NCBI RefSeq assembly: GCF_003667275.1
Contig: NZ_RCNV01000002.1
Span: forward strand, 62,001-126,000
Direction: 5' to 3'
Length of the DNA stretch: 64,000 nucleotides
Origin: Mesonia aquimarina
GTDB lineage: Bacteria > Bacteroidota > Bacteroidia > Flavobacteriales > Flavobacteriaceae
Part shown: positions 1-64,000 of the stretch, piece by piece
How the letters are laid out: every line of letters starts with the position of its first letter
Position numbering within the stretch: the stretch's first letter is position 1
Translations under genes and position numbers: made by a program
The notes under the pieces: model-generated
Told to the model about the DNA's origin: nothing
Database searches by the model: none
What the model saw: only the letters and a program-made list of their open reading frames with translations

Positions 1-461
1 CCGCTACAGCTTAAATTCCTCGCTTTTAAAGTTTCAATACTTAACAAGGTGTGATTTATACTGCCTAAATAATGGCGAGAAACAAGCACCACTTTATCGC
101 TAGGCTGGATTAAATCGATAATTGTTTCGGTATTATTAATCGGCACCAACAGACCTCCGGCTCCTTCTAACACCAAATCATTTTCAGTTTTTGGTCTTTT
201 GATGCTGTTTGCTTTAATTTTTATTTTATCTATTTCTGCTGCCGCATGCGGACTCATGGGTGTTTTTAAAGCAAATGCGTTGGGGTGAAAAACACTCTTT
301 TTATTCAAAATTAGCTTTTTCACTTTATCGGTATCGCCAAAATCTAAATCGCCTGCCTGTATGGGTTTAAAATAATCGGCTTCTAAAGCCTCGGTAATTA
401 TGGCAGAAACAAGCGTTTTTCCTACTTCAGTTCCAATTCCTGAAACAACTATGGTTTTCAT
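1..461 (-). CDS. bioD: Dethiobiotin synthetase BioD (partial, runs off left edge)
   Basis: This ATP-dependent enzyme closes the ureido ring of 7,8-diaminopelargonate to give dethiobiotin, the penultimate step of biotin synthesis. The frame begins at the ATG at 461 and is open to the window edge, so about 153 residues of a family usually near 205 are visible. The N-terminus MKTIVVSGIGTEVGKT carries the P-loop variant GTEVGKT. Further on, LVLEGAGGLLVPI is the second conserved motif of the family. The start overlaps the stop of the DUF2007 gene by 4 bp (ATGA), and bioF lies just beyond it, so the three genes appear to be translated from one message. Function is clear by family; the 3' end is not seen. 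Confidence 0.93.
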   Translation of the reverse strand, partial: MKTIVVSGIGTEVGKTLVSAIITEALEADYFKPIQAGDLDFGDTDKVKKLILNKKSVFHPNAFALKTPMSPHAAAEIDKIKIKANSIKRPKTENDLVLEGAGGLLVPINNTETIIDLIQPSDKVVLVSRHYLGSINHTLLSIETLKARNLSCS

Positions 462-871
462 GAGATATTAAATTTTTGATTGCAATTTTCGCAGCGATAT
501 TTATAGGATACGTATAATGGCAAAACAACTACAAAGAGACAAATTATAAACGAAAAAAAAGATCGAAAGTCTGTAATACTTGTATAATAGCGGACTTTTT
601 CGCTCTTGCATTTAGGGCATTCTATCGCATTTTTTTCGTCATCTAAAGAAAATTCAGAAATGCTTTGCAATACTTCTTCAGCAACTTTTTTGTCTTGCTT
701 CCAAACTTTTAATTTTACGCCTCCAATAGCATTGCTTACTAACGGATCAGTATCAATAGTATATTGATCTGTTAAAAAAGCTTCAATTCCTTCTGACTCT
801 ATACGACCTTTTATAATCTGTGCTTCAGCAGAATACTGAAAGCGTGCAAGCGTAATCATTTTATCATTCAT
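458..871 (-). CDS. DUF2007 domain protein with C-terminal membrane segment and zinc ribbon
   Basis: A 137-residue protein. Residues 1-70 match the DUF2007 fold (LARFQYSAEAQIIKGRIESE start, a putative signal-transducing domain of unknown ligand). After a linker come CPKC and CENC pairs on either side of a hydrophobic stretch (about residues 104-122), so the four cysteines could form a zinc ribbon close to the membrane. It overlaps bioF by 4 bp upstream and bioD by 4 bp downstream. Its place between two biotin genes suggests co-expression, but no biotin role can be read from the sequence. The family is common in Bacteroidota and its function is unknown. Confidence 0.8.
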   Translation of the reverse strand: MNDKMITLARFQYSAEAQIIKGRIESEGIEAFLTDQYTIDTDPLVSNAIGGVKLKVWKQDKKVAEEVLQSISEFSLDDEKNAIECPKCKSEKVRYYTSITDFRSFFSFIICLFVVVLPLYVSYKYRCENCNQKFNIS

Positions 872-2010
872 ACAAACTGTTTTAACAGAGATAATGCTTC
901 TTCCATTTCTTCCTTTGCGGTAAAACTATGCAAACAAAAACGCAATCGCTCTTTATCTTTAGCGACGGTTGGCGCTAAAATAGCTTTTACCCAAAAGCCT
1001 TTTTCGGCTAATAAAGCTGAAATTTCTTTTACTCTTGTAATACCAGAAAACACACAAGATTGAATAGCAGAATCACTTTCTATAAAATATTTTTCTAAAT
1101 CCAATTCTTGCTGAAGTTTTTTAAAAACTATAATATTTTGCTGAAGTTTTTTTGGCGAATCACTCGTTTCTAATTCTTGATAAGCCGCATAAATAGTAGC
1201 TAATGAATGTGGTGGTAAAGCAGTGGTATAAATAAAACTACGGGCATAATTTGTTAAAAAATGACGTAATTTTTGATCTCCTAAAATAGCTGCGCCATGA
1301 GCGCCAATAGCTTTTCCGAAGGTTATTATTCTAGCAAAGATTTTGTCTTCTAACTGCAATTGCTGAATTAACCCGCTGCCTTGTTCTCCAAAAACCCCAA
1401 CAGCGTGCGCCTCGTCTACAATTAAAAAACAATTGTACTCTTCACAAATTGCAGCTAATTTTTTTAAATCTGGTGAATCGCCATCCATTGAAAAAACACT
1501 TTCAGTAACCACAAAAATGTTTTCGATTTTACCTTTTAGCTTTGTTATTTTTTCAACTAAATCGATGAAATTATTATGCTGAAATTTTTGACTTTTTGCT
1601 AGGCTTAACCGAATTCCGTCTCGAATAGAAGCGTGCGAAAGTTCATCAAATAAAATAAGATCGTTGCGCTGTGGAACGGAAGACAGCAAACCAAGATTAG
1701 CATCGTAACCGGAATTAAACAACAAACAACTTTCTGACTGATGAAATTTGGCAAGCTGATTTTCTACAGTATTGTAAAGTGAATAATTCCCGGAAATTAA
1801 ACGAGAACCTGTAGCACCGTTTTTTAGCAAGTAATTATTTTCTAAAATAGTTGAGGCTTGTTTAAAAATACTTGCAGAACGTGCAAAGCCTAAATAATCA
1901 TTAGAAGAAAAATCGATTTGTTGATCAGGAAAATCATTCAAGTTTCTAAACGAATTGTTTCGTTTTCTCTCGTCAATTTTTTTTAGGATTCCTGATGGGT
2001 AATTTTGCAC
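868..2010 (-). CDS. bioF: 8-amino-7-oxononanoate synthase BioF
   Basis: This PLP enzyme of the alpha-oxoamine synthase family condenses pimeloyl thioester with L-alanine to form 8-amino-7-oxononanoate in biotin synthesis. The 380-residue length is normal. Visible motifs are GSRLISGN (about residues 68-75), DEAHAVG (199-205; the Asp and His bind the cofactor) and the PLP lysine K233 in TFGKAIGAHG. KBL (2-amino-3-ketobutyrate CoA ligase) is a close relative, but the short N-terminus and the adjacent bioD favour BioF. The gene starts only 19 bp after the stop of mrpG on the same strand, with no terminator visible, so it may be read through from the Mrp operon. Confidence 0.92.
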   Translation of the reverse strand: MQNYPSGILKKIDERKRNNSFRNLNDFPDQQIDFSSNDYLGFARSASIFKQASTILENNYLLKNGATGSRLISGNYSLYNTVENQLAKFHQSESCLLFNSGYDANLGLLSSVPQRNDLILFDELSHASIRDGIRLSLAKSQKFQHNNFIDLVEKITKLKGKIENIFVVTESVFSMDGDSPDLKKLAAICEEYNCFLIVDEAHAVGVFGEQGSGLIQQLQLEDKIFARIITFGKAIGAHGAAILGDQKLRHFLTNYARSFIYTTALPPHSLATIYAAYQELETSDSPKKLQQNIIVFKKLQQELDLEKYFIESDSAIQSCVFSGITRVKEISALLAEKGFWVKAILAPTVAKDKERLRFCLHSFTAKEEMEEALSLLKQFV

Positions 2011-2029
2011 AAAGGATTAAAAATTTAGA

Positions 2030-2449
2030 TTAATTTTCTGAAGACTTTTCTTCGGTTTTTTCTGTCTTTTTTTTCTTGTCTTTTTCTTCATCTTCTAAGC
2101 CGCTTGTCAACACGTGCGAATTCTCCTTATACTTCCCCTCCAATTCATCTAAGACAGAATTTTTCCACATTCCAACACCTAAAAAATAAGATGCTCTACC
2201 AATTAAATGAGCTCCTACCGGTGCAGTTAAGATTATAAACAAAATAATTGCCAAAACACGAGAAGTAACCGAAAGATCATCAAAATAAATAGCAGCACTA
2301 GCTAAAATTAGTCCAACACCTAGCGTAACTGCTTTTGTGGTTACCGAAATTCTTAGGTATGTATCTGGCATTCTTACAAAACCAATAGCAGCCAATAAAA
2401 TAAAAATGGCGCCAAAAGTAGATAATATAATTATCGCGATATCACTCAT
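2030..2449 (-). CDS. mrpG: Na+/H+ antiporter subunit MrpG (MnhG)
   Basis: A small membrane subunit of the multisubunit Mrp cation/proton antiporter in the inner membrane. Of 139 residues, the first ~90 form three hydrophobic helices with the family signature GFVRMPDTYLRI. The last ~40 residues are a highly charged Lys/Glu tail (EEKDKKKKTEKTEEKSSEN), longer than in typical MnhG proteins of 110-120 residues and presumably cytoplasmic. The start overlaps mrpF by 8 bp. It is the last mrp gene, and bioF follows after 19 bp. Confidence 0.93.
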   Translation of the reverse strand: MSDIAIIILSTFGAIFILLAAIGFVRMPDTYLRISVTTKAVTLGVGLILASAAIYFDDLSVTSRVLAIILFIILTAPVGAHLIGRASYFLGVGMWKNSVLDELEGKYKENSHVLTSGLEDEEKDKKKKTEKTEEKSSEN

Positions 2450-2744
2450 CTTTTTCCTTTTTTTCTTTTCCTTTTGCTTTTGTTCGCTTTTCTAAATAAT
2501 AAGAAAATGCTACCGTACTCAAAAAAGCAATCAAGCCCAAAATCATAGCTATATCTAAAAAGGTAGATTGATCGTAAACAATACTATACATCGCAATTAA
2601 AGTAATACCTATGGTGATGAGCAAATCTAGCGCCACCACTCTATCGGCAATACTCGGACCAATGACAAAGCGATAAAAAACCAATAAAACCGAAAGGGCT
2701 AAAATGGGCAATATGATATAATATAAATATTCTTCTATGGTCAT
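2442..2744 (-). CDS. mrpF: Na+/H+ antiporter subunit MrpF (MnhF)
   Basis: A 100-residue, three-helix inner-membrane subunit of the Mrp antiporter. The conserved core GPSIADRVVALDLL at about residues 28-41 is diagnostic for MnhF/PhaF, and its Asp residues are thought to line the ion path in the family. The C-terminus is a Lys/Glu-rich cytoplasmic tail. It overlaps mrpE by 4 bp upstream and mrpG by 8 bp downstream, which implies translational coupling within the operon. Confidence 0.94.
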   Translation of the reverse strand: MTIEEYLYYIILPILALSVLLVFYRFVIGPSIADRVVALDLLITIGITLIAMYSIVYDQSTFLDIAMILGLIAFLSTVAFSYYLEKRTKAKGKEKKEKDE

Positions 2745-3211
2745 CTTAAAATTTCAAGCAATTTTCGTTCAAATCCGTTTTTTATATCTTTTATAAACTC
2801 TTCTTTATCGGTAACATACATTGCGTGAACATACAATACTTTTCGATCTTCAGAAACATCTAAACTTAAGGTTCCCGGAGTTAGCGTAATTAAATTGGCA
2901 AGCAAACTAATTTCTAAATTTGTTTCTGCCTCTAGCGGTACTTTAACAATTCCCGGCGTCATATAGAACTTTTTTGTTACCACATCAAAAGCTACTTGCA
3001 GATTTGCCTTAATTAATTCAAAAAGAAAAAAGAAGATGAATGCAATTAATTTAGGTATTATTTTAAAATATTTTGCATCGCCGCGTGTTATTACAAAAAG
3101 AATAATAAAGCTTAGCACAAAACCGAACACGTAATTAGCGAATTGAAAATCTCCGGTAATGGCTACCCAAATAAATGTAAGCAATATGTTTGATAAAAAT
3201 CTATTTTTCAT
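2741..3211 (-). CDS. mrpE: Na+/H+ antiporter subunit MrpE (MnhE)
   Basis: A 156-residue Mrp antiporter subunit with hydrophobic helices in the first ~70 residues and a soluble C-terminal domain carrying the MnhE pattern ISLLANLITLTPGTLSLDV. It is needed for assembly of the complex in studied systems. The gene begins 4 bp after mrpD and its stop overlaps the mrpF start by 4 bp. The order A-B-C-D-E-F-G is complete here, a full group-1-like set. Confidence 0.93.
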   Translation of the reverse strand: MKNRFLSNILLTFIWVAITGDFQFANYVFGFVLSFIILFVITRGDAKYFKIIPKLIAFIFFFLFELIKANLQVAFDVVTKKFYMTPGIVKVPLEAETNLEISLLANLITLTPGTLSLDVSEDRKVLYVHAMYVTDKEEFIKDIKNGFERKLLEILR

Positions 3212-3215
3212 CGTC

Positions 3216-4727
3216 TTAACTTTTTGGCATTACCGCTTTAATGTATTCTCCGTGGTTTAGTAATTCTCCTGCAATTCTGCTAGATATTTGCTGAATATGT
3301 TCTGCTCCAAACCCGATGTACAAAGATACTAAAGTAAGAAACACAACCGGAGCGATAAATTGCACCTTTCTTAAGTTTGTCATATCTTCAAAATACAAAA
3401 AATGTTCGCGTTTTGGTAGTTTTACAGGGTTTTTCCAAAACACTTCACTCCAAACTCGCGCAATAACGATTAAGGTTAACAAACTAGCAAAAATAATACC
3501 GCCAATAACTATATAATTATTAGTATCTAAACCGGCTAAAATCAAAGATATTTTTGGCCAAAATCCAGAAAGTGGCGGTATTCCTATTAGCGAGAAAAAA
3601 GGAATAGCGATCAGTAAACTTAATTTTGGATATTTTTCATATAAACCGCCTAAGCTTTTTATATTAATTGTCCCTTTAATACGGTAAATAACACCGCTAA
3701 TCATAAAGAGGTTTGTTTTTACTATAATATCGTGAATCAAATAAAAGATCGCTCCGGCAATAGCAGCTTCGGTAAACATTCCTAACCCAGCAATCATAAA
3801 CCCGATGTGGCAAATGATAAGGTATGAAAACACTTTACGCACATTTTTCTGAACCAGCGCCCCAATAGCACCGCTAAATAAAGTAAGCACCGCAATAATT
3901 AGAAGAATATCATCTAATAAAATATCGTCTAAAAAAATTAAGGTGAAAATTCTAATAAGCGCATAGACACCGACTTTGGTTAATAAACCACCAAAAATAG
4001 CCGAAACTGCCGAAGGTGGCGTATGATAAGACGCAGGCAACCAAAAATATAAGGGGAAAACAGCCGATTTAATTCCGAAACCTATTAAAAATAGAATCGC
4101 AGCAACTTCTACCAATCCTCTGTTTTCTAGTTTAGGAACAATCACCGCTAAATCTGCCATATTTAACGAGCCTGTTAAACCGTACATTACGGCAATAGCG
4201 GTTAAGAAAATTATAGAAGCTAAAATATTTAAGGTAAAATATTTTACGGCGCCTTCAATTTGTGGTTTTTCTCCTCCTAAAGTAATTAATACAAAAGAGC
4301 TGATAATAATAATTTCAAACCAAACATATAAGTTAAAAATATCGCCGGTTAAAAAAGCACCGATTAATCCCAAGAGTAAAAAATGAAAGATAGGAAAATA
4401 CCCAAAGCGTAGTCGCGCAGGAATTACCGAAGCCGAGGAATAGCTAGAAACGGCCAAACCAGAAATAGAGGTTAATAAAACTAAAGTTGCTGCAAGCGTG
4501 TCGGCAACAAAAGTAATACCAAAAGGAGCATCCCAGCTTGCTGCTTGAACAGTCTGCGTTCCATTTGTCCAAACGTGGAAAAATAACCAGCCAGAAAGCG
4601 CCACACCCACGAGGCTACCGCAAATACTAATGATGCGCTGAAGATCTATTCTGCGCCAAACAAACATAAGTATTATACTTAGCAAAAGCTGAAATAATAA
4701 TGGATAGGTAACTACTTGTTGCATCAT
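3216..4727 (-). CDS. mrpD: Na+/H+ antiporter subunit MrpD (MnhD)
   Basis: A 503-residue proton-translocating membrane subunit homologous to NuoM/NuoN of complex I. About 14 hydrophobic segments are apparent. The conserved glutamate E138 lies in [12 protein letters not shown], and the lysine helix occurs as [15 protein letters not shown] followed by [17 protein letters not shown], as expected for a working proton channel. The start ATGATG overlaps the mrpC stop by 4 bp. The nearest confusable family, NuoN, is excluded by the mrp gene neighbours. Confidence 0.94.
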
Positions 4728-5077
4728 ACTTCTTCGTCGGTTGCATTCATTTTATCTATATCATCAGTATTTACCACTTTATAGGCTCTTTTTACCAAAA
4801 TAATAGCAAAAGATTGGAGTCCGAAACTGATAACAATAGCGGTTAATATAAGCGCCTGCGGAACAGGATCTGCATAAATTTCTGAAAACATTTTAGCATC
4901 TTCAGGTATAATTGGCGGATGCCCTTTTGTAATTCTTCCCAAAAGGAAAATCAGCAAATTTGCTCCGTTACTAATAATTATTAAACCGATAATTAATTTT
5001 ACTAAACTTCTTCGTAAAATCATATACAGTCCTGCTGCATATAAAACCCCGGTCATTATTGCAAGTAATAATTCCAT
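4724..5077 (-). CDS. mrpC: Na+/H+ antiporter subunit MrpC (MnhC)
   Basis: A 117-residue, three-helix subunit related to NuoK. The family signature is seen in [11 protein letters not shown] (about residues 38-48) and in [17 protein letters not shown], the conserved third-helix motif. It starts 2 bp after mrpB and overlaps mrpD by 4 bp. MrpC joins the MrpA and MrpD modules in known complexes; here that role is inferred from family membership. Confidence 0.94.
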
Positions 5078-5079
5078 AA

Positions 5080-5493
5080 TTAAGCTGACTCTGAGATTGT
5101 AAAGATTATCGTTAAAGTTACTCCTTGCACTACCAAATACACGCCAATATCAAAAAATAAAGCAGTACCGATAGAACCAATAACAGGTAAAGGATGATGT
5201 AACCAAAGTCCGGTCATAAACGGTTCATCAAAACCAACTACCGGCAACAAACCACTTAAAAATGAAAGCGCCAAACCGGCCGGCATTAAATAACCCGGAT
5301 GAAATTTTAATAGTTTTTTAGTGTCCTTTAATCCGTTGGCAAAAGCATGCAACACAAAAGCGATTGAAGCTATTAAACCACCTACAAAACCACCGCCCGG
5401 TAAATAATGACCACGCAGCAGAATGAATATTGAAAATAGTAACAATATTGGAAGTAAATAATTTGATGCCGTACGTAATATTATTGTTTTCAT
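5080..5493 (-). CDS. mrpB: Na+/H+ antiporter subunit MrpB (MnhB)
   Basis: A 137-residue membrane protein of the MnhB domain family. It opens with [20 protein letters not shown] and then [19 protein letters not shown], the glycine-rich signature of the family. Four hydrophobic helices are apparent. It lies 12 bp after mrpA and 2 bp before mrpC. A related domain also occurs at the C-terminus of the upstream MrpA, as is normal in this family. Confidence 0.94.
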
Positions 5494-5505
5494 CTTCTTT
5501 CTACT

Positions 5506-7818
5506 TTATCGTTGGCCTCGTTCTGTTGATTTCAATCGTAATTTTAATAAACCAAAAACTCCAATTGCGGCAATAGCCAATACAGATATTTCTACCATGG
5601 TATCTGCTCCTCTAAAATCAACTAAAATTACGTTGACTACATTTTTCCCGTGTGCTTCAATGTAAGAATTCTTCGCATAAAACTCACTTATTTCCTCATT
5701 AACCGGTTGTGCTAAAACCTCTAGTGCCAAAATAGAAATTAAACCACCAAAGGCGATTGATAAAATTCCATCTCTAATTCTATTTTTATAGTCTGACAAA
5801 GACAAGTATTTTGGAAGTCTATACAACACCAAAACAAATAGTATGACCGTTAAGGTATCAATAGCAAACTGTGTCATTGCTAAATCCGGCGCGCTATAAA
5901 ATACAAATAATAAACAAATAGAATAACCCATAACTCCCATTGCAGCTACAGCGGCTAATCTTGATTTTGTAAACACGGTAAAAATTATAGCAAAAAACAT
6001 GATGCCTACAACAATACCTTCATAAATAGTTAATTTAGAAAAAGAGGCATAATCAATTTTATAAGTGGTGTTTTGCAATAAAACCCAGGAAACCAATGCT
6101 ACTAAAAAAACGATGATGGTAGAAACATAATTTCTTAAATAACCATTTTGAAATGTGTTTGTCCAGAGACTTGAAAATCTTTCAAACACATTATTAAATT
6201 GTTCTAAGATATTTTTTGGGGAAATTACTTCTAACGAATTGATGAAGTTTTCTAGTTTCTTTGACGGTTTCAATAAAAAATACATAGCCACTCCAGAACC
6301 AATGGTAAGCGCACTTAAGGCTAAAATTGGTGTAAAGCCATGCCAAAATTTTAAATGAATTTCCTCGGTAGGTAAATTTAAGGAAGAAACAATTGGTTTT
6401 ATTAAAGCCCCCTCAATTAACCCCGGAAATAAACCGAATAAAATTCCAAGCGAAGCCAATAAAACGGGTGGAAACCAAATAAAGAAATCAGGATATTTTG
6501 TTTCCTTAAATTCTTCCGGTAATTTTCCGAAGAAGGGCTTAATTCCCGCAACATAACCCGCATAAGAAATAAATACGTTTGTGATTAAAGCCAAAGCGGT
6601 AAGCAATACGACTGAATTCTCAAAATGCAGCGTTCCTTCATAAATTAAATCTTTTCCGATAAAACCAATACTTGACGGAATTCCCGCATTAGAAAGTGCC
6701 GCTAAAACACCGGCAATCGCAACAGGAAGCATCACTCTTCGTAACCCGCGAAGTTGGGTAACATCTCTGGTTTTTGTTCCTAAATCTATGGCTCCGGTAA
6801 TTAAAAATAAAGTTGCTTTATAAAGTGCATGAACCAAAATAAAAACTGCTGCGGCTAAAAGAGAGGCTTCGGTTCCTAAACCGATTAAGAAAACTAAAAT
6901 CCCTAATGCTGAAATAGTTGAATAGGCTAAAATCCCTTTTAAATCGGTTCTAAAAATCGTGTGCACTGCGGAATAAAGCATGGTAATTCCGCCGACAATT
7001 ATAAGTGAAGTATTCCAAAAAGCCTCTCCACCTAAAACCGGTGTTAATCTTAATAATAAATAAATTCCCGCTTTTACCATTGTTGCCGAATGCAAATAGG
7101 TAGAAACCGGAGTTGGTGCTTTCATCGCGCCGGGTAACCAAAAGTGAAAAGGAAACTGTGCCGATTTGGTAAAGGCTGCGCCAAAAATTAAAGCAACTGC
7201 TAAAATATAATATTCGCTTCCGGTGATGACGGAAGGATCTTGCATCATTTCTGCAATAGAATAAGTTCCCGAAATACTTCCTAACACAATTGCTCCCGCA
7301 AGTAAAAGAAGTCCGCCAATGCCGGTAATTCCCAAAGCAGTTAAGGCTGATTTTCGAGAAGCTTCATTTGTATTATTAAATCCAATTAAGAAAAAAGAAC
7401 TAATACTGGTTAATTCCCAAAAAACGAATAAAGAAATTACATTATCAGACAACACTAATCCCAGCATTGCTGCCATAAACGCGCTTAAATATCCGTAAAA
7501 GCGGTCGAGAAATTTATGTGTTTTTAAGTAGGCAGAAGTATAAGCAAAAACCAAGAAGCCAATTCCGGTAATCATCAGCGAAAAAAGCAATGAAAGTCCG
7601 TCTAAGGTAAAACTTAGATTTACACCAAAAGAAGGAATCCACTCGTAGTTTCTGACAATGGTTTTTCCTTGAGAAATTTCACCAATAAATTGAGCAAAAT
7701 AAATGAATAAGCCAAGTGGCAAAAGACTTGGCAAGAGTGAAAATTTCCCTTTTACAAAACGCCCCAAAAATATAAGGAGAACAGAAAAGGAAAAACCCGT
7801 TAATATTGCTGTTAGCAT
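5506..7818 (-). CDS. mrpA: Na+/H+ antiporter subunit MrpA (MnhA)
   Basis: The large subunit (770 residues) of the Mrp antiporter, homologous to NuoL. The antiporter-like core spans about residues 60-480. Key residues are visible: E135 in FVFWELTSISS, K218 and H225 in FTKSAQFPFHFWLPG, K233, H243 and K249. The C-terminal third adds a MnhB-like/DUF4040 region (FVFYSAPDLAMTQFAIDTLT) and a final helix pair after VNVILVDFRGADTMVE. This is the first gene of the operon. A TAnnTTTG -7 element lies about 20 bp upstream at 7837-7844, and the divergent DUF2975 unit begins beyond it. Confidence 0.95.
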   Translation of the reverse strand: MLTAILTGFSFSVLLIFLGRFVKGKFSLLPSLLPLGLFIYFAQFIGEISQGKTIVRNYEWIPSFGVNLSFTLDGLSLLFSLMITGIGFLVFAYTSAYLKTHKFLDRFYGYLSAFMAAMLGLVLSDNVISLFVFWELTSISSFFLIGFNNTNEASRKSALTALGITGIGGLLLLAGAIVLGSISGTYSIAEMMQDPSVITGSEYYILAVALIFGAAFTKSAQFPFHFWLPGAMKAPTPVSTYLHSATMVKAGIYLLLRLTPVLGGEAFWNTSLIIVGGITMLYSAVHTIFRTDLKGILAYSTISALGILVFLIGLGTEASLLAAAVFILVHALYKATLFLITGAIDLGTKTRDVTQLRGLRRVMLPVAIAGVLAALSNAGIPSSIGFIGKDLIYEGTLHFENSVVLLTALALITNVFISYAGYVAGIKPFFGKLPEEFKETKYPDFFIWFPPVLLASLGILFGLFPGLIEGALIKPIVSSLNLPTEEIHLKFWHGFTPILALSALTIGSGVAMYFLLKPSKKLENFINSLEVISPKNILEQFNNVFERFSSLWTNTFQNGYLRNYVSTIIVFLVALVSWVLLQNTTYKIDYASFSKLTIYEGIVVGIMFFAIIFTVFTKSRLAAVAAMGVMGYSICLLFVFYSAPDLAMTQFAIDTLTVILFVLVLYRLPKYLSLSDYKNRIRDGILSIAFGGLISILALEVLAQPVNEEISEFYAKNSYIEAHGKNVVNVILVDFRGADTMVEISVLAIAAIGVFGLLKLRLKSTERGQR

Positions 7819-7836
7819 ATTTTTAAATCTGAATTA

Positions 7837-7844
7837 CAAATATA
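7837..7844 (-). promoter_or_regulatory. Candidate -7 element for the mrp-bio transcript
   Basis: On the minus strand this reads TATATTTG, an exact match to the Bacteroidota -7 consensus TAnnTTTG, ending about 20 bp before the mrpA start codon. I see no good -33 TTTG at the expected 17-23 bp spacing, so this rests on the -7 motif and position alone. Such octamers also arise by chance in AT-rich DNA. Confidence 0.4.
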
Positions 7845-7943
7845 AAAGTATTATTTGAAGTGGCTCAGGTTCTACCAATTATCGCACTTAGGTTTAACAA
7901 CTTCATAACATTATTGTATTATTCAACTTTCTTTAAAAAATTA

Positions 7944-7992
7944 TTGTTATTCGATAATTTTAAATACATTTGTTATTGAAAAACGATAATTT
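7944..7992 (+). promoter_or_regulatory. Promoter and direct-repeat candidate operator of the DUF2975/regulator unit
   Basis: A TTG at 7944-7946 and TACATTTG at 7965-7972 are 18 bp apart, a good flavobacterial -33/-7 pair that places the start of transcription near 7980, some 19 bp before the ATG at 7999. Superimposed is a direct repeat made of two blocks, TTGTTATT and CGATAATTT. They are contiguous in copy 1 (7944-7960) and split by six bases in copy 2 (7970-7977 and 7984-7992). Copy 1 covers the -33 element and copy 2 begins on the -7 element. Autoregulation by the Cro/C1-type protein at 9077-9283 is an inference. Confidence 0.5.
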
Positions 7993-7998
7993 AAAAAC

Positions 7999-8565
7999 AT
8001 GCGAGTATTACAAATTCTTAAAACCCTAATCAATTTTTTGTTTATTATATATACATTGGTATATATTTCAATGATTTTTCTCTGTATATATTTTTTATGC
8101 TTTGAACATGAGATTCCTTCATTTTTAAATATAAAAATAAACAACCTCAGAATTAGCCATACCAGCGAAATTACTGAAACAGGTAAAGCAATATCTTTTT
8201 TTATCACTTATTTTATAGTCTTAAGCTTAACCTTAGGTAGTTTATTTTTTCTTCGGAAATTTGTACACGACATTAAACCAAGAAATATTTTTACCAAAAA
8301 ACAAACACATTATCTAAAACGAATTGGACAATGTATTGTCGGGGCAACTTTAGCAAAGTTTATATTTACTATTTTATGGAGGTTATATTTTAATATAACA
8401 AATGGAGACTTAAGTGCAGAAGTTTATGCTGAATTAGGTTTTGGTGCTACCGATCTTTTTGGAAATGAATTCTTCATCATTTGCATTGGCTTATTTTTCC
8501 TGTTTCTTGCAAAATTATTTAGCATCGCTCAACGTCAAAAAGAAGAAAACGAATTAACTATTTAA
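7999..8565 (+). CDS. DUF2975 family membrane protein (first paralogue)
   Basis: A 188-residue protein with four hydrophobic segments at about residues 10-35, 62-86, 108-132 and 155-180, which is the DUF2975 layout. Between segments 2 and 3 lies FLRKFVHDIKPRNIFTKKQTHYLKRIGQ, the most conserved part of the family (a 'P-F-x-x-x-N/K-x-x-x-L-R-x-x-G'-like loop; shown here only to mark its place). The function of DUF2975 is unknown; in many bacteria the gene sits directly beside a small XRE/HTH_26 regulator, as it does here. One base separates it from the next gene. Confidence 0.8.
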   Translation: MRVLQILKTLINFLFIIYTLVYISMIFLCIYFLCFEHEIPSFLNIKINNLRISHTSEITETGKAISFFITYFIVLSLTLGSLFFLRKFVHDIKPRNIFTKKQTHYLKRIGQCIVGATLAKFIFTILWRLYFNITNGDLSAEVYAELGFGATDLFGNEFFIICIGLFFLFLAKLFSIAQRQKEENELTI

Positions 8566-8566
8566 G

Positions 8567-9073
8567 ATGAAATATATCCTCAAAACTTTAATCGATTTCA
8601 TGTTCTATTTATTGGGATTAGGAATTTTGTGTATCGCCTTTTTATTCATAATAGGATTGTATAACTTAGATTTTAAATATCTTTTTATGATTAGCGCTCC
8701 TGCAGAAAAAATCACAGCAGCTGTAATCATAATCGGTATTTTAAATTGTATCATTTCAATACTATTTTTCTTTGGTGTGGGCTATCTACGCGAAGCTGTA
8801 AAAGCGTTTATGGAGAAGAAAATATTTCAATTAAAAACGGTTTTATATTTTAAGCGTTCAGGAATTTATTTATCCAGCTGTGCAACTTTAGGTTTTATTT
8901 CTCGTTCGTTAGCTATTATTTATTTGAGAGTTGATAATAATGGATCTGGTTTTGGTTTAGGATATTCCAGTTTACTTATTTTTATGCTGATTTGCGGCTT
9001 ATGTTTTATTTTAATTAGTCATGTATTAAAAGAATCGGTTGCTCTGAAAGAAGAAAACGATTTAACAATTTAA
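8567..9073 (+). CDS. DUF2975 family membrane protein (second paralogue)
   Basis: A 168-residue paralogue of the preceding gene with the same four-helix layout and the same ending (both finish with KEENxLTI). The loop between helices 2 and 3 reads AVKAFMEKKIFQLKTVLYFKRS. Having two DUF2975 genes in tandem suggests the products may form a hetero-oligomer. It is followed by the regulator after 3 bp. No enzymatic motif is visible and no function is assigned. Confidence 0.75.
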   Translation: MKYILKTLIDFMFYLLGLGILCIAFLFIIGLYNLDFKYLFMISAPAEKITAAVIIIGILNCIISILFFFGVGYLREAVKAFMEKKIFQLKTVLYFKRSGIYLSSCATLGFISRSLAIIYLRVDNNGSGFGLGYSSLLIFMLICGLCFILISHVLKESVALKEENDLTI

Positions 9074-9076
9074 AAA

Positions 9077-9283
9077 ATGAGCATCTATATCAACCTCGAT
9101 AAAGTATTGGAAGATCGCGACATGAAATCTCATGAATTAGCTGAAAAAATAGGAATAACGCGTGCCAACCTTTCTATTTTAAAAACCGGAAAAGCCAAAG
9201 CCGTTCGCTTTTCTACCCTAGAAGCCATCTGCGAAGTTTTAGATTGCCAACCCGGCGATATTTTAGAATATAAAGCCGACTAA
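9077..9283 (+). CDS. Small Cro/C1-type (XRE, HTH_26) transcriptional regulator
   Basis: A 68-residue helix-turn-helix protein of the YozG-like HTH_26 group. The fold is seen in VLEDRDMKSHELAEKIGITR (helices 1-2), ANLSILKTGKAKAVRF (recognition helix and turn) and ICEVLDCQPGDILEY, the usual C-terminal motif of this family. It is the third gene of a three-gene unit with two DUF2975 membrane proteins, a pairing seen widely. It probably binds the repeats around 7944-7992. The membrane partners may control it, but that step is inference. Confidence 0.85.
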   Translation: MSIYINLDKVLEDRDMKSHELAEKIGITRANLSILKTGKAKAVRFSTLEAICEVLDCQPGDILEYKAD

Positions 9284-9317
9284 CACAATAAATTTTCAAT
9301 TTTTACTATAGCTATAT

Positions 9318-10262
9318 ATGAAGCAATTATTTTCGGTTATTTTTTTGAGCTTAGTATTTTTTTGCAACGCACAAAAAGACAGCACCACCGGTCCTCATTA
9401 TAAAAAATACCTCAATAAATTATCGGTAGATGCATTTACACTTAGTCGTTCTAACGAATTTGAAATTTATAATGAAACCAAAGATAAACGCTTAGCCTTA
9501 ATTCCTAATCGAAAAACTACCTTAGGTTTTTCGGCTAATTATGACATTTTAGCTTTTGGTTTTAGTTTTGCGCCGCGCTTTTTTACTGAAAATAAAAACA
9601 ACAAAGAATCTACGCTCTATTCTTTTTCAACGGCTATCACACCAGGACAGTGGATTCATAAACTTGATGTTTTTTACCAAAAAGGAATGACATTTTACCC
9701 TGAAGAGGCGGATAAAATATATATTCCTGATTTAAAAAGCTTTAAAATTGGTGGCAAAACATCGTATAATTTTAATGAAAATTTTTCGTGGCGTGCCCGA
9801 AATTTTGGTAACGAACGACAATTAAAAAATGCCGGTAGTTTTATTCCCTCACTTTTTTACAATTACACCTCACTTCAGGATATTGAAGAAGTTCCGTACA
9901 GCACCAAGTCAAAATTTATAAATATTGCCATAGCTCCGGCTTATTATTACAACTGGGTAATTAACGATCATTTTTTAGTTTCCGGCGGACTTTCGGTCGG
10001 ACTGGGAATGACGCAAACCATTGCCAGTGGAAACAACGTTACTAGTTTACTCACCACCAGCAGTCTGGACATTTCATTAGGCTATCATTCCGATAATTTT
10101 TTTGGCGGTATAATTTCGCGCGGAACCATTCAGAAGCGTCCCAACAGCGCCAATGTAATTGCAAACGACACCACACGTTACTTTTCATTTATTGTAGGTT
10201 ATCGATTTAATGCACCCAAAGCTTTAAAGAATTTTGTCGGTAATTTAAAAGAGAAGTTGTAA
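9318..10262 (+). CDS. DUF4421-like outer-membrane beta-barrel protein
   Basis: A 314-residue exported protein. The signal peptide is MKQLFSVIFLSLVFFCNAQ, ending in the 'NAQ' site typical of flavobacteria. The mature part has alternating aromatic/polar strands (for example FGFSFAPRF and FINIAIAPAYYYNWVIND) and ends with a barrel-like region rather than a classical terminal Phe. The RLALIPNRKTTLGFSANYD segment resembles DUF4421 proteins, which are predicted outer-membrane proteins of unknown function. The 34-bp gap to the regulator gene leaves it open whether it belongs to that unit. Confidence 0.6.
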   Translation: MKQLFSVIFLSLVFFCNAQKDSTTGPHYKKYLNKLSVDAFTLSRSNEFEIYNETKDKRLALIPNRKTTLGFSANYDILAFGFSFAPRFFTENKNNKESTLYSFSTAITPGQWIHKLDVFYQKGMTFYPEEADKIYIPDLKSFKIGGKTSYNFNENFSWRARNFGNERQLKNAGSFIPSLFYNYTSLQDIEEVPYSTKSKFINIAIAPAYYYNWVINDHFLVSGGLSVGLGMTQTIASGNNVTSLLTTSSLDISLGYHSDNFFGGIISRGTIQKRPNSANVIANDTTRYFSFIVGYRFNAPKALKNFVGNLKEKL

Positions 10263-10322
10263 GAGTTTAAAAATTTGATTTGTATTTTGACAATTAAAAG
10301 AAAGTATACAAATATTATTTCA

Positions 10323-11084
10323 ATGAGAAAAAACCACTATCCATTTATAGTTTTTTTGAGTTTATTTTTAATGTTCATAACAAGCTCTTGCAGCCAAACT
10401 GTAAAAAAAGGAGAAAGTAAGCTTATAGTAGAGCAGAATGGCAAAGACTATAATTTTAAAATAGAAGAATCCGGTTTAAAATTAAATCCTGAAAATGAAA
10501 TACAATGCTCCAATTATTACAGCTACAAAAGCAATACTGAAACAGGTTTTCAGATAAATGCCGGAAAACTAAAAAGAGTTATTTCAGCATTAACCGATAT
10601 TGATGAAATTAATATCAGCATCGAAGCTGATACTACTTACGGAAAATTCTTTAATATAGATTATAATGGAAAAATTACATCAGAAAGTAATGAGTTTATT
10701 TTAAATAAACTATTGGAGTATTACAAGTTAGAAATGATTCCTACTGAGAAAAAAGTAGATGTATTTATGCTAGGTATTATCGAGCCAAATAAACTTAACC
10801 CTATTCATAACGACAAATCTATACCAATAAAGTCAACTCTTAACCGTATTGAAAATCAATTCATTTTTAAGAATTTACCGTTAAATGTTCTTGCAAAACA
10901 ACTTCAAAATTTTTATAACCAACGTTTTGAATATATTGATTCAAATGATAAAACGTATAATTTAAAAATAGAAATGAAAAATGATTTAAATAAAACAGTA
11001 AGTTTTCTAGAAAAAGAATACGGAATTAGCATTTCTAAAAAGGAAATAGAAACTACTATTTACAGAGTCGTAAAGAAAGATTGA
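10323..11084 (+). CDS. Lipoprotein of unknown function with STN-like C-terminus
   Basis: The ATG at 10323 is chosen because it directly precedes a signal peptide (MRKNHYPFIVFLSLFLMFI) and a lipobox-like TSSCSQ; an in-frame upstream ATG at 10275 would add 16 charged residues before the signal. The mature protein (about 230 residues) has no family I recognise. The end, from about FKNLPLNVLAKQLQNFYNQ to KTVSFLEKEYGISI, resembles the short N-terminal domain of secretins and TonB receptors or the C-terminal domain of FecR proteins, suggesting a periplasmic interaction module. The gene ends before a bidirectional terminator shared with atpC. Confidence 0.6.
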   Translation: MRKNHYPFIVFLSLFLMFITSSCSQTVKKGESKLIVEQNGKDYNFKIEESGLKLNPENEIQCSNYYSYKSNTETGFQINAGKLKRVISALTDIDEINISIEADTTYGKFFNIDYNGKITSESNEFILNKLLEYYKLEMIPTEKKVDVFMLGIIEPNKLNPIHNDKSIPIKSTLNRIENQFIFKNLPLNVLAKQLQNFYNQRFEYIDSNDKTYNLKIEMKNDLNKTVSFLEKEYGISISKKEIETTIYRVVKKD

Positions 11085-11103
11085 AAAATTATCTTAAGCT
11101 AAA

Positions 11104-11137
11104 AAAAAGCGCATTCTTAAAAAAGAATGCGCTTTTT
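11104..11137. terminator. Bidirectional Rho-independent terminator
   Basis: A perfect 15-bp stem (arms 11104-11118 and 11123-11137) with loop AAAA lies between the convergent lipoprotein gene and atpC. The G/C core GCGCATTC is bordered by A-runs and T-runs on the two sides, so it can end transcription in both directions. Confidence 0.9.
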
Positions 11138-11157
11138 AATATTATTTGTCAGAAAAA

Positions 11158-11436
11158 TTAATCTGCTAAAATAACCGCTTTATTATTTTTCATTTCGAGA
11201 ACCCCACCTTTTATATGTAAATGGTATTTATTATCAGCTTGTTTTACAAACTGATCCTCAACCGCTTCTTCAACAGTAAACGTTCCTTCAATTTTAACAT
11301 CGCCTTCTTCTAATACAGAAACAATAGGCTCGTGATTATTCAGCATCTGAAATTCTCCTTCTACACCCGGAACAGTCACTGAAACTACCTCAGCGCTTAA
11401 TAATACTTTTTCCGGAGTTACAATTTCTAAATACAT
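11158..11436 (-). CDS. atpC: F0F1 ATP synthase epsilon subunit
   Basis: A 92-residue epsilon subunit, a stalk component of F-type ATP synthase. Only the N-terminal beta-sandwich domain is present (LEIVTPEKVLLSAEVVSVTV, then GVEGEFQMLNNHEPIVSVL). The C-terminal helical hairpin that inhibits the E. coli enzyme is absent, so the protein is shorter than the ~135-residue form; this is usual in Bacteroidota. It lies 27 bp after atpD. The other ATP synthase genes are not in the window, which fits the split arrangement of this phylum. Confidence 0.93.
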   Translation of the reverse strand: MYLEIVTPEKVLLSAEVVSVTVPGVEGEFQMLNNHEPIVSVLEEGDVKIEGTFTVEEAVEDQFVKQADNKYHLHIKGGVLEMKNNKAVILAD

Positions 11437-11463
11437 AAGATTTTTTTTGCGTGGTTGTAGCTA

Positions 11464-12978
<1,515 letters not shown>

Positions 12979-13035
12979 CTAATTCTTTAATTTATAGTTT
13001 GTAATGCGGAAAAATGTCTTTGCTTTTTCCGGCTG

Positions 13036-13043
13036 CAAAGATA
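13036..13043 (-). promoter_or_regulatory. Candidate -7 element for atpD-atpC
   Basis: Reads TATCTTTG on the minus strand, matching TAnnTTTG, about 60 bp upstream of the atpD ATG at 12975. No convincing -33 TTTG is visible at the right distance. The gap of 127 bp to glmS is the only space for this promoter. Confidence 0.35.
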
Positions 13044-13102
13044 GCTAATTTTTATGATATCTTACACCTGTATTTTCGAAAATTAATTTCTTCCTAAAAA
13101 AA

Positions 13103-14950
13103 TTATTCTACCGTTACCGATTTCGCTAAGTTCCTAGGCTGATCTACATTTTTACCTAGCATTACCGCAATATGATACGAAAGTAATTGTAAAGGTATTG
13201 TTGTTAAGAGCGGCGTAAAGGCTTCAATTGAATCTGGAATTTCAATTACATAATCTGCTAATTCTCGTACATTTTCATCTCCTTCTGTCACAATACCGAT
13301 AATTTTTCCTTTACGTGATTTTATTTCTTGGATATTACTGACTACTTTTTCGTAATGCCCTTTTTTGGTAGCAATCACAACTACCGGCATCATTTCATCA
13401 ATTAAAGCAATTGGTCCGTGTTTCATTTCGGCAGCCGGGTAGCCTTCTGCGTGAATGTATGAAATCTCTTTCAACTTTAGCGCACCTTCTAAAGCTACTG
13501 GAAAATTAAAGCCTCTTCCTAAGTATAAAAAGTTGGCTGATTCTTTATATTTTTCAGCTACAACTTGAATGTGCTCATTAGATTCTAAAGCTTTAGTAAT
13601 TTTATCAGGAATCATTTCTAATTCGCGCAAGTAATAATGGAAATCAGTATTATTAATTGTTCCTTTTGCTTTTGCTAATTTTAAAGCAATTAAACTCAAG
13701 ACGGTTATTTGTGTGGTAAATGCCTTTGTAGAGGCTACACCAATTTCGGGTCCGGCGTGGGTATATGCTCCGGCGTGAGTTTCTCTAGAAATAGAAGAAC
13801 CAACCACATTACAAACACCAAAAACAAAAGCTCCTTTTTCTTTTGCCAATTTAATTGCAGCCATCGTATCAGCAGTTTCTCCAGATTGAGAAATTGCGAT
13901 TAATACATCGTCTTGATCTATTACAGGGTTTCTATATCTAAATTCTGAAGCATATTCTACCTCAACAGGAATCCGTGCTAAATCTTCAAAAATATATTCG
14001 GCTACTAAACCTGCGTGCCAAGAAGTTCCACAAGCCACGATAACAATGCGCTTAGCATTTAAGAATTTTTCCAAATTATCATCCACACCAGCCATTTTAA
14101 TGATACCTTTATCTACAAGCATTCTACCACGGTAGGTATCGGTAATTGCCTTTGGCTGTTCGTAAATTTCTTTTAGCATAAAATGATCAAAACCATTTTT
14201 TTCAATTTGTTCCAAATTCAATTGTAGCTTTTGAACATACGGAGCTACTTCGGTATCATTTTGAATTTTTCTAAGCTTTATATCTTTTCCTCTCCTAACA
14301 ACAGCCATTTCTCCATCTTCCAAATAAATAGCGTCGTTTGTGTATTCTATAAAGGGAGAAGCATCAGAGGCAATAAAAAACTCATCGTCTCCCACACCGA
14401 TTGCCAATGGACTTCCTAAACGAGCCACTACAATTTCGTCTGGTTTACTTTTATCAAAAACCGCAATCGCGTAAGCTCCTATTGTTTGGTTTAAGGCGAT
14501 TTGTACAGCCTTACCTAATTTTACATCTTCTTGCTTTTTCACGTCCTCAATTAAATTAACCAACACTTCAGTATCAGTATCTGACGTAAAAGTATAGCCT
14601 CGCTGAATAAGTTCTTTTTTTAAGGTTCCGTAATTTTCAATAATTCCATTATGAATTATAACAAGATTTCCTGAATTGGAATAATGTGGATGGGAATTAA
14701 CATCGTTTGGAACCCCGTGTGTTGCCCAACGTGTATGCCCTATTCCAATAGTTCCATCGGTGCTAATTTCTTGCTCCAAACGGTTTTTTAAATCCTTGAC
14801 CTTACCTTTGGTTTTGCTGATTTTTAAATCCTTGCCATCATAAAGTGCAATTCCTGCACTATCATATCCTCTATACTCTAAACGCTGCAATCCTTTTAAA
14901 ACGATAGGATAAGCATCTCTTTTTCCTATATAACCAACAATTCCACACAT
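13103..14950 (-). CDS. glmS: Glutamine-fructose-6-phosphate aminotransferase (isomerizing) GlmS
   Basis: This enzyme makes glucosamine-6-phosphate from fructose-6-phosphate and glutamine, the first step toward UDP-GlcNAc for peptidoglycan and LPS. The 615 residues start MCGIVGYIG, so Cys2 is the glutaminase nucleophile after Met removal. HTRWATHG and the HPHYS loop belong to the glutaminase domain. Two SIS sugar-isomerase domains follow (ISQSGETADT and LGRGFNFPVALEGALKLKE), and the protein ends with the catalytic-lid pattern DQPRNLAKSVTVE. The start lies 2 bp after the DUF4270 gene, leaving no room for a glmS ribozyme. Confidence 0.97.
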   Translation of the reverse strand: MCGIVGYIGKRDAYPIVLKGLQRLEYRGYDSAGIALYDGKDLKISKTKGKVKDLKNRLEQEISTDGTIGIGHTRWATHGVPNDVNSHPHYSNSGNLVIIHNGIIENYGTLKKELIQRGYTFTSDTDTEVLVNLIEDVKKQEDVKLGKAVQIALNQTIGAYAIAVFDKSKPDEIVVARLGSPLAIGVGDDEFFIASDASPFIEYTNDAIYLEDGEMAVVRRGKDIKLRKIQNDTEVAPYVQKLQLNLEQIEKNGFDHFMLKEIYEQPKAITDTYRGRMLVDKGIIKMAGVDDNLEKFLNAKRIVIVACGTSWHAGLVAEYIFEDLARIPVEVEYASEFRYRNPVIDQDDVLIAISQSGETADTMAAIKLAKEKGAFVFGVCNVVGSSISRETHAGAYTHAGPEIGVASTKAFTTQITVLSLIALKLAKAKGTINNTDFHYYLRELEMIPDKITKALESNEHIQVVAEKYKESANFLYLGRGFNFPVALEGALKLKEISYIHAEGYPAAEMKHGPIALIDEMMPVVVIATKKGHYEKVVSNIQEIKSRKGKIIGIVTEGDENVRELADYVIEIPDSIEAFTPLLTTIPLQLLSYHIAVMLGKNVDQPRNLAKSVTVE

Positions 14951-14952
14951 AA

Positions 14953-16488
14953 TTATTCTGCTTGTGTATAAAAAATATTCAACTTTAATTTTTTTGTATC
15001 CGTAGGAGCATTTACTCCATGTAAAACAGTTCCCTCTTGAGAAATTGATGCTGATGATGGCGCTATATCTATTTCCTCTTCCTCTGCTACCTCTACAGCT
15101 ATTTGACTTACAACATTTACATTTTGAGTAACATAAACTCCTAAACGCGTGTTAGTTGAGTCGTTATTAATAATATTATGAATATAATCTGTAATTCTCA
15201 ATTTGTAAAAACGATTGCCGTTTTCGTCTGTCGAAAGCGGACCTAAGTGATTAAAGCGAGAAGTGCTCCCATTATCTGTAGCTGATATGTCATTTGCGTA
15301 ATCTGCCAAAATACTACCATTATTAACATCATAGATAAATATTCTTTCAGGCTCATGATCTCCTTCCGGCACCTCAGACTCGTTTACATAAAAGCTTAGG
15401 TTTGCTTCATTTACCAACCAATTTGAATCTCTAATAGAATCTAATTGTTGTGTATCCTTAAAGATATCTATAATTGCCAATGAACCCTGACCTCCTTTTA
15501 GGTATAAGTTATCTTGTGAAGGAATCTCTTCATATTCACTTTCATAAACATTTACAATATTAGGTCCAAAGGTTAGTCTAAACTCATTATTATTTTCTAT
15601 TTCTTCTCCATCTATATCTTGAATAGTAGATCTGTAATATAAAGTTATGTTAGCACGGTTTTCTATTTGGTCCGGCTCTGAGGATGGATTTAAATTAAGT
15701 AACATTCCTATCCCTTCTTGAATACTAGGATCTACTTTAAAATAAAGCCCTCTAAAATAGTTTCTAAAATTATCTTGACTTAAAAGCACAGATGTCCCTT
15801 CTTTATCAATAATTTTATCTTGAAAAAAGTCTACCGGCAAAGCCAGTCTTAATTTTGGATTAGTTCTAATGGTATCAAGTCCACCATCATCGTTTGGCTC
15901 GTAAGTAATAATTTCATTAGCTGAAGGTGTAAAATTATCAACTTCTAAAATTGGGGTGCTTTCTATATTTTGCTCAAATTGTTCTTGTTGATCTGAATAA
16001 TATACCTGAGGCTCATAGTTATTATTAGGATCTGTACTTCTCAGAAAATAATTAGACTCATGGATTGAAAAATTAATAGGACCGCTCCCAAAAATAGAAT
16101 CTAAAACATAAGTACTTCCATTGGAAGATTGCTCTGTAATACTACTGTAATAAGGAAAGGTTAAAATTACGCTATCTAAAACGGTGTTATCACCAAAATC
16201 AGGATCCGTAGACTCCAACCTAACTTGCGTTAAAATATTCGCATTTGTTTTTCCGTAAACCGGGTCATTAAAAACACCCAGGTTATGGCCTGTTAACGCA
16301 CTTGTTTGAATTCGTTCAATTTTACGATTATAGGCATCAATTTCTACCTCATCAAACAACAAGGCGTCAAAATTATTATTTCCTACAATATTACTTCCTA
16401 CTTCACTAAAATCATCCTCACAAGAAGTGAAAGAGATTAATGCAATAAAAATTAATGCAAAAAATCTCATTACTTTTTTTATATTCAT
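14953..16488 (-). CDS. DUF4270 family lipoprotein
   Basis: A predicted outer-membrane lipoprotein (about 511 residues) of the DUF4270 family, found across Bacteroidota with no assigned function. The signal is MNIKKVMRFFALIFIALISF with lipobox TSC, followed by acidic residues EDD, and GSNIVGNNNFDALLFDEVEIDAY is the conserved start of the mature domain. I use the ATG at 16488; the in-frame ATG at 16509 would overlap the upstream gene by 20 bp and extend the signal by seven residues. It sits between a GT5-domain protein and glmS with almost no gaps, so it is probably linked to envelope sugar metabolism by transcription. Confidence 0.85.
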   Translation of the reverse strand: MNIKKVMRFFALIFIALISFTSCEDDFSEVGSNIVGNNNFDALLFDEVEIDAYNRKIERIQTSALTGHNLGVFNDPVYGKTNANILTQVRLESTDPDFGDNTVLDSVILTFPYYSSITEQSSNGSTYVLDSIFGSGPINFSIHESNYFLRSTDPNNNYEPQVYYSDQQEQFEQNIESTPILEVDNFTPSANEIITYEPNDDGGLDTIRTNPKLRLALPVDFFQDKIIDKEGTSVLLSQDNFRNYFRGLYFKVDPSIQEGIGMLLNLNPSSEPDQIENRANITLYYRSTIQDIDGEEIENNNEFRLTFGPNIVNVYESEYEEIPSQDNLYLKGGQGSLAIIDIFKDTQQLDSIRDSNWLVNEANLSFYVNESEVPEGDHEPERIFIYDVNNGSILADYANDISATDNGSTSRFNHLGPLSTDENGNRFYKLRITDYIHNIINNDSTNTRLGVYVTQNVNVVSQIAVEVAEEEEIDIAPSSASISQEGTVLHGVNAPTDTKKLKLNIFYTQAE

Positions 16489-16489
16489 T

Positions 16490-17317
16490 CTAATCATTTT
16501 CTGTTTCATTCAACACATCCTTCAGATAAAACTCCTGGTAGGCTTGTGCAAATTCTTCTTTCGATTTAAAATCTAAAACCGGTTTATCTATAGCTTCCAT
16601 ATACTCATCTAGAGAGCTTGGAATTTCTGCACTTCCTTTTATAACAGCATCAGAGTTATCTATTGCTGTTTTCATTAGGTTTTCGTAATTCGGTGCTTTT
16701 TCCAGGTGAGCTACATTTTCATCAGATAAGCCATCAAAAAGCACTTTTTTGTACATATCTTCAGCTAAATCAGCTTCAAAACCTTTGTCATAAACCGAAG
16801 TAACTATTTTCGACTTATTGAACAACGGTTCATTTCCATAATAATTGCGTAAATACAATGGCAATAATGAAGCCAACCAACCATGTACATGAATAATATC
16901 TGGCGACCAGTTTAATTTTTTTACCGTTTCGATAACGCCTTTTGCAAAAAAGATAGCACGTTCATCATTATCTTCAAATAGATTTCCATCTTCATCCGTA
17001 AAAGTTGCTTTACGCTTAAAGTAATCTTCGTTATCTATAAAATAAACCTGCATGCGCTCTTTTGGAATAGAAGCAACTTTAATGATAAGCGGCATATCAA
17101 GATCATTAATCACCAAATTCATTCCAGACAATCTAATTACTTCGTGTAATTGATGTCTTCTTTCATTGATATTTCCAAACCGAGGCATAAAAATACGTAT
17201 CTGTCCGCCTTGACTATTCACCATTCTTGGTGCTTCAAAAGACATTGATGATATTTCTGTTTCCGGGAGGTATGGGATTACCTCTGAAGATACGTACAAA
17301 ATGCGCTTATCTTTCAT
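16490..17317 (-). CDS. Glycogen/starch synthase catalytic-domain (GT5 N-terminal) protein
   Basis: A 275-residue protein matching only the N-terminal Rossmann domain of GT5 glycogen synthases: RILYVSSEVIPYLPETEISS (compare the KTGGLADV region), then PDIIHVHGWLASLLPLYLR, the conserved His-rich stretch, and VTSVYDKGF. The C-terminal nucleotide-sugar-binding half of a ~480-residue GlgA is missing, and the frame ends cleanly, so this looks like a settled short family rather than a recent truncation. The KxGG donor motif is replaced by ETEISS, which makes synthase activity doubtful. It is the first gene of the run to DUF4270 and glmS, divergent from panC. Confidence 0.75.
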   Translation of the reverse strand: MKDKRILYVSSEVIPYLPETEISSMSFEAPRMVNSQGGQIRIFMPRFGNINERRHQLHEVIRLSGMNLVINDLDMPLIIKVASIPKERMQVYFIDNEDYFKRKATFTDEDGNLFEDNDERAIFFAKGVIETVKKLNWSPDIIHVHGWLASLLPLYLRNYYGNEPLFNKSKIVTSVYDKGFEADLAEDMYKKVLFDGLSDENVAHLEKAPNYENLMKTAIDNSDAVIKGSAEIPSSLDEYMEAIDKPVLDFKSKEEFAQAYQEFYLKDVLNETEND

Positions 17318-17360
17318 AAAATTTTTACTCTTTGTATTACTATTAACGATAAAAAACAGG

Positions 17361-17422
17361 CAAAATTACAAAATTTTATGCAGTCTGCCAGTAATATATT
17401 AGTTTTGCACGACTTAAATTTG
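17361..17422. promoter_or_regulatory. Divergent promoter region between the GT5-domain gene and panC
   Basis: On the minus strand 17361-17368 reads TAATTTTG, a -7 element about 44 bp before the GT5-domain start. On the plus strand TAGTTTTG at 17400-17407 and TAAATTTG at 17415-17422 both fit TAnnTTTG and lie just before the GTG start of panC at 17429. No strong -33 elements are visible. The plus-strand motifs would fall inside the coding region if panC began at the upstream ATG at 17378. Confidence 0.4.
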
Positions 17423-17428
17423 AAACGA

Positions 17429-18277
17429 GTGCAAGTATTTTATAAGAAAAAGGAACTGATTTCCTTTGTTAATGCGCAAAAAGAAGCGGCTAAAATCATT
17501 GGTTTTGTACCCACCATGGGAGCGCTTCATGAAGGACATTTATCATTAATTGCCGAAGCAGAAAAAACTTGCAATTTAGTTGTAGTGAGTATTTTTGTAA
17601 ATCCGACACAATTTAACAATGCTTCTGATTTAAAAAAATATCCACGAACACTAGAAAATGATCTTAACCTTTTAGAAAAGCAATTTGATAATTGTATTAT
17701 TTTTGCTCCTTCTGAAAATGAAATTTACGAAGATGATCTACGTGCCGAACATTTTGACTTTGGTGCATTAGCCAAGCAAATGGAAGGGAAATACAGAGAC
17801 GGACATTTTGACGGTGTTGGCACTATTTTAAAGCGTTTATTTTCTATCATCCAACCCGATAAAGCTTTTTTTGGCGAGAAAGATTATCAGCAATTTTGCA
17901 TCGTAAAAAAACTGGTTAAAATTACCGGTCAACCGGTAGAAATAATTGGCTGCCCAATTCACAGAGAAGCTAACGGACTTGCTAGGAGTTCTAGAAATAA
18001 ACAACTTAGCGAAAAAGAAAGAGAAGAAGCCGGTCTTATTTTTGAAACACTAAAACAAGTGCAAGAAAAATTTGGCACAGAATCTGCTTCAAGTATAAGA
18101 AATTGGGTTGAAGAAAAATTTGAAGCAAATAATACGTTAGATCTGGAGTATTTTGAAATTGCCGATGCAGATTCATTGGAGCCCATTGAAGAAAAAAATA
18201 ATAAAAAAAAATACCGTGCATTTATTGCCACTTATGCCAATAATGTAAGGTTAATAGATAATATCGCACTAAATTAA
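17429..18277 (+). CDS. panC: Pantothenate synthetase PanC
   Basis: This enzyme joins pantoate and beta-alanine using ATP to give pantothenate, the coenzyme A precursor. PTMGALHEGHLSL is the adenylylation signature (HxGH), and FVNPTQFNN and FFGEKDYQQ are further active-site motifs. I choose the GTG at 17429, which gives 282 residues and the usual N-terminus (MQVFYKKKELISF after initiation). The in-frame ATG at 17378 would add 17 residues, and two TAnnTTTG promoter motifs lie inside that extension. panD, which supplies beta-alanine, follows after 22 bp. Confidence 0.94.
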   Translation: MQVFYKKKELISFVNAQKEAAKIIGFVPTMGALHEGHLSLIAEAEKTCNLVVVSIFVNPTQFNNASDLKKYPRTLENDLNLLEKQFDNCIIFAPSENEIYEDDLRAEHFDFGALAKQMEGKYRDGHFDGVGTILKRLFSIIQPDKAFFGEKDYQQFCIVKKLVKITGQPVEIIGCPIHREANGLARSSRNKQLSEKEREEAGLIFETLKQVQEKFGTESASSIRNWVEEKFEANNTLDLEYFEIADADSLEPIEEKNNKKKYRAFIATYANNVRLIDNIALN

Positions 18278-18299
18278 AAACGTTTTATAACTTACCCTT

Positions 18300-18647
18300 A
18301 TGCAAATTCATGTTGTAAAGTCTAAAATCCATCGTGTTAAAGTTACTGGAGCCGATTTAAACTATATTGGCAGCATTACCATAGACGAAGACTTAATGGA
18401 GGCAGCCAATATTATTGAAGGTGAAAAAATTCAGATTGTAAATAATAATAATGGCGAAAGATTAGAAACTTACGTTATTCCCGGTCCTAGAAATAGTGGT
18501 GAAATTACACTTAACGGAGCCGCGGCAAGAAAAGTTGCCAAAGGAGATATTCTTATTTTAATCACTTATGCAATGATGAGTGTAGAAGAAGCAAAGGCTT
18601 TTAAACCTTCGCTTGTTTTTCCTAACGATGAAAATTTATTAGCTTAG
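18300..18647 (+). CDS. panD: Aspartate 1-decarboxylase PanD
   Basis: A pyruvoyl-dependent enzyme that turns L-aspartate into beta-alanine, the second substrate of PanC. The 115-residue proenzyme has its self-cleavage site at Gly24-Ser25 in NYIGSITID, the standard position, so Ser25 becomes the pyruvoyl group. The catalytic region [19 protein letters not shown] is intact. It forms an operon with panC upstream and, after 6 bp, a flippase-like membrane protein downstream. Confidence 0.96.
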
Positions 18648-18653
18648 CAAATC

Positions 18654-19622
18654 TTGCAAAAAAAGAAACGCATAAAACTATTAAAAATAATACTCCCACT
18701 CGCTTTAGGAGTTTTTTTAATCTTTTATTCTGTACAAAGTGCAAGTCCAGAAGAACGGCAAGCTTTATTCAATAATATTTTAGATGCAGATCCTTTTTGG
18801 ATTTTTCTATCCTTAGCTTGCGGAATTTTATCGCACCTTTCTAGAGCTTATCGGTGGAAATTTCTGTTAGAACCTTTAGGTTATAAACTAGGTTTTGCTA
18901 ATAGCTTTATGGCTGTAATGGCAGCTTACTTAGCCAATTTAGGCATTCCCCGATCCGGTGAAGTTTTACGAGGCGCCAGCATTGCCACTTATGAAAATAT
19001 TCCTTTTGAAAAAAGCTTCGGCACCATCATTTCAGAGCGTGTTGCAGATCTTGTAATGCTATTACTTATTTTAGGAATTACTCTTATTTTTCAAGCAGAA
19101 ACTATTCTGCCTTATTTTCAAAAGCACAATATCAATCCGTTTTTTACGCTTATTTTACTTTTTATCCTTGTTGTTTTAGGCGTTTTTTTTATTAAAATTT
19201 TACAACGTTCCACACATCCTTTTTTAGTGAGAATAAAAAATTTCGCCAAAGGAATTTTAGAAGGAATGAACAGCATTCTGCATATGAAGAAGAACAAACC
19301 GTTTATTTTTCATACTATTTTTATTTGGCTAATGTATATTTTAATGTTTTATCTCGCAAAATTTTCGGTTACAGGAACAGCTTCGTTAGAAATTGGTGCT
19401 GTTTTAGTAGCTTTTGTGGTAGGCTCATTTGCTATTTCTATAACCAATGGCGGTATTGGCATTTATCCTATTGCAATTGGTGCCGTTTTATTGCTTTTCG
19501 GAATTCCAAAAGAAGATGGCGAAGCTTTCGGTTGGGTGGTCTGGGGAACACAAACACTCTTAAACCTTGTAATTGGCGGTTTATCGATGTTTTTTCTTCC
19601 TATTCTAAATCAAAAAAAGTGA
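18654..19622 (+). CDS. Flippase-like / lysylphosphatidylglycerol synthase TM-region family membrane protein
   Basis: A 322-residue polytopic protein of the UPF0104 (YbhN/AglD, LPG_synthase_TM) family with about eight hydrophobic segments. The family fingerprints are LSRAYRWKFLLEPLGYK, ANLGIPRSGEVLRG and SERVADLVMLLL, and near the end SITNGGIGIYPIAIGA. Members are thought to move or modify lipid-linked substrates; the specific substrate here is unknown. The start codon is TTG at 18654, six bases after panD, and no ATG fits better before the first helix. Translation probably couples to panD. Confidence 0.83.
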   Translation: MQKKKRIKLLKIILPLALGVFLIFYSVQSASPEERQALFNNILDADPFWIFLSLACGILSHLSRAYRWKFLLEPLGYKLGFANSFMAVMAAYLANLGIPRSGEVLRGASIATYENIPFEKSFGTIISERVADLVMLLLILGITLIFQAETILPYFQKHNINPFFTLILLFILVVLGVFFIKILQRSTHPFLVRIKNFAKGILEGMNSILHMKKNKPFIFHTIFIWLMYILMFYLAKFSVTGTASLEIGAVLVAFVVGSFAISITNGGIGIYPIAIGAVLLLFGIPKEDGEAFGWVVWGTQTLLNLVIGGLSMFFLPILNQKK

Positions 19623-19660
19623 TTTTTTTTGTTATCTTTCCATTCCTAAAATTCCAAACC

Positions 19661-20806
19661 ATGAAAAAGTATATCGTATTCATGTTACTGTTTTATTCAG
19701 TGACGTTAATAGCGCAAATTGAATATAAAGTTGTCCAATCGGAAACACTTCAAGATAGTCGAGAGATAAAAATTCAACTTCCGAGAAATTACAACAGCAA
19801 TCCCGAAAAATCTTATCCTGTTTTTTTTGTACTCGATGGCGATTATTTATTTGAACCGGTTGCAGGAAATGTAGATTATTACAGTTACTGGGAAGACATG
19901 CCAGAATCTATTGTAGTCGGTATTAATCAATCAGGAAAAAGAAGAAAAGACTCCGAGTACGATAAAGAAACATATTTACCCACCAAACAAGGAGCAGAAT
20001 TTTTTGAATTTATTGGCGGCGAACTACTTCCATTGATTGATAAAAATTACAGAACAGCAAAATTCGCCATCATTGTTGGACACGACCTCACGGCAAGTTT
20101 TATGAATTACTATCTTTTAAAAGAGAATCCGCTCTTTAAAGGTTATATTAATTTAAGTCCAGATTACGCGCCAGATTTAAAAAACAGAGTAGCTAATGCA
20201 TTAAGTAAAAGTGAGTCTAAAATATGGTATTATTTAGCTACCGCAACCGATGATATTAAAGCCCTGAAAGACGATAATATTGCAATGAATAAATTATTAG
20301 AAAGTATTGAAAATGATAAATTCTATTATTATTTTAATAATTTTGAAGATGCGACACATTATTCACTTGCAGGAAGAGGAATTCCGCAAGCCATAGAAAG
20401 TATTTTTTCAATTTATCGCCCTATTAATCAAAAAGAGTTTGAAGAAAATGTAATTCCTACCAAAGGTACTTTTTACGAATATTTACTCGATAAATATACC
20501 ACGATTGAAGAACTTTACGGATTAGATATAACAGTACGCGTAAACGATTTTATGTATATTTCTGATGCTATTGAAGATAACGAAAAATGGGAGCAATATA
20601 AAGATCTAGGAAAACTTGCTAATGATGAGCATCCTAATAAAATGTTGGGCAGTTATTTTTTAGCTCGCCATTACGAAGAAACCGGTGATACAAGAAAAGC
20701 TATGAAAGCCTATCAATCTGCTTTTGCCTTAGAAGAAGCCGCTTACCTTACCAAAGATATGATGCTAAAAAAAGTAGAACAAATTAAACAAGACTTCGGT
20801 TACTAA
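19661..20806 (+). CDS. Alpha/beta-hydrolase esterase-family protein lacking the usual nucleophile Ser
   Basis: A 381-residue exported protein of the putative esterase (Fes/IroE, COG2819) type with a C-terminal helical region. The signal peptide is MKKYIVFMLLFYSVTLIAQ. YPVFFVLDGDYLF is the conserved first strand. At the nucleophile elbow the sequence is VGHDLTAS, so residue 142 is Asp (codon 20084-20086), where active relatives have Ser in GHSxG. The later acid/His region (DATHYS) is kept. The frame is open upstream to 19325, but that part overlaps the flippase gene in another frame and the ATG at 19661 precedes the signal. It may be a pseudoenzyme or use S146 or another residue. Confidence 0.8.
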   Translation: MKKYIVFMLLFYSVTLIAQIEYKVVQSETLQDSREIKIQLPRNYNSNPEKSYPVFFVLDGDYLFEPVAGNVDYYSYWEDMPESIVVGINQSGKRRKDSEYDKETYLPTKQGAEFFEFIGGELLPLIDKNYRTAKFAIIVGHDLTASFMNYYLLKENPLFKGYINLSPDYAPDLKNRVANALSKSESKIWYYLATATDDIKALKDDNIAMNKLLESIENDKFYYYFNNFEDATHYSLAGRGIPQAIESIFSIYRPINQKEFEENVIPTKGTFYEYLLDKYTTIEELYGLDITVRVNDFMYISDAIEDNEKWEQYKDLGKLANDEHPNKMLGSYFLARHYEETGDTRKAMKAYQSAFALEEAAYLTKDMMLKKVEQIKQDFGY

Positions 20807-20809
20807 TTT

Positions 20810-22171
20810 ATGGCTAAAACAAAAACTACTTTTTATTGTCAAAACTGTGGTGCCCAACACTCCAAATGGCAAGGGCAATGTTCTTCTTGTAAACAATGGA
20901 ACACCTTAGTTGAAGAAGTTATTCAAAAAAAAGACACGAAAGACTGGAAGACCGAAAAATCACCAGTAAAAAGAACACCAAAGCCAACTTTAATTAATGA
21001 TATCCAATACGAACAAGAAACACGTTTAAACACCAATAATAATGAGCTTAATCGTGTTTTAGGCGGAGGTCTTGTTCCAGGTTCTTTAACCTTACTTGGC
21101 GGAGAACCCGGTATTGGTAAAAGTACCTTATTGTTGCAAATTTCTCTTCACCTAAATTATAAAACCTTGTACGTTTCAGGCGAAGAAAGTCAGCAACAAA
21201 TTAAAATGAGGGCAGAACGTATTAATCCAACTCCTGCCAATTGTTATATTCTAACCGAAACAAAAACACAACAAATATTTCGGCAGATTGAAAAATTAGA
21301 GCCAGAGATTGTCATTATCGATTCTATACAAACTCTTCATAGCGATTTTATTGAAAGTGCTCCCGGAAGTATCTCGCAAATCAGAGAATGTACTTCAGAG
21401 TTAATAAAATTTGCTAAAGAAACTCACGTGCCGGTTTTATTAATTGGCCACATTACCAAAGAAGGAAGTATCGCCGGACCCAAAATTTTAGAGCATATGG
21501 TCGATACGGTTTTACAATTTGAAGGCGACCGAAATCATGTGTATCGAATTTTACGTGCTCATAAAAATCGTTTTGGCTCTACACACGAATTAGGAATTTA
21601 CGAAATGCAAGGCGAAGGTTTGCGCGAAGTTACCAATCCTTCAGAAATATTAATTTCCAAAAATGATCAAGACCTCAGTGGTACTGCTATTGCTTCAACC
21701 TTAGAAGGAATGCGACCGTTAATGATCGAAATTCAAGCCTTGGTAAGTACCGCGGTTTACGGAACCCCACAACGTTCCACAACCGGTTATAATGCCAAAC
21801 GACTAAATATGATTTTAGCAGTCCTAGAAAAAAGGGCAGGTTTTCGATTAGGTGCTAAAGACGTTTTCTTAAATATTACCGGAGGAATTTCCGTAGATGA
21901 CCCCGCTATAGATTTAGCCGTTGTTGCCGCCATACTTTCTTCTAATGAAGATATTGCAGTAGAACGTGATATTTGTTTTGCAGCAGAAGTAGGTTTAGCC
22001 GGAGAAATTAGACCTGTACCGAAAGCTGAACAGCGCATTTTAGAAGCCGAAAAATTAGGCTTTGCTACAATTTTAGTTTCTAAACAAACCAAACTTCCTC
22101 AGAAAAAATTCAACATTACCATTCAAAAAGCATCACGAATTGAAGAAGTAGTAGAATATTTATTCGGTTAA
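20810..22171 (+). CDS. radA: DNA repair protein RadA
   Basis: A RecA-related ATPase that promotes branch migration during homologous recombination. The 453 residues have the full family plan: zinc finger C10-C13-C24-C27, Walker A GGEPGIGKST at 97-106, the RadA signature KNRFG at 252-256, and a C-terminal Lon-protease-like domain (GISVDDPAIDLAVVAAILS). The gene starts 3 bp after the esterase-like gene, so the two are probably co-transcribed. Confidence 0.96.
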   Translation: MAKTKTTFYCQNCGAQHSKWQGQCSSCKQWNTLVEEVIQKKDTKDWKTEKSPVKRTPKPTLINDIQYEQETRLNTNNNELNRVLGGGLVPGSLTLLGGEPGIGKSTLLLQISLHLNYKTLYVSGEESQQQIKMRAERINPTPANCYILTETKTQQIFRQIEKLEPEIVIIDSIQTLHSDFIESAPGSISQIRECTSELIKFAKETHVPVLLIGHITKEGSIAGPKILEHMVDTVLQFEGDRNHVYRILRAHKNRFGSTHELGIYEMQGEGLREVTNPSEILISKNDQDLSGTAIASTLEGMRPLMIEIQALVSTAVYGTPQRSTTGYNAKRLNMILAVLEKRAGFRLGAKDVFLNITGGISVDDPAIDLAVVAAILSSNEDIAVERDICFAAEVGLAGEIRPVPKAEQRILEAEKLGFATILVSKQTKLPQKKFNITIQKASRIEEVVEYLFG

Positions 22172-22202
22172 ATTGGCATAGTTCGTGAATTAATTTCTTT
22201 TG

Positions 22203-23327
22203 ATGAAAAAGAAAAATAATTTATGCTATTTGCTATTCTTCAGCATTATTGTAATAAGCTGTTCAAAACTGAATTCTGTTACCGATGCGATTACAAAGCC
22301 AAACGCTAGAAAAATTTATAGCCGAGAATTTAACGACCGACAACCGGTTTTTGATAGATGGGAAGAAGATTTTGAAAAGGCAAAACACGATAGTCTTCAA
22401 GTAAATTTACCTTATGCTGAAAAAGGAACTTTTTTTCCGCATCTAGCACAAGTTTACAGCTATTCAATTAACCTTCAAGAAGGAACAGTTTTTACTGCTG
22501 AAATTGAAAAAGATTCTAGCAATCAACGCATTTTTATTGATTTATTTGAAAAAAGAGATTCAACTTTCATTCCTGTAAAAAACAACGAAATCTCCCAAAA
22601 TAAATTAAGTTTTACTCCGAATAAAGACGGAAACTATAAAATCATTATTCAACCAGAAATTGGTGCTCATTCTAATTTTTTCATCTCTTTGTTTACAAAG
22701 CCGACTTATTATTTTCCGGTAGCAGGTAAAGGAAATTCTGCTATTCAAAGTTTTTGGGGAAATACTAGAGATGGAGGTAAAAGAAGTCATGAAGGAATAG
22801 ATATTTTTGCTAAAAGAGGAACACCGGTTGTTGCGGCAACTAAGGGAAGAATCAGCCGAACAGGAAACCGCGGTCTTGGCGGAAAACAGGTTTGGCTTCG
22901 CGAAGGTTTATTTGGAAATTCTTTATATTACGCCCATTTAGATAGCATAATTGCAAAATCTGGAGCTAAAGTTAATGTAGGAGATACGCTAGGCTTGGTT
23001 GGAAACACCGGAAATGCAAAAACTACTCCGCCACATTTACATTTTGGAATTTATAAAGGAGGCGCTATAAACCCCTTACCTTTTGTCTATAAAAGTAAAA
23101 AACTTCGCAAAGAAGATTTTCCTGTCAATTTCACTAATGAATTTTTATCAGTAAAAACAGAAAAAGCTAATTTAAGGCAAGGTCCAGGTACATCATTTAA
23201 TAAAATTGGAGAGCTTACTGCAAAAGACACTTTACAATTATTAGGCGAACATAAAAATTGGCTGCACGTAAAAGCCACAAAAAACCAACAAGCTTTTATT
23301 CATCAAAGTCTGGTCAAAGCTTTGTAA
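22203..23327 (+). CDS. M23 family peptidase lipoprotein with C-terminal SH3 domain
   Basis: A predicted cell-envelope zinc endopeptidase of the LytM/M23 family. ATG at 22203 precedes a signal with lipobox VISCSK. The catalytic domain covers about residues 165-300, with the zinc ligands in KRSHEGIDIFAKRG (H and D) and PPHLHFGIY (HxH). A bacterial SH3 domain follows at about 310-374 (SVKTEKANLRQGPGTSF). All metal ligands are kept, so it is probably an active peptidoglycan hydrolase. It follows radA after about 30 bp and ends before a terminator. Confidence 0.88.
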   Translation: MKKKNNLCYLLFFSIIVISCSKLNSVTDAITKPNARKIYSREFNDRQPVFDRWEEDFEKAKHDSLQVNLPYAEKGTFFPHLAQVYSYSINLQEGTVFTAEIEKDSSNQRIFIDLFEKRDSTFIPVKNNEISQNKLSFTPNKDGNYKIIIQPEIGAHSNFFISLFTKPTYYFPVAGKGNSAIQSFWGNTRDGGKRSHEGIDIFAKRGTPVVAATKGRISRTGNRGLGGKQVWLREGLFGNSLYYAHLDSIIAKSGAKVNVGDTLGLVGNTGNAKTTPPHLHFGIYKGGAINPLPFVYKSKKLRKEDFPVNFTNEFLSVKTEKANLRQGPGTSFNKIGELTAKDTLQLLGEHKNWLHVKATKNQQAFIHQSLVKAL

Positions 23328-23349
23328 TATTAGTTTCAAAATAATTTGT

Positions 23350-23389
23350 AAATCCCTACGAAGTTATAAAAAACTTGCAGGGATTTTTT
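23350..23389. terminator. Hairpin terminator between convergent M23 and OmpA genes
   Basis: Arms at 23350-23365 and 23372-23386 form a stem (AAATCCCT...AAGTT against AACTT...AGGGATTT with one internal mismatch), followed by a T-run. It can act from either side, because the A-run on the left gives a T-run on the minus strand. Confidence 0.8.
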
Positions 23390-23402
23390 AATTGAATAAA
23401 TA

Positions 23403-24365
23403 CTACCTGTCTTCCAACAAACGTGAAAGCTCATCATATTTTGGTGTTAAAATAACTTCTATTCTTCTATTTTTTGCTTTTCCTTCAGCTGTATCGTTAC
23501 TTGCAACAGGCGCATATTCTCCTCTTCCGGCAGCGGTTAGGCTTTTAGGATTTATGCTTTTATTTTCTTCTAAAATATGAACTATAGCCGTAGCTCGCTT
23601 CATAGAAAGGTCCCAATTGTCTTTTAAAGCCCCGTTTCCGCCGTAAGGTACATTATCAGTATGCCCTTCAATCAAAACGTTAATATCAGGATTCTCTGCT
23701 AATACCGCACCTAATTGTTTTACAGCTTGTCTTCCTTGCGTGCCGACAGCCCAACTTCCTGAGCTGAATAATAACTTATTCTCCATAGAAACGTACACTT
23801 TTCCGTTGCGTTGTTCTACGGTTAAACCTTTCCCTTCAAAATTGGTAAGTGCGGCTGAAACACTGTTTTTTAAAGCATTCATTTTTGCATCTTTTGCCGC
23901 TATTAAATTTTCTAAATCATCTATTCTTCTAGATCTTTCTGCCAAACTTCTTTGCAATTCTTCTAGTCGGCTTTTTTCTGTATTTAATGCTTTTTGCTTC
24001 TCTTCTAATTCAGTTAACAACTCACGATTTCTTTTTGAATTTTCTGCTAATGCAGAAGAACTATTTTCTTCTAAGGCATCATAAGATTTTTGTAAATTTT
24101 CAAGGCTTTTTTGCAATCGCTCCATTTCTCTTTGCTGCTCTTTTTTGGCTTGAACATTATTATCGTACTCTTCTAGTAGCCGACTATATTCACTTGAAGT
24201 AGCCTCGCTTTTTTCTTTACAGTCTCTCATGTTTTTAGAAAGCTTCTCATGAGTTGCTTGCAAATCTTTATATTCTTGCTCTAAATCATTAAACTTTTTT
24301 GCAGGAACACAAGAGGTTAACAAGCTTGCTGATATAATTGAACTTAATATTATTTTTTTTATCAT
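23403..24365 (-). CDS. OmpA/MotB-family lipoprotein with long coiled coil
   Basis: A 320-residue outer-membrane lipoprotein. The lipobox is SLLTSCVPAKKF. Residues about 25-180 form a long heptad-rich coiled coil (Lys/Glu/Leu-rich), and residues 190-310 are an OmpA peptidoglycan-binding domain with the marker INVLIEGHTDNVPYGG and the Arg pair NRRIEVILTP. It probably tethers the outer membrane to peptidoglycan. It starts 12 bp after xth and may be in the same transcript. Confidence 0.9.
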   Translation of the reverse strand: MIKKIILSSIISASLLTSCVPAKKFNDLEQEYKDLQATHEKLSKNMRDCKEKSEATSSEYSRLLEEYDNNVQAKKEQQREMERLQKSLENLQKSYDALEENSSSALAENSKRNRELLTELEEKQKALNTEKSRLEELQRSLAERSRRIDDLENLIAAKDAKMNALKNSVSAALTNFEGKGLTVEQRNGKVYVSMENKLLFSSGSWAVGTQGRQAVKQLGAVLAENPDINVLIEGHTDNVPYGGNGALKDNWDLSMKRATAIVHILEENKSINPKSLTAAGRGEYAPVASNDTAEGKAKNRRIEVILTPKYDELSRLLEDR

Positions 24366-24377
24366 TATTTCTTATTT

Positions 24378-25142
24378 TTAAATGGTTAATTCTAATAAAA
24401 TTGGACAGTGATCGCTATGATATGCTTCCGATAAAATAACGGATCTTTTTATATTTTCTTGCAGTGGAGTAGAAACTAATTGATAATCTATACGCCAACC
24501 TTTATTATTTGCTCTCGCATTTGCACGATAACTCCACCACGAATATTCTACAGATTCTTGATTTAAATACCGAAAAGAATCAATAAAACCGCTATTTAAA
24601 AAGCCGCTAAGCCATTCGCGTTCTACCGGTAAAAATCCCGAGACATTTTTTAAGCGTACTGGGTCGTGAATATCTATGGGTTCGTGGCATATATTGTAAT
24701 CGCCACAAATTACTAAATTAGGGATTTCTTTGTTAAGTTTATTTATGTACTCCTGAAATTCATCCATATATTGTAACTTAAAATCTAAGCGCTTTATATT
24801 GGTTCCCGAAGGTAAATATAAACTCATAACCGAAAGATCATCAAAATCTAATCTGATATTTCTTCCTTCAAAATCCATCGATTCTATTCCTGTTCCGTAA
24901 CTCACATTATTAGGTTCTATCTTGCTTAAAATAGCAACACCACTATAACCTTTCTTTTGAGCCGGATACCAATAACAGTATTTGTAACCTAATTCATGAA
25001 AAACTGTTTCGTCAAACTGATCCGGATTGGCTTTTATTTCTTGCAAACAAACCACATCTGGGTTTGCTTGTGAAAGCCAGGTTGTAAAATCTTTACGAAG
25101 TGCTGCACGAATACCGTTTACATTATAAGAAATGATTACCAT
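24378..25142 (-). CDS. xth: Exodeoxyribonuclease III (AP endonuclease)
   Basis: A Mg-dependent AP endonuclease and 3'-5' exonuclease of base-excision repair, 254 residues, ExoA-like subfamily. Catalytic residues are visible: N7 in SYNVNGIRAA, E35 in VCLQEIKA, D and N in CGDYNICHEPIDIHDP, and the final SDHCPILLEL. Length and order are normal. It is followed closely by the OmpA-family gene. Confidence 0.95.
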   Translation of the reverse strand: MVIISYNVNGIRAALRKDFTTWLSQANPDVVCLQEIKANPDQFDETVFHELGYKYCYWYPAQKKGYSGVAILSKIEPNNVSYGTGIESMDFEGRNIRLDFDDLSVMSLYLPSGTNIKRLDFKLQYMDEFQEYINKLNKEIPNLVICGDYNICHEPIDIHDPVRLKNVSGFLPVEREWLSGFLNSGFIDSFRYLNQESVEYSWWSYRANARANNKGWRIDYQLVSTPLQENIKRSVILSEAYHSDHCPILLELTI

Positions 25143-25265
25143 TGTATAGTTTTAAAACAAAAATAAAATTTTTAATCAATGAAGCTAACTTGTCACAAGA
25201 TTTAGATAAAAAGAATTAAAAATCAATATCAGTTAAAATATTTTTAAAATGATTTAGTTTTACTC

Positions 25266-28200
25266 ATGATGCGAATCATTATGTGTTTACTCTTTTTTTG
25301 TGCTTCAATTTTTATGGGTCGAGCACAAGAAAATCCAGTTTACGCGCAACAAAAAAAAGTTGCGGTGCAGGACACTATTCGCATAGATTCTGTGAGTATT
25401 CGCCCGGACGGATTTCAACTATATTCCGCAGAAGGCAACCTCATTGATACCACAAAATATCGTATTAATTTTGCAGAAAGCTATTTAATTCTCAGTGATA
25501 GCTTAAAAATACAACAAGATTCTATTGCCGTTACCTACCGGAAATATCCGGAGTTTTTAACCAAAAAATACTATCAATTTGACCCTTCTATCATTTCTGA
25601 AGGCAATAACAATCAGCAAATTTACAAACTCGGACAAGCCAACAACACACCCCAATTTACTCCTTTTGACGGCTTAAACACCAGCGGTAGTATTTCTCGT
25701 GGCGTAACCGCGGGTACCAATCAGAATACCGTTTTAGATTCTGAATTAGACTTACAAATTTCCGGTAAAATTTCTCCCAAAATCGGTTTACGAGCTTCCA
25801 TTCAAGATTCTAATATTCCCATTCAAGAAAGCGGTTATTCACAAAATTTAGATGAATTTGATCAAGTTTTTATTGAACTTTTCGGTAAAAATTGGAACAT
25901 CAGAGCGGGGGATGTCAACTTAACACAAACCGAATCTTATTTTGCTAATTATACCAAAAAAGTACAAGGTTTATCGGTGGGTGCAACCTTAAATCCCGAC
26001 GGAAATAAAACCGAAGTTTTTGCTGCCGGTGCTTTAGTGCGTGGAGTTTTTACACGAAATCAGTTTCAGGCGCAAGAAGGAAATCAAGGTCCGTATAAAT
26101 TAACCGGCCCCAATGGCGAGCTATTTGTGTTTATAGTTTCGGGAAGCGAAGCGGTATTTGTAAACGGAATTCGTGTAGAACGCGGCGAAAATGAAGATTA
26201 TATTATTGATTATAATGCCGGCGAAATTATTTTCAACGCTACATTTCCGATTACTTCAGAAATGCGAATCACGGTTGAGTTTCAATATGCAGATCGAAAT
26301 TATTCGCGTATTGTAGCTACCGGCGGCGGAAAATATTACGGTGAGAAAATTCAGCTAGGGGCTTTTGTTTATTCTGAAAATGATTTGCAAAACCAACCGC
26401 TTCAGCAAAATCTTAGCGATGATCAAAAACAAGTTTTAGCTGATGCCGGCGATGATGAAAGTGAAATGATTGCGCCCAGTGCAGTTCCTGATACTTTTGA
26501 TGAAAACAAAGTTTTGTATCGAAAAGAACTGCAAAACGGAGAAGAAGTTTTTGTGTATTCTACCGATCCCGATGAAGAATTATTCAACGTAAAATTTAGT
26601 TTGGTCGGCGAAAATCAAGGAAATTATGTGTTAAGCAACGCAAGCGCCATCAGTAAAATTTATGAATATGTGGCTCCCATCAACGGAATTCCACAAGGAA
26701 ATTATGCACCCGTCACCCAACTTTTTGCTCCTAAAAAATTACAAGTCGCGGTAGTAAATGGTGCTTATCAAGCTTCAGAAAACACCGCTATAGATTTTGA
26801 ATTAGCCGGCAGTAAAAATGACGAAAATTTATTTTCTTCTTTAGATGATGACGATAACGATGGTTTTGCCGGAAGAGTTACAGCTCAACAAAATATTTGG
26901 AAAAACGATACCGAAAAAATTGAAGCTTTTGCTGCTTTTAATTACATTCAGGAGCGTTACCAAAGTATTGAGCGTTTGTATAATGTTGAATTTAATCGTG
27001 ATTGGAATTTAACCAACACGCCCACCGGAAACCAAAGTTTTGTAGATGCGGGTGTAAATTACTTGAGCGAAAAACGCGGTTCTGCAACCTATAGTTTTCA
27101 AAAGTTAGATTATACAGATAATTATAGCGGAGCTCGACAATTACTTCAGTATAATTTAAAATTCGGTAAGTTAAGCACACAGTTAAGCGGAAGTTTTTTA
27201 AAAAGTAATGCCGAAATTTTTGATTCAGAATTTCTTCGCCTCTATACAAATCTCGTGTATGATTTTGGAAAAGTTTGGACCGGAACTAGAATATCTTTAG
27301 AAGACAATGAACAAGTTGATAATGAAACCAACGAGCTTACAGGCATAAGCCAGCGGTTTAACAGCTACGAAGTTTACACCGGAATTGGTGATAGTACCGA
27401 TGTTTACGCTGAAATTGGTTACCGATACAGGGTAAACGACAGTTTACGGAACTCAGCTTTGCAGCGTGTAAGCAGTTCTGATAATTATTATTTACGTTCG
27501 CAATTGATTAATGCAGAAAACACCAAGCTTTCGGTTTTTGCAAATTACCGGAAATTGAATAATCAAGAAGAAGGTGTTGAAGATGAACATTCATTAAACT
27601 CTAGAATTTTATACAATCAATTTTTGTTTGATAAAATTTTGAATCTCAACTCGGTTTACGAAACCAACAGCGGGACACTTCCTCAGCAAGAATTTACCTA
27701 TGTAGAAGTAAACGCAGGTGAAGGACAATACACTTGGAACGATTATAACAACAATGGAGTACAAGAATTAGAAGAGTTTGAAATTGCCCCTTTCCCCGAT
27801 CAGGCAACTTATGTACGTGTTTTATTGCCCAACCAAATTTTTATAAAAACGCATCAGAATAAATTCAGTCAAATTGTAAGCCTTAATTTTCAGCAATGGA
27901 GTAAAAACGAAAATGGCACTAAAAATTTCTTATCTCATTTTTATAATCAGACTGCCTATTTAATTGATCGAAAAATAGAACGCGAAGGCGATAATTTTGA
28001 TGTCAATCCGTTTAACGATGATGGCAAAGAATTGGCGGTAAATCTTAACTTTAGAAACACCTTATTTTTTAACCGCGGAAAGCAGCATTACACCACTTCT
28101 TACAGTTATATTTCTACCCGAAACAAGAACTTACTAGTCACCGGATTACAAGAAAACGCTATACAAAGTCACCAAATTACCTTTAACCACAAGTTTGATG

Positions 28201-28682
28201 AAAGCTGGCTAATAACACTAAAAAACCATTACACCGATACGCAAAGTATATCGGAAAATTTTGAAAATAGAAATTATAAAATAGAGAGTTTTTTAGGTAA
28301 CCCGGAACTTTCTTATTTGCTATCGCAACGTACCCGTTTTGATGTTTTTTACCAATATGAAAATCAAATAAATTTACAAGGGGAACAAGAAGAATTAACC
28401 CAACATAAATTGGGCGCATCTTTTACATTTAATAATGCACAAAAATATTCCTTAAACGGCGAAGTAAATTACATTTACAACGATTTTACAGGCAGTCCGT
28501 TTTCTCCTGTTGCCTACCAAATGTTGCAAGGTTTACAACCCGACAAAAACTACACGTGGACACTTTTAGCACAAAAAAAATTGACCGATTTTTTAGATCT
28601 TAATCTTTCTTATTTTGGCAGAAAAAGCGAAAGTTCAGATACTATCCACACCGGAAGCGTACAATTACGAGCTTATTTTTAG
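25266..28682 (+). CDS. Large outer-membrane beta-barrel protein, function unknown
   Basis: A 1138-residue exported protein with a signal peptide (MMRIIMCLLFFCASIFMGRAQ; the initiator could be the first or second Met). About residues 20-110 are a beta-rich periplasmic domain. A segment around residue 300 (VFVNGIRVERGENEDYIIDY) resembles motifs in large cell-surface proteins of Bacteroidota such as SprA, and the rest is a long series of amphipathic strands. The protein ends with VQLRAYF, a terminal Phe suitable for BAM insertion. I cannot assign a function. Its last nine codons (including the stop) recur downstream at 30634-30660 in another context. Confidence 0.8.
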   Translation: MMRIIMCLLFFCASIFMGRAQENPVYAQQKKVAVQDTIRIDSVSIRPDGFQLYSAEGNLIDTTKYRINFAESYLILSDSLKIQQDSIAVTYRKYPEFLTKKYYQFDPSIISEGNNNQQIYKLGQANNTPQFTPFDGLNTSGSISRGVTAGTNQNTVLDSELDLQISGKISPKIGLRASIQDSNIPIQESGYSQNLDEFDQVFIELFGKNWNIRAGDVNLTQTESYFANYTKKVQGLSVGATLNPDGNKTEVFAAGALVRGVFTRNQFQAQEGNQGPYKLTGPNGELFVFIVSGSEAVFVNGIRVERGENEDYIIDYNAGEIIFNATFPITSEMRITVEFQYADRNYSRIVATGGGKYYGEKIQLGAFVYSENDLQNQPLQQNLSDDQKQVLADAGDDESEMIAPSAVPDTFDENKVLYRKELQNGEEVFVYSTDPDEELFNVKFSLVGENQGNYVLSNASAISKIYEYVAPINGIPQGNYAPVTQLFAPKKLQVAVVNGAYQASENTAIDFELAGSKNDENLFSSLDDDDNDGFAGRVTAQQNIWKNDTEKIEAFAAFNYIQERYQSIERLYNVEFNRDWNLTNTPTGNQSFVDAGVNYLSEKRGSATYSFQKLDYTDNYSGARQLLQYNLKFGKLSTQLSGSFLKSNAEIFDSEFLRLYTNLVYDFGKVWTGTRISLEDNEQVDNETNELTGISQRFNSYEVYTGIGDSTDVYAEIGYRYRVNDSLRNSALQRVSSSDNYYLRSQLINAENTKLSVFANYRKLNNQEEGVEDEHSLNSRILYNQFLFDKILNLNSVYETNSGTLPQQEFTYVEVNAGEGQYTWNDYNNNGVQELEEFEIAPFPDQATYVRVLLPNQIFIKTHQNKFSQIVSLNFQQWSKNENGTKNFLSHFYNQTAYLIDRKIEREGDNFDVNPFNDDGKELAVNLNFRNTLFFNRGKQHYTTSYSYISTRNKNLLVTGLQENAIQSHQITFNHKFDESWLITLKNHYTDTQSISENFENRNYKIESFLGNPELSYLLSQRTRFDVFYQYENQINLQGEQEELTQHKLGASFTFNNAQKYSLNGEVNYIYNDFTGSPFSPVAYQMLQGLQPDKNYTWTLLAQKKLTDFLDLNLSYFGRKSESSDTIHTGSVQLRAYF

Positions 28683-28726
28683 TTTTTTTAACTACTTGGA
28701 AATTTATTTTTATATTGCATAACGTA
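28655..28726 (+). repeat. Flank repeat A, copy 1 (3' end of the barrel gene plus leader)
   Basis: This segment holds the last codons of the 1138-residue gene and the following AT-rich leader with TATATTGC at 28711-28718. A second copy lies at 30633-30708. The first 28 bases differ at only two positions, both third codon positions, so the encoded end SVQLRAYF-stop is the same in both. Confidence 0.85.
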
Positions 28727-28781
28727 AATTTTTATTAATCTCAACTTTTTGAACTTTATTAAAGTTGAACAAATTTTTCAA

Positions 28782-30425
28782 ATGAAAATAGCACTCTTAG
28801 TTTTTAGTATCTGTTTAAGTTTTTTTTCCTACGGTCAAATAGAACACGAACATGTTACAAATGAAATTCTAGTTAAATTTAAAAACGATCACCCTAACGA
28901 AAATAAAATCAGTAGTTATTTTGAAAAGCCAGAGTTAAACAGATTACACAATATAATTAAAGTTTCTAATTATGAAGTAATAAGAAACTCAGAAAGCAAC
29001 ACTACGGTATTAATTCAATATCAAAATAATCAAATTAGTTTACAAAAAGTAATTGCCATGTATAAAAACACAGAAGTTTTTGAATATGTGGAGCCAAATT
29101 ATATAGCAACAGCAGGAGGAAAAAAAATGACAACTATTCCTAATGATGCTGAATATTCAAGACAGTGGGGGTTAAAAAACGACGGAACCTTTGCTGATGC
29201 TCCAGCAATAAGCGGTGCAGACATACAAATGGAACAAGCCTGGGATATAGAAAAAGGCGATGATGATATGATTGTAGCTATTATAGATTCAGGTTTACGA
29301 CTATCACATCCTGAATTCTCAGGTAGAATATGGACTAATACAGATGAAGTTTTAGACGGAACAGATACTGATGGAAATGGGTTTGTAGACGATATTTTTG
29401 CAGGTTGGGATTTTATAAATAATGACAATGATCCTACAGATGATCACGGTCATGGAACAAATGTGGCTGGTATTGCTCTTTCTTCGGGAGATAATTTTTA
29501 TGGTTATGCAGGTGTGAATTGGAATTCTCAAGTTATGATTTGTAAAGCTCTTAATGCAAATAATAGTGGAAGCTACGCAGCTATGGCTGGAGCTATTTAT
29601 TACGCCGTAGATAATGGAGCTAAAGTAATTAATATGTCGATTGGAGGTAGTGGAAGCTCATCCGTATTAAATGATGCAATTGATTATTGTTACAATAATG
29701 GAGTAGTGTTAGTTGCTTGCATGATGAATTTCAATAATAATATAAGCTATTACCCCGCAGCTTATGATAAAACAATTGCTGTTGGTTCAACAGATCCAGA
29801 TGACACTCGAAGTAATCCTTTTTTCTGGAGTCCAACAAGTGGCAGTAATTATGGAGATCACATAGATATAGTAGCTCCAGGAAATTATATATATGGTTTA
29901 AGTTATGATTCGGATACAAATTATAACACTTATTGGGGAGGCACTTCTCAAGCATCTCCGTTGGTTGCTGGAGTTGTTTCACTTCTTTTAGCACAAAACC
30001 CTTCTTTAACTTTTGAGGAAATTAGAACAATATTACAAGAATCTTCAGAAGATCAAATTGGAGATCCTACGGAAGATAGTAATGGATTTGACATATACTA
30101 TGGTTACGGAAGACTTAATGCAAAGAATGCACTCACTCATCAAATGCTTAATTCTGGAGATTTAAAAAACCCAAATAGTTCAGTAATAATTTCTCCAAAC
30201 CCTATAGAGAGTTATAAAATCTTAAATATTACTAACCTAAAAAATTCTACATATACCATTTCTATTTATAACACACTAGGTCAACGTTTTTATAGTGTAA
30301 AAAAAGTAAATCAAAAGAAAGTATTAAGCCTAGAATTACCAAAACTTAACAGTGGAACTTACTTTATAGAGATTATAAACGAATCGAACCATACTTCAAC
30401 TAATAAAAAACTAATTGTCAATTAA
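28782..30425 (+). CDS. Secreted S8 subtilisin-family peptidase with T9SS sorting domain
   Basis: A 547-residue serine protease. The ATG at 28782 directly precedes the signal (MKIALLVFSICLSFFSYGQ); the frame is open upstream to a TTG at 28749. A prodomain spans about residues 20-110. The triad is D169 (AIIDSGL), H224 (DDHGHGTNVAG; the second His of HGTH is Asn) and S389 (GGTSQASP). The oxyanion region reads VACMMNFNNN instead of the common AAGN. Residues about 470-547 (ISPNPIESYKILNI to NKKLIVN) are a T9SS type A sorting domain, so the enzyme should be surface-attached or released. It is flanked by the duplicated segments described separately. Confidence 0.92.
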   Translation: MKIALLVFSICLSFFSYGQIEHEHVTNEILVKFKNDHPNENKISSYFEKPELNRLHNIIKVSNYEVIRNSESNTTVLIQYQNNQISLQKVIAMYKNTEVFEYVEPNYIATAGGKKMTTIPNDAEYSRQWGLKNDGTFADAPAISGADIQMEQAWDIEKGDDDMIVAIIDSGLRLSHPEFSGRIWTNTDEVLDGTDTDGNGFVDDIFAGWDFINNDNDPTDDHGHGTNVAGIALSSGDNFYGYAGVNWNSQVMICKALNANNSGSYAAMAGAIYYAVDNGAKVINMSIGGSGSSSVLNDAIDYCYNNGVVLVACMMNFNNNISYYPAAYDKTIAVGSTDPDDTRSNPFFWSPTSGSNYGDHIDIVAPGNYIYGLSYDSDTNYNTYWGGTSQASPLVAGVVSLLLAQNPSLTFEEIRTILQESSEDQIGDPTEDSNGFDIYYGYGRLNAKNALTHQMLNSGDLKNPNSSVIISPNPIESYKILNITNLKNSTYTISIYNTLGQRFYSVKKVNQKKVLSLELPKLNSGTYFIEIINESNHTSTNKKLIVN

Positions 30426-30501
30426 TCAATACTTTTCAAGAAGAAAGATGATTATAAAATCAAACTATTAGTTTAGTTATATTGTTTTTGATCAATTAAT
30501 G

Positions 30502-30548
30502 TTTAAACCAAAAAAGCACCGAATTTAACGGTGCTTTTTTGGTTTAAA
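30502..30548. terminator. Long perfect-stem terminator after the subtilase
   Basis: Arms 30502-30521 and 30529-30548 form a perfect 20-bp stem with loop AATTTAA; the core is GCACCG/CGGTGC beside A-runs and T-runs. The right arm and loop belong to the block duplicated at 33538, whereas the outer left arm is found only in this copy. Confidence 0.9.
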
Positions 30549-30623
30549 TATGAAGAAGCTTTATTCTTTCTTTTTTAAGGCCAGTTCTAATTCTTGAATT
30601 TTAGCGTTTTTTGCCTACTAAAA
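30510..30623 (-). pseudogene. Fragment of the 78-residue membrane-protein gene (flank repeat B, copy 1)
   Basis: About 102 bases match 33538-33639 with four differences. The match covers the terminator and the 3' end of the minus-strand 78-residue gene, so this fragment still reads KNAKIQELELALKKKE-stop in frame (Val to Ala once), then loses homology near 30612-30623. No start codon or membrane segments remain. It is a remnant left by a duplication or recombination event, not a gene. Confidence 0.85.
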
Positions 30624-30632
30624 TTAGGAAAA

Positions 30633-30708
30633 AAGCGTGCAATTACGAGCTTACTTTTAGATTTTTTTAACTTATTTTAAAAATTTGTTTTATATTGCTT
30701 AGCGTTAA
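30633..30708 (+). repeat. Flank repeat A, copy 2 (displaced 3' end of the barrel gene plus leader)
   Basis: Matches 28655-28726. It carries the codons for SVQLRAYF and a stop with no gene body in front; upstream sequence turns abruptly into the flank B remnant through a ~10-bp junction (about 30623-30632). The leader with TATATTGC at 30691-30698 then sits 21 bases before the BspA-like start codon, so this copy probably supplies the promoter region of that gene. Confidence 0.85.
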
Positions 30709-30718
30709 AACTAATTTT

Positions 30719-33511
30719 ATGAAAAATCTTTACACTCTTATTTTTTTAACATTTATATCTTTTACTATAAATGCACAAAACCAACCGTTTATTACTACAT
30801 GGGGGGTTTCATCATTTGATGGCTTAGATATTACAATTCCTACTAAAGGAACAGGTTATAATTATACCATTGATTTTGGAGATGGAACTGTAGAAAATAA
30901 TGTAACGGGCGACGTTTCTCATACCTACAATTCTTCAGGAATATATACAGTAAGTATTACTGGGGATTTCCCTAGAATATGCTTTGGAAACTATTGGTTT
31001 ACCACATCTAATATGGAAGATAAAATCGCTTCTGTGGAGCAATGGGGTGATATTCAATGGTACTCTATGAGTGAAGCCTTTTACGGGTGTGATAATTTAA
31101 ATATTAATGCAACGGATATTCCAGATTTAAGCCAAGTAACTGATATGAGTTCTATGTTAAGAGAAGTAAATTTCATTAATTCATCAATTAATAATTGGGA
31201 TGTTTCAAATGTGACTAATATGAGTTACTTATTTGCTTATGCAGACTCATTCAATCAACCACTTGATAATTGGGATGTTTCGAGCGTAATCAATATGGAG
31301 TCTATGTTTTGGGAGGCTTATAGTTTCAACCAATCAATAGATAATTGGGATGTATCCAATGTAACTAATATGGTAGGCATGTTCTCTAATGCCGCAGCTT
31401 TTAATCAGGATATTGAAAATTGGGATGTATCCAATGTAACTAATATGGCAGGAATGTTCTCTTCTACAGGAGTATTTAATAAATCTTTAAATAATTGGAA
31501 TACATCTAATGTAACTGATATGTCAGGAATGTTCAAAAACGCAAATTCTTTTAATCAACCTCTAAATAATTGGAATACATCTAATGTAACTAATATGAAT
31601 TCTATGTTTACAAGCAATGGGGAATTTAATCAGCCTCTTGATAATTGGGATGTATCGAATGTCACTAACATGGGGGAAATGTTTGCTTCAAAAAACACAG
31701 GTATTCAAATGTCTTTTAATCATTCTCTTGAAAATTGGGATGTTTCGAATGTGACCAACATGGGGGAAATGTTTTTTTCTAATTCTTCTTTCAACCAACC
31801 TCTAAATAATTGGGATGTTTCAAATGTTAGTCTTTTGTCGGGTATGTTTTACAAAGCCACTTCCTTTAACCAACCTCTCAATAATTGGGATGTTTCGAAC
31901 GTAACTTTTATGACAGGAGTTTTTTTTAATGCAACTACATTTAATCAGGATTTATCGGCTTGGGAAATAAACACCACAAATTTAACTAACTTTCTATCTA
32001 ATTCTGGTTTGGATATTAATAATTACGACTATTTTTTGAGCCATTTAAATACTTTAGGTTTGATGAATGGATTTCTAGTAGCTGATGGACTTGAATATTG
32101 CGATCAAAGTTCGCACGATTACTTAGAAAACATTTTAGGGTGGAATATTCTAAGTGATAGCCAATCGCCAAATTGCAACTCCATAAACGGCGAAATAACC
32201 TATGATGAAAATAATAATGGTTGCGATCCAGCCGATCAAGGGGTTTCAGGTTTTATGGTTAACGCAAACGACGGTACAGATGATTTAAAAACCTATTCGA
32301 GTAATGGCAGCTATACTTTAGGAACAATTGGTACTAATTTTACCGTTTCAGTTATGAATTATCCTAGCTATTACTCTATAAGTCCGGCAAGCCAAAATGT
32401 AACTTTTAATACTTCTTCTACTGAAGTAGTCGATTTTTGTGTTACTGCCAATCAAAATATCGAAGATTTAAATATTACATTATTACCTACTAGTGAAGCG
32501 CGGCCCGGTTTTGAAGCTGACTACCAATTAGTAGTAGAAAATCTAGGAACTCAAAATGTTGCTAACGCAACGGTAACCGTAGATTTTGATGACGCCATGC
32601 AAAGCTTTGTTAGTGCTAGTGTAACGCCAACTTCTACTACCACAAATCAATTAAGCTTTGACATTACTAATTTACAACCGCTTACCAATCAAAAAATTGA
32701 TTTTACCCAGCAAACTTTTCAGCCGCCCACAGTAAACGGCAATGATATTTTAAACTTTAACGCCACAGTGACACCTAACGCTAACGACAATACGCCAACT
32801 GATAACACATTTATCTTTGATCAAGTCGTGGTAAATTCTTACGACCCTAATGATAAACAAGTTTTACAAGGCGAGGAGATTTATGAAGAAGAGACCGATG
32901 AATATTTAGATTATCTTATCCGTTTTCAAAATACAGGAACAGCAAGTGCCATTAATGTTCGGATTTTAGATACGCTTCATCCAAAATTAGATTACAGCAC
33001 CTTAAAGCCGGTAAGTGCAAGTCATAATTACCACATTGAAATTACAGATGAAAACCAAGTAGAATTTATTTTTGATAATATAAATCTTCCCGACGAAAAT
33101 ACTAATGAACCTGCAAGTCACGGATTTGTAGCTTATAAAATTAAACCGAAAAGCGATGTAGCAGTTGGAGATTTCATTGAAGGTGATGCGCGTATTTATT
33201 TTGATTTTAATGCGCCTATTATTACCAATATGGCTTCTACTGAAATTATTGATGATCTTAGTACTGATCCATATATCTTTGAAAGCTCTATTAGTTTGTA
33301 TCCTAATCCGACACAGAACATATTGAATATCGAGACTAAGAATAAAGCTGAGATAAAAAAATTAAAGCTTTTTAACCTTAACGGTATCCAGATAGAAACA
33401 GTTGTTAACAACAAAAAACAACTTAATGTAGAAAACCTAAGCAATGGAATTTATTTTATTAAAATTACCACAAACCAAGGAACTGTAACCAAACGATTTG
33501 TAAAAAAATAG
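30719..33511 (+). CDS. BspA/DUF285 repeat surface protein with PKD, DUF11-like and T9SS sorting domains
   Basis: A 930-residue surface protein; the ATG at 30719 precedes the signal MKNLYTLIFLTFISFTINAQ. Domains in order: a PKD-like domain (IDFGDGTVENN, HTYNSSGIYTVSI); ten DUF285/BspA-type repeats of 25 residues with core NWDVSNVTNMxxMF and ending FNQP; an SdrD-B-like segment (ITYDENNNGCDPADQGVSG); a DUF11/DUF7619-type region with SYDPNDKQV and YLIRFQNTGTASA; and a T9SS type A sorting domain (LYPNPTQNILNIE to VTKRFVKK). The repeats suggest an adhesin-like or ligand-binding role, which is inference. It lies in the duplicated cassette locus beside the subtilase. Confidence 0.9.
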   Translation: MKNLYTLIFLTFISFTINAQNQPFITTWGVSSFDGLDITIPTKGTGYNYTIDFGDGTVENNVTGDVSHTYNSSGIYTVSITGDFPRICFGNYWFTTSNMEDKIASVEQWGDIQWYSMSEAFYGCDNLNINATDIPDLSQVTDMSSMLREVNFINSSINNWDVSNVTNMSYLFAYADSFNQPLDNWDVSSVINMESMFWEAYSFNQSIDNWDVSNVTNMVGMFSNAAAFNQDIENWDVSNVTNMAGMFSSTGVFNKSLNNWNTSNVTDMSGMFKNANSFNQPLNNWNTSNVTNMNSMFTSNGEFNQPLDNWDVSNVTNMGEMFASKNTGIQMSFNHSLENWDVSNVTNMGEMFFSNSSFNQPLNNWDVSNVSLLSGMFYKATSFNQPLNNWDVSNVTFMTGVFFNATTFNQDLSAWEINTTNLTNFLSNSGLDINNYDYFLSHLNTLGLMNGFLVADGLEYCDQSSHDYLENILGWNILSDSQSPNCNSINGEITYDENNNGCDPADQGVSGFMVNANDGTDDLKTYSSNGSYTLGTIGTNFTVSVMNYPSYYSISPASQNVTFNTSSTEVVDFCVTANQNIEDLNITLLPTSEARPGFEADYQLVVENLGTQNVANATVTVDFDDAMQSFVSASVTPTSTTTNQLSFDITNLQPLTNQKIDFTQQTFQPPTVNGNDILNFNATVTPNANDNTPTDNTFIFDQVVVNSYDPNDKQVLQGEEIYEEETDEYLDYLIRFQNTGTASAINVRILDTLHPKLDYSTLKPVSASHNYHIEITDENQVEFIFDNINLPDENTNEPASHGFVAYKIKPKSDVAVGDFIEGDARIYFDFNAPIITNMASTEIIDDLSTDPYIFESSISLYPNPTQNILNIETKNKAEIKKLKLFNLNGIQIETVVNNKKQLNVENLSNGIYFIKITTNQGTVTKRFVKK
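31187..31951 (+). repeat. Ten tandem 75-bp coding repeats (DUF285/BspA type)
   Basis: The repeats encode nine 25-residue units and one of 30 residues (the seventh, with an extra SKNTGIQM-like stretch). The core NWDVSNVTNM is encoded by closely similar DNA, and two neighbouring units carry NWNTSNV instead, which suggests unit duplication. Copy number could change by slippage or recombination without shifting the frame. Confidence 0.9.
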
Positions 33512-33537
33512 ATTTTTCACAAGAATACAACTATCAA

Positions 33538-33568
33538 AAAAAAGCACCGGATTTAACGGTGCTTTTTT
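33538..33568. terminator. Terminator after the BspA-like gene (flank repeat B, copy 2)
   Basis: Arms 33538-33549 and 33557-33568 (A-run, GCACCG, loop GATTTAA, CGGTGC, T-run) form a 12-bp stem between convergent genes. Only the inner part of the longer stem at 30502-30548 is shared; beyond the A-run the left side differs. Confidence 0.88.
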
Positions 33569-33588
33569 GGTTTAAATATGAAGAAACT

Positions 33589-33825
33589 TTATTCTTTCTT
33601 TTTTAAGACTAGTTCTAATTCTTGAATTTTAGCGTTTTTCTCGCTTACTAATAATCTTTGGTATTTTGCTTCGGCTATAAAATAAACAACAATAAATATA
33701 TTTTGAACAGTCATTGAAATATATTCCTTTCCAATCGGAAAAAAACGTGCTATTAATAACAACATAAATATTGCCATTGCACTTAAACTCATGTATCTCC
33801 AAAATTTCTTATTCTTTAAAATCAT
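33589..33825 (-). CDS. Small membrane protein with C-terminal coiled coil
   Basis: A 78-residue protein with two hydrophobic segments (about residues 11-30 and 36-52) and a charged helical tail (SEKNAKIQELELVLKKKE). No family is recognised. Its start lies directly after the glyS stop codon, so it is probably co-transcribed with glyS. Its last 16 codons and the terminator are duplicated at 30510-30623. It is likely a real gene, because the duplicate fragment differs by only one residue, but short length limits certainty. Confidence 0.6.
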   Translation of the reverse strand: MILKNKKFWRYMSLSAMAIFMLLLIARFFPIGKEYISMTVQNIFIVVYFIAEAKYQRLLVSEKNAKIQELELVLKKKE

Positions 33826-35370
33826 CTATTTACCTTTTTGCATCCAAGTTCTAAAATCTACCTCTTTTGCAATGATATTTTTGACTTCTGAAATCGGCAC
33901 ACGTTTTTGTTCCATCGTATCGCGATGACGAATGGTTACTTGATTATCTTCTTTGGTGTCGTGATCTATAGTAATACAAAATGGTGTTCCGGCAGCGTCT
34001 TGACGTCTGTAACGTCTTCCTACAGCATCTTTTTCATCATAGCTTACATTAAAATCCCATTGTAATTCTTCCATCAATTCACGAGCAATTTCAGGTAGAC
34101 CATCTTTTTTAACCAAAGGCAAAATAGCTGCTTTATACGGCGCTAAAATAGCCGGTAGTTTTAAAACCGTTCGTGTGCTGCCGCCTTCCAATTCCTCTTC
34201 TTTTAAAGAACTAGAAAAAACCGCCAAAAACATTCTATCTAAACCAATTGATGTTTCAATTACATACGGCACATAATTTTTGTTCATTTCGGGATCAAAA
34301 AACTGTAATTTTTTACCAGAATGTTCTTCGTGTGCTTTTAAATCAAAATCAGTTCTCGAGTGAATTCCTTCTAATTCTTTAAAACCAAATGGAAAGTTGA
34401 ATTCAATATCGGTTGCTGCATTGGCATAATGCGCCATTTTTTCGTGATCGTGAAAACGGTAATTTTCTTCCCCTAAACCTAGCGAAGCGTGCCAATTTTG
34501 GCGTGTTTCTTTCCAATGTTCAAACCATTTAAGTTCATCTCCGGGACGCACAAAAAATTGCATTTCCATTTGTTCAAACTCACGTTGACGGAAAATAAAT
34601 TGACGCGCTACAATTTCATTTCTAAAGGCTTTCCCTATTTGAGCGATTCCGAAAGGAATTTTCATTCTCCCGGTTTTTTGTACGTTGGCAAAGTTTACAA
34701 AAATACCCTGCGCGGTTTCCGGACGTAAATATAAATCGGTTGCGCTATCGGCAGAAGCACCTAATTTTGTGCCGAACATTAAATTGAATTGCTTCACGTC
34801 GGTCCAATTTTTAGACCCACTTTCCGGACAAGCAATTCCCAATTCTTCAATTAAGTCTTTTACGTCGGCTAAATTTTCTTCGGTTAAAGATTTTGCTAAA
34901 CGCTCTAAAATTTCCTTTTCTTCTTTTTTATAGCGAATTACACGCGGATTGGTGTTAACAAATTCAGCTTCATCAAACTTATCGCCAAAACGTTTACGCG
35001 CTTTTGTAATCTCTTTTTGCGCTTTTTGATTGATTTTTTCGGCGTGATCTTCTACCAAAACATCAGCTCGATAACGCTTTTTTGAATCTTTATTATCAAT
35101 CAACGGATCGTTAAACGCATCTACGTGACCAGAAGCTTTCCAAGTGGTTGGATGCATTAAAATTGCAGCATCTAAGCCCACAATATTTTCGTGCAATTGC
35201 ACCATGCTTTTCCACCAATATTCTTTGATGTTCTTTTTTAACTCTGCTCCGTTTTGTCCGTAGTCGTAAACTGCGCTCAGCCCGTCATAAATTTCTGAAG
35301 ATGAAAAAATATAACCATATTCTTTTGCGTGCGCAATTACTTGCTTAAAAGTGTCTTGTTGTTTTGCCAT
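33826..35370 (-). CDS. glyS: Glycyl-tRNA synthetase (dimeric, eukaryote/archaeal-type)
   Basis: A class II aminoacyl-tRNA synthetase, 514 residues, of the single-chain alpha2 type (GlyQS/GRS1). Motif 2 is seen around IPFGIAQIGKAFRNEI followed by RQREFEQMEMQFFV, and motif 3 near the end as YVIETSIGLDRMFLA. The N-terminus (YGYIFSSSEIYDGLSAVYDY) and the anticodon-binding domain (PYKAAILPLVKKDGL) are intact. The gene lies 48 bp after the coiled-coil gene and directly before the 78-residue gene. Confidence 0.96.
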   Translation of the reverse strand: MAKQQDTFKQVIAHAKEYGYIFSSSEIYDGLSAVYDYGQNGAELKKNIKEYWWKSMVQLHENIVGLDAAILMHPTTWKASGHVDAFNDPLIDNKDSKKRYRADVLVEDHAEKINQKAQKEITKARKRFGDKFDEAEFVNTNPRVIRYKKEEKEILERLAKSLTEENLADVKDLIEELGIACPESGSKNWTDVKQFNLMFGTKLGASADSATDLYLRPETAQGIFVNFANVQKTGRMKIPFGIAQIGKAFRNEIVARQFIFRQREFEQMEMQFFVRPGDELKWFEHWKETRQNWHASLGLGEENYRFHDHEKMAHYANAATDIEFNFPFGFKELEGIHSRTDFDLKAHEEHSGKKLQFFDPEMNKNYVPYVIETSIGLDRMFLAVFSSSLKEEELEGGSTRTVLKLPAILAPYKAAILPLVKKDGLPEIARELMEELQWDFNVSYDEKDAVGRRYRRQDAAGTPFCITIDHDTKEDNQVTIRHRDTMEQKRVPISEVKNIIAKEVDFRTWMQKGK

Positions 35371-35418
35371 AAAGCAAAAATAAAAAACCCTTTGAATTAA
35401 AGTAGCCTGCGAGAAAAA

Positions 35419-36300
35419 TTATTTTAAAGTAAAACTGGTAGAACCGATTAAGGTTGCACTATCAAAAATATTAATGACATAGCGCCCTTCTTTTAAGCCT
35501 TTTTCGGCAACTTTAACTAGCATACAAATATCTAACTGCTCATTATTATAATCAATAGAATTTACCGAACTATAGCGTAAGGTTTTCTCTTTAAATTTGA
35601 TTGTTTTTTTTGAGCCTAATAAATTATTCTTAGGATTGATTACTTGCACAAACAACTGTCGTTCTCCTGCTTCAATAATTGGATTTTCGTTTATGGTAAA
35701 ACAAACTTGTAATTGTTCTGCTCTATTGGCATTGGTTACTTCTACAGCCTCTTTATTATTACGTAAAATAACCGCTTGCCCATTAATTTCTGAAAGTTGT
35801 AACACGGAAGCTTTTTTTACTTTTTCGGCTAATTGTTTGTTTTGCGTATTTACAGAATCAATAATCCGCTGATTTTTAACAAGAATGCTGGATGTACTGT
35901 CAATCTCTGAGCGTAAAAAAGTATTTTCTTTTGATAAACTATCTACTGTAGTAACTAAACGTTGTTTTTCTAATTTAAGCACTTCAACTTGCATACGGTA
36001 TTTTTGCAGACTACTTAAATTACCGTTCATTTTTTTAAGGCTATCTGTCAACTCTGCAATTCGATCTTGTTCAGCTTTTAAATCAATTTTCAAGTTCTTA
36101 TGCTGCTCCATTAAAAGCTGATAATCTTCTTTCAACTCCTGCAATTCTTTTTGTAATTGCTCATTTTCTTTCTCAACTAAACTATTATTTTGCTTATTTT
36201 CTTGATAAAAGTTTACCGTATAAATGCCCAGACCAACCAAACAAATACATAAAATAGCAATTAATATTTTTAGAACCTTTGTATTCCTTTTTTCACTCAT
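35419..36300 (-). CDS. Membrane-anchored coiled-coil protein
   Basis: A 293-residue protein with one N-terminal transmembrane segment (about residues 10-28, LKILIAILCICLVGLGIYTV), then a Gln/Lys/Leu-rich coiled coil over about residues 30-165 and a globular C-terminal domain (about 170-293, starting SEINGQAVILRNNKEAVEVT). Similar flavobacterial proteins are often loosely labelled as chromosome-partitioning proteins, but no ATPase motif is present and I assign no function. It is divergent from comF and precedes glyS. Confidence 0.7.
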   Translation of the reverse strand: MSEKRNTKVLKILIAILCICLVGLGIYTVNFYQENKQNNSLVEKENEQLQKELQELKEDYQLLMEQHKNLKIDLKAEQDRIAELTDSLKKMNGNLSSLQKYRMQVEVLKLEKQRLVTTVDSLSKENTFLRSEIDSTSSILVKNQRIIDSVNTQNKQLAEKVKKASVLQLSEINGQAVILRNNKEAVEVTNANRAEQLQVCFTINENPIIEAGERQLFVQVINPKNNLLGSKKTIKFKEKTLRYSSVNSIDYNNEQLDICMLVKVAEKGLKEGRYVINIFDSATLIGSTSFTLK

Positions 36301-36362
36301 ATAGAATAGATTAACGCAATATTTTGTACCTTACTATTTTAAGGTAAAAATTATGAGCTAAC

Positions 36363-37043
36363 GTGATTGCTGATTTATTCAACTTATTTTTTCCTAAAAC
36401 TTGCGTAACCTGCAATAAAACTCTTCTTAAAAACGAAGATCTTATTTGTCTGTTTTGCAGACATCAATTGCCACTTACCAACTTTCATCTAGATAACGAA
36501 AATACGGTAAAAAAAGTATTTTATGGAAGAGTTCCTTTAGTAAATGCTACTTCGTTGCTCTTTTTTTATAAAAAAGGAATTACGCAACGTCTTTTGCACG
36601 CGTTAAAATATAAAGGTGAAAAAGAAGTTAGTGCCTATTTGGGCTCTTGGACTGCAACTGAATTGGAAGAAACCAATTGGATTAAAGATATAGATGTCAT
36701 CATTCCGGTGCCGCTTCATAAAAAGCGGTTAAAAAAACGCGGTTACAATCAAGTTGAAGGCTTTGGTAGAACCCTGGCAAATCATTTTTCCATTCCGTAT
36801 GAAAGCAATGTACTTATCAAAAAATCTGCAACAAGAACCCAGGTTTTTAAGGGTCGCTTGGCTCGTGCTGTTATAAAACCACATCATTTTAGTTTACAAC
36901 AAAAAGAAAAAATCACCGGGAAACACATTCTTTTAGTAGATGATATTGTTACTACCGGATCTACTTTAGAAACCTGTGCCACAATTTTGCAAGAAAGTCC
37001 AGATGTAAAAATTAGTGTTGCTACAATGGCAATTACTATCTAG
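36363..37043 (+). CDS. comF: ComF family amidophosphoribosyltransferase-like protein
   Basis: A 226-residue ComF-type protein linked in other bacteria to uptake of DNA during natural transformation. The N-terminal zinc-finger pattern is CVTCNKT plus CLFC, and the phosphoribosyltransferase domain has the PRPP loop ILLVDDIVTTGSTLETC near residues 195-211 and VIPVPLHKKRLKKRGYNQ, the family signature. The start is GTG at 36363. No other competence genes are in the window, so a role in transformation is only suggested by the family. Confidence 0.88.
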   Translation: MIADLFNLFFPKTCVTCNKTLLKNEDLICLFCRHQLPLTNFHLDNENTVKKVFYGRVPLVNATSLLFFYKKGITQRLLHALKYKGEKEVSAYLGSWTATELEETNWIKDIDVIIPVPLHKKRLKKRGYNQVEGFGRTLANHFSIPYESNVLIKKSATRTQVFKGRLARAVIKPHHFSLQQKEKITGKHILLVDDIVTTGSTLETCATILQESPDVKISVATMAITI

Positions 37044-37090
37044 TAAAAAAAATAATTGTTTCTTTGTGTAAAAATTTATTTCCTGAAAGA

Positions 37091-38704
37091 ATGCTAAAGC
37101 GCTTTTTACTTGTTTTTTGTTTTATTCTGTTGGCTGCAAATATGTATAACTGTGCCAAAAAAGGGATGCCAACCGGCGGAGCCTTAGATACTATTCCGCC
37201 AAATTTTGTAGGTGCTTCTCCAGAAAATTTTTCGACGAATGTTACCACCAAGGAAATCAGAATAAACTTTAACGAATACATTAAATTAGAAGACGCGCAA
37301 GAGCAAATTATTGTATCTCCACCTTTAAATCCTAAACCGGAAATATCGCCTTTAGGAAGCGCTAGCAAAAATATTAGAATTAGAATTAGTGACACTTTAA
37401 AAGAAAACACCACCTATTCTATCAATTTTGGAAACAGCATTGTTGATAATAATGAAGGAAATCCATTTTCTTATTTCCGCTATGTTTTTTCAACCGGTGA
37501 TTATATAGACTCCCTGAGTATTAGTGGAACTGCCATTAACTCATTAAAAAGAGAAATTGAAGCTAACATTGCCGTTATGCTTTACGAAGTAGATTCTACC
37601 TACACAGATTCTACAATATATAAAAAACCACCACAATATATTGCCTATACAAAAGACAGCGTTTATTCTTTTTCTGTTGAAAATATGAAAGCCGGAACTT
37701 ATCAAATAGTAGCTTTAAAAGACAATAACAACAATTATACTTACGAGCCAAAAAGCGATAAAATTGGATTTTTAGCTGAACCTATTGAGGTTCCCACCGA
37801 TAACTCTTTTGAATTGAAAATTTTTAAAGAGCAATTAAATTTTGAAATAAAGCGAACAAAACAACTGTCTAAAAATCATTTAATTTTTGGTTATGAAGGA
37901 AAGTCTGAAGCTACAAGCATTGACTTACTTTCTACACAACCGGAAGAATTTGATTATAGAATTATAAAAGATCCAGATAAAGATACATTGCATTATTGGC
38001 ACAAACCTTTTATTGAGCAAGACAGCCTCATTTTTATGGTTTCTAACAAGGATTATTCTGATAGTTTAGTGGTAAAAATTAGAGATATGGAATCGGATTC
38101 TTTAGAAATGCGTGCATCTCCAAAAGCTGCACTTGCATTTGACGAGAATTTTGAAGTAACTGCTAATACTCCGCTAGAAAAAATAGATGCCGATAAAATT
38201 TCAATTCTAGATAGAGATTCGCTACAAGTTTCGTTTAGCACTACAAAAGATAATTTTAACAATAAGTTTATTTTCAATTTCAAAAAAGAAGAAGATCAAC
38301 AATACAAAATAAAATTATTGCCCGGATCATTTACAGATTTTTACGGTAATAAAAATGACACTTTAGCCTATTCCTTAAAAACCAAGGCTTATTCAGAGTT
38401 AGGAAATTTAAATTTCACTGTAGAAAACATTCAATCTTATCCAATTATTGTTCAAGTGATTACTGAAAAAGATGAAGTTTATCGCGAACTAATTCACCAA
38501 GAAAAAGACGGAAACAAATTTGTTTTTAATCAATTAAAACCCAGCACATATTACGTTCGGGTAATTTATGATGAAAACAATAATGGCATTTGGGATACCG
38601 GAAGTTATCTAGAAAAACGACAACCCGAAAAAGTTTTTTATTACCCTAAAAGTTTTACTATTCGCCCCAATTGGGATTTTAGCGAGACCTTTATTTTAAA
38701 GTAA
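37091..38704 (+). CDS. Ig-like domain lipoprotein (Big_5 / SbsA-type)
   Basis: A 537-residue predicted lipoprotein. The ATG at 37091 precedes the signal MLKRFLLVFCFILLAANMY with lipobox YNCAKKG; the frame is open to a TTG at 37064. The first mature domain (PTGGALDTIPPNFVGASPEN to FGNSIVDNNEGNPF) is an SbsA-type bacterial Ig-like domain, widely found in Bacteroidota envelope proteins. The remainder is beta-rich without a family I recognise; a carboxypeptidase-regulatory-like segment may occur near MKAGTYQIVALKDNNNNY. Its 3' end overlaps the convergent amidase gene by 14 bp. Confidence 0.8.
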   Translation: MLKRFLLVFCFILLAANMYNCAKKGMPTGGALDTIPPNFVGASPENFSTNVTTKEIRINFNEYIKLEDAQEQIIVSPPLNPKPEISPLGSASKNIRIRISDTLKENTTYSINFGNSIVDNNEGNPFSYFRYVFSTGDYIDSLSISGTAINSLKREIEANIAVMLYEVDSTYTDSTIYKKPPQYIAYTKDSVYSFSVENMKAGTYQIVALKDNNNNYTYEPKSDKIGFLAEPIEVPTDNSFELKIFKEQLNFEIKRTKQLSKNHLIFGYEGKSEATSIDLLSTQPEEFDYRIIKDPDKDTLHYWHKPFIEQDSLIFMVSNKDYSDSLVVKIRDMESDSLEMRASPKAALAFDENFEVTANTPLEKIDADKISILDRDSLQVSFSTTKDNFNNKFIFNFKKEEDQQYKIKLLPGSFTDFYGNKNDTLAYSLKTKAYSELGNLNFTVENIQSYPIIVQVITEKDEVYRELIHQEKDGNKFVFNQLKPSTYYVRVIYDENNNGIWDTGSYLEKRQPEKVFYYPKSFTIRPNWDFSETFILK

Positions 38705-39467
38705 ACTCATCCCGATCCCTTAAAAAACCAAATCGCTCGCGAGCATCGATTAATTTATCTTTGTACAGCGTAATAGTTTCCGAAAAGATACGGTCAAAAT
38801 TTTTAGTAGATTGATGTGTTCCCAACATATCGTAAACTGCAGAATGCCCAGAATAGGCATGTTTATTCCCATCTTCGCCCACTCTGTTCAACCCAATTGT
38901 GTAACTCATATTTTCAATGGCACGGGCTTTTAGTAGAGCATCCCAAGCGGGAGTTCTTTTTGCCGGCCAATTTGCAACGTATAATAAAAGATCGTAATCT
39001 GTTGTGTTTCTAGACCAGACCGGAAAACGTAAATCATAACAAATTAAAGGACAAATTTTCCAGCCTTTATAATTGATCATCAATTTTTCTTTTCCGGGAC
39101 TATATGTTTTTTGTTCACCTGCCAATGTAAAAAGATGTTTTTTACTGTAGGTTTTAAAAGTAGCATCGGGAAAAACAAAAAATAAGCGATTATAGTACTC
39201 GCCCTTATCCTTAATAATAAGACTTCCGGTTAAGGCTATTTCATGTTTTTTTGCCATTTTTTGCATCCATGTTACCGCTTTTCCTGTTTCGGTTTCAGCA
39301 AGTGATGCCGCATTCATAGAAAAACCTGTAGAAAACATTTCCGGTAAAATTATTAAATCGGTAGGTTTTTCTAGCTCTTCAATTTTAGCTGAAAACATAT
39401 CTAGATTGGCTTCAATATCTTCCCAATAAAGCTCAACTTGTAATAGACTAACGCGTAAATTTTCCAT
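38691..39467 (-). CDS. Omega-amidase / nitrilase-superfamily hydrolase (YafV-like)
   Basis: A carbon-nitrogen hydrolase of 258 residues. The Glu-Lys-Cys triad is E43 (ILPEMFSTGFSM), K109 or K110 (YSKKHLF) and C143 (PLICYDLRFP), in normal order. The close match of LPEMFSTGF and CYDLRFP is typical of omega-amidase YafV, which removes the amide of alpha-ketoglutaramate in metabolite repair; the exact substrate is inferred from the subfamily. The gene converges on the Ig-like lipoprotein and overlaps its end by 14 bp. Confidence 0.9.
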   Translation of the reverse strand: MENLRVSLLQVELYWEDIEANLDMFSAKIEELEKPTDLIILPEMFSTGFSMNAASLAETETGKAVTWMQKMAKKHEIALTGSLIIKDKGEYYNRLFFVFPDATFKTYSKKHLFTLAGEQKTYSPGKEKLMINYKGWKICPLICYDLRFPVWSRNTTDYDLLLYVANWPAKRTPAWDALLKARAIENMSYTIGLNRVGEDGNKHAYSGHSAVYDMLGTHQSTKNFDRIFSETITLYKDKLIDARERFGFLRDRDEFTLK

Positions 39468-39526
39468 ACTCTAAAATTACAAAAATCTATAGGAATGCAT
39501 TAAAAAACTAAGGATAGAAATAATCA

Positions 39527-39554
39527 TTTACAAACGACTACAAATGTTTGTAAA
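39527..39554. promoter_or_regulatory. Palindrome upstream of ssb
   Basis: A perfect 9-bp inverted repeat, TTTACAAAC (39527-39535) and GTTTGTAAA (39546-39554), is separated by 10 bases and lies about 110 bp before the ssb start. Part of the half-site recurs nearby (ATGTAAAC at about 39564-39571). The geometry suits a dimeric DNA-binding protein; no regulator is identified. Confidence 0.4.
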
Positions 39555-39664
39555 CGATTTTAAATGTAAACAATTATTTATCAACCAGTTAAAAACTACA
39601 TTTCAATACATATTTGCACTGTTGAATGGAACTAATGAAATTCAATATAAAAAATAGATATATT

Positions 39665-39997
39665 ATGAATGCTTTAAAAAACAAAGTTCAATTAATTGGA
39701 AACTTAGGAAACGACCCGGAAATTATTAGTTTAAAAAATGGAAAAAAATTAGCGAAATTTTCTTTGGCTACGAATGAAAATTATAAGAACAAAGAAGGTG
39801 AGAAAATAACAGAAACGCAATGGCATAATATTGTAGCTTGGGGAAAACTTGCTGAAATAATAGAAAATTATTTAAGTAAAGGAAACGAAATTGTCATGGA
39901 AGGTAAATTAGCTTCAAGAACCTTTGAAGATAAATCAGGTGAAAAAAAGTGGATTACTGAGGTAGTTTGTCAAGAATTGGTGATGATGAAAAAATAA
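39665..39997 (+). CDS. ssb: Short single-stranded DNA-binding protein
   Basis: A 110-residue OB-fold protein. The ATG at 39665 gives the normal N-terminus MNALKNKVQLIGNLGNDPEI; an ATG-less extension upstream is possible only from 39626. The conserved TETQWHNIVAWGKLAEI region is intact. The flexible tail and acidic tip (DDDIPF-like) that recruit repair proteins in the main SSB are missing, since the protein stops right after the OB fold (CQELVMMKK). This points to a secondary SSB rather than the essential replicative one. It is flanked by two palindromes (39527-39554 and 40005-40030). Confidence 0.88.
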   Translation: MNALKNKVQLIGNLGNDPEIISLKNGKKLAKFSLATNENYKNKEGEKITETQWHNIVAWGKLAEIIENYLSKGNEIVMEGKLASRTFEDKSGEKKWITEVVCQELVMMKK

Positions 39998-40004
39998 ATT
40001 CAAA

Positions 40005-40030
40005 ATTAACAAAATTAAACATTTGTTAAT
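40005..40030. promoter_or_regulatory. Palindrome downstream of ssb
   Basis: A perfect 9-bp inverted repeat, ATTAACAAA (40005-40013) and TTTGTTAAT (40022-40030), with an 8-base spacer begins 7 bases after the ssb stop codon. There is no GC core and no T-run, so it does not look like a terminator. The 144 bases to the next gene hold nothing else I can identify. Confidence 0.35.
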
Positions 40031-40174
40031 TTATATTAATGAAAATGAAATTAATGTAAAAAACGCCAGTAATTAACTCTTTTTAACAGCGAATAACAAA
40101 GTTTTAACCTCTCAAATAAAACCAAACGGCAAGTTGCTCCGTAATTTTCGTGTAGATTAACAAAACTTAGAATT

Positions 40175-40912
40175 ATGAAAAACAAAAAAATTAAAGTAGA
40201 AGAAGCTGTTTCAAGAGGAAGTAGAAATAGCCGAAGACGATTTTTAAAAATGAGTGGACTTGCTGTTGCTGGTACAGGTTTATTGTTAAGCTGTAGCGAC
40301 GATGATGATTTTACAGAGCCAACAGATCCAGATCCGGATGTTTTTGATCTTGGAGCAGGAGACCTTGGAGTTCTTAATTATGCATATGCACTAGAACAGC
40401 TTGAAGCAGAGTTTTATACCAGAGTTCTTAACGGAAGTTATTGGTCTGGAGCTGCTATGGAAGAAAAAAATATCTTACAAGATTTATATAATCACGAAGT
40501 AAACCACCGTGAATTTTTTAATGCCGCTTTAAATGAAAATTTTGATGCTGATGTAGTGTTACCAAGTTCATTAGAATTTGATTTTTCTAGTGTAGATTTT
40601 AACAATAGAGATTCTGTATTAAGTACAGCACAGTTGTTAGAAGATACTGGTGTAAAAGCTTATAATGGAGCTGGTAAACTTATTGAAACCGGAACTTATT
40701 TGGTAATTGCGGGTAAAATTGTTTCAGTAGAAGCAAGACATGCCGCAGCTATTAGAAGTATTCGAGGTGGAGATATGGATGATTTTAAACTATTTGCAGG
40801 AGATGATATTATTGATTCTTCAGGATTAGACGGTGCAGAAAACCCTTCAGTAATTATTGAAGCTGCAGGAGGTTTTATCACCACTCCATTTACTGCAAAC
40901 GAATTGCCATAA
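40175..40912 (+). CDS. Tat-exported ferritin-like domain lipoprotein
   Basis: A 245-residue protein of the Ferritin_2 (PF13668-type, desiccation-related) family. The N-terminus has a twin-arginine motif NSRRRFLKMSGLAVAG followed by a possible lipobox LLSCSDDDD, so it may be exported folded and lipid-anchored. The four-helix body has repeated acidic/His positions such as LEQLEAEFYTRVL, HEVNHREFF and SVEARHAAAIRSI, which match metal-binding ferritin-like helices. The role of the family is not settled. The next gene, a paralogue, follows after 46 bp. Confidence 0.85.
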   Translation: MKNKKIKVEEAVSRGSRNSRRRFLKMSGLAVAGTGLLLSCSDDDDFTEPTDPDPDVFDLGAGDLGVLNYAYALEQLEAEFYTRVLNGSYWSGAAMEEKNILQDLYNHEVNHREFFNAALNENFDADVVLPSSLEFDFSSVDFNNRDSVLSTAQLLEDTGVKAYNGAGKLIETGTYLVIAGKIVSVEARHAAAIRSIRGGDMDDFKLFAGDDIIDSSGLDGAENPSVIIEAAGGFITTPFTANELP

Positions 40913-40958
40913 TTTTTAAGGCAATCAAATTAAATCACTAACATTTAAAAAAAACATT

Positions 40959-41789
40959 ATGAGTATTATAAAATTTTTAGACGAATTTACTTCTGATAAT
41001 TTAAAAGACAGAGGTTCTTCAAGAAGAGACGCATTAAATACATTTAGTTCTTTAGGTAAGAAAGCTGCCATGGCTGCTGTACCTTTCGGATTAGGTGCAG
41101 TAAGTCAAAAAGCAAGAGCTACAACAACTGCTTTTCAAAATGATTCTATTACAGATGCATTACAATTAGCATTAACGCTAGAATATTTAGAAGCTGAATT
41201 CTATAATAAAGCACTTGATTCTGGAGTTTTACCAACCGGTAAACCAGAACAGATTTATATGCAAATTGCTAAACATGAAAATGCCCACGTAACTTTGTTA
41301 CAAACCGCATTAGGATCTAGTTCTATTCCTTCTCCTGAGTTTGATTTTACAGCCGGAGGTTTATTTGATCCATTCAACGAAGATGGAACAGGACAAGAAA
41401 CTGCTTACGGACAATTATTGGCATTAGCTCAAGCATTTGAAGATACAGGAGTGAGAGCATATAAAGGTCAAGCAGGAAATGTAATGAGTAATCCAGATGT
41501 ATTAACAACTGCATTGCAAATTCACTCGGTAGAAGCTCGTCACGCTTCAGAAATTAGAAGACTACGTTCTCTTGACGGATGGATCACCTTAAATGAAAGA
41601 GGTGACAACATGCCATCTCAGACACAGGCAGTTTATAATGGTGAAGAAAACTTAATTCAAGGGGGAGTAGATGTATCTACACTTGGAAGTGGAGATCCGT
41701 TTACTGCTGCAGCGTCTTCTCAAGCTTATGACGAAATTTTAACCGGTCAAGAAGCTTCAGATATTGCTGGTTTATTTATAGTTCAGTAA
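40959..41789 (+). CDS. Tat-type ferritin-like domain protein (second paralogue)
   Basis: A 276-residue paralogue of the preceding protein. The N-terminus has SSRRDALNTFSSLGKKAAMA, a twin-arginine-like signal lacking the usual FLK after the arginines, and no lipobox, so it would be soluble in the periplasm. Ferritin_2 helices are seen in LEYLEAEFYNKAL, KHENAHVTLL, FEDTGVRAYKG and SVEARHASEIRR, retaining Glu/His positions for a di-metal site. It is paired with its lipoprotein partner and ends at a terminator. Confidence 0.85.
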   Translation: MSIIKFLDEFTSDNLKDRGSSRRDALNTFSSLGKKAAMAAVPFGLGAVSQKARATTTAFQNDSITDALQLALTLEYLEAEFYNKALDSGVLPTGKPEQIYMQIAKHENAHVTLLQTALGSSSIPSPEFDFTAGGLFDPFNEDGTGQETAYGQLLALAQAFEDTGVRAYKGQAGNVMSNPDVLTTALQIHSVEARHASEIRRLRSLDGWITLNERGDNMPSQTQAVYNGEENLIQGGVDVSTLGSGDPFTAAASSQAYDEILTGQEASDIAGLFIVQ

Positions 41790-41810
41790 GCTATATAAAA
41801 TTATTATTTA

Positions 41811-41840
41811 AAAAGTCCCGTGTATAGCGGGACTTTTTTT
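41811..41840 (+). terminator. Terminator after the ferritin-like pair
   Basis: A perfect 10-bp stem (arms 41811-41820 and 41828-41837), core GTCCCG/CGGGAC and loop TGTATAG, runs into seven T residues. Confidence 0.92.
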
Positions 41841-41895
41841 ATTTCCAAATCTCAGCTAAAATACTTATATTTAAGTGAATCTAAACTTTTTAGTT

Positions 41896-42363
41896 ATGGG
41901 AATTAAAAGCTTTCAAGGAAAACATATTGGAGAAGAAGCCTCATTATCAGAGAATATTAAAGTTGAAGATTTTATGACCCGGAATATGTTTGTTTTTAAA
42001 GAAGGGCAACATATTCTTGAAGTAATGGAAAGCCTCATAAAAAATAGAATTTCCGGTGGCCCCATAGTTAATCAAAAAGATGAATTAGTTGGTATTATTT
42101 CTGAAGGAGATTGTATTAAGCAGCTTTCTGAGTCCCGTTATTACAATCAACCAATGGATAATATGAACGTTGAAAACTATATGGTTAAAAAAGTAGAAAC
42201 GGTTTCTCCGGACATGAATTTATTTGATGTGGCCAATAAATTCTTAAGCTTAAAAATAAGACGTTTTCCGGTTTGCGAAAACGGAAAGCTAGTAGGTTTA
42301 ATTAGTCAAAAAAATGTACTAAAAGCAGCGCTAGAACTTCACGGATATAATTGGAAAAGCTGA
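41896..42363 (+). CDS. CBS domain pair protein
   Basis: A 155-residue protein made of two CBS domains that form a Bateman module, usually binding adenine nucleotides. Domain 1 covers about KVEDFMTRNMFVFKEGQHIL to ELVGIISEGDCIKQL, and domain 2 covers NYMVKKVETVSPDMNLFDVA to KLVGLISQKNVLKAAL. The ATG at 41896 is preferred over an in-frame GTG at 41875, because MGIKSFQGK is the usual beginning. No effector domain is attached, so its partner is unknown. Confidence 0.85.
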   Translation: MGIKSFQGKHIGEEASLSENIKVEDFMTRNMFVFKEGQHILEVMESLIKNRISGGPIVNQKDELVGIISEGDCIKQLSESRYYNQPMDNMNVENYMVKKVETVSPDMNLFDVANKFLSLKIRRFPVCENGKLVGLISQKNVLKAALELHGYNWKS

Positions 42364-42562
42364 TTAAGAATCATTGTTGCCCCATAAAGAAACAAGATCG
42401 CTTCGCTTTTTGAACCAAGAATCAAGACTTGAAGTTAAACAGTATTCACATAAAGCTATGATTTTTATATTACAGAAGTAAAAATTCTTAACGGTTGATT
42501 TACCGAAACCCAACAATAGTGATATGTTTTTTAAGCTAAAAAATTACTCATACACTAATAAA
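42364..42562. other. Intergenic spacer between convergent CBS and HDAC-family genes
   Basis: About 200 bp of AT-rich sequence. I see no reading frame, tRNA or strong hairpin. The stretch near 42380-42440 (AAACAAGATCGCTTCGCTTT) looks like dispersed intergenic sequence of flavobacteria, but this cannot be tested here. Confidence 0.4.
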
Positions 42563-43465
42563 TTAAAAATAAATTCCCTGTGCTAGACGATAAGTATTTG
42601 CATGCGCCTCAACAATATGTTTTATTTCTGTAGAATAACCTCCACCCATACTGCATTCCACTGGTAAATTATTAGCTTTTAGCGTTTCTAATACAAAACG
42701 ATCTCTTTTTTTACAAGCCTCAATACTTAAGCTTAGCTTCCCTAATTTATCAGTAGCCAATACATCCACACCACTTAAGTAAAATACAAAATCAGGTTTT
42801 ACGTTTTCTAACAAATCTGGCAAAGTTCTCTCAAGAGCCGTCAAGTATTCTTCGTCTTTTGTTTCAACCGGTAATCCAATATCTAAATCTGACTTTTCTT
42901 TTTTAAACGGATAGTTTTTTTCGCAATGCATGGAAAATGTAAAGACAGAATCATCACCTTCAAAAATTTCTGCAGTTCCATTACCTTGATGCACATCTAA
43001 ATCGACAATTAAAATTTTATCTGCCAATTTTTTTTGCTGAAGATAGCGTGCCGCGATGGCTTGGTCGTTCAGCATACAAAAACCTTCTCCACGATTTGTA
43101 TAAGCATGATGGGTTCCCCCAGCGATATTGAAAGCAATTCCATATTGAAGCGCAAATTTTGCAGCTTTTATCGTTCCGCCAGCAATTAATCGCTCACGAT
43201 AAACTAAGGCTCTAGAAAGTGGAAATCCGGTTCTTCTAATTTCTTTCTGACTTAATTTTAAATTCAGAAAATCATAATAATATTCAGCATCGTGAACGGC
43301 TAAAATATATTTATCATTCGGTATTTCAGGTACAAAAAAATTCTCTTCAGTACAGGTTCCTTCATGTAATAATTGCTGCGGAAGCAACTCATACTTTTCC
43401 ATCGGGAAACGATGTTTCGGTGGCAACGGATAAACGTAACTTGAGTCAAAAGCAATTTTAAGCAT
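42563..43465 (-). CDS. Histone deacetylase / acetoin-utilization (AcuC/AphA-like) family protein
   Basis: A 300-residue zinc-dependent deacetylase-superfamily member. The zinc and catalytic motifs are present: GGTHHAYTNRGEGFC (His pair), ILIVDLDVHQGNGTAEIF (DxDxHxGNG), and FYLSGVDVLATDKLG, where the third ligand Asp lies. In bacteria such enzymes act on small acetylated amines or lysine side chains; the substrate here is unknown. It starts 9 bp after metG and is probably co-transcribed. Confidence 0.9.
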   Translation of the reverse strand: MLKIAFDSSYVYPLPPKHRFPMEKYELLPQQLLHEGTCTEENFFVPEIPNDKYILAVHDAEYYYDFLNLKLSQKEIRRTGFPLSRALVYRERLIAGGTIKAAKFALQYGIAFNIAGGTHHAYTNRGEGFCMLNDQAIAARYLQQKKLADKILIVDLDVHQGNGTAEIFEGDDSVFTFSMHCEKNYPFKKEKSDLDIGLPVETKDEEYLTALERTLPDLLENVKPDFVFYLSGVDVLATDKLGKLSLSIEACKKRDRFVLETLKANNLPVECSMGGGYSTEIKHIVEAHANTYRLAQGIYF

Positions 43466-43474
43466 AGAAATTTC

Positions 43475-45535
43475 TTAAGAAATCATTGTTCCGCTTTTAA
43501 CATTATCTTCATCTGGATTCACAAAAACCAATTTTCCTTCAGCATTTTCAGTCATTAAAATCATCCCTTCGCTTAACGTTCCACGCAATTTTATCGGTTT
43601 TAAATTGGCGACAACACTAACTTTTTTTCCTACAATTTCTTCAGGTTTAAAATGTTCTGCAATACCCGAAACGATGGTTCTTTTATCGATTCCCGTATCA
43701 ACCTTTAAGACCAATAATTTTTTAGCCTTCGGCATTTTTTCAGCTTCAATAATGGTTCCTACGCGTAAATCCAGTTTAGTGAAATCATCAAATTCAATCA
43801 GTTCTTTCTGCGGAATTACTTCTTCAGCTTCGGTTTTATTTGCTTTTTTAGTAGCTTCTAACTTATCCAGCTGTTTTTGAATTTCATCATCTTCCACTTT
43901 CGCAAATAGCAATTCAGCTTTGCCAATTTGGTGACCTTCTTTTAATAAAGCTTTTTCAGTAGAAATATCGTCCCACGAATATACAGCATCACCTAAATTC
44001 AAAATTTTACTCAATTTTTTTGAAGTAAACGGCAAAAATGGTTCGCTTAAAGTTGCCAAAGCAGAAGCAATTTGAAGCGCGACATACATCACGGTTTGTG
44101 TGCGTTCTTTATCAGTTTTAAAAGTTTTCCACGGTTCTTCATCAGCTAAATATTTATTTCCTAAACGTGCCACGTTCATCATTTCGGCTTGCGCTTCGCG
44201 GAATCTATATTTTTCAATAGAGCTTGAAATTACCGCCGGATAAGCCTTAAGTTCTGCTAAAGTTTGTTGATCAATTTCATTTAATTCAGCTGGAGCAGGA
44301 ATTTTTCCGTCGTAATATTTATTCGTAAGTACTACAACTCTATTGATGAAATTACCGAAAATCGCAACTAATTCACTATTATTTCGCTGCTGAAAATCTT
44401 TCCATGTAAAATCGTTATCTTTTGTTTCCGGTGCATTTGCAGTTAACACATAACGCAACACATCTTCTTTACCCGGAAAATCTTCTAAATATTCGTGTAA
44501 CCAAACCGCCCAATTTCTTGACGTGGATAATTTATTACCTTCTAAATTTAAAAATTCATTTGCGGGAACATTATCGGGTAAAATGTAACTACCTTCCGCT
44601 TTTAGCATTGTCGGAAAAATAATGCAGTGAAAAACAATGTTGTCTTTTCCTATAAAATGAACCAATTTGGTGTCTTCGTCGCGCCAGTATTTTTCCCAAT
44701 CGGTATTTTCACGTTCTGCCCATTCTTTTGTTGCTGAAATATAACCGATTGGCGCATCAAACCATACATAAAGTACTTTTCCGTCTCCGCCTTCAACAGG
44801 AACAGGAATTCCCCAATCCAGATCGCGCGTTACCGCACGCGGACGCAAACCGTCGTCTATCCAAGATTTACATTGCCCGTACACATTAGATTTCCAATCT
44901 TTTTTATGCTCTTTTAAAATCCATTCTTTTAACCAAGGTTCGTATTGATCTAAAGGTAAAAACCAATGGCGTGTCTGTTTTAAAATAGGTTTTGCACCGG
45001 TTATGGCTGATTTCGGATTTATTAAATCGGTTGCATTATGTGAGGTTCCACATTTTTCACATTGGTCGCCGTAACTTTCTTCAAAGCCGCATTTTGGGCA
45101 AGTTCCTACCACAAAACGATCGGCTAAAAATTGTTTTGCTTCTTCATCGTATAATTGGTCGGTGACTTCTTCAATGAATTTTCCTTCCTCATATAATTTT
45201 TTAAAAAATGCTGAAGCGGTTTTATGATGCGTTTCTGAAGAAGTACGGGAATAATTATCAAAATTTATCCCAAATTCTTGAAACGATTTTCTGATGATTC
45301 CATCGTATTTGTCGACAATATCTTGTGGCGTAACGCCTTCTTTTTTTGCTTTTATGGTAATGGGCACACCGTGTTCATCGCTTCCGCAGACAAAAACCAC
45401 GTCTTTTCCCATTTTCTTTAGGTAACGTGTATAAATATCGGCAGGAACGTAAACACCCGCCAAATGACCTATATGAATTGGACCGTTCGTGTACGGTAAA
45501 GCAGCAGTAATTGTATATCTTTTTGGTGTACTCAT
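43475..45535 (-). CDS. metG: Methionyl-tRNA synthetase
   Basis: A class I aminoacyl-tRNA synthetase, 686 residues. HIGH motif in [18 protein letters not shown]-equivalent KLSTS, and a zinc knuckle with CPKC and CEKC pairs at about residues 145-165. The C-terminal ~110 residues form an EMAP/Trbp111-type tRNA-binding domain ([20 protein letters not shown]), separated by a Lys/Glu linker. Length and plan are normal for the long form. Confidence 0.97.
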
Positions 45536-45645
45536 TTCATAAATTTTAATGCGTAAAGGTAAGAAAACAAGCGTATTTTTTATAAAGAATTGCGCAGAAG
45601 TAAATTTTGACTATTTTTAGATTTTCTTAACTAAAATTTTACACG

Positions 45646-46260
45646 ATGAAAAAATTAAAATTTATTACGTTTTTATTAGTTTCGCTTGTGTTTGCTACAG
45701 CTTGTAGTAGTGATGATGACTCAGGAAATGACAATAACACCCCAACCCAAGAAAACCAATTCGTTTTTGACGGAGATACTTTTCCTTTAAAAGCTGGCGC
45801 ATTAGAATATTATGGTAATGAAAGTGGCTTACATAATACAGATATAATATTTGTTACTACAGAAGTTGATGAAAATGAAGAACCTGAAGATGAAATCTTT
45901 AACAGTATTTATTTTGAACTTTTTACAACGAATGAAAACTTAGAAACAGGTGATTATAGTTTTTTTGAGGGAGAAGCACCTAATACATTTTCAGACTTTT
46001 CTGATATTAGTATAGCAAGTGGAACAGCAGAAAATCCTACCCTCAAATACTATGAGATAATCTCTGGAGAAATAACAGTTGTTAGCAAAAATCCGTATGA
46101 ATTTATATTTGAAGGAGAAGCTGTAAACTGGGATGATGAAAATGATATAGTAGATTTTTCTGGTCATTATAAAGGAGACATGTATGAGTTTGATTACAGC
46201 GATGAAGAAGGAAGACCAGAAAATAATTCCGACTCAAAATCTGTTTTCAAAAAGAAATAA
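45646..46260 (+). CDS. Acidic lipoprotein of unknown function
   Basis: A 204-residue predicted lipoprotein: signal MKKLKFITFLLVSLVFA, lipobox ATACSSDDDS, then a low-complexity Asp/Asn linker (about residues 22-37). The mature domain is acidic and beta-rich (YYGNESGLHNTDIIFVTTEV). Such proteins are often seen as single-domain envelope lipoproteins in flavobacteria, and I recognise no family. It is divergent from metG and followed by a terminator. Confidence 0.7.
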   Translation: MKKLKFITFLLVSLVFATACSSDDDSGNDNNTPTQENQFVFDGDTFPLKAGALEYYGNESGLHNTDIIFVTTEVDENEEPEDEIFNSIYFELFTTNENLETGDYSFFEGEAPNTFSDFSDISIASGTAENPTLKYYEIISGEITVVSKNPYEFIFEGEAVNWDDENDIVDFSGHYKGDMYEFDYSDEEGRPENNSDSKSVFKKK

Positions 46261-46283
46261 GTAAAAGCTTACATAGTTATTTT

Positions 46284-46318
46284 AAAAGCATTAGTTTTAA
46301 TTTTACTAATGCTTTTTT
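46284..46318. terminator. Terminator ending directly before the LD-carboxypeptidase start
   Basis: Arms AAAAGCATTAGT (46284-46295) and ACTAATGCTTTT (46305-46316) with a T-run to 46318. The start codon of the next gene is at 46320, so the T-run touches it and leaves no normal leader or ribosome-binding site. Confidence 0.82.
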
Positions 46319-46319
46319 C

Positions 46320-47219
46320 ATGATTATACCTAATAAACTTCAAGAGAGTGATAAAGTAGCCATTGTAGCTACAGCACGAAAAGTTATACAAGACGAATTG
46401 CAACCTGCCATAAAATTGTTAGAAAGCTGGAATTTAATTCCGGTTATTGGTTCTAGTATTGGCTTAGAAGAAAATCAATTTGCGGGAAGTGATGAAGAAC
46501 GCGCTAAAGATTTTCAGCAACAATTAGACAATCCGAAAATTAAAGCCATTTGGTGCGCAAAAGGCGGCTATGGAACCGTGCGTATTTTAGATAAATTAGA
46601 CTTTTCAGCATTCATGAAAAATCCGAAATGGATTATTGGTTATAGTGATGTTACAGCTTTGCATTCTCATATTCACAATTTTAAAATCGCTACTTTACAC
46701 GCGCAAATAAGTTTAGGTTTAGATGCCAAATCTGAATCAACTCTGGAAAGTTTAAGAAAAGTACTTTTTGGAGAAAAAGTTCAGTATAATTTTAAAACTT
46801 CAAAACTGAATAGATTCGGAAAAGCTGAAGGCGAAATTATAGGCGGAAATTTATCCGTTTTATATTCGCTCTGCGGAAGTAATTCAGCTATAAAAACAGC
46901 AGGAAAAATTCTTTTTCTAGAAGATCTTGATGAATATTTATACCACATCGACCGAATGATGCAAAACCTAAAGCGCAACGGAATGCTAAAAAACCTTGCC
47001 GGTTTAATTGTTGGTGGAATGAGCGATATGAATGATAATGAAATTCCGTTTGGAAAAACTGCTAAAGAAATTATTGCTGAAACCGTAGCAGAATACAGTT
47101 TTCCGGTAGCATTTAATTTTCCCGCAGGTCATATTGAAGATAACCAAGCAATTATTTTAGGTAATGAAATAGAATTAATTGTTTCTAAAGAGAAATCAAC
47201 TGTAAACTATTTGGAATAA
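46320..47219 (+). CDS. LD-carboxypeptidase (S66 family)
   Basis: A 299-residue serine peptidase of the S66/LdcA family that trims the terminal D-Ala from murein tetrapeptides during cell-wall recycling. The nucleophile motif is IIGYSDVTALH, and IWCAKGGYGTVRIL and FLEDLDEYLYHIDRMM supply the oxyanion and Glu of the Ser-Glu-His triad, with the His in NFPAGHIEDN. The start is ATG at 46320, supported by the family-like N-terminus MIIPNKLQESDKVAIVATA. It shares one base with the yraN start. Confidence 0.92.
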   Translation: MIIPNKLQESDKVAIVATARKVIQDELQPAIKLLESWNLIPVIGSSIGLEENQFAGSDEERAKDFQQQLDNPKIKAIWCAKGGYGTVRILDKLDFSAFMKNPKWIIGYSDVTALHSHIHNFKIATLHAQISLGLDAKSESTLESLRKVLFGEKVQYNFKTSKLNRFGKAEGEIIGGNLSVLYSLCGSNSAIKTAGKILFLEDLDEYLYHIDRMMQNLKRNGMLKNLAGLIVGGMSDMNDNEIPFGKTAKEIIAETVAEYSFPVAFNFPAGHIEDNQAIILGNEIELIVSKEKSTVNYLE

Positions 47220-47578
47220 TGGCGCAGCATAACGATTTAGGAAAAAAAGGTGAGCAATTAGCAGTAGATTTTTTGATAAAAAAAGGATACAAAATTCGCG
47301 AACAAAATTTTCGACATCAAAAAGCTGAGGTTGATATTATTGCTCAAAAAGAAAATACACTTTGTGCCGTTGAAGTAAAAACCCGTAGCACACCAGAATT
47401 TGGCAATCCACAAGATTTTGTAAAACCACAACAAATACAACGCTTAGTAAACGCCATAGATTACTATGTAAATGAAAATAATCTCGATGTAGATGTTCGT
47501 TTTGATATTGTGGCAATTATAAAAAATAAGCAAGGCACCAAATTAGAGCATTTAGAAGATGCTTTTCTCTTTTTTTAA
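47219..47578 (+). CDS. YraN family (UPF0102) nuclease-like protein
   Basis: A 119-residue protein of the UPF0102/YraN family with a restriction-endonuclease-like fold. The conserved set is AEVDIIAQKENTLCAVEVKTR (D...ExK). The family's function is not established, though a DNA-processing role is presumed. The ATG overlaps the previous stop codon (TAATG), which implies translational coupling with the LD-carboxypeptidase. Confidence 0.9.
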   Translation: MAQHNDLGKKGEQLAVDFLIKKGYKIREQNFRHQKAEVDIIAQKENTLCAVEVKTRSTPEFGNPQDFVKPQQIQRLVNAIDYYVNENNLDVDVRFDIVAIIKNKQGTKLEHLEDAFLFF

Positions 47579-47607
47579 AAAACACAACGCTTTTTTATAA
47601 AAAATGA

Positions 47608-47615
47608 TAGTTTTG
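47608..47615 (+). promoter_or_regulatory. Candidate -7 element for the 420-residue protein
   Basis: TAGTTTTG matches TAnnTTTG and ends 23 bp before the ATG at 47639, a usual leader length. No clear -33 TTTG is visible. Confidence 0.4.
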
Positions 47616-47638
47616 CACAAGAGCAAATTAATTTAGCA

Positions 47639-48901
47639 ATGAAAAAAATATTACTTTTTAGTTTACTTTCACTTGTTTTCACTAGCATCAGTGCACAAAT
47701 AAAATATGAAAAAGGCTATATTATTAGAGATGATAATAGCCGAGTGGAATGCTTAATTAAAAATGAAGACTGGGAGAATAACCCAACAAGTTTTAAATAT
47801 AAACTTACCGAAAACGCAAGCGTTTCTAAAGGAAATTTAAAGACCATAAAAGAGTTTGGAGATAACGCTAAAACATTCAAGTTTGTTCGTGGTGAAAATG
47901 TAAAGTTAGAACGAAAATCAAACGGAATAAACACATTAGGTTTAGAAAGGCGAGCAGTTTTAAAAGAAGAAACGCTTTTTTTAAGAGCGCTTGTAGAGGG
48001 AGAAATAGATTTGTATAGATATGTATCTGGTCCCGTAAATTATTATTTCTATAAAAAAAATGATCGAGATATTTTTGTGCCCTTAATATATAAAAAATAT
48101 ATTACTGCTAAAGGAAGTCAAAAAACAGTAAGAGAAAATAATCGCTATAAGAACCAATTAGCAAGTGTTTTTTCTTGTAAAGAGTTAACTGAAAAAGACT
48201 TTACAAGATTAGATTATCATAAGAAAGACCTTGTTAATTTATTTACTTCTTATCACCAATGCATAAACTCTGCATATACTATATTTAAGGAAACAAGCAG
48301 TAATGATGAAAAAGCCGAATTTAAACTCACTCCAAAAATAGGAGCTAATTATTATTCGTTAGAATATACAGACCCCTCTTTATTTGTTGATCCTACTTCA
48401 TTCGATAAAGAAATCAACTTTACAGCCGGAATCGAATTAGAATATATTTTTCCTTTTAATAGAGGAAAATGGTCGGCGTTTTTAGAGAGTCGTTATAGTA
48501 ATACTTCAAGTGAAGTTTCTTACGAAAACCCGAATAATGCATTTAATGGTAAGTATAGAAAGATAAGCGTTGATTACAGCTTTATCCAATCTTCATTAGG
48601 AGCAAGACATCGTATATTTTTATCTGATAAAGCAATAATTTTTGTAAACGCTGCTTTTGTATTTAATTCAACAATCGGCGATGCTAAATTAGAAGCTACT
48701 CAAGATAACAATGTGAGCAATTATTTATATGGTTACGACATCTCATCTGTTGGTAACTTTGCATTTGGAGCCGGCTTGATGCTTCATGATTTTCAAGTAG
48801 AAATTAGATACAACACTGCCACAGACCTACTTAATGACTTTGGAAACACTAAGCTACAATTACAAGGCTTCACTTTTCTTTTAGGTTATACGCTATTTTA
48901 A
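47639..48901 (+). CDS. Outer-membrane beta-barrel protein, function unknown
   Basis: A 420-residue exported protein. The signal peptide is MKKILLFSLLSLVFTSISAQ. Residues 20-215 form a basic periplasmic domain (IIRDDNSRVECLIKNEDWEN), and residues 225-420 are a predicted beta-barrel with alternating strands (FTAGIELEYIFPF, WSAFLESRYSNTS, AFGAGLMLHDFQVEIRY) and a terminal Phe (LLGYTLF), as expected for the outer membrane. I recognise no named family. Confidence 0.75.
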   Translation: MKKILLFSLLSLVFTSISAQIKYEKGYIIRDDNSRVECLIKNEDWENNPTSFKYKLTENASVSKGNLKTIKEFGDNAKTFKFVRGENVKLERKSNGINTLGLERRAVLKEETLFLRALVEGEIDLYRYVSGPVNYYFYKKNDRDIFVPLIYKKYITAKGSQKTVRENNRYKNQLASVFSCKELTEKDFTRLDYHKKDLVNLFTSYHQCINSAYTIFKETSSNDEKAEFKLTPKIGANYYSLEYTDPSLFVDPTSFDKEINFTAGIELEYIFPFNRGKWSAFLESRYSNTSSEVSYENPNNAFNGKYRKISVDYSFIQSSLGARHRIFLSDKAIIFVNAAFVFNSTIGDAKLEATQDNNVSNYLYGYDISSVGNFAFGAGLMLHDFQVEIRYNTATDLLNDFGNTKLQLQGFTFLLGYTLF

Positions 48902-49005
48902 AATATTTAATTCCATCCTAAAATCTTTGTTAATCCTTTGTTATTTAAGGCTTTTTTGAGAAAAGTTCCCTCTCTCATTGCTTAACTTTAAAGAAAAAGT
49001 TAATC

Positions 49006-49647
49006 ATGGAAAAAATATTAGTAGCCGGAGCAAACGGCACCACAGGAAAAGAAATTATAAATCTTTTACAAGATCATTCGAGTTTTGAACCTATAGCAAT
49101 GATTCGAAAAGAAGAACAGCAAGCTCAATTTGACAACCAAAATGTAAAAACTGTTTTAGCCGATTTGGAAGGCGATCTAACTGAAGCGGTAAAGGGAGTT
49201 GACCGCGTTATTTTTGCAGCGGGTTCCGGGGGAAATACAAGCGACCAAAAAACCATTGATGTTGATGAAAACGGAGCCATTAATCTAATTGATAGAAGTA
49301 AAGCTGCCGGCGTTAGAAAATTCGTAATGCTAAGTGCGATGGGAACCGATAAGCCTAGCGATAATCCTGATTTAGAGCAGTATTTAAAATCTAAAAAAGC
49401 AGCGGATGATCATTTAAAAGCGAGCTTTTTAAATTACAGTATTGTAAAACCTGGGAGACTAACCAACGCAGAAAAAACGAACCGTATTAAAGCTAAAACG
49501 CGTTTAAATGAATATGGTGAAATTTCTAGAAAAGATGTTGCTCAAGTTTTGGTAGATTGCTTACCTCCAAATATGCTTCAAAATAAAGACTTTGAAATTT
49601 TATCGGGCGATAAAGCGATTGAAATTGCTCTGACAGAAGTAAAATAA
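49006..49647 (+). CDS. NAD(P)-binding atypical SDR family protein (YwnB/BVR-B-like)
   Basis: A 213-residue Rossmann protein of the NmrA-like/atypical SDR5 group. The nucleotide-binding motif GANGTTGKEI is at the N-terminus, then MIRKEEQ (the Arg that often selects NADP), and VIFAAGSGG and VMLSAMGTDKP match the conserved second and third motifs. Substrate unknown; relatives include stress-linked reductases. A terminator follows. Confidence 0.88.
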   Translation: MEKILVAGANGTTGKEIINLLQDHSSFEPIAMIRKEEQQAQFDNQNVKTVLADLEGDLTEAVKGVDRVIFAAGSGGNTSDQKTIDVDENGAINLIDRSKAAGVRKFVMLSAMGTDKPSDNPDLEQYLKSKKAADDHLKASFLNYSIVKPGRLTNAEKTNRIKAKTRLNEYGEISRKDVAQVLVDCLPPNMLQNKDFEILSGDKAIEIALTEVK

Positions 49648-49672
49648 ATTCCTATTCAGAATAAAAATTAAG

Positions 49673-49694
49673 AACCTCGCAATTTTGCGAGGTT
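49673..49694. terminator. Terminator after the SDR gene
   Basis: A perfect 10-bp stem AACCTCGCAA (49673-49682) and TTGCGAGGTT (49685-49694) with a two-base loop (TT) and a following T-rich run. It lies between convergent genes. Confidence 0.82.
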
Positions 49695-49709
49695 TCTTTA
49701 TTTGTAGAA

Positions 49710-50096
49710 TTATAAAAAGGCTTCGTCTTTGGGTTCCCAAAGTTCAATTTTATTGCCTTCAGGGTCGAGAATCCAGCCAAATTTTCCGTATTCAAATTCT
49801 TGCATTTCATCTACTATTTCAACGCCTTCTTCTTTTAAAATTTTCAGTAATTCTTCTAAATTTTCTACACGAAAATTCATCATATATTGTTTTCCTGAAG
49901 GCTTAAAATATTCAGTATCTTCACTAAACGGACTCCATTGCGTGGAGCAATCGTTTCCGTTTTCATCTTTCCACCAAAAGGTTTTTCCGTACTCATCGGT
50001 TCCTAAACCTAAATGTTTGTCGTACCATTCTTTTGCGGCTTTCGGATTCTTACTTTTAAAGAAAAATCCGCCTAAACCGGTGACTCTTTTTTTCAT
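49710..50096 (-). CDS. VOC family (glyoxalase/bleomycin-resistance-like) protein
   Basis: A 128-residue protein of the vicinal-oxygen-chelate fold with two beta-alpha-beta-beta-beta halves: KRVTGLGGFFFKSKNPKAAKEWY (half 1) and YMMNFRVENLEELLKILKEE to DPEGNKIELWEP (half 2). The metal-site glutamate near the end (IELWE) is present. Ligand unknown. It follows the DUF1801 gene after 5 bp on the same strand. Confidence 0.85.
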   Translation of the reverse strand: MKKRVTGLGGFFFKSKNPKAAKEWYDKHLGLGTDEYGKTFWWKDENGNDCSTQWSPFSEDTEYFKPSGKQYMMNFRVENLEELLKILKEEGVEIVDEMQEFEYGKFGWILDPEGNKIELWEPKDEAFL

Positions 50097-50101
50097 AATA
50101 C

Positions 50102-50560
50102 TTATTTTTTCTTGAGGTTATTTTCGTAAATCTCGATAAAATCTTCAGGGGTCATTTTAGTGCATAATTCAGCTAGTAAATTAAATGGAATTTTCTTTAC
50201 ATTTTTAAACCGAATACAACTTTTTCCCATATCGAGTTTTGTGCTTACGTGTTTCGGGTATTCTTTTACAAACCACTCGTGTAATTTTTTATCGGCATAA
50301 ATTCCGGAATGATAAAGAGCGATGAAATTTTTCTGTGAAGCAATACTCATAAACGGTAACGGCAATTCCGGATCGCAATGATAACCGTCAGAATATGTAC
50401 TTTTTGGCACTACATAACCAATCATTCCGTAATTGATACATTCTTTAAATCCGTCGGGTAAGTTTTCTTGTATTGTTTTTCTCAATTTGGAGAATACTTC
50501 CTTTCTTTCCTCGGGAATCTGAGCGATATATTCTTCGGGTGTATGGGCTTTATAATTCAT
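50102..50560 (-). CDS. DUF1801 domain protein
   Basis: A 152-residue protein of the DUF1801/YdhG fold. Typical features are EYIAQIPEERKEVFSKLRKT at the N-terminus, the central GFKECINYGMIGY, and MGKSCIRFKNVKKIPFNLL at the C-terminus. Relatives are small soluble proteins of unknown function with a frataxin-like fold. It is 4 bp after the DUF4199 gene and 5 bp before the VOC gene. Confidence 0.85.
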   Translation of the reverse strand: MNYKAHTPEEYIAQIPEERKEVFSKLRKTIQENLPDGFKECINYGMIGYVVPKSTYSDGYHCDPELPLPFMSIASQKNFIALYHSGIYADKKLHEWFVKEYPKHVSTKLDMGKSCIRFKNVKKIPFNLLAELCTKMTPEDFIEIYENNLKKK

Positions 50561-50564
50561 AATT

Positions 50565-51074
50565 TTATTTTTTTCGCTGTAAAATTAAGGCTGAAAGTAA
50601 CGAAATTATAAGTCCGATAACAAACACGGTAGCAAACATAATAAATGCCATCATAAACGGACTTCCCATCATTTCTGCTTCTGCTTCTAATTTTTCTTTC
50701 TGAAGCTGAAATTCTTCCGGCGGTAGCGTTTCTTTTAAATTCGCTAAGGAATAATCCATATATTCTGTCATAAAATCTGGATTAATTTCGCTGGTATAAA
50801 TAAAGTCGGCAATGCCAATTCCAACACCTGCCAAGACAGCAATTCCTAAACCGATTAATAGTGCTTTTCCAAAGGAAACTTCACCATTATTTACATGGTC
50901 TCGAAAATGTTTTATGCCGAAAAAAATAAAAGAAAGCGAAGCCAACATCGTGGCATAACCCACGATTTCTTGTACGGAATAACTTAAGCCCATGCCAAGC
51001 CATAAGGCCAATAAGAATAGAATTAATGCCATTAATAAACCGTAACTACCAAATTTTAAAATTGTTTTTTTCAT
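50565..51074 (-). CDS. DUF4199 family membrane protein
   Basis: A 169-residue protein with four transmembrane segments, the family pattern seen in VSFGKALLIGLGIAVLAGVGIGIADFIY (about residues 77-104; the motif marks DUF4199). Function unknown. Such genes often lie beside small LuxR-type regulators, as here, where the regulator ends 104 bp upstream. A candidate -7 motif at 51101-51108 suggests it can also be transcribed separately. Confidence 0.85.
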   Translation of the reverse strand: MKKTILKFGSYGLLMALILFLLALWLGMGLSYSVQEIVGYATMLASLSFIFFGIKHFRDHVNNGEVSFGKALLIGLGIAVLAGVGIGIADFIYTSEINPDFMTEYMDYSLANLKETLPPEEFQLQKEKLEAEAEMMGSPFMMAFIMFATVFVIGLIISLLSALILQRKK

Positions 51075-51100
51075 AGATTAGTTAATTAAAATTTCAGTTT

Positions 51101-51108
51101 CAAAACTA
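51101..51108 (-). promoter_or_regulatory. Candidate internal -7 element before DUF4199
   Basis: Reads TAGTTTTG on the minus strand, 27 bases before the DUF4199 start, in the 104-bp gap after the regulator. No matching -33 element is apparent. Confidence 0.3.
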
Positions 51109-51178
51109 TACTTAACGTTGATTTTCAGCCTCATACTAAAGTGCCAAATCGCTCATACTTTTGTATAAAATAGGAATT

Positions 51179-51595
51179 TTAAATGATCTGAAGCTCTTTT
51201 GCAATTTGAACTGCTTGCGTTCTTCGCTTTGCATTTAATTTTGAAAGTAAACTGGAAACGTGCGTTTTTATAGTGCTTTCTGAAAGAAATAATTTCTCGG
51301 CAATTTCTTTATTAGATAAACCTTCAGAAACTGCTTGTAAAACTTCATATTCACGATTGGTAATTTCCAATTCTTCAATTTTATTGGCGTCAATTTCAGA
51401 TTGTGGTTGATTTTCTTTTTTCTGCTGAAGACTTTTTTTGTTTAAAACCACACCAATTCCAAAAAATACCAGTGCAATTATTGCGATGACAATTTCAATA
51501 GTTACATTTCCAGTAATAAGCGAATATTCTCCTAATTGAAATAACAATAAGATTGAAAAAATTAAAGCGGCAAAAACCAGAATTGTTTTTTTCAT
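51179..51595 (-). CDS. Membrane-anchored LuxR-type transcriptional regulator without receiver domain
   Basis: A 138-residue protein with two N-terminal transmembrane segments (about residues 3-20 and 27-48) joined to a C-terminal LuxR/GerE helix-turn-helix (NREYEVLQAVSEGLSNKEIA, then ESTIKTHVSSLLSKLNAKRR). No phosphorylation domain is present, so DNA binding would happen at the membrane. The short acidic linker (NQPQSEIDANKIEELE) spans the gap. It is probably the regulator of the DUF4199-DUF1801-VOC run that follows. Signal and mechanism are unknown. Confidence 0.85.
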   Translation of the reverse strand: MKKTILVFAALIFSILLLFQLGEYSLITGNVTIEIVIAIIALVFFGIGVVLNKKSLQQKKENQPQSEIDANKIEELEITNREYEVLQAVSEGLSNKEIAEKLFLSESTIKTHVSSLLSKLNAKRRTQAVQIAKELQII

Positions 51596-51601
51596 AAACC
51601 T

Positions 51602-52549
51602 TTAGGCATTTACAATTTTCGCTTTTATTTTATCGACAATAGTTTGCGCAAGTTTTTCTTTACTTTCTATTGTCCAACCTGCAATATGCGGAGAAAGCAA
51701 CACGTTTTCGGCTTCAATTAAATACTGAAAAGCTTCCGGCATTTCCATTTTAGAAGTGAATAAATTTTCGAACGATGTTTTCTCATATTCCAATACATCG
51801 AGTCCGGTGCCTAAAATTTTTCCGCTTTTTAAAGCTTCAACTAAATCATTCGTAACTACACTTTTTCCTCTTCCCGTATTGATAAACCAAAATGGTTTTT
51901 GAATCGAGTTTATAAATGTTGAATTTACTATGTTTTTGGTCTCTTCAGTCAATGGCGTATGTAAACTAACAACGTCTACTTTTTGTTGAAATTCAGCAAG
52001 CGAAACTTGTTTTGCATCTTTATTTGCTACGTTTTCTTGAATATCGTAACACAAAACTTCGCAATCAAAACCGCGTAATTTTTTGGCAAAAGCTTTTCCC
52101 ATATTTCCGTAACCGATAATTCCCACGGTTTTTCCGTCTAATTCATAACCACGATTTTCCTCGCGTTTCCAAATTCCGTTTCGTACTTCTTGGTCGGCTT
52201 TTCGTAATTTATTCAACAAACCTAATAACATGGCTAAAGCGTGTTCGCCAACTGCATTTCTATTTCCTTCGGGTGCAGAAAATAATTTTATTCCTTGTTT
52301 TTTAGCAAAATCGGTGTCGATATTTTCGAGACCCGCCCCTAAACGTCCGATGAATTTTAAATTATTTGCAGCTGTTAAAAATTGTTTATCCAGCGTGAAT
52401 CGGCTTCTAATAATTACTCCCTCATAATTTGAAATTTTCTGTTCTATAGTTTCTTTGGAAGAAGTATAATCTTCATGGTTTTCAAAACCAAGTTCAGTTA
52501 ATTGTTGAATTAATAAGGGGTGATTGCTATCGAGGTGAAGAATTTTCAT
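51602..52549 (-). CDS. D-isomer-specific 2-hydroxyacid dehydrogenase
   Basis: A 315-residue NAD-dependent dehydrogenase of the SerA/2-hydroxyacid family. The Rossmann motif is GYGNMGKAFAKKL, the catalytic Arg is in NTGRGKSVV, the Glu lies in GTGLDVLEYEK, and the His in LLSPHIAGWT. The phosphoglycerate dehydrogenase ACT domain is absent, and the exact substrate cannot be told. It starts 2 bp after the thioesterase gene. Confidence 0.9.
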   Translation of the reverse strand: MKILHLDSNHPLLIQQLTELGFENHEDYTSSKETIEQKISNYEGVIIRSRFTLDKQFLTAANNLKFIGRLGAGLENIDTDFAKKQGIKLFSAPEGNRNAVGEHALAMLLGLLNKLRKADQEVRNGIWKREENRGYELDGKTVGIIGYGNMGKAFAKKLRGFDCEVLCYDIQENVANKDAKQVSLAEFQQKVDVVSLHTPLTEETKNIVNSTFINSIQKPFWFINTGRGKSVVTNDLVEALKSGKILGTGLDVLEYEKTSFENLFTSKMEMPEAFQYLIEAENVLLSPHIAGWTIESKEKLAQTIVDKIKAKIVNA

Positions 52550-52551
52550 GA

Positions 52552-52950
52552 TTATTCGAAATAAGGATGTGTAATTTCAGGTGTAATTCGAGTGGGTTTT
52601 TGCTTTTTTAAATCGATTAAACACCAAGTGGTTTTTGCTTTTACCACCATTTTATTATCGCTTTCGCGGAATATTTCTGTGCAACGTTGACTTTTAATAT
52701 TTCCGTAGTTTTCGATCCACGTTTTTAGAATCAATTTTTCCCCTTTAAAAGAAGGTCGTTTATATTCAATAAAATGATCTAAAACCACCCAACCTACTTT
52801 ATTTCTAATTTCTTCTGAAGTTTTAGTTTTCCAATGTTTTTCGGCCACATCTTGAATCCATTGTACGTAAGTCACATTATTAACGTGGTTTAATTGGTCA
52901 ATTGCAGATTCAGGAATCGTAATGGTATATTGAAATGAAATAGGTTTCAT
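52552..52950 (-). CDS. Acyl-CoA thioesterase (4-hydroxybenzoyl-CoA thioesterase-like)
   Basis: A 132-residue hotdog-fold thioesterase. The signature DQLNHVNNVTYVQWIQDV (catalytic Asp near the start of the long helix) matches the 4HBT/YbgC group. Substrate unknown. The next gene follows after 2 bp. The 297-bp spacer with hairpins lies upstream. Confidence 0.88.
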   Translation of the reverse strand: MKPISFQYTITIPESAIDQLNHVNNVTYVQWIQDVAEKHWKTKTSEEIRNKVGWVVLDHFIEYKRPSFKGEKLILKTWIENYGNIKSQRCTEIFRESDNKMVVKAKTTWCLIDLKKQKPTRITPEITHPYFE

Positions 52951-52966
52951 AAAGGCGCTTTAGCCT

Positions 52967-52974
52967 CAAAGATA
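52967..52974 (-). promoter_or_regulatory. Candidate -7 element for the thioesterase-dehydrogenase pair
   Basis: Reads TATCTTTG on the minus strand, 17 bases before the thioesterase ATG. The nearest TTTG upstream (53002-53005 as CAAA on the plus strand) is 27 bases away, longer than usual, so support is moderate. Confidence 0.4.
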
Positions 52975-53049
52975 ATTATATTCTTAATTGATTGGCACCG
53001 CCAAAGGGTTTAATACGCCTATACTTGCCTCGAAACTTAAAATTTGTTT

Positions 53050-53247
53050 CTTAACCAATGCCTCGCGGGCTTGCCCCGAGGTCGTTTACTTGAAATGAAA
53101 AATTACTGAATCTGTGTTGCGTTAAGGGTTACTCACTCACATTATCTTATTGGTATTTGTGACTGCTAGCATTTGTAGTGATAGCTTTTTGAAGTGAAAC
53201 GGAAAAAACTACAAACGGAAAGCCTGACCCGAAGGGAAACGTTCAGG
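53050..53247. repeat. Structured intergenic element with three hairpins
   Basis: No gene. On the plus strand: CCTCG (53061-53065) plus GGG (53067-53069) pairs with CCC (53074-53076) plus CGAGG (53077-53081), with one bulged C. TTTGTAG (53172-53178) pairs with CTACAAA (53209-53215). CCTGA-CCC (53223-53230) pairs with GGG (53234-53236) and TCAGG (53243-53247). The last lies right at the recO stop codon and may end that transcript. The pattern resembles dispersed intergenic repeats of flavobacteria, which is not testable here. Confidence 0.5.
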
Positions 53248-53967
53248 TTATGAAAAAAGTTGATTAAGAATTTCTAAGGATTTTGGCTTTCTAAATCCTT
53301 GTAAATGCAATTGAAAATATAGCAACAGCATTTCTAAAAAACTTTGTCGCCTTATCTTATTAAGTTTAATACTAGCAAAATTATCATAATCAGATTTTAA
53401 AAATTGCTTTAAAAGTTCTGAATTTTGGTTACTAATACAGTATTTATTAGTTTCAGCAATCTGAAAATCACCATCTAACAAATTAAAATAAGGGTGTTTT
53501 GTCGAAGATAAATTAGGAGAAAAACCTAAATAGTGTGTGAGATGGACCAAAAAAAACAGGTGGAAATTTGCAAATTTTTCCAATTCATCTAGTTTTTGAA
53601 AAGCTTGACTTAGAAAACGATATAAGGCTATATTTTCTTCTTCTTCTTGAATTGTATTTTTTAATGTTTCGGCCAAAAACATACTAATTGAAGACTTATA
53701 AATATCCGTGTGTAAATTTTTATAAGGAATATCTATTTTCGCCTCGCGAATACTTTCTAAAGTATTTTTATTCTTATGGTTTGCTACAATTTCTAATTGT
53801 GTAAGCGACTGAAACATAGCTTTCTTCAGCTTTCCTTTTTTTGATTTTAAAATATTACGCAGTAAATAGGTTTTTATACCGCTACTTTCTGTAAAACAAG
53901 TTACAATAAGGTCTGCCTCTGAGTAGCGAAGGCTATGAATTACAATTGCTTTTGTAGTAATAAGCAT
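53248..53967 (-). CDS. recO: DNA repair protein RecO
   Basis: A RecF-pathway mediator that loads RecA on SSB-coated gaps. The 239 residues show the N-terminal OB fold (ITTKAIVIHSLRYSEADLIV), the helix-rich C-terminal domain and IYKSSISMFLAETLKNTIQE, typical of Bacteroidota RecO. The zinc cysteines of many RecO proteins are not seen, which is common in this phylum. Its first base overlaps the last of porZ, a pairing also found in other Bacteroidota. Confidence 0.93.
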   Translation of the reverse strand: MLITTKAIVIHSLRYSEADLIVTCFTESSGIKTYLLRNILKSKKGKLKKAMFQSLTQLEIVANHKNKNTLESIREAKIDIPYKNLHTDIYKSSISMFLAETLKNTIQEEEENIALYRFLSQAFQKLDELEKFANFHLFFLVHLTHYLGFSPNLSSTKHPYFNLLDGDFQIAETNKYCISNQNSELLKQFLKSDYDNFASIKLNKIRRQSFLEMLLLYFQLHLQGFRKPKSLEILNQLFS

Positions 53968-56249
53968 TACCGGATGATCATAATTTTTGCCACTTTTGTT
54001 TCTAATTGATCTTCTGAAGTTATTAAAACCATATAAACCCCCGAAGCTACTTTATGTTTTCCGAAAGCCTTTGTATCCCATTGCACACTGCCTCCCTCTG
54101 AAAATTCTTCGTATACTAAATTTCCTTCAATATCCGTAATTTTTACGTTTGCATTCTCCATTAATCCATCTATTGTTACCAAACCGTTGTACTGTGGACG
54201 CACGGGATTAGGGTATGCCCTAACATTTTCTAAATTATCTGCTGTGGCTGTTGCCGTGCCTCGAAAAGCTAACAAGCCTTTATCGGTGCCAATGTAAACT
54301 TTTCCGGAAGCGTCATCAATTGCGATATCTGAAATAGTATTTGAAGGTAATGGGGAGTTATCTTTGGTGAATTGATAAATCGTCTCTTGCCCATTTGATG
54401 AAAGGTAAAAAGCCCCTGCACCTGTTGCAATCCATTTATTATTATTACCATCTACAGTAATACCAATAATGTTGAGACCGGCAAGTAATTCTTGTGCGAC
54501 ACCATCTTCATCCTCTATAATAATTTGATTAGTGCTAACATTAGAGTTCTCAAACATTCCTGCTGGATTAAATAAAACACGTAAACCTCTACTTGTACCT
54601 ACCCAAAGTTGATTATTGTTATCTAAAGCTAAAGAATTCACATAGTTTTCTGGTAGATTCCCAGCTCCTTCACCTCCCTCTACTTTTGCAAAACTATTTG
54701 TTGCTGGGTTATAGCCTATGATACCATTACTATAACTTCCAAAGTAAATGTTTCCAATATTATCGATTACTAATTCCGTTAAGCCTAAATTATCTCCTGT
54801 TGCATCAGGTACTATTTCAGTAATATCAAATGTTTCAATTTGGTTATTCTCTATATCTAACTTAAATAAGCCTTTTTCAACTTTAGAAGCATTGCCCCAC
54901 AAATTCCCTTCTCTATCAAATGCAGCTCCATTTACCCAAACATCGGTTGTTAAAGCTGTACCTACTACCGACTCAAGAGAAGAATTGCTAGCATCATAAC
55001 GGTTAGCTATTTCTTCATTTTGTATATCAACTATACCATCAAAATAAGAACTTAAAATTACTTGACCAGTTTGTGCAGGATTTATAGTTGCTTTTACAAT
55101 ATTCCTCGCATTTAGCATAAAATAAGGAGTGTTAAACCATTCATCATTAATTAAATGACTAATTCCTCTTGAATTTATTGGAAATGCATTTAAAAACCCA
55201 TCATATTCTCCATAGGTAACCCAAACCTCATTTGGAATAGTCTCTAAATCGAATACATCATTCTGGATAGGTCCCGAAGGACTTAAAAAATTAAATTGAA
55301 AGGGGTTTGTAGTACGGGTTTGCAGAAGGCCTTGAGTATTATCTCCGATAAAAATCTCACCTAAGTAAATTAAAGCTGCACTATAGTTTGTAGACATCCC
55401 TGAAGGGCTTCCGATATTTGCGACGGGATTTAAAACTTGATCATATATTTTAACACCGTTAATTAATGTTACCACCAATTGATCATTATTTACACGAAGA
55501 TCTGAAATAGTACTGTTAAACTGTAGTTCTTGAACAAAATCATTTTGCTGTAAACGCAATAATGAGTTTGATTCGTCGATTACATACAAGGAATTGGAAA
55601 GACTTACAACTCCCAGAAAAGTGCCGGAAGAAATAGTTTGCCAAACACTAAAATCAATTAAATTAGGATTAGTAACTCCAGCATAACGAACCCCGTTTTC
55701 TTTAGTTGCTGCGTAAATTCTATTTTGATAAACGGTGGTTTGAGTAACTGCTAATCGACTTCCGCCATCGCCAATAAAATAAGTGTCACCAAATTCTAAA
55801 TTCGCTAAATTAAATTCTGAAATACCATATTCTGTAGCTATAAATAAACGATCATTAAACTCAAAAAAATGATTGATTTTTCTTTCTGGCGGTGGAATGG
55901 TTTGTTTTTCTACAATATCTATAAAACTAGTGACTTTTTCTTCGTTTGTGTTATAAACATCAATCAAGCCATTTTCATATCCAATTATCAAAAGGTTATA
56001 ACCCCCAGAATAATGAATTGTAGAAATACTTTCTCCAGAAAGTCCATTAACGGATGATATTTTTTCAATTTCGCCTGTGTTTCTTTGATAAGTAAAAACC
56101 GCATTTTCTGCTGCAGCATAAACTTTTCCATTCCCGTAAGAAACATCTTTTATTTGATTATACGAGAATAAATCTTCCCAACTATTGCTAAAATCTTGTG
56201 AGATAACGAGGCTGGGGATTAAACAAAAAAGTATGATAAAATATTTCAT
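53967..56249 (-). CDS. porZ: Type IX secretion system protein PorZ (two beta-propellers, sorting domain)
   Basis: A 760-residue surface protein of the T9SS, part of the PorU/PorV/PorQ/PorZ attachment complex that supplies anionic LPS for cargo anchoring. The signal peptide is MKYFIILFCLIPSLVISQ, and the N-terminus SWEDLFSYNQIKDVSYGNGKVYAAAENA is family-typical. Residues 30-660 contain two-component-regulator-type propeller repeats (DNNNQLWVGTSRGLRVLFNP). The end (AYPNPVRPQYNGLVTIDG to AKIMIIR) is a T9SS type A sorting domain. Adjacent to recO, as in other Bacteroidota. It links with the T9SS cargo proteins elsewhere in this window. Confidence 0.92.
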   Translation of the reverse strand: MKYFIILFCLIPSLVISQDFSNSWEDLFSYNQIKDVSYGNGKVYAAAENAVFTYQRNTGEIEKISSVNGLSGESISTIHYSGGYNLLIIGYENGLIDVYNTNEEKVTSFIDIVEKQTIPPPERKINHFFEFNDRLFIATEYGISEFNLANLEFGDTYFIGDGGSRLAVTQTTVYQNRIYAATKENGVRYAGVTNPNLIDFSVWQTISSGTFLGVVSLSNSLYVIDESNSLLRLQQNDFVQELQFNSTISDLRVNNDQLVVTLINGVKIYDQVLNPVANIGSPSGMSTNYSAALIYLGEIFIGDNTQGLLQTRTTNPFQFNFLSPSGPIQNDVFDLETIPNEVWVTYGEYDGFLNAFPINSRGISHLINDEWFNTPYFMLNARNIVKATINPAQTGQVILSSYFDGIVDIQNEEIANRYDASNSSLESVVGTALTTDVWVNGAAFDREGNLWGNASKVEKGLFKLDIENNQIETFDITEIVPDATGDNLGLTELVIDNIGNIYFGSYSNGIIGYNPATNSFAKVEGGEGAGNLPENYVNSLALDNNNQLWVGTSRGLRVLFNPAGMFENSNVSTNQIIIEDEDGVAQELLAGLNIIGITVDGNNNKWIATGAGAFYLSSNGQETIYQFTKDNSPLPSNTISDIAIDDASGKVYIGTDKGLLAFRGTATATADNLENVRAYPNPVRPQYNGLVTIDGLMENANVKITDIEGNLVYEEFSEGGSVQWDTKAFGKHKVASGVYMVLITSEDQLETKVAKIMIIR

Positions 56250-56308
56250 TAAGCAAGCATGTGTATTTCTATTAACTTATGGTGTTAGCTTTTATTGCTT
56301 TATATATA

Positions 56309-56341
56309 CAAAGATAAGCGGTAAACAAAAAAAGCCGCAAA
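56309..56341 (-). promoter_or_regulatory. Promoter of porZ-recO
   Basis: On the minus strand TTTG (56341-56338), 21-bp spacing, then TATCTTTG (56316-56309), a good flavobacterial pair. The -33 element lies inside the gdhA terminator hairpin (56330-56356). The -7 ends about 60 bases before the porZ ATG. Confidence 0.5.
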
Positions 56342-56356
56342 ATAAATGCGGCTTTT
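56330..56356 (-). terminator. Terminator after gdhA
   Basis: A perfect 10-bp stem, AAAAGCCGCA (56330-56339) and TGCGGCTTTT (56347-56356), with the T-run on the minus strand given by the A-run on the plus strand. It follows the gdhA stop (56378) on the minus strand. Confidence 0.88.
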
Positions 56357-56377
56357 AAAATATTTTTAAAATTACTT

Positions 56378-57721
56378 TTAAACTGCTCCTTGCGCTAGCA
56401 TTGCGTCGGCAACTTTTACAAAACCGGCAACATTTGCTCCTTTTACATAATCTACATAACCGTTTTTATCGGTTCCGTACTTTACGCAAGCTTCGTGAAT
56501 ATCGTGCATAATGGTAAATAATTTCTTATCTACTTCCTCTGCTGACCAACTTAAACGAAGTGAATTTTGAGACATTTCTAGTCCAGAAGTTGCAACTCCA
56601 CCAGCATTTGATGCCTTTCCTGGAGAAAATAAGATTTTTTCTTTATGAAAAACTTCAACAGCTTCTGGTGTACAAGGCATATTTGCGCCTTCTCCTACTA
56701 CAAAACAACCATTTTTCACTAAGGTTTCTGCATCTTCTTCTTGCAATTCATTTTGTGTCGCACAAGGTAAGGCTACATCACATTTTTCTCCCCAAGGTGT
56801 TTTTCCTTCGGTATATTTTGCTTTAGGATATTCGTTTAAATATTCTTTTATACGTCCTCTTTTTTCATTTTTCAGCTCCATTACAAAAGCTAATTTTTTC
56901 TCGTCTATTCCTTCTTCATCGTAAATATATCCTGAAGAATCTGAAAGTGTTACTACTTTTCCGCCAAGTTGCGTTACTTTTTCAGCAGCGTATTGCGCTA
57001 CATTTCCAGAACCTGAAATTACAACCGTTTTTCCTTCAAAAGTTTCGCCTTTAGTTTTCAGCATACTTTGTGCAAAATACACGTTTCCGTATCCAGTAGC
57101 TTCTGGTCTAATTAAAGAACCACCATAAGAAAGACCTTTTCCTGTTAAAATTCCGGTAAACTCGTTTTGCAAACGTTTATATTGACCAAACATAAAACCA
57201 ACTTCACGTGCACCTACACCAATATCTCCGGCAGGAACATCTGTATTGGCTCCAATATGTTTAGATAATTCTGTCATAAAGCTTTGGCAAAAACGCATTA
57301 CTTCATTATCAGATTTTCCCTTAGGGTCAAAATCTGAACCTCCTTTACCACCACCCATTGGTAATGTAGTTAAGCTGTTTTTAAATACTTGCTCAAAGGC
57401 TAAAAATTTAAGGATACTTAGGTTTACTGAAGGGTGAAAACGCAATCCGCCTTTGTATGGGCCAATTGCTGAGTTCATCTGAATACGGAACCCTCGGTTA
57501 ATCTGAACTTCTCCGTTATCATCTGTCCATGGTACTCTAAACATGATTACACGTTCTGGCTCTACCATGCGCTCTAAAAGCTTTTTGTTTTGGTATTTTT
57601 TATTTTCTTTAATAAATGGAATTACAGTTTCTGCAACTTCTCTTACAGCCTGCATAAATTCAGGCTCATTGGCGTTTCTTTTAGAAACAGAATCCAAAAA
57701 ATCTTTTACACTTTTTTCCAT
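56378..57721 (-). CDS. gdhA: NADP-specific glutamate dehydrogenase
   Basis: This enzyme interconverts 2-oxoglutarate plus ammonia and glutamate, an entry point for nitrogen. The 447-residue single-domain form is typical of hexameric bacterial GdhA. Active-site lysines are in YKGGLRFHPSVN and TLPMGGGKGGSDFDPKG, and the Rossmann part shows VVISGSGNVAQYA. VPAGDIGVGAREVGFMFGQYK is the conserved Asp region. The gene has its own promoter-like sequence upstream and a terminator. Confidence 0.96.
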   Translation of the reverse strand: MEKSVKDFLDSVSKRNANEPEFMQAVREVAETVIPFIKENKKYQNKKLLERMVEPERVIMFRVPWTDDNGEVQINRGFRIQMNSAIGPYKGGLRFHPSVNLSILKFLAFEQVFKNSLTTLPMGGGKGGSDFDPKGKSDNEVMRFCQSFMTELSKHIGANTDVPAGDIGVGAREVGFMFGQYKRLQNEFTGILTGKGLSYGGSLIRPEATGYGNVYFAQSMLKTKGETFEGKTVVISGSGNVAQYAAEKVTQLGGKVVTLSDSSGYIYDEEGIDEKKLAFVMELKNEKRGRIKEYLNEYPKAKYTEGKTPWGEKCDVALPCATQNELQEEDAETLVKNGCFVVGEGANMPCTPEAVEVFHKEKILFSPGKASNAGGVATSGLEMSQNSLRLSWSAEEVDKKLFTIMHDIHEACVKYGTDKNGYVDYVKGANVAGFVKVADAMLAQGAV

Positions 57722-57770
57722 AATTTATTGTAAAATGTGGTTTTAAAAAATCAAAAGTCAACTAGTTATG

Positions 57771-57778
57771 CAAATATA
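57771..57778 (-). promoter_or_regulatory. Candidate -7 element for gdhA
   Basis: Reads TATATTTG on the minus strand, 49 bases before the gdhA ATG. No TTTG at the proper distance is visible. Confidence 0.4.
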
Positions 57779-57875
57779 TAGGTTATAAAATGAAGCGGAC
57801 TTAATTTTTTTGCATTCTTGTTAATTTTAAGGTTTTTTTAGGCTTAGTTTTTTAAAAATTCTTCTAGTGAAGAAA

Positions 57876-57905
57876 AAAAGCTTCAGAAAAAATACTGAAG
57901 CTTTT
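57876..57905 (-). terminator. Terminator after the trans-sulfuration enzyme gene
   Basis: A perfect 11-bp stem AAAAGCTTCAG (57876-57886) and CTGAAGCTTTT (57895-57905), loop of eight A/T bases, with the A-run on the plus strand giving the T-run for the minus-strand gene ending at 57935. Confidence 0.88.
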
Positions 57906-57934
57906 CAAATTTCTATTAATGCGATCTCAAATTT

Positions 57935-59077
57935 TTAACCAAGCGCTTGTTTTAAATCTTCAATAAGATCATGCTTATCTTCAACGCCAACACTCAATCT
58001 AATTAAAGAATCTAACACGCCGGTTTTCTTACGTTCTTCAGCAGGAATAGAAGCGTGTGTCATACTTGCCGGATGACCCGCTAAAGACTCTACACCGCCT
58101 AAAGATTCTGCTAGTGTAAATACTTTTAGTTTTTCAACAAAAGCAACGGCATCTTTTATATTGTCTCTTTTGGTTGTAAATGAAACCATACCGCCAAAAT
58201 CGCTCATTTGTTTTTTAGCAATTTCATGATTTGGATGATTTTTTAATCCCGGCCAATATACATTAGCAACTTTTGGATGGTTATTTAGGAAATCTGCTAC
58301 AGCTTTTCCATTTTCGCAATGACGTTGCATTCTTAAATGAAGCGTTTTGATACCACGCAATACCAAGAAACTATCTTGTGGACCCGCTACCCCGCCACTT
58401 GCATTTTGTATAAAGTATAGTTTTTCTGCTAAAGCATTGTCTTTAATAACTAGAGCTCCCATAACTACATCACTATGACCGCCCAAATACTTTGTGGCGC
58501 TATGCATAACTATATCAGCTCCTAAGTCTAACGGTTGTTGTAAGTAAGGTGTAGCAAATGTGTTATCTACGCCTAATAAAACATTATGTTTTTTGGCGAT
58601 TTTTGAAACTGCCTCAATATCAATAATCTTCATCATTGGATTAGTGGGCGATTCTATCCAAATCAGTTTCGTATTGTCAGTAATATGTTTTTCAATTTCG
58701 CTGGCATCTTGCATCCCTATAAAATTGAATTTAATTCCAAAATCTTTAAAAATACTAGTAAACAAACGGTAAGTACCACCATACAAATCGTTGGTTGAAA
58801 CAATTTCGTCACCGGGCTTTAATAATTTCAACACAGCATCTATGGCTGCTAAACCTGAAGCAAAAGCTAAACCGTGTTTTCCATTTTCAATACTTGCCAA
58901 CGAGTTTTCTAATGCTGAACGCGTTGGATTTCCGCTACGAGAATATTCAAACCCATTATGCCCTCCTGGTGTAGATTGAGAATAGGTTGAGGTTTGATAT
59001 ATAGGCGGCATCACCGAACCATAGGCCGGGTCAACACTTTCTTGCCCTCCATGAATGGTTTTTGTATTGAATTTCAT
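57935..59077 (-). CDS. Cystathionine gamma-synthase / trans-sulfuration PLP enzyme
   Basis: A 380-residue PLP enzyme of the Cys/Met metabolism family. The PLP lysine is K196 in MHSATKYLGGHSDVVMG, and the substrate-binding regions EYSRSGNPTRSALE (about 45-58) and FTLAESLGGVESLAGHPASMTH are intact. The family includes cystathionine gamma-synthase (MetB) and gamma- and beta-lyases. The sequence is closest in pattern to MetB-like forms, but the exact reaction cannot be decided without comparison. It has its own promoter-like motif and terminator. Confidence 0.9.
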   Translation of the reverse strand: MKFNTKTIHGGQESVDPAYGSVMPPIYQTSTYSQSTPGGHNGFEYSRSGNPTRSALENSLASIENGKHGLAFASGLAAIDAVLKLLKPGDEIVSTNDLYGGTYRLFTSIFKDFGIKFNFIGMQDASEIEKHITDNTKLIWIESPTNPMMKIIDIEAVSKIAKKHNVLLGVDNTFATPYLQQPLDLGADIVMHSATKYLGGHSDVVMGALVIKDNALAEKLYFIQNASGGVAGPQDSFLVLRGIKTLHLRMQRHCENGKAVADFLNNHPKVANVYWPGLKNHPNHEIAKKQMSDFGGMVSFTTKRDNIKDAVAFVEKLKVFTLAESLGGVESLAGHPASMTHASIPAEERKKTGVLDSLIRLSVGVEDKHDLIEDLKQALG

Positions 59078-59098
59078 AATTTTATTTTAAAGTTTAAG

Positions 59099-59106
59099 CA
59101 AATGTA
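59099..59106 (-). promoter_or_regulatory. Candidate -7 element for the trans-sulfuration gene
   Basis: Reads TACATTTG on the minus strand, 21 bases before the ATG at 59077. No clear -33 element. Confidence 0.4.
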
Positions 59107-59114
59107 GCATTCAC

Positions 59115-59146
59115 TTTGGGCATAAAAAAAATACCACTTATCTTTA
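59115..59146 (+). promoter_or_regulatory. Promoter of the DUF3298 lipoprotein gene
   Basis: TTTG at 59115-59118 and TATCTTTA at 59139-59146 are 20 bp apart; the -7 matches seven of eight positions of TAnnTTTG. The start codon at 59173 follows after 26 bases. Confidence 0.45.
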
Positions 59147-59172
59147 ATCACAGTTTAACATATCTCTATTCT

Positions 59173-59973
59173 ATGAAAAAAATTGCCTTGCTTTTTTGTT
59201 TATGCTTTGCTTTTACTGGCTGTTTAGATGACCCAAAAAAGCAACCTGCTACTGAAGAAAAAAATAATAATCAACCAAAAGAAGAATTAGCTTTCACAAC
59301 TGTGGCTCTAAATAGCAAAACTATTGAAGGCTGCGCAGAAAAAGAATGTCCTCGAGTGCAAGTAAGTTATCTTAAAGCAGAGAACAGACCAACAATTTCA
59401 GAAAACATTAATAGAATAAATGAAAAAAACTTAATAGGAATTTTTAGTGCGCCGGAAGAAAAAAAACCAGATCCGGAGAACTTAGAAAAAGCAATTGAGC
59501 ATTTTATTACTGATTATTTTTCTTTTAAAGAAGAATTTCCTGAATCTCCGGCAGATTATGAGGCTGAAATTTCTCAAGAAATGCTTTACCAAAATGATTC
59601 CTTATTCGTGATTAAAACAAATTTTTATCTTTTTACCGGTGGCGCTCATGGGTATGGCGCTACAAGGTTTCAACATTTTAGTACCACTACCGGAAATGAT
59701 TTAACCCAAGCTGATTTACTTTCAGATAAAACAGCATTTACGGCTTATGCTGAAAAAAAATTCAGAGAAAAATTTAATATTCCTTCTGGCGAAACCATTA
59801 ACAGCACCGGTTTTTTCTTTGATGATAATACCTTTACTTTACCCGAAAATATGGCAGTAACCAACGATAGTATTCAACTTGTTTACAATCGATATGAAGC
59901 TGCTAGTTATGCTGAGGGCGAATTAAAACTTTCGTTGCCAAAAAGCGAAGTTCAACAATGGATTAATTATTAA
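59173..59973 (+). CDS. DUF3298/DUF4163 (RsiV-like) lipoprotein
   Basis: A 266-residue predicted lipoprotein. The ATG at 59173 precedes signal MKKIALLFCLCFAF with lipobox TGCLDD; an in-frame TTG upstream at 59116 is discounted, as it lies in the promoter. The mature protein has a DUF4163 part (EISQEMLYQNDSLFVIKTNFY) and a DUF3298 part with HGYGATRFQHFSTTTG and FFFDDNTFTLPENMAVTND. Relatives bind lysozyme or have unknown roles; a lysozyme-binding role here is not shown. It precedes the ArsC-like gene by 11 bp. Confidence 0.82.
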   Translation: MKKIALLFCLCFAFTGCLDDPKKQPATEEKNNNQPKEELAFTTVALNSKTIEGCAEKECPRVQVSYLKAENRPTISENINRINEKNLIGIFSAPEEKKPDPENLEKAIEHFITDYFSFKEEFPESPADYEAEISQEMLYQNDSLFVIKTNFYLFTGGAHGYGATRFQHFSTTTGNDLTQADLLSDKTAFTAYAEKKFREKFNIPSGETINSTGFFFDDNTFTLPENMAVTNDSIQLVYNRYEAASYAEGELKLSLPKSEVQQWINY

Positions 59974-59984
59974 AAAACAATAGT

Positions 59985-60338
59985 TTGAAAAAAGTATATT
60001 ACCTTTCTACTTGTGATACCTGCAAAAGGATTCTTAAAGAAGTGGAGCTGCCTGAAAATTTTGAAAAACAAGATATTAAAAAAGAGCCGTTAACTAAAAA
60101 TCAAATAGAAAAACTACACGAAAAAACCAGTAGTTATGAAGCTCTATTTAACAAACGTGCTCAACTTTATAAGAAAAGAGATCTTAAAAATAAAAACCTG
60201 ACAGAAGAAGATTTTAAAGAGCTTTTGCTAGAACATTATACTTTTTTAAAACGACCAGTTTTTGTTGTAGACAATCAAATTTTTGTAGGTAATAGCAAAA
60301 AAACTGTACAAGAATTAAAAGCTTTTTTAGAGGCTTAA
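59985..60338 (+). CDS. ArsC/Spx-family thioredoxin-fold protein
   Basis: A 117-residue protein of the arsenate-reductase/Spx superfamily. The CxxC motif is CDTC at the N-terminus (YYLSTCDTCKRIL), and FLKRPVFVVDNQIFVGNSKK holds the conserved RP and IG-like region. A true ArsC usually has one catalytic Cys with three Arg residues, and Spx binds RNA polymerase; neither can be chosen from sequence alone. The start is TTG at 59985. It forms a unit with the lipoprotein upstream. Confidence 0.8.
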   Translation: MKKVYYLSTCDTCKRILKEVELPENFEKQDIKKEPLTKNQIEKLHEKTSSYEALFNKRAQLYKKRDLKNKNLTEEDFKELLLEHYTFLKRPVFVVDNQIFVGNSKKTVQELKAFLEA

Positions 60339-60346
60339 GGGTTAAA

Positions 60347-60482
60347 AAAAGTGGCTGTCTAAAAAGTCTATTTTTGTCAACCTAAACTTGATTAAGGTTC
60401 TCTTACTGATTTGTTTTTCACTATGAGATTCTAAAATAAATTCAGAATGACGCTTTTTTAATCTTTTTAGACAGCTACTTTT
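60347..60482. repeat. 136-bp MITE-like element with terminal and internal inverted repeats
   Basis: Terminal arms 60347-60366 and 60463-60482 are 20 bp with one G-T mismatch (core GGCTGTCTAAAAAG). A second imperfect pair, 60376-60402 and 60425-60451, matches 18 of 27 bases, so the transcript would fold into one long hairpin. It holds no reading frame. Termini of the GGCTGTCT type recur in Bacteroidota insertion sequences of the IS1182/IS5 kind, which suggests a non-autonomous element; this is an inference. It lies between convergent genes and may also end transcription. Confidence 0.6.
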
Positions 60483-60499
60483 ATGTAGAAACTCTTCAA

Positions 60500-60985
60500 T
60501 TAAATTTTTCCCTTTAAATCCTTAGGTTTTACTTGATGTTTACGCGTATCCTCTTTTGTTAATACTTTAAAATCTTCGGTCTTATCTAAGTGTTCTAAAT
60601 TGTAAAATAACTTTTCTGGAAGCTCTATTAATTTTCTGGTTTTTAAATCTATCCACGAACCCATCATTTCGCAACGCGCACAATTTTTACCATTGTGATC
60701 GTAAATATTGTGTAGAAATTCAAAAAACATACCGTCCTTAGAAAGCCCCTTTAACTCTAAAGAAACCTTTACCGGTTTTTCTGATAAAATTTCTTTGAAA
60801 TAATAAACGTGTTCATAAAAAACCACCGGACCAATATTGTGTTTGGCTAGTTCATCTTGACCAAATCCATTTTCAATTAAATAGCTCATCCTTGTGTGGC
60901 TCATAAAATTCAAATAAGCCGAATTCGCCAAATGTCTATTGGCATCGATATCGCTCCAACGGATTTCAAATTCTTTTAAATACAT
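60500..60985 (-). CDS. Acyl-CoA thioesterase (FAT/4HBT-like)
   Basis: A 161-residue hotdog-fold thioesterase. EIRWSDIDANRHLANSAYLN is the 4HBT signature with catalytic Asp, and GPVVFYEHVYYFKEILSEKP and CARCEMMGSWIDLKTRKL give the second half of the fold. It may act on acyl-CoA or acyl-ACP; substrate unknown. It is not closely adjacent to another gene on its strand. Confidence 0.88.
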   Translation of the reverse strand: MYLKEFEIRWSDIDANRHLANSAYLNFMSHTRMSYLIENGFGQDELAKHNIGPVVFYEHVYYFKEILSEKPVKVSLELKGLSKDGMFFEFLHNIYDHNGKNCARCEMMGSWIDLKTRKLIELPEKLFYNLEHLDKTEDFKVLTKEDTRKHQVKPKDLKGKI

Positions 60986-61101
60986 AAAGCTTTTTTTTCA
61001 AAAATACACATAAATAGTATGCATGCATAACAAAAGCTTGTTAAAGCAAATCTATCTTTTCAATTTCTCGAACTGATAAATTACAGCGAAATAATTTTCC
61101 G

Positions 61102-61109
61102 TAAATTTG
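61102..61109 (+). promoter_or_regulatory. Candidate -7 element for yicC-gmk-nadD
   Basis: TAAATTTG matches TAnnTTTG and ends 21 bases before the yicC ATG at 61131. No good -33 TTTG is visible. Confidence 0.45.
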
Positions 61110-61130
61110 TGCAACTTTTAATTTAAAGAA

Positions 61131-62003
61131 ATGATCCAGTCCATGACAGGTTTTGGAAAGCAAGTTATAGAGCTTTCTCAAAAAAAAATTAGCATTGAAA
61201 TAAAATCACTTAACAGTAAGAATTTAGATTTAAATGCGCGCATGCCATCGCAATATCGCGAAAAAGAGCTGCAATTGCGTAATTTAATTTCCAAAAACAT
61301 GGGCCGCGGAAAAGTAGATTTTTCGCTTTATGTAGAAATTACCGGCGAAGAAACTACCGCTTCAGTAAACGCTTCTGTCGTAAAAAAATACATCAATCAG
61401 CTGCGGGATTTAAAGCTTGCAGGAATTGGCAGCAATCAAGATGCAGATTTACTAGAAATGGCTATGCGTCTCCCAGACGCCTTGAAAACCCAACGCGAAG
61501 AAATTGATGAAGATGAATTTATTGCCATAGAAAACGGTGTAAAACAAGCGCTTGTAGAAATTAATCAATACCGCTCTGATGAAGGAAAAGCGCTGGAAAA
61601 AGATTTTAAGCTTCGGATAGAAAATCTTCAAAACCTGTTGGCACAAGTTATAGAAATTGATCCTGAAAGAATTGAAGGTGTCAAAGAACGCTTGCAAAAA
61701 GCAGTAGGAGAACTTAAAGAAAATGTAGATGAAAATCGTTTTGAACAAGAACTGATTTATTACCTCGAAAAATACGATATTACCGAAGAAAAAATTCGAC
61801 TAAAAAATCATTTAAGCTATTTTGAAGAGAGCTTAAACTCAGAAGATTCTAACGGAAAAAAATTAGGTTTTATCGGACAAGAAATCGGTCGTGAAATCAA
61901 TACCATTGGGAGCAAGTCTAATTACGCACCTATGCAAAAATTAGTGGTACAAATGAAAGATGAGTTAGAAAAAATAAAAGAACAATTGCTAAACGTTTTA
62001 TAA
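61131..62003 (+). CDS. YicC family endoribonuclease-like protein
   Basis: A 290-residue member of the YicC/YloC family, in E. coli linked to RNA degradation. It opens MIQSMTGFGKQVIELSQKKI and ends GREINTIGSKSNYAPMQKLVVQMKDELEKIKEQ, both family hallmarks. Length is normal. The last base of its TAA overlaps the gmk ATG (TAATG), a frequent pairing. Confidence 0.93.
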   Translation: MIQSMTGFGKQVIELSQKKISIEIKSLNSKNLDLNARMPSQYREKELQLRNLISKNMGRGKVDFSLYVEITGEETTASVNASVVKKYINQLRDLKLAGIGSNQDADLLEMAMRLPDALKTQREEIDEDEFIAIENGVKQALVEINQYRSDEGKALEKDFKLRIENLQNLLAQVIEIDPERIEGVKERLQKAVGELKENVDENRFEQELIYYLEKYDITEEKIRLKNHLSYFEESLNSEDSNGKKLGFIGQEIGREINTIGSKSNYAPMQKLVVQMKDELEKIKEQLLNVL

Positions 62004-62575
62004 TGATTGAAGGAAAGTTAATTGTATTTTCGGCACCATCAGGATCAGGAAAGACTACCATTGTACGCCATCTTTTAAAGCAAAAAGAACTCAATTTAGA
62101 TTTTTCTATTTCAGCAACCTCAAGAGCTCCAAGAGAAGAAGAAATTGATGGAAAAGATTATCACTTTTTATCCTTAGAAGAGTTTAAAAAACGCATAAAA
62201 GAAGACCAATTTTTAGAGTGGGAAGAGGTTTATCGCGATAATTTTTATGGCACATTAAAAAGTGAAGTAGAACGTATTTGGGCAAATGGAAAACACGTAG
62301 TTTTTGACATTGATGTTGTTGGCGGATTAGATATAAAACACATTTACCCAGAAAAAACCTTAGCCGTTTTTGTTGAACCACCAAGTATAGAAGAGCTAAA
62401 AAAGCGACTAAAAAAACGCCAAACCGAAACAGAAGATCGTATCAATATGAGAATTGCGAAAGCTTCTATAGAAATGGCCACAGCACCGCAGTTTGATTTT
62501 ATTATTGTAAATAACGATTTGCAAACTGCTTTAGACGAAGCCTATAATTTAGTCAAAGATTTCATTCAAAAATAA
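62003..62575 (+). CDS. gmk: Guanylate kinase
   Basis: An enzyme that phosphorylates GMP to GDP with ATP. The P-loop FSAPSGSGKTTIV is at the N-terminus, SATSRAPREEEIDGKDYHFL is the GMP-binding region, and VFDIDVVGGLDIK the conserved core (the usual Gln before G is Val here). Length 190 is normal. It is translationally coupled to yicC and followed by nadD after 5 bp. Confidence 0.96.
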   Translation: MIEGKLIVFSAPSGSGKTTIVRHLLKQKELNLDFSISATSRAPREEEIDGKDYHFLSLEEFKKRIKEDQFLEWEEVYRDNFYGTLKSEVERIWANGKHVVFDIDVVGGLDIKHIYPEKTLAVFVEPPSIEELKKRLKKRQTETEDRINMRIAKASIEMATAPQFDFIIVNNDLQTALDEAYNLVKDFIQK

Positions 62576-62580
62576 ACGTA

Positions 62581-63165
62581 GTGAACAAAAAAGTAGGATT
62601 ATATTTTGGTACGTTTAACCCAATTCACATTGGCCATATGGTCATTGCAAACCATATGGCAGAGTTTACCTCTTTAGATGAAGTATGGCTTGTGGTAACG
62701 CCGCACAATCCTTTTAAAAAGAAAAGCTCTTTGTTAGAAGATTATCATCGGTATGAATTGGTGTATCGCGCTACCGAGAATTTTGATCACATCAATCCTT
62801 CTAATGTAGAGTTTAACTTACCACAACCCAATTATACCGTTAATACTTTAATTCATTTAGAAGAAAAATATCCGGAAATAGATTTTGCTTTAATCATGGG
62901 CGAAGACAATTTAAATACGCTTCATAAATGGAAAAACAATGAAGTAATTTTAAACCGTCATGAAATTTTTGTTTACCCAAGAATTACAAAAAGCAAAAAA
63001 GATTCGCCACTTAGAAATCATGAAAAAGTAACCCTAGTCGATGCACCGGTAATGGAAATCTCTTCAACCTTTATTAGAAAAGCCATAAAAAAAGAAAAAG
63101 ATATACGCCCCTTACTACCTACAAAAACCTGGGAATATATTGATGAAATGAATTTTTATCGATAA
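62581..63165 (+). CDS. nadD: Nicotinate-nucleotide adenylyltransferase NadD
   Basis: This enzyme adenylates nicotinic acid mononucleotide in NAD synthesis. The nucleotidyl-transferase motif is GTFNPIHIGHMVIAN and the C-terminal ISSTFIRKAI is the conserved ISSTxIR motif. The start is GTG at 62581, 5 bp after gmk. 194 residues is normal. A terminator-like hairpin follows. Confidence 0.95.
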   Translation: MNKKVGLYFGTFNPIHIGHMVIANHMAEFTSLDEVWLVVTPHNPFKKKSSLLEDYHRYELVYRATENFDHINPSNVEFNLPQPNYTVNTLIHLEEKYPEIDFALIMGEDNLNTLHKWKNNEVILNRHEIFVYPRITKSKKDSPLRNHEKVTLVDAPVMEISSTFIRKAIKKEKDIRPLLPTKTWEYIDEMNFYR

Positions 63166-63179
63166 AAAATTCATATAAA

Positions 63180-63216
63180 AAGCCGCTTTACTAAATTAAC
63201 TTCAGTAAAACGGCTT
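63180..63216 (+). terminator. Terminator after nadD
   Basis: Arms 63180-63192 and 63204-63216 form a 13-bp stem with one mismatch (core AAGCCG/CGGCTT), loop of about 11 bases, but only a weak T-run after it, so efficiency is uncertain. Confidence 0.7.
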
Positions 63217-63352
63217 CAACTAAATAACCAACCAAAAAATCTATATTGATAACGAGCGCATTTCCATAAAAATTGTGCTCTTTTTCAACTAAATATGTTA
63301 AAGTTCTAAAGACTTCCTTTCACATCTTTATAGCCATACTTTAAAATTTGCG

Positions 63353-63360
63353 TATTTTTG
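63353..63360 (+). promoter_or_regulatory. Candidate -7 element for gpsA
   Basis: TATTTTTG matches TAnnTTTG and ends 19 bases before the ATG at 63380. No clear TTTG at -33. Confidence 0.4.
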
Positions 63361-63379
63361 AAATAGAATAAAATGTACT

Positions 63380-64000
63380 ATGGAAAACACCCCAAATTTT
63401 GCAGTAATAGGAGGAGGAAGCTGGGCAACAGCAATTGTAAAAATGCTTTGCGAAAATGTAGCAACCGTACATTGGTATATGAGAAATACAGTTGCCATAG
63501 AGCATATTCAAAATGAAGATCACAACCCAAATTATCTGAGTTCTGTAGAGTTTGATGTAAGCCAATTACACTTAACCAATAAGATTGATGAAGCTGTAGC
63601 TGAAGCAGACATTGTTATTTTTGCCATTCCTTCTGCATTTTTAAAAAGCGAATTAGATAAATTAAGCATTCCGCTAAAAGACAAAATTATTTTTAGCGCT
63701 ATTAAAGGAATTGTTCCCGAAACCAGCCTAATTGTTGGCGAACACTTTCATGAACATTACGAAATTCCATTTGAAAATATTGGTGTTATAACTGGTCCGT
63801 GCCACGCAGAAGAAGTTGCCTTAGAACGATTGTCGTATATTACCATTGCTTGTGCAAACGAAGACAACGCAAAATTATTAGTAAAATACCTTAGCAGCGA
63901 TTACATAAAGTGTAAAACCAGCGAAGATATTATTGGTACAGAATACGCTGCTATGCTTAAAAACATTTATGCTATTGCAGCCGGAATTGCACACGGGCTT
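63380..64000 (+). CDS. gpsA: Glycerol-3-phosphate dehydrogenase [NAD(P)+] (partial, runs off right edge)
   Basis: This enzyme reduces dihydroxyacetone phosphate to sn-glycerol-3-phosphate for phospholipid synthesis. The ATG at 63380 gives 207 visible residues of an expected ~330. The Rossmann motif is FAVIGGGSWATAIVK, then VIFAIPSAFLKSEL, IIFSAIKGIVPE and GVITGPCHAEEVA, with the catalytic Lys in YAAMLKNIYAIAAGIAHG at the edge. All family motifs in the visible part are intact; the C-terminus is outside the window. Confidence 0.93.
   Translation, partial: MENTPNFAVIGGGSWATAIVKMLCENVATVHWYMRNTVAIEHIQNEDHNPNYLSSVEFDVSQLHLTNKIDEAVAEADIVIFAIPSAFLKSELDKLSIPLKDKIIFSAIKGIVPETSLIVGEHFHEHYEIPFENIGVITGPCHAEEVALERLSYITIACANEDNAKLLVKYLSSDYIKCKTSEDIIGTEYAAMLKNIYAIAAGIAHGL

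What the first reader, a model, noticed from the sequence alone, without database searches (positions are those of the whole stretch)
28655..33653. Tandem 'cassette slot': duplicated flanks around two unrelated T9SS-exported genes
Seen: the 3' end and leader of the 1138-residue gene (28655-28726) recur at 30633-30708, and the terminator plus 3' end of the minus-strand 78-residue gene (33538-33653) recur at 30510-30623. The first unit carries a subtilase, the second a BspA-like repeat protein; the cargo genes are unrelated outside their sorting domains. The first 28 bases of flank A differ only at two synonymous sites, and flank B differs at 4 of about 102 sites. This fits tandem duplication of a locus followed by replacement of one cargo, or import of an allelic cassette by homologous recombination through the conserved flanks. 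It would be a simple way to swap or accumulate surface proteins at a fixed site.
Basis: partly seen in the sequence, partly recalled or inferred. Interest (0 to 1): 0.75.

Follow-up and report, generated by a model that had tools for sequence, protein, structure and literature searches.

The report
Gene-swapping slot between two bacterial genes
Marine flavobacteria repeatedly gain and lose different exported or transport genes at one fixed gap between two conserved genes, and here a leftover copy of a neighbouring gene's end suggests that a new gene was added in front of the old one instead of replacing it.

Summary
The duplicated flanks are real. A = last 28 nt of the 1138-aa ('barrel') gene plus leader (28655-28728 / 30633-30708). 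B = terminator plus end of the 78-aa gene (30510-30611 / 33538-33639, 4 of 102 sites differ). The A 28-mer occurs exactly twice in this Mesonia genome. The barrel→←glyS gap is a genuinely variable site. Among the 6 of 15 Mesonia genomes that keep the pair adjacent, three are empty, M. algae has only the PARCEL (DUF285) gene, K7 has two unrelated genes, and the window has subtilase plus PARCEL. In 80 further family loci, 54 have glyS within 12 kb, with gaps of 58-8871 bp; other nearby gaps vary much less. Cargo is not only T9SS proteins: small exported proteins and RND efflux operons occur too. A genome of another genus (G102) shows the same anatomy: barrel, efflux operon, 277-nt displaced barrel tail, second cargo, glyS; what follows its displaced tail matches what follows the barrel gene in a congener with an almost empty gap. 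This favours recombination that is homologous at one end and illegitimate at the other, adding a cargo beside the resident one. Tandem duplication then replacement stays possible. Swapping between strains of one species could not be tested.

The parts
25266..28682 (+).
   Evidence: found in 16 of 16 Mesonia genomes and 247 of 397 family genomes at E<=1e-100
28655..28728 (+). flank A, copy 1: 28-nt gene tail plus leader in front of the subtilase
28782..30425 (+). cargo 1: subtilase (Peptidase_S8) with T9SS type A sorting domain
   Evidence: ORF listed from TTG 28749
30510..30627 (-). flank B, copy 1: terminator and truncated end of the 78-aa gene
30628..30632 (.). novel junction joining the 78-aa-gene remnant to the barrel-gene remnant; no clear shared stretch
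30633..30708 (+). flank A, copy 2: displaced 28-nt barrel tail plus PARCEL leader
30719..33511 (+). cargo 2: PARCEL/DUF285 repeat protein with DUF7619 and T9SS type A sorting domain
   Evidence: ORF listed from TTG 30695
33538..33655 (-). flank B, copy 2: terminator and intact end of the 78-aa gene
33589..33825 (-). 78-aa gene directly after glyS
   Evidence: homologues directly after glyS in G009 and G011
   Evidence: found in 16 of 16 Mesonia genomes

Best explanation
The gap between the convergent barrel gene and glyS is an old site, without recognised mobile elements, where Flavobacteriaceae gain and lose cargo genes. In the window, a chromosomal fragment carrying an alternative occupant recombined with a resident one: one end by homology in a shared border gene, the other end joined illegitimately, fusing a truncated 78-aa-gene end to a truncated barrel-gene end. 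The result is two cargoes in tandem (subtilase, then PARCEL) instead of a clean swap, with the displaced barrel tail (A2) and the truncated 78-aa end (B1) left as scars. The product looks the same whichever unit was resident; PARCEL is the likelier resident because M. algae carries it at the same site. Shown: both flank copies, their rarity in the genome, the variability of the site, and in G102 the ancestral context of the displaced tail. Inferred: the recombination mechanism, the order of events in the window, and uptake of DNA from a close relative.
For: Site variability: gaps of 50, 82, 220 bp and about 2.5, 3.8, 5.1 kb in six Mesonia genomes, while the three next gaps there stay within 48-66, 51-70 and 12-29 bp; 54 of 80 further family loci with gaps of 58-8871 bp. 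Controls in the named loci: gap over 300 bp in 20 of 26 for barrel-glyS, 4 of 46 for xth-barrel, 0 of 44 for ompA-xth, 1 of 13 for comF-ig546. G102, another genus: barrel gene, efflux operon, 277-nt copy of the barrel end (252 of 277 identical), 173-aa exported protein, glyS; the sequence after that copy matches what follows the barrel gene in congener G410 (score 134.6, maximum of 500 shuffles 18.6), so the copy is the old tail in its old context. In the window A2 carries the leader most like that of M. algae (score 19.0; 0 of 2000 shuffles, 1 of 246 control regions), and the window and M. algae slot PARCEL proteins fall in one 100/100-supported clade with one K7 copy from elsewhere. Homology-facilitated illegitimate recombination was proposed for a like displacement in V. 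cholerae (PMC5361080, passages).
Against: No strain of the same species was available. A1's leader does not match the M. algae leader beyond chance (10.5; 733 of 2000 shuffles, 143 of 246 controls reach it). Flank A has diverged more than flank B (11/74 vs 4/102, p 0.013; leader alone p 0.0036), which a single event does not predict without faster change in the leader. Scars are seen in two genomes only, and the G102 assembly is 87% complete in about 70 contigs, so a chimera is not excluded. In the named loci glyS-comF also varies, 182-2258 bp in 14. ComEC- and DprA-type genes are present but also in at least 10 of 14 control genomes, so they say nothing about competence.
Confidence: 0.6

Rival explanations
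1. Tandem duplication of the resident unit (A-PARCEL-B) within one genome, followed by replacement of the first PARCEL gene by the subtilase.
For: The first unit keeps a copy of the PARCEL-type leader in front of the subtilase, and A-B-A-B is what a tandem duplication gives.
Against: Needs two events. No PARCEL remnant was found between the subtilase stop and B1. A and B copies should be equally old but differ in divergence. In G102 duplication alone cannot give the order, as the two cargoes are unrelated and only a barrel tail is doubled.
Confidence: 0.22
2. The subtilase arrived by an unrelated insertion, and the flank copies come from separate local duplications or gene conversion.
For: The high identity of B (96%) against the lower one of A could reflect conversion of B.
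Against: The truncated ends of both border genes meet at one junction, and G102 shows the same order; independent accidents would have to coincide.
Confidence: 0.12
3. A mobile element or site-specific recombinase inserted one unit, using A or B as attachment sequence.
For: Repeats bound the units, as attachment sites would.
Against: No integrase or transposase family was matched by the cargo proteins scanned (not every cargo ORF was scanned). A and B are ends of border genes, not one repeated core. No viral contig matched the subtilase peptide patterns (exact patterns only); plasmid matches are all under 60% identity (602 records, best row 51.9% over 61% of the query).
Confidence: 0.04

Closest known systems
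Displacement of T6SS effector-immunity modules in Vibrio cholerae by homology-facilitated illegitimate recombination (PMC5361080; passages read)
   Same: Incoming DNA anchored by a conserved upstream sequence, illegitimate join downstream, older genes pushed downstream into a tandem array.
   Different: Here the site lies between two border genes not tied to a secretion machine; cargo are T9SS, efflux or other genes, and the displaced mark is the end of a border gene, not an immunity gene.
[quoted passage not shown] passages read)
   Same: A site bounded by the same two conserved genes, high turnover of content, no recognised mobile elements.
   Different: Seen here across genera with one genome per species; the hotspot statistic and recombination tests of that study were not run, and the two displaced-tail scars were not mentioned in the passages read.
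Gain and allelic exchange of T9SS surface proteins in Porphyromonas gingivalis (PMC5266723; passages read)
   Same: A T9SS-exported gene (PG0410) present in few strains at a syntenic place, suggested to move by homologous recombination.
   Different: Different class of Bacteroidota, different site, no flank scars in the passages read.
PARCEL (DUF285/TIGR02167) surface repeat proteins (PMC2996958; passages read)
   Same: Cargo 2 matches DUF285 and TIGR02167.
   Different: Here fused to DUF7619 and a T9SS type A tail.

Membership tests
Hotspot (spot with excess of horizontally acquired genes, sense of PMC5635113) | Same two conserved border genes in most genomes of a clade | tested here: inconclusive
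   Adjacent in 6 of 15 Mesonia genomes; within 12 kb in 54 of 80 family loci, within reach in 26 of 66 named loci
Hotspot (spot with excess of horizontally acquired genes, sense of PMC5635113) | Variable content compared with other gaps | tested here: met
Hotspot (spot with excess of horizontally acquired genes, sense of PMC5635113) | More transferred genes than the 95% threshold of simulations within a species | not testable with these tools
   One genome per species is held
Homology-facilitated illegitimate recombination product | One end of the insert continuous with a homologous border gene | tested here: met
   Window: barrel gene intact into A1, 78-aa gene intact into B2; G102: barrel gene intact
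Homology-facilitated illegitimate recombination product | Other end joined without extended homology | tested here: met
   Junctions at 30628-30632 and in L244 near 12357 show no long shared stretch; a short A-rich overlap in G102 is possible
Homology-facilitated illegitimate recombination product | Donor and recipient alleles observed | tested here: inconclusive
   G410 shows the recipient-type context for G102; no donor allele found; for the window only M. algae has a similar context
T9SS cargo | C-terminal type A sorting domain | tested here: met
   Both window cargoes over the curated cut-off
T9SS cargo | Actual secretion by T9SS | not testable with these tools
   Needs an experiment
Mobile genetic element | Integrase, transposase or like gene in the unit | tested here: not met
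   The subtilase and PARCEL proteins match no such family at E<=0.001 in Pfam or NCBIfam

The most novel reading that the evidence does not exclude
The barrel-glyS gap is an actively used exchange slot across Flavobacteriaceae: strains pass alternative surface and efflux cargo through the shared border genes by transformation, and each swap that is not clean leaves a displaced border-gene tail, so that the site keeps a readable record of former occupants.
Probability: 0.3. Interest if true: 0.7.

Novelty: new member of a known kind. Interest (0 to 1): 0.5.

Why it matters
A fixed, easily found site with gene gain and loss and no recognised mobile element, in a large environmental family, is a clean place to test how cargo spreads by recombination at core genes. 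Displaced border-gene tails are a countable mark of additive events and could be sought at other hotspots, to ask how often swaps fail and genes accumulate instead.

Tried and rejected
Remnant of an older T9SS gene end between the subtilase stop and B1 (30426-30509): rejected; the match to the PARCEL end was reached by 2028 of 3000 shuffles, the anchored peptide test by 121 of 1000, the best-match peptide test by 250 of 300.

Flanks as common repeats: rejected. Phage or plasmid origin of the subtilase: no support. Solved-structure hits of the barrel gene are to designed 'Pizza' proteins over about 31 residues, judged uninformative; none for PARCEL.

Search for further scars: one search tested 21 intervals (20 named, plus the window); apart from the window's flank A none exceeded its shuffle maximum by more than 2. 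One search tested 47 intervals and flagged six hits: L160 A is real; L156, L164, L175 B were inspected and look like short AT-rich matches; L169 B and L188 A were not inspected. One search tested 146 loci (at least five the same contig twice): L160 stands 73 above its shuffle maximum, L022 5.4, the window only 4.4, L057 3.2. L022 is a 46-nt AT-rich match; L057 was not inspected. The screen is thus too weak for scars as short as the window's.

The 45-nt repeat in G102 as a border of the slot: its matches in G410 (14.4, 13.8) stay under the shuffle maximum (16.6).

Choice of loci: about 155 barrel places were listed; I fetched 80, from the top of the list, passing over several near contig ends. 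One, L155, held only 328 bases and counts among the 26 without glyS. One search aligned a wrong stretch and is not used.

Changed since: flank A's uniqueness now rests, and several counts and contrary results were added; confidence in the best explanation is stated as 0.6.

Full report
Observation. The window lies in G000:C18:62001-126000, a genome whose genus contains named Mesonia species (contig lengths shared). Two flanks occur twice. Flank A (28655-28728 and 30633-30708) is the last 28 nt of the 1138-aa gene plus a leader. Flank B (30510-30611 and 33538-33639) is a terminator plus the end of the minus-strand 78-aa gene. B differs at 4 of 102 sites, A at 11 of 74. The leader likeness is beyond chance: 0 of 2000 shuffles and 0 of 246 real upstream regions reach it. 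The 28-nt tail occurs exactly twice in the genome with up to three mismatches.

Cargo. The first unit holds a subtilase, the second a PARCEL/DUF285 repeat protein; both carry a T9SS type A sorting domain. In the genus every genome has some subtilase, but the best long matches outside the window's gene are 31-37% identical over part of the protein; the best of the 199 family genomes searched is 48% (G088). PARCEL-type genes occur at other sites in many Mesonia genomes, often behind a leader with TTATATTGC or a variant, so the leader part of flank A seems to belong to that gene family. In a tree of 12 PARCEL C-terminal parts, the window and M. algae slot copies and one K7 copy from another contig form a 100/100 clade.

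Variability in Mesonia. Of 15 genomes with a complete barrel gene, 6 have glyS as the next conserved gene. Gaps: 50 bp (G007, M. profundi), 82 (G014), 220 (G008), about 2.5 kb (K7, two unrelated genes), 3.8 kb (M. algae, PARCEL only; its sequence holds a masked stretch) and 5.1 kb (window). In the barrel tree M. algae and M. profundi are sisters (99/99). In the other nine the barrel gene has different neighbours. A small gene directly follows glyS in G009 and G011 (homologous to the 78-aa gene) and, by eye, in G015; so flank B belongs to the glyS side.

Variability in the family. In 26 of 66 named loci glyS lies within the fetched DNA, with gaps of 50-9286 bp. Of 80 further loci, 54 have glyS within 12 kb, with gaps of 58-8871 bp: by ORF content 7 empty, 15 with small ORFs, 24 with large minus-strand proteins, 8 with RND-type operons. 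36 of 37 large minus-strand proteins match the T9SS tail model at E<=0.001. The RND type was confirmed by Pfam in one locus; the others are judged by ORF size and N-terminal likeness. Neighbouring gaps vary less, though glyS-comF, which usually holds one gene, ranges over 182-2258 bp in the 14 named loci. The large T9SS proteins of other genera look like one recurrent group (alignment), so part of the variation may be loss of old occupants rather than arrival of new ones.

A second scar. Among 47 intervals screened one hit is strong: G102, of another genus. Its order is barrel, a 125-aa protein, an AcrB-type and a CusB-type protein, a 277-nt copy of the barrel end (91%), a terminator-like stretch, a 173-aa protein, glyS. 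The sequence after the copy matches what directly follows the barrel gene in congener G410 (134.6; maximum of 500 shuffles 18.6), whose gap of about 330 bp holds no ORF of 70 aa or more. So the copy is the old tail in its old context, moved 6 kb away by a newcomer that brought its own barrel end. Congeners differ: G305 has a 132-aa protein and a 1354-aa T9SS protein, G411 and G412 (short contigs) begin RND-like genes. In the window A2 likewise carries a leader like that of M. algae (19.0; 1 of 246 controls), while A1's does not (10.5; 143 of 246).

Mechanism. One recombination, homologous at one end and illegitimate at the other, gives exactly this order and the fusion of a truncated 78-aa end to a truncated barrel end. 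It gives the same product whichever unit was resident. Such recombination was proposed for V. cholerae T6SS modules (PMC5361080, passages); hotspots linked to recombination at core borders are described in PMC5635113 (passages). Tandem duplication then replacement remains possible. The greater divergence of A than of B (p 0.013; leader alone 0.0036) fits neither model without a further assumption, such as faster change in the leader. B's 4% divergence is below the fourfold-site divergence of glyS in each of eight genome pairs compared (0.107-0.593), so the event is probably young; B includes a terminator and coding sequence, so this is only a rough guide.

Limits. One genome per species is held. 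The scar is seen in two genomes, one of them known beforehand, and the screen is too weak for scars as short as the window's. Six paper searches listed no paper whose title names this site; only listings and passages were seen, so this is no proof of absence in print.

Noticed in passing
G000:C11:508502-510850 (L141): A PARCEL-type paralogue elsewhere in the same genome whose matched stretches contain in-frame stops (1 TAG, 1 TGA), so it looks broken.
   Followed up: no
Upstream of PARCEL-type genes in L135, L138, L139, L141, L142, L145: A shared leader with TTATATTGC at unrelated loci, perhaps a family-specific promoter.
   Followed up: partly
L244:12323-12367 and 12870-12914 (G102): A 45-nt repeat (82%) after the efflux operon and again before the next cargo; no significant match in G410.
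   Followed up: partly
window 30496-30554 and 33531-33582: The terminator in B1 has a longer inverted repeat (26-nt arms, 92%) than B2, whose 5' arm has changed.
   Followed up: no
L014-L018, L023, L025-L027: In nine of 15 Mesonia genomes the barrel gene and glyS are no longer neighbours; rearrangement or large insertion at the same gap.
   Followed up: partly
Hit H1, NZ_CP043649.1:75817-76836: A Hymenobacter plasmid carries an S8 peptidase 51.9% identical to the subtilase over 61% of it.
   Followed up: no
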